A stretch of DNA of 10,405 nt from Actinomycetota bacterium (GTDB lineage Bacteria; Actinomycetota; Acidimicrobiia; Acidimicrobiales; Ilumatobacteraceae). Below the pieces are notes generated by a model. The model saw only the letters and a program-made list of their open reading frames with translations. It made no database searches and had not been told where the DNA came from. Positions 1 through 10,405 of the stretch are shown here, in pieces; the first letter of the stretch is position 1; each line of letters opens with the position of its first letter. The stretch lies in NCBI GenBank assembly GCA_009703975.1, contig WLFB01000026.1, positions 1 to 10,405 of the forward strand, written 5' to 3'. A program made the position numbers and the translations under genes.

Positions 1-127
1 TGCCAGGTTTGACCACAAGACCAACGCGCGCATGTCTGATATCGCCATGAGTCAGCCCATCATCATCGCGACGCTGGTAGTCGATCCAAAGATCCCATGG
101 AGTTTCGCTGGTTGAAGCATCAGCCAT
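1..127 (-). CDS. Hypothetical protein, N-terminal 42 residues only
   Basis: An open frame begins with ATG at 127 and runs off the left edge. It starts MADASTSETPWDLWIDYQRR and continues with a polar stretch rich in Asp, His and Arg. I do not recognise the family. No Shine-Dalgarno sequence precedes the ATG, but it lies only 10 nt after the stop codon of the upstream leftward gene, so translational coupling is plausible. A second in-frame ATG at 148 would add seven residues and overlap the upstream gene by 11 nt, so the start is not settled. The fragment has no signal peptide or membrane segment. Function unknown; it could be a small conserved protein of the same lineage as its neighbour. Confidence 0.5.
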   Translation of the reverse strand, partial: MADASTSETPWDLWIDYQRRDDDGLTHGDIRHARVGLVVKPG

Positions 128-137
128 GTGTTTGAGT

Positions 138-443
138 TTACTGAGCATAGGCAGGGTTGCTAGTAGCTGGGCTAAAGCATTTAACAAGGTTGATCAAAGT
201 TTCGTCGACAAGGTTGGGCAGCTCGACGTCGTAATGTGGATTTTGAAATGTGGCGAGCAACAAGAAACCTGTTCGTCTGAGTTCGCCAACATGCGATGTG
301 CGAATCGATTTGTATCTTCTCAATTCTGTTCGTGAGCAAATTGCTTTGAAATTTTGCTCGTGAGACAGGAAGACCGATATCAAATACAAGCCCGTCTCTT
401 TATGGGATGCTTCTGCAGATTTGCGCAAACTATCTAACATCAT
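138..443 (-). CDS. Hypothetical small soluble protein (about 101 aa)
   Basis: This short leftward gene is supported mainly by a good Shine-Dalgarno sequence, GAGGTGG (complement of 448-454), placed 4 to 7 nt before two consecutive ATG codons at 443 and 440. A TTG at 446 is also in frame, and 443 is chosen on spacing. The product has a basic N-terminal half with Cys at CSRTELRR, and a more hydrophobic C-terminal half (HVGELRRTGFLLLATFQNPH, then a Leu/Val/Asp-rich helix). It has no signal peptide or clear membrane span. It probably forms a two-gene unit with the partial gene that follows 10 nt later. I do not recognise the family. It diverges from rpsO, with about 160 bp available for promoters of both. 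Confidence 0.5.
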   Translation of the reverse strand: MMLDSLRKSAEASHKETGLYLISVFLSHEQNFKAICSRTELRRYKSIRTSHVGELRRTGFLLLATFQNPHYDVELPNLVDETLINLVKCFSPATSNPAYAQ

Positions 444-507
444 CAATCCACCTCGAATTACAACAACGGCATCATCAGGAGGGCTTTCATTAGTAGGTGA
501 AGTCGCC

Positions 508-525
508 GCACACGCCTATGTGTGC
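508..525. repeat. Perfect 6-bp inverted repeat in the spacer upstream of rpsO
   Basis: GCACAC (508-513) and GTGTGC (520-525) are perfect complements separated by six bases (GCCTAT). The repeat sits between the leftward hypothetical genes and the rpsO leader, where a regulator could bind or where the transcript could fold. No T-run follows on either strand, so it is not a typical terminator. I found no convincing -35/-10 pair for either direction in 455-607, so its relation to a promoter is unknown. Confidence 0.35.
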
Positions 526-605
526 TGAAATTAGGGTAATGGTGGGTGGTTTCGCTGAGAATATGCCGTAGATTGAAGGGGTCGATTAGGGCTCATCCTC
601 TGATT

Positions 606-681
606 AGATGCCACTGACCAAAAGGTTGGGGCGACCAGTCATCTCGCCGGCTAGCAAGTCTGCTGGTGAGACTTCGAAAGG
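606..681 (+). promoter_or_regulatory. Structured rpsO leader RNA, candidate S15 autoregulatory element
   Basis: Two helices can be drawn just upstream of the S15 start. Stem 1 pairs AGATG (606-610) with CATCT (640-644) and ACTG (613-616) with CAGT (636-639), enclosing ACC-AAAA-GGT (617-626). Stem 2 pairs TCTCGCC (642-648) with GGTGAGA (665-671), one G-U pair included, then AGCA (653-656) with TGCT (661-664) around the tetraloop AGTC, with a GGCT bulge. The two stems share 642-644, so they compete. Stem 2 ends five bases before the GAAAGG ribosome-binding site (676-681). Autoregulatory S15-binding leaders are known in several phyla, including actinobacteria. Assigning this one as such a leader is inference from position and folding. 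Confidence 0.5.
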
Positions 682-691
682 CAAAATTAAA

Positions 692-955
692 GTGGCGATC
701 ACTCCAACTAAAGATGTCATCAGCAAGCATGGACAGCACGCGACAGACTCGGGCTCACCAGAAGTACAAATTGCACTTCTAACTGAGCGAATTAACAGTC
801 TCACCGAGCATCTCAAGAGTCATGTTAAAGACCACCACTCACGTCGTGGATTGTTGATGATGGTTGGTCGTCGTCGAAGAATGCTTGATTACATCCGAGA
901 TCGAAACATTGAGAAGTATCGAAAACTTCTTGAAGATCTTGGCTTGCGTCGTTAA
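692..955 (+). CDS. rpsO: 30S ribosomal protein S15
   Basis: The 87-residue product is a textbook S15: [20 protein letters not shown] (residues 21-40), then the DHHSRRGLL segment that contacts 16S rRNA, and the C-terminal end DLGLRR. S15 binds the 16S rRNA three-way junction early in small-subunit assembly. The start is placed at GTG 692, giving [10 protein letters not shown], because this matches the usual 87-89 residue length and N-terminus. The ribosome-binding site is GAAAGG at 676-681, 10 nt upstream of the GTG. An in-frame ATG at 608 would add 28 residues not normal for S15, and it lies inside the folded leader. pnp follows in the same direction, as in many bacteria, and co-transcription with internal RNA processing is likely. 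Confidence 0.97.
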
Positions 956-964
956 ACGTTCATC

Positions 965-982
965 AACGATAAAAATATCGTT
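965..982 (+). other. Small AT-rich hairpin after rpsO
   Basis: AACGATA (965-971) and TATCGTT (976-982) form a perfect 7-bp inverted repeat around AAAA, ten bases after the rpsO stop. It is followed by AAACAG rather than a T-run, so a strong intrinsic terminator is unlikely. It may be a weak attenuator or a 3'-end stabiliser left after processing between rpsO and pnp. The octamer CGTTAAAC occurs twice here, at 950-957 across the rpsO stop and at 979-986. Confidence 0.4.
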
Positions 983-1026
983 AAACAGTCACAAAGAAGA
1001 AAACAAAAATAACAACATAAACCAAA

Positions 1027-1130
1027 CGAGCAATCTGTAGTTGGTTGTCAGTTGAGGATTTCGCGAACTGCTCTGAAAAGTTCCGCGCGTAATCCACGAA
1101 GTTCTCAACTGGGAACCGACAATTTGCTCG
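1027..1130 (+). promoter_or_regulatory. Long imperfect hairpin in the pnp leader, candidate RNase III site
   Basis: The rpsO-pnp spacer folds back on itself in collinear segments: CGAGCAA (1027-1033) with TTGCTCG (1124-1130); TTGGTT (1041-1046) with AACCGA (1114-1119), one G-U included; AGTTGA (1050-1055) with TCAACT (1105-1110); GGATT (1056-1060) with AATCC (1091-1095); and further apical pairs near CGCG and GAACT/AGTTC. Internal loops are short. In E. coli and Streptomyces, a pnp leader hairpin is cut by RNase III, and in E. coli PNPase then represses its own expression through the cut leader. The pairing is seen directly. The RNase III role is inferred from position and known precedent. 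The pnp ribosome-binding site lies about 40 nt downstream. Confidence 0.6.
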
Positions 1131-1182
1131 CTTCATAAGTCTGCAACCCGTAACGAACGGCACAGACGCGAAAGGAAATATC

Positions 1183-3636
1183 ATGGCCGAGGCCATTTCA
1201 GTAAGCGGTCTAATTTCAGGGACCGATAGAACACTCACATTTGAGACGGGCAAACTCGCTTTGCAGTCACAAGGAGCAGTAGTAGCAAAAATCGGTAAGA
1301 CGACAGTTCTTGCAACAGCGAACGCCGCAAAGGGCGTGCGTGATGGCATCGACTTCTTTCCGTTGACAGTTGACGTTGAAGAGCGCGCTTACGCAGCCGG
1401 AAAAATTCCTGGCTCGTTCTTTCGCCGCGAAGGTCGTCCAAGTCAGCAAGCAATTCTCACATGCCGACTTACAGACCGTCCGTTGCGACCAGCTTTCCCA
1501 GATGGTTACCGCAACGAAACTCAAGTCGTAATCACCGTTATTGGTGCAGACCAAACTAACCCTCATGATGTGCTGGCAATTAACGCAGCCTCGGCATCGT
1601 TCATGATCTCGGGTATTCCATTTGACGGCCCAATTGGTGCCGTGCGTTTGGCTTATAGCCAAGAGGGCAACTGGATTGCGCATCCAACATTCGAAGAAGG
1701 CGAAGAGTCGACATTTGAATTAGTCGTTGCTGGTCGTGAACTTGATAACGGCGATGTTGCCGTGATGATGGTTGAAGCAGGTGGAACCGAGAAGAGTTTC
1801 TCGTATTACGAAGCCGGCGCACCAAAAGTTAACGAAGAAGTTATTGCAAGCGGATTAGAAGCATGCAAGCCGTTCATCAAAGAGTCGATCAAGCTTCAGC
1901 GTCAACTTGTTGCAAGTGTGATTGCAACTCGTGGCGCAATCGAGCCACTTAAGTACACACCAGTGCTTGACTACACCGAAGAATTGTTTGCAGCCGTTGA
2001 AGCTGCAGCAACAACAAAGTTGCAACCAGCAATTCGTATTGCACTCAAGAGTGATCGCAACGAAGCAATTGATGCGGCAACAACTGCAACACTTGCTGAA
2101 CTTGCAGAGAAGTTTCCTGCTCAAGAGAAGCAAATCAAAGAAGCAGTTCGCTCACTGACTAAAAAATTGGTGCGTAAGCGTGTTGTCGACGAAGGCATTC
2201 GTATCGACGGTCGCGGACCTGCTGATCTTCGACCGGTTTCGGCTGAAGTTGGTTTGATCTCAACTGCTCACGGCACAGGGTTGTTTCAGCGCGGTGAGAC
2301 ACAAGTACTCAACGTTCTGACAATGGCAATGCCGAAGATGAACCAGATGATCGACTCGATCACGCCTGAGACATCAAAGCGTTACATGCACGACTACAAC
2401 ATGGCCCCATGGGCAAACGGAGAAACTGGTCGCGTCGGTACGCCAAAGCGTCGCGAAATCGGCCACGGCGCACTCGCTGAGCGCGCTTTGTTTCCTGTTG
2501 TTCCGAGCCAAGAAAAGTTTGCGTACACACTTCGTTTAGTTAGCGAAGTTTTGTCGTCAAATGGTTCGACATCAATGGCGTCAGTTTGTGCATCAAGTCT
2601 TTCTTTGATGGATGCAGGTGTGCCGATTGTTGCGCCAGTCGCAGGTATCGCGATGGGTTTGATTTTTGATCAAGGCAAGTACACAGCGTTGACAGACATT
2701 CTCGGTGCAGAAGATGCATTCGGCGATATGGACTTCAAAGTTGCCGGCACCGCAGATGCAGTAACTGCATTGCAACTTGACACCAAAATCGAAGGTATCC
2801 CAAGCGATGTTTTGGCAAAAGCATTACAGCAGGCCAAAGAAGCACGCTTAAAGATTCTCGGTGTGATGAACGCAGCAATTAATGCACCACGTGCAACGGT
2901 TAACGAGAGTGCGCCAAAGATTGTTACGTTCACAATTCCGCTTGACAAAGTCGGTGAAGTGATTGGGCCAAAGGGCAAAGTAATTAACACGATTCAGCAA
3001 GAGACTGGCGCAGAAATCAATGTAAGTGATGACGGCGCAACCGGCATCATCACAATTGGATCACCAGACAACTCAAAAGTTGAAGATGCCAAGGCTCGTA
3101 TTTTGGCAATCGTTGATCCACCGACTGCAGAACTCGGCGCTGTTTATACAGGTCGCGTTGTTAACACAGCGGCATTTGGCGCATTCGTAAACATTCTTCC
3201 TGGTCGAGATGGGCTTGTGCACATTTCGAAACTTGGTAACGGTCAGCGTGTGGCTCGAGTCGAAGATGTTCTGAACATCGGCGACGAAGTTCAGGTGCGA
3301 GTCGATGACATCGACGATCGTGGCAAAGTCAGCCTCAGTCTGATTGGCCCAGATGGCGAAGTCATCAAGGGCTCTGCCGGCGGTTCGTCAGGTGACGGCG
3401 AGCGTGGTCCGCGTCCAGAGAGAAATGATCGTCCGCGTTCTAATGATCGCCCGCGTTCAAATGATCGTGGTGGACGTAATGATCGCAATGATCGTCCCCG
3501 TTCAAATGATCGGAATGATCGTCCGCGCAACGACCGTAACGATCGTCCGCGTTCAAATGATCGCAGCACACCATCGGATGCAGTCAGTGTGAGTTTCGAA
3601 GAAGAGTTCGATCGCGATTTGCGAAACGATCAATAG
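1183..3636 (+). CDS. pnp: Polyribonucleotide nucleotidyltransferase (PNPase)
   Basis: PNPase degrades RNA 3' to 5' with phosphate, releasing nucleoside diphosphates, and can add tails in reverse; it works as a cytoplasmic trimer. Domains in order: first RNase PH fold (about residues 10-145, with FFRREGRP at 79-86), helical linker, second RNase PH fold (from RIDGRGP near 338), KH domain (about 576-640, GPKGK near 595) and S1 domain (about 651-720, TGRVVNTAAFGAFV). The GAEDAFGDMDFK segment keeps Asp511, Asp517 and Lys519, equivalent to the E. coli catalytic Asp486, Asp492 and Lys494. ATG 1183 is preceded by AAAGGA (1171-1176). The 817-residue length exceeds the usual 700-750 because of a tail of NDR repeats after S1, ending in an acidic FEEEFDRDL segment. 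Confidence 0.97.
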   Translation: MAEAISVSGLISGTDRTLTFETGKLALQSQGAVVAKIGKTTVLATANAAKGVRDGIDFFPLTVDVEERAYAAGKIPGSFFRREGRPSQQAILTCRLTDRPLRPAFPDGYRNETQVVITVIGADQTNPHDVLAINAASASFMISGIPFDGPIGAVRLAYSQEGNWIAHPTFEEGEESTFELVVAGRELDNGDVAVMMVEAGGTEKSFSYYEAGAPKVNEEVIASGLEACKPFIKESIKLQRQLVASVIATRGAIEPLKYTPVLDYTEELFAAVEAAATTKLQPAIRIALKSDRNEAIDAATTATLAELAEKFPAQEKQIKEAVRSLTKKLVRKRVVDEGIRIDGRGPADLRPVSAEVGLISTAHGTGLFQRGETQVLNVLTMAMPKMNQMIDSITPETSKRYMHDYNMAPWANGETGRVGTPKRREIGHGALAERALFPVVPSQEKFAYTLRLVSEVLSSNGSTSMASVCASSLSLMDAGVPIVAPVAGIAMGLIFDQGKYTALTDILGAEDAFGDMDFKVAGTADAVTALQLDTKIEGIPSDVLAKALQQAKEARLKILGVMNAAINAPRATVNESAPKIVTFTIPLDKVGEVIGPKGKVINTIQQETGAEINVSDDGATGIITIGSPDNSKVEDAKARILAIVDPPTAELGAVYTGRVVNTAAFGAFVNILPGRDGLVHISKLGNGQRVARVEDVLNIGDEVQVRVDDIDDRGKVSLSLIGPDGEVIKGSAGGSSGDGERGPRPERNDRPRSNDRPRSNDRGGRNDRNDRPRSNDRNDRPRNDRNDRPRSNDRSTPSDAVSVSFEEEFDRDLRNDQ
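3424..3564 (+). repeat. NDR/PRS low-complexity repeat encoding the PNPase tail
   Basis: Residues 748-794 of PNPase contain ten copies of Asn-Asp-Arg, often spaced by Pro-Arg-Ser (NDRPRS), with one GGR variation. At DNA level the unit AATGATCG recurs with few synonymous changes, giving nine GATC sites in about 140 bp, which suggests recent expansion by slippage or unequal exchange. A tail alternating Arg with Asp and Asn is expected to be disordered and may bind RNA or partner proteins. The repeat is seen directly; the binding role is inference. Copy number may vary between strains or be miscounted in assembly. Confidence 0.85.
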
Positions 3637-3648
3637 GCATCTACTGAC

Positions 3649-4416
3649 ATGACAATTCGTGTCGGTGTTATCGGTGCCGCTGGGCGGATGGGACGAACAG
3701 TCTGTGCCGCAATTGTGGCCGACCAAAATCTAGAACTGGTTGCGGCAGTTGACTCTGCTGCTTCTGGTTCGACGGTTGAAGGCTTAACAATTGCCAAAGA
3801 TTTGTCTGCGCTCGACGACGCAAAGGTTGAAGTTGCAGTTGACTTTACGGTCGCCGCCGCTTCTCGAATCAATTTGCCTTGGTTAGCACTGCATAATGTT
3901 CATGCAGTGGTTGGTACGACGGGTTTTACCGATACAGATATTGCAGAGTTTAAGAAGATGTTTGCATCCAGCAACTGCATCGTTGCGCCGAACTTTGCTA
4001 TCGGCGCAGTATTAATGATGCGCTTCGCCGAAATCGCAGCACCGTTTTTTGACACGGCAGAAATTATCGAGATTCACCACGATGGCAAAGCAGATTCGCC
4101 GTCAGGCACAGCAATTGCAACTGCTAATCGAATGGCTGCGGCCAGCAGTCAGTGGGCGAAAGACCCAACTACACACGAAGCGATTACTGGTGCACGCGGT
4201 GCAAAATCGGCAGCCGGTATACCAATTCATGCAGTTCGCATGCGTGGTGTAGTTGCCAATCAAGAAGTTGTGTTAGGCACACAAGGTCAAACACTTACAA
4301 TTCGCCACGACACGATCGATCGCGCGAGCTTTATGCCGGGCGTTGTGTTGGCATGCAAAAAAATCGCCGAGAACAAGGGATTCACCCTTGGACTCGACAA
4401 GTTCTTAGGTATTTAA
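3649..4416 (+). CDS. dapB: 4-hydroxy-tetrahydrodipicolinate reductase
   Basis: DapB reduces 4-hydroxy-tetrahydrodipicolinate to tetrahydrodipicolinate with NAD(P)H in the diaminopimelate/lysine pathway. The N-terminal Rossmann loop is GAAGRMGR (residues 9-16). VGTTGF and APNFAIGAVLMM line the cofactor and substrate sites. The catalytic segment EIHHDGKADSPSGTA carries His143, His144 and Lys147, matching the known His/Lys proton-donor region. At 255 residues it has normal family length. ATG 3649 lies 12 nt after the pnp stop with no clear Shine-Dalgarno sequence, so coupling to pnp translation is likely. No lysine riboswitch could fit between them. It is the last rightward gene before a convergent pair, and no dapA is adjacent. 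Confidence 0.95.
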   Translation: MTIRVGVIGAAGRMGRTVCAAIVADQNLELVAAVDSAASGSTVEGLTIAKDLSALDDAKVEVAVDFTVAAASRINLPWLALHNVHAVVGTTGFTDTDIAEFKKMFASSNCIVAPNFAIGAVLMMRFAEIAAPFFDTAEIIEIHHDGKADSPSGTAIATANRMAAASSQWAKDPTTHEAITGARGAKSAAGIPIHAVRMRGVVANQEVVLGTQGQTLTIRHDTIDRASFMPGVVLACKKIAENKGFTLGLDKFLGI

Positions 4417-4460
4417 GCGCTTTTAAAAACCGTTTATTGGCGCTTCCTGTTAACGAAGCG
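4415..4460. terminator. Candidate bidirectional terminator between dapB and tpx
   Basis: The convergent dapB/tpx junction holds two overlapping inverted repeats. AAGCGC (4415-4420) pairs with GCGCTT (4440-4445) across a 19-nt AT-rich loop, and CGCTTC (4441-4446) pairs with GAAGCG (4455-4460) across eight bases containing GTTAAC. The second overlaps the tpx stop codon, and leftward transcripts reach TTTTT only about a dozen bases later. Neither has a T-run directly after the stem, so intrinsic termination would be weak. The case rests largely on the convergent position. Confidence 0.35.
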
Positions 4461-5046
4461 AATTAATCGCTGCGTCATAGTTTGGTTCGTTGGCTATTTC
4501 GCTGACGAGTTCTGTGTGCAGAATCTTGCCTTTTTCATTTGCGACGATAACCGCCCGAGCTAAGACACCCTTTAGAACGCTGCTCGTTAAATTGACACCG
4601 AATGCCGCACCAAAGTTCGACCTAAACGACGAAGCAGTCTTCACATTTGCTAAACCTTCAGCAGCACAGAAGCGTCCTTGGGCAAACGGCAAGTCGGCTG
4701 ACACGCAGTAAACCTCGGTGTTGCTGAGTGAAGATGCAATCTCGTTGAATTTTCGAGTACTTGTAGCGCAAGTTGGTGTGTCGATACTTGGGAAGATATT
4801 GAAAATTACCCGCTTGCCAGCAATGTCTTTGTTGGTGATGTCTTGCAGAGCACTTGTTGTAAGCGAAAACTTAGGCAATGATTTGCCTGTTGCTGGCAAT
4901 TTGCCACTCACTGAAACTGGATTGCCACCCAAAGTAACAGTTGCACCAGATTTTTTCTTCGCGACTTTTTTTGCAGTTTTTTTAGCAGTCTTTTTCTTCG
5001 TAACTTTTTTAGCAGTTTTTTTTGCAGTCTTTTTCTTTGTAGCCAT
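4450..5046 (-). CDS. tpx: Tpx-type thiol peroxidase with N-terminal lysine-rich tail
   Basis: Tpx is an atypical 2-Cys peroxiredoxin that reduces hydrogen and organic peroxides using thioredoxin. The catalytic core is clear: NIFPSIDTPTCATSTRKFNE with Thr90 and peroxidatic Cys93, SADLPFAQGRFCAAEGL with resolving Cys127, and Arg164 in LARAVIV. What is unusual is the first 33 residues: nearly pure Lys/Thr/Ala/Val, made of two identical copies of TKKKTAKKTAKKV, then AKKKSG. This resembles histone H1-like tails, such as those of actinobacterial HU proteins, and is absent from ordinary Tpx of about 165 residues. ATG 5046 is well supported by AAGGAGA (complement of 5052-5058), so the tail should be translated. 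It follows a DedA-like gene by 23 nt, suggesting an operon. Confidence 0.93.
   Translation of the reverse strand: MATKKKTAKKTAKKVTKKKTAKKTAKKVAKKKSGATVTLGGNPVSVSGKLPATGKSLPKFSLTTSALQDITNKDIAGKRVIFNIFPSIDTPTCATSTRKFNEIASSLSNTEVYCVSADLPFAQGRFCAAEGLANVKTASSFRSNFGAAFGVNLTSSVLKGVLARAVIVANEKGKILHTELVSEIANEPNYDAAINSLR
4963..5040 (-). repeat. Tandem 39-bp duplication encoding the lysine tail
   Basis: Positions 5040-5002 and 5001-4963 (read leftward) encode the same 13 residues, TKKKTAKKTAKKV, in tandem with a few synonymous differences. The plus strand here is T-rich with several runs of 6-8 T, so it is prone to slippage during replication and to sequencing indels. The frame nevertheless stays open into the peroxidase core. 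Confidence 0.85.
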
Positions 5047-5069
5047 GTTTTTCTCCTTGATTTTTGTGA

Positions 5070-5660
5070 TTAGTTAGATTTTGGTCGACTTTTACGTGCC
5101 GACTGAAGTGAGGATACTACGAACAAAAGTCCGACAACCCACCACTGATACTTCTCAATGTAATTCAGAAAATCCTTAATTTGTTGTTCAAATAACTTTC
5201 CGCCGCGCCACAACACGGCGAGCTTTATTGCAATACCTATTATCAGAAGCGGCACAAATTTTTGTATCTTCATTTTGCGATGCCCTACTAAAAGGCAAAC
5301 TACATTGCTTCCTGGCATCAGTACAACCATCAAAGCGCCGGCTTTATCGACGGCTCTTTCTGTCCACCTATAAATTGCGGGCAATTCGCCGACGTTACCT
5401 AAAACCCAACTTGTTGCTTTCTCTCCATACCAGCGGCCAACCAAAAATAATGCGACTCCTGCGATTAAAACTCGGAAGAAACCGATAACTGAATAACTCA
5501 ACAAATCGATATACGGCACTGAAGCGAATAAATTTCGATTTCGTGAACTTAATAACAGCACAAGTTTTGGTCGCTCATCGACGAGGGCTGGGCCAATATT
5601 TGTGCCGATTGTGCCGATCACAAACAACATCGTTGTCAATGTCAATACGGCTTTTCGCAT
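5070..5660 (-). CDS. DedA/VTT-family-like integral membrane protein
   Basis: This hydrophobic protein of about 196 residues has a signal-like first segment (residues 4-23), then likely spans near 57-75, 107-125, 135-151 and 173-186. The pattern GVALFLVGRWYGEKA (around 68-82), followed by an amphipathic stretch, a VLMPGSNVVCLLVG segment (about 113-126) and a late KYQWWVVG, fits actinobacterial SNARE-associated/VTT (DedA-like) proteins. Some DedA relatives are proposed to move phospholipids or carrier lipids across the membrane; a specific role here is unknown. The usual Arg-rich RFxPxxR motif is not preserved around MPG, so this is a divergent branch. Start is ATG 5660 or GTG 5669, neither with a clear Shine-Dalgarno sequence. 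tpx lies 23 nt downstream on the same strand. Confidence 0.7.
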   Translation of the reverse strand: MRKAVLTLTTMLFVIGTIGTNIGPALVDERPKLVLLLSSRNRNLFASVPYIDLLSYSVIGFFRVLIAGVALFLVGRWYGEKATSWVLGNVGELPAIYRWTERAVDKAGALMVVLMPGSNVVCLLVGHRKMKIQKFVPLLIIGIAIKLAVLWRGGKLFEQQIKDFLNYIEKYQWWVVGLLFVVSSLQSARKSRPKSN

Positions 5661-5669
5661 TCGTAACAC

Positions 5670-5723
5670 GCTAGCCGACTTGCTAACTTTATTGATAATA
5701 ACTAACCAGCTTTTGGGGGACTC
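5670..5723. promoter_or_regulatory. Divergent promoter region between DedA-like gene and acyl-CoA ligase
   Basis: Only about 54 bp separate the two divergent starts. Rightward, GATAAT (5694-5699) matches five of six -10 bases. Leftward, TATTAT (complement of 5695-5700) also matches five of six, so the two candidate -10 boxes overlap. No good -35 box is seen at the expected distance on either strand. GGGGG (5715-5719) sits four bases before the ligase ATG and could serve as its ribosome-binding site. CTAAC occurs twice (5683-5687 and 5702-5706). Confidence 0.35.
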
Positions 5724-7352
5724 ATGAAGGGTTTAATGCAGGACACACCACTAACCATGGTGCACATTTTTGAGCGTGCCGAAAAGTACCACTCGGATAA
5801 AACAATCACGACGGCGACTGCAGTTGGCAAAGTTCGAATTAGTTATGGCGAGTGGGCAGCGCGCACGCGTCAACTTGGCGGTGCGTTGGACAAGCTCAAG
5901 ATCTCAGCAGATGGGCGAGTGGCGACTTTCGGATGGAACACCGCAAGACATCTTGAACTTTATTTCGCGGCACCATGCACGGGGCGCGTTGTTCATACTT
6001 TGAATATTCGTTTGTTCCCCGAGCAACTTACATATATAGTGAACCATGCCGAAGACGAAGTCGTCTTTGTTGATCGTTCGCTGTTCGGTTTGATTGCACC
6101 ACTGTTGCCGACATTCAAAACTGTGAAGCATCTCGTGATAATGAACGACGGCAAAGGTGATGTGCCCGATTCTGTAGATGGCATGCAGATGTATGACTAC
6201 GAAGAATTAATCAAAGGTGTTTCAGGCGTTGAATTTAAAATCACCGACGAAAATCGTGCGGCAAGTATGTGTTACACAAGCGGCACCACTGGTAACCCAA
6301 AAGGTGTTGTGTATAGTCACCGGTCAACATTTATGCACACGATGGGAGCAATGACGGTTGATTCGCTCGGTGCGCGCGAGAGCGACATCATTTTGCCAGT
6401 TGTGCCGATGTTTCATGCCAACGCTTGGGGGCTTGCACACGCGGCAGTTGCATGCGGTGCAAATCTCGTGTTGCCTGGCCCAGACCTGTCTGGCAAAGCA
6501 ATCGCCGATTTGATCGTCGAAGAAAAAGTCACCGTGGCTGCGGGCGTGCCGACCATTTGGATGAGCGTGTTGCCAGAACTCAAGGGTCGCGACACTTCTG
6601 CACTTCGGGTCATTCCTGTTGGCGGAAGTGCCGTGCCAAAAGCGTTGAGCGAGGCATACCGCGAGACCGTTGGTCTGCCGATTTTGCAGGCGTGGGGCAT
6701 GACAGAGACAAGCCCAATCGCGGCGACTTGCAATTTGTCGCTTGCTGATCAGCAGAAATCAATCGAAGAGCAGGCTGAACTTCGTACAACTGTGGGCACA
6801 ATCAATTTCGGGGTTGATTGTCGAGTTGTTCTTCCTGGTACGACTACTCCTGTGCCGTGGGATGGTGAGACGAGCGGCGAGTTGCAATGTGCAGGTTCGT
6901 GGATTGCATCTACTTATTACAACGACGCTCGCGCCGGCGAAAGTTTCACTGATGATGGTTGGCTGCGCACGGGCGATGTTGCGACGATGGATTCTTCAGG
7001 TCGCATTCGTCTTGTTGATCGCACAAAAGATCTTATTAAAACTGGTGGGGAATGGATCTCGTCTGTTGAGATCGAAAACGAACTGATGTCGCATCCAAAA
7101 ATTAAAGAAGCAGCAGTCGTCGGTGTGCCTCACCCGAAGTGGTCAGAACGACCACTCGCGTGTGTTGTGCTTAACCCTGGCGAGTCTCTAACTAAAAATG
7201 AAGTGCTTGACTACATTCGGCCAAGGCTGGCCAAGTGGCAAGTGCCAGATGATGTTGTGTTCATTGATGAAGTGCCAAAGACGAGCGTCGGTAAATTCTC
7301 TAAAAAAACTCTTCGCGAAAAATACGCAGATTACGTTTTGCCAACCGCCTGA
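5724..7352 (+). CDS. Fatty-acyl-CoA ligase (AMP-dependent synthetase family)
   Basis: The enzyme adenylates a carboxylic acid, probably a medium- or long-chain fatty acid, then transfers it to CoA. Motifs in order: P-loop-like [11 protein letters not shown] (residues 184-194); [34 protein letters not shown] with ATP-ribose-binding Asp418; DRTKD (432-436) at the hinge; [12 protein letters not shown]; and [11 protein letters not shown] with catalytic Lys524. At 542 residues it is complete. MKGLM is a common beginning in this subfamily and supports ATG 5724. ATG 5736 has an alternative AAGGG site. Exact substrate cannot be read from sequence; a FadD-like role in fatty-acid activation is most likely, but related aryl- or alkyl-acid ligases cannot be excluded. 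It is a single-gene unit ending inside the 3' end of the convergent ABC ATPase gene. Confidence 0.9.
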
Positions 7353-8071
7353 ACTCGGCGTAAGAATTGCTTCGTTCGATCATCAATTGGATTATTAAAA
7401 ATCTGTTCGGGTCGACCTTGTTCGGCGATTTGGCCCGAATCTAGAAAACAAACTCGATCACTTATTTCGCGGGCGAAGTTCATTTCGTGGGTTGCAATCA
7501 ACATCGTGATACCGCTGCCTTTGAGTTCGCGCACCACATCAAGCACTTCGCCGACAAGTTCGGGGTCGAGTGCCGAGGTTATTTCATCGAGCAATAGCAC
7601 TTCAGGGTTCATCGCCAGCGCACGAACTATGGCGACTCGTTGTTGTTGACCGCCCGATAGTTGGTCTGGGTATGAGTCGATCTTTTCGTCTAAGTTAAAA
7701 CGCTTAAGTAACAACTGAGCGGTTGCATTCGCTTCTTGGGTTGACTTGTCAAGTACTTCGGTTAGTGCGAGCGTGATGTTTCGGCGCACGCTCATGTGCG
7801 GAAACAGATTAAAACTTTGAAACACGATGCCAATTCTGCGGCGAATTGGATCTGGGTCGCGACCAAGTTGCGAGATCTCGTCGCCGTCGAGAAAAATCGC
7901 CCCAACATCAACTGGCTCGAGTAAATTGACGCATCTCAATAATGTTGTTTTGCCCGATCCACTAGAGCCGATAAACGAAACAACCTCACCAGCGTTAACT
8001 TCAAGGTTGAGGCCAGCAAGCACTTTTCGCTCTGCGAAACTTTTGTGAACGTTATCTAGCCGAAGTTTCAT
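7331..8071 (-). CDS. Polar amino-acid ABC transporter ATP-binding protein
   Basis: This 246-residue GlnQ/HisP-type ATPase energises the importer encoded upstream. All key elements are visible: Walker A GSSGSGKT (35-42), Q-loop Gln85 in [14 protein letters not shown] signature LSGGQ (138-142), Walker B VLLLDE (158-163) with the D-loop SALDP, and switch His195 in ATHEM. The start ATG overlaps the permease stop in an ATGA arrangement, with GAGGG four bases upstream, so translation is coupled. Its last 22 bp overlap the 3' end of the convergent acyl-CoA ligase. Substrate specificity is set by the binding protein, not by this subunit. Confidence 0.95.
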
Positions 8072-8973
8072 CGAACCCTCGTAGCAGAGGTACGTTTGCG
8101 CTCACGGGCCAGCAAATAATCTGTCGTTCGTGTGAGCGGAATCGTGATCATCAAAAAGATAATTGCCGCGCCGATATATGGCGTGAAGTTGGCAAATTTT
8201 GCTTTATCAATATTCGCTTGGCGCAAAATCTCGATCGGCCCGATCAAACTGACGAGGGCAACATCTTTTTGCAAACTCACTAGATCATTCATTAGCGGCG
8301 GTACGACTCGGCGAATTGCTTGTGGCAAAATCACAAAGCGCATCGTCTGCGAGTTTGAAAGTCCCAAACTTCGCGATGCTGCGCGCTGTGATTCATGCAC
8401 GCTGTCGATGCCAGCACGAAAAACTTCGGCAATATATGCACCATATGTGAGCACAAGTGCAACCGACCCCCAGAGAAGTGGTGAATTGAAAGGTCGTTCT
8501 AGACCTACACCCGGCACGCCGAAACCAATTAGATAAATCCACAAAATAACTGGCACACCACGCATGATGTCGATATATCCGATAACGAAAATTCGAATCG
8601 GAAACAGCGCTGGGTTACGCGAGCTGCGGGCAATTGCCAAAACTAATGCCAAAGCAATAATCGCCGGCGTTGACCAAGCAAAAATCTTGATGTCTAAAAC
8701 AAATGCGTCGAGTAATCTTGGCAATGAATCAATCAATCTCTCGCCGTTAAAAAAAGATTCTTTAACGCGGTCCCAACGGGGGAGGCGCGGCACCAGAAAT
8801 ATAAGTAGCGAAACAACAACGACAGTGCTCAGCGCAGCGATAATGCTGCTGCGCTGGCGCTGCCGTTGTTCGAACTTCTGGCGTTGAGTTTTTGTATCCG
8901 TATTAATTAGTTTTTGACTAGTCGAGACTGATGACTGGGGCGTTCGTTTTATCGGCCAGCCAAGTCTTTTCAA
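8068..8973 (-). CDS. Polar amino-acid ABC transporter permease
   Basis: This inner-membrane permease belongs to the HisM/GlnP type. From the chosen TTG at 8973 it has 301 residues: a charged N-terminus ([13 protein letters not shown]), a first span near 42-61, further spans, and the cytoplasmic coupling helix (about 183-219: [23 protein letters not shown]) that docks on the ATPase. The start is uncertain. Between the end of the upstream binding-protein gene and the first span there is no in-frame ATG, GTG or TTG. TTG codons exist only inside the preceding gene (8973 and 9009), and neither has a Shine-Dalgarno site. A near-cognate start such as ATT 8907, just past the neighbour's stop, would give a length like that of relatives. 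The stop overlaps the ATPase start by 4 nt. Confidence 0.9.
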
Positions 8974-9760
8974 TTTCTGCCAAGGTGCCTGAATCTTTAA
9001 TCGTTGCAAGTGCAGTGTTTACACAATCAACGAGTTTGTTGTCTTTATCAAACAACAAGCCAAAGTTGTCAGCGGCGACGGCATCACTCAGCGGAAACTG
9101 ACCAATAACTTTCGAGCCTTCAATTTCAACAGCACTGATGTAGAACGCGGTTGGCAAGTCAACAACAATTGCATCAATTTGTTTTGCTTCAAGTGCTGCC
9201 TTGGCTCCTGCATTGTCGTCGTAAATAAACGGCTCATTGGTCGGCTTGATCACATTGAGAATGAAGTCAAGACTTGTTGTGCCGGATTGCGCGCCAAACT
9301 TCAGGTCTTTAAGTTCTGAAAGTTTTGTTGCACTGGCGACTGGCGAGTCTTCGAAACCGACAACAGCTTGATTTGTTGAGTAATACGGGTCGCTGAAACT
9401 CACTGTTGCTTTTCGCTCATCGGTAATCGAATACTGCTGCAAGTTGAAGTCAAAGTTTTTTGCACCTGGTTGAACTGCTTCATCAAAACCGGTGCGTACC
9501 CAAACTATATTTTCATTTGTGTAGCCGAGTTCGCTGGCAACTGCATATGCAACTGCTGCTTCAAAACCTTCACCAGACTCTGGTTTATCGCCGACAACCC
9601 ATGGCTCGAACGCTGGCGTGCCAGTGGCGATGGTTAATTTGCCCTCGCTAATTGTTGGGCAGGCTGAATTTGATTCACTGCTACCGCAACTAGCAAGGCC
9701 GAGAGCGGCGACGCTGCCGAGGATAATAGCCAAGCGTGTGAGGCGTGATTTGGTGGTCAT
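8918..9760 (-). CDS. Amino-acid ABC transporter substrate-binding lipoprotein (family 3)
   Basis: The 280-residue precursor has a lipoprotein signal: basic MTTKSRLTR, a hydrophobic core, and the lipobox LASC with Cys25 as the lipidated residue. The mature part is a type 3 solute-binding protein, with KLTIATGTPAFEPWV at the first strand, GFEAAVAYAVASELGY, QYSITDERKATVSFSDPYYS (residues 109-128) and a C-terminal [11 protein letters not shown] helix. It should capture a polar amino acid or similar solute outside the membrane and deliver it to the permease. Cys34 and Cys246 could form a disulfide. ATG 9760 is supported by AAAGGA (complement of 9770-9775), nine bases upstream. It heads the three-gene importer operon and diverges from a TetR-family gene. 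Specificity cannot be read safely. Confidence 0.94.
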   Translation of the reverse strand: MTTKSRLTRLAIILGSVAALGLASCGSSESNSACPTISEGKLTIATGTPAFEPWVVGDKPESGEGFEAAVAYAVASELGYTNENIVWVRTGFDEAVQPGAKNFDFNLQQYSITDERKATVSFSDPYYSTNQAVVGFEDSPVASATKLSELKDLKFGAQSGTTSLDFILNVIKPTNEPFIYDDNAGAKAALEAKQIDAIVVDLPTAFYISAVEIEGSKVIGQFPLSDAVAADNFGLLFDKDNKLVDCVNTALATIKDSGTLAEIEKTWLADKTNAPVISLD

Positions 9761-9761
9761 A

Positions 9762-9779
9762 TTGGAGGTTCCTTTCCAA
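9762..9779 (-). promoter_or_regulatory. Weak hairpin presenting the binding-protein ribosome-binding site
   Basis: TTGGA (9762-9766) and TCCAA (9775-9779) are complementary, with an 8-base loop. On the leftward transcript this places most of the AAAGGA ribosome-binding site in the loop. The stem is only five base pairs, so the effect may be small. Confidence 0.25.
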
Positions 9780-9815
9780 AGAACGTTTATTTACAAAAAG
9801 CAAAACTAGCACTAC

Positions 9816-9849
9816 TTGACACTGAGACGGTTAGAGTCTTATTGTCTCA
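9816..9849 (+). promoter_or_regulatory. Promoter and candidate operator for the TetR-family gene
   Basis: A consensus -35 box TTGACA (9816-9821) is followed after 18 bp by TATTGT (9840-9845), four of six matches to the -10 consensus. Transcription starting about seven bases later would begin at the ATG itself (9852), so the mRNA would be leaderless; no Shine-Dalgarno sequence precedes the ATG. TGAGAC (9823-9828) and GTCTCA (9844-9849) form a perfect 6-bp inverted repeat spanning the spacer and -10 box, well placed for autorepression. The boxes and repeat are seen directly; operator function is inference. Confidence 0.55.
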
Positions 9850-9851
9850 CT

Positions 9852-10405
9852 ATGGCTATCGCAGTTGTTGCAAACCAGGCGGCTTTCACCGAAGTAGAAA
9901 CGCGTGTGCTCGATGCCACCAAGTTGGCGATTGAGAAGTGGGGAGTGTCAAGGTTTACCGTCGCCGATGTTTGTGATCTCGCTGGTGTTTCACGAGCGAC
10001 CCTCTACAGAATGTTTCCAGGCGGAAAAGAAATTTTGCTCGAAGCATTGCACGTTCGTTCGCTAGATGAGTTTTTCACCACGCTTTTAGATCGTGCCGAA
10101 GGCGCAAAGTCTCTTGAAGATCTACTTGTGCGTTGTATCGTTTCGGCTACCAACGAGCTGCGCAACGATCAACACTTAGCGATGATGCTGGCCACTGAGC
10201 CAGGCACGACTCTGATGCAATTTACGATCGACGGCTTGTCGCGCATTGTGCGTGTTGCCGCTGCATATTTGGCACCTCACGTCGCAAACTTTTTGCCGAA
10301 GCGTGAAGCTGATGCATTGGTTGAAGTTTTGGCACGTCTCGTTATTTCTTACTTTTTGACGCCTTCCGATAGATACGACTTCGCCAATGAGGCGAGCGTT
10401 GTCAA
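9852..10405 (+). CDS. TetR/AcrR-family transcriptional regulator, truncated by window end
   Basis: An open frame from ATG 9852 runs off the right edge after 184 codons. The N-terminal domain has the TetR pattern: a first helix (VETRVLDATKLAIEKWG), then the helix-turn-helix FTVADVCDLAGVSRATLYRM, and FPGGKEILLEAL (roughly residues 35-66). The remaining helical region (LEDLLVRCIVSATNEL and beyond) would be the ligand-binding and dimer domain; its ligand is unknown. It lacks a ribosome-binding site and probably has a leaderless transcript. Its divergent position next to the amino-acid importer makes it a candidate controller of itself and possibly of the importer, but TetR genes often regulate only themselves or distant genes. 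Confidence 0.88.
   Translation, partial: MAIAVVANQAAFTEVETRVLDATKLAIEKWGVSRFTVADVCDLAGVSRATLYRMFPGGKEILLEALHVRSLDEFFTTLLDRAEGAKSLEDLLVRCIVSATNELRNDQHLAMMLATEPGTTLMQFTIDGLSRIVRVAAAYLAPHVANFLPKREADALVEVLARLVISYFLTPSDRYDFANEASVV

Follow-up and report, generated by a model that had tools for sequence, protein, structure and literature searches.

The window, i.e., the whole 10,405-nucleotide stretch of DNA that we analyzed, comes from a 1.49-Mb draft genome (G000; 257 contigs, ~76% complete) of the genus that we term g1. On its minus strand lies tpx (4450..5046; 198 aa plus stop, ATG start), a thiol peroxidase gene that carries an N-terminal lysine tail (residues 1 to 33, MATKKK...AKKK; 4948..5046), recognized by its composition and conservation, ahead of the catalytic core (residues 36 to 198; 4453..4941; net charge +4). 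The ATG is preceded by CAAGGAGAAAAAC, a good ribosome-binding site (AAGGAG, 5053..5058 on the minus strand, with the ATG 6 bases further on), as an earlier note on this DNA had remarked. Directly upstream and co-directional is a gene for a VTT/DedA-like membrane protein (5070..5669, minus strand), whose Pfam match lies below the cut-off (25.7 versus 33.9 bits), and downstream is the convergent neighbor dapB (3649..4416, plus strand), which served as our charge control. A VTT-like ORF, identified by eye, precedes tpx also in genome G174 of the neighboring genus (g23) and in the g22, g11, and g3 loci inspected; none was seen before tpx in the two g8 loci inspected. Elsewhere in the window, PNPase (1183-3636, plus strand) ends in an Arg/Asn/Asp-rich C-terminal repeat tail (NDRPRSNDR...), a low-complexity stretch on a nucleic-acid enzyme.

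The core matched the NCBIfam thiol peroxidase model NF001808 at 219 bits (curated cut-off, 123 bits), its closest solved relative is 4je1, and C93, C127, and R164 were invariant in an alignment of 39 rows, bearing out the earlier description of a complete Tpx core. We take C93 and C127 to be the peroxidatic/resolving cysteines and R164 to be the active-site arginine. Pfam searches of the window's Tpx returned Redoxin and AhpC-TSA only, with no Ferritin-like domain (PF00210), and neither an HU domain nor an H1 globular domain was detected at E ≤ 0.001. The 35 residues preceding the core include 17 lysines and no Asp or Glu, and the tail is of the lysine-repeat kind, in which lysines recur in a degenerate pattern among small residues and acidic residues are absent. 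The closest named relatives of this Tpx are presumably lake or brackish Acidimicrobiia, including Ilumatobacteraceae, Acidimicrobium MAGs, and an acIV bin.

Within the tail, residues 3 to 15 (TKKKTAKKTAKKV; 5002..5040, minus strand) recur exactly at residues 16 to 28 (4963..5001, minus strand). The second 39-nt copy matches the first at 35/39 bases, and the four differences are all silent, because the two 13-residue peptides are identical; no exact adjacent 13-residue repeat arose in 200,000 shuffles of the window's tail. The tandem repeat to which attention had first been drawn is thus exact, but it is confined to the window: elsewhere among the 31 tails that we could compare, the longest exact adjacent repeat is 5 residues, and it is the composition of the tail that is conserved, not the 13-mer.

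To describe the distribution of the tail, we compared the window's genus, g1, with the neighboring genus, g23, and with other Ilumatobacteraceae-type genera. A Tpx core was found at E ≤ 1e-20 in 22/29 g1 genomes, and the seven genomes in which none was found are all 57 to 82% complete. After leaving out three genes from which the start is absent (in G018, G021, and G008), the tail was present in all 19 g1 tpx genes with a readable start, each of which begins MA(T/S)KKK, has the tail in frame with the core, and does not start near residue 34. The tail is thus conserved in close relatives, and neither of the grounds for refutation that the earlier note had named, i.e., relatives with a start near residue 34 or a frameshift between tail and core, was encountered in these 19 genes, although tail and core do occupy separate frames in one g23 genome. 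More specifically, the core was found in 15 g23 genomes, two of which were left out (G166, in which the gene is cut, and G167, which has Ns there); 12 of the 13 readable genes have a fused tail, and in the remaining genome, G174, the tail is encoded by an ORF of its own. The earlier claim that the tail is missing from ordinary Tpx proteins also held for the family: none of the 35 tpx genes read from 17 other genera has it, and all 35 start MA directly before the core (4 of the 35 rows were counted as tail-less by this feature), and the remaining family Tpx matches were judged by match start alone. Across the order, a Tpx core was found at E ≤ 1e-20 in 89/397 genomes, and among the matches listed outside g1 and g23 none begins before query residue 20, the match start being a rough guide, as a few tail-less family genes begin at 11 to 14.

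Database proteins gave a similar picture. In the set of the 120 best matches, which contains the query itself, 119 proteins carry a tail that is 20 or more residues long and at least 30% Lys, and the remaining one has a 15-residue version; a second set of 120 comprised 110 clearly tailed proteins, two of the G174 type, three without a tail, three tailed ones with a misread boundary, and two with short tails. The tail is in the same frame in 31 genomes and in 229/240 listed database proteins. In a tree of 66 cores, all 31 g1 and g23 rows formed one clade (support 89/74; 90% of 200 bootstrap trees), for which the simplest reading, with moderate support, is that the tail of both genera was acquired once, in their common ancestor.

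The 31 tails are 25 to 55 residues long, with 36 to 52% Lys (mean, 47%) and net charges of +13 to +28, and not one Asp or Glu occurs among their 1,175 residues. In 12 tail pairs of equal length and at least 60% identity, which share sequences and are hence not independent, lysine positions had changed at 14/238, versus 71/247 for other positions, and the same pairs showed 53 silent AAA/AAG exchanges. The GC-rich tail of G170 has kept 18 lysines, every one of them encoded by AAG. Because lysine is held while other residues change, the charge of the tail is kept as its order drifts, in AT-rich and GC-rich tails alike. These patterns support the tail being real and under selection.

The charge of the core itself (about 163 residues compared) is likewise distinctive, i.e., +1 to +5 in 30/31 rows of g1 and g23 (two of these 30 with an unread tail) versus -15 to 0 in all 35 tail-less rows, and the one exception in g1 and g23 is the unfused core of G174, at -5. 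In g22, which is the nearest tail-less genus on the core tree, the Tpx core carries -7 to -6 (8 genes). Consistently, all 120 Tpx cores of the first database set had charges of 0 to +5, and in the second set the 110 clearly tailed cores had +1 to +6 versus -8 to -10 for the three plain tail-less ones. The new core lysines lie mainly at positions 49, 52/53, 59, and 73, which are close in sequence to the tail root, and also at 136 and 159.

As a control, we determined the net charge of DapB, which was -3 to +1 in g1 (10 genomes), -8 to -2 in g23 (7 genomes, one short match dropped), and -10 to -5 in g22 (7 genomes); relative to g22, it is slightly less acidic in g1 and has hardly moved in g23. 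Endonuclease III cores had charges of +2 to +9 in g1, -2 to 0 in g23, and +1 to +4 in g22, and because they differ between g1 and g23 there is no common charge trend through both tailed genera. Sampled proteomes, for which ORFs were called by a simple procedure, differed little in charge: the median net charge per 163 aa was -1.39 in G003, -1.96 in G000, -2.41 in G179, and -3.76 in G151 of g22. A shift of at least +9 relative to G151 was seen in 4/79 orthologue pairs overall, all four being from G003 (4/68 G003 pairs); in a looser orthologue list, several of the largest shifts were matches of 30 to 35% identity. One large-shift orthologue is presumably an alkyltransferase-type DNA repair protein. 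A shift of ~+10 relative to g22, as seen for the Tpx core, is roughly a one-in-twenty occurrence, i.e., unusual but not unique.

The unfused gene of G174 lies in a locus of 67% GC, in which the end of a VTT-like gene is followed by a 109-residue lysine-rich ORF (L139:285-614) and then by tpx. This free ORF reads MAAKKK...KKSWW, has its own AAGGAGG upstream, and ends in a TGA (612-614) within an overlap with tpx of either four or seven bases, according to which of two GTG codons (608, 611) is the start codon of tpx. The Tpx core of G174 carries -5 although the DapB of the same genome carries only -2. Two database proteins have cores of the G174 type (98% and 88% identical, both 165 residues, net charges of -4 and -6), and both start at the tail-core junction, one of them with Met. 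Because G174 and these two further proteins all start at the junction, separate frames for tail and core look like a real alternative state and not like an error in the window. The free ORF had no relatives at E ≤ 0.001 among 8,000 scored candidates, where low complexity may hide some, and it matched no Pfam family. Judged from its sequence, G174 would fit a path from a free lysine-rich ORF through fusion to charge inversion, as a possible intermediate; fission of a fused gene may also account for it, because the tree does not settle its place within the clade and its branch is long. Both the change in core charge and, in G174, the separate tail ORF whose end overlaps an acidic tpx are new relative to the earlier note.

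Lysine-rich ends are also found on enzymes that act on DNA. Endonuclease III, which removes oxidized pyrimidines, has a C-terminal lysine tail that is clear in 17/18 readable g1 genes (L251-L268) and short in G007; the tailed copy of the window's own genome lies at L213:2902-3639 (contig 3). Outside g1, G174 has the endonuclease III tail, and there are only short ends in the six other g23 genes and in the g22 genes inspected. TopA (topoisomerase I) ends in lysine repeats in G000 and six other g1 genomes, in a tally that, like those for ferritin given below and for endonuclease III outside g1, misses or misreads some rows, the TopA of G010 and of G174 among them. Since g22, g8, and g23 carry it too, the TopA tail is older and not special to the genera with a tailed Tpx. 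With respect to HU, the first type in g1 is without a tail (15 loci), and the second has a short basic end such as PAKPAAKKKR (six loci), which is somewhat longer in G179 of g23. Derivation of the Tpx tail from HU was considered and found unconvincing, the HU tail being absent or only a short basic end. The likeness to HU- and H1-like proteins that had been put forward at the outset is therefore weak as regards HU in g1; the longer lysine tails are those of endonuclease III and TopA. Under strict scanning criteria, 400 kb of G003 contained no lysine-rich stretch and 133 kb of G000 a single one, that of endonuclease III; relaxed criteria applied to 800 kb of G003 yielded seven rows, not counting Tpx, some of which are plain ribosomal or doubtful ORFs. 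In these samples of the family, lysine-rich stretches are rare and not limited to DNA proteins.

Some further ORFs with lysine-rich stretches were noted individually. In G003, an ORF at L238 (minus strand, offset 9800), which we take to be ribosomal protein L30-like, has a K/A-rich N-terminal extension, in this one genome only. At L244 of the same genome (minus strand, about 3-1943), a 103-residue H1-like ORF lies beside an AMP-binding ORF (acyl-CoA ligase type) that is itself lysine-rich before its domain and whose start codon is ambiguous. In the g22 genome G151, an ORF at L285 (minus strand, offset 7664), presumably RidA-like, has a C-terminal lysine tail of ~45 residues.

Together, the tail and the change of the enzyme body from acidic to basic suggest that Tpx now acts while bound to nucleic acid. 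From the observed tail, its translation signals and conservation, the constraint on its composition, the switch in core charge, and the two similarly tailed DNA enzymes, we infer binding to polyanions, with DNA as the main target, and local protection. More specifically, we put the chances at about even that Tpx is tethered electrostatically to nucleic acid, probably the nucleoid, and removes peroxides there. A standard Tpx would have gained an N-terminal lysine-repeat tail in the ancestor of g1 and g23, of the kind used by the actinobacterial DNA-binding proteins TopA, Ku, and HupB; the tail (+13 to +28) and the basic core would then hold the enzyme on nucleic acid, with the nucleoid as the most likely site. 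There it would remove peroxides, among them perhaps base hydroperoxides that arise locally, and it may also shield DNA, as Dps does elsewhere. Nucleic acid is the likeliest target of such a tail, with DNA probably ahead of RNA. Counting against tethering, ORFs of the L30-like, acyl-CoA ligase, and RidA-like types carry lysine stretches as well, and hydrogen peroxide diffuses fast, so that its removal next to DNA may gain little. We nonetheless consider the tethering interpretation plausible and better grounded than it was before, and DNA binding is predicted. A more elaborate and tentative proposal, which we hold to be possible though on balance doubtful, is that recruitment was stepwise, i.e., that a free H1-like lysine ORF next to an acidic tpx was fused to it and that the surface charge was then inverted, so that Tpx would form, with the tailed endonuclease III and TopA, a chromosome-protection set in bacteria that for the most part show no Dps.

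Alternatively, the tail might hold Tpx on RNA or ribosomes and thereby guard translation under oxidative stress, which we regard as unlikely but worth keeping in view. Disordered tails rich in lysine can bind either nucleic acid, RNA or DNA, and the L30-like ORF of G003 provides an example of a K/A-rich N-terminal extension on a presumed ribosomal protein; however, that example comes from a single genome, and the tailed proteins that were checked across genomes, namely, endonuclease III (clear in 17/18) and TopA, act on DNA. Binding to anionic membrane lipid, or to a polyanion such as polyphosphate, would place Tpx near lipid peroxides and would be in keeping with the co-directional VTT/DedA-like gene upstream (its Pfam match being below the cut-off) and with the lysine-rich N-terminal stretch of the acyl-CoA ligase type ORF of G003. 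We consider this quite improbable, as the VTT-like neighbor also accompanies tpx genes without a tail (at the loci inspected in g22, g11, and g3) and the tail, by eye, has no hydrophobic stretch.

A tail that has no polyanion target, serving instead solubility, control of oligomers, or modification such as acetylation, appears similarly improbable, if not slightly more so. Order and length are free and composition alone is held, as in a spacer, and acetylation has been described for the lysine stretches of Ku and HupB in mycobacteria (PMC7398561); such a tail would, however, predict neither an acidic core turning basic in parallel nor the similar tails on DNA enzymes. Neutral low-complexity expansion, with lysine codons multiplied by slippage in an AT-rich genome, is very unlikely: it would explain the tandem 39-nt duplication in the window and the freely varying tail length, but not a tail that is fused in 31/32 readable genes of g1 and g23, that has lysine positions far steadier than the rest and no acidic residue in 1,175, and that retains 18 lysines, all AAG, in GC-rich G170. 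Lastly, an annotation or assembly artefact, in which a wrong start or a frameshift joined a spurious ORF to tpx, can practically be dismissed despite the 8-base A run inside the window's tail and the separate tail frame of G174, given the single frame across the 31 genomes and 229/240 listed database proteins, the good ribosome-binding site at the tail ATG, and the same frame in BS4, whose contig names we take to indicate a long-read assembly.

If tethering to nucleic acid is true, then a freely diffusing redox enzyme has been recruited to the chromosome by a cheap lysine tail that is visible in the sequence, and widespread aquatic bacteria have a peroxide defense that is arranged differently from Dps. 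The fused and unfused forms of Tpx, with their opposite core charges, would in that case amount to a natural experiment on how an enzyme adapts to work on DNA. With regard to Dps itself, Pfam Ferritin/Dps matches were obtained in 3/29 g1 genomes, in a search that was positive for all 14 control genomes. The match was strong in G007 only, a genome with no Tpx core match, and weak in G000 and G021, where it presumably reflects rubrerythrin-like proteins. The g23 genome G181 combines a strong Ferritin match with a tailed Tpx, and no strong Ferritin/Dps match was found in tail-less g22 and g8. A role of the tailed Tpx as a replacement for Dps was considered and dropped as not specific, since g22 and g8, which are tail-less, are also without a strong Dps match.

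We found no report of a thiol peroxidase or peroxiredoxin with such a lysine-rich tail in the open-access literature, which does not by itself prove that none exists. Compared with known systems, the window's protein resembles ordinary Tpx (NF001808; 4je1) throughout the catalytic core, including both cysteines and the active-site arginine, and differs from it in the added N-terminal lysine tail of 25 to 55 residues found in proteins of this type and in the basic core. The tail itself resembles those of the actinobacterial proteins TopA, Ku, HupB/HupS, and HrdB, which consist of degenerate KK-rich repeats with Ala, Thr, Val, Ser, or Pro and have been described as a DNA-binding feature of this phylum. 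Ku and HupB require their lysine-rich tails for DNA interaction, and in mycobacteria these lysine stretches are acetylated (PMC7398561); the lysine repeats of TopA stabilize the enzyme-DNA complex (PMC5676037). The carriers of those tails are proteins with an existing role on DNA or in transcription, whereas the tail of Tpx is N-terminal and sits on a redox enzyme. Dps offers a likeness in outline, as an antioxidant protein whose flexible, lysine-bearing N-terminal tail binds DNA (PMC9103930), but its fold and chemistry are unrelated, and the 17 lysines of the window's Tpx compare with the three to seven that are usual in strongly DNA-binding Dps tails. A final parallel is MLDS of Rhodococcus (PMC5504291), by which a nonchromosomal body is brought to DNA with a benefit under stress; MLDS is a lipid-droplet protein, and it is likened to the tailed Tpx here by description and not by sequence.
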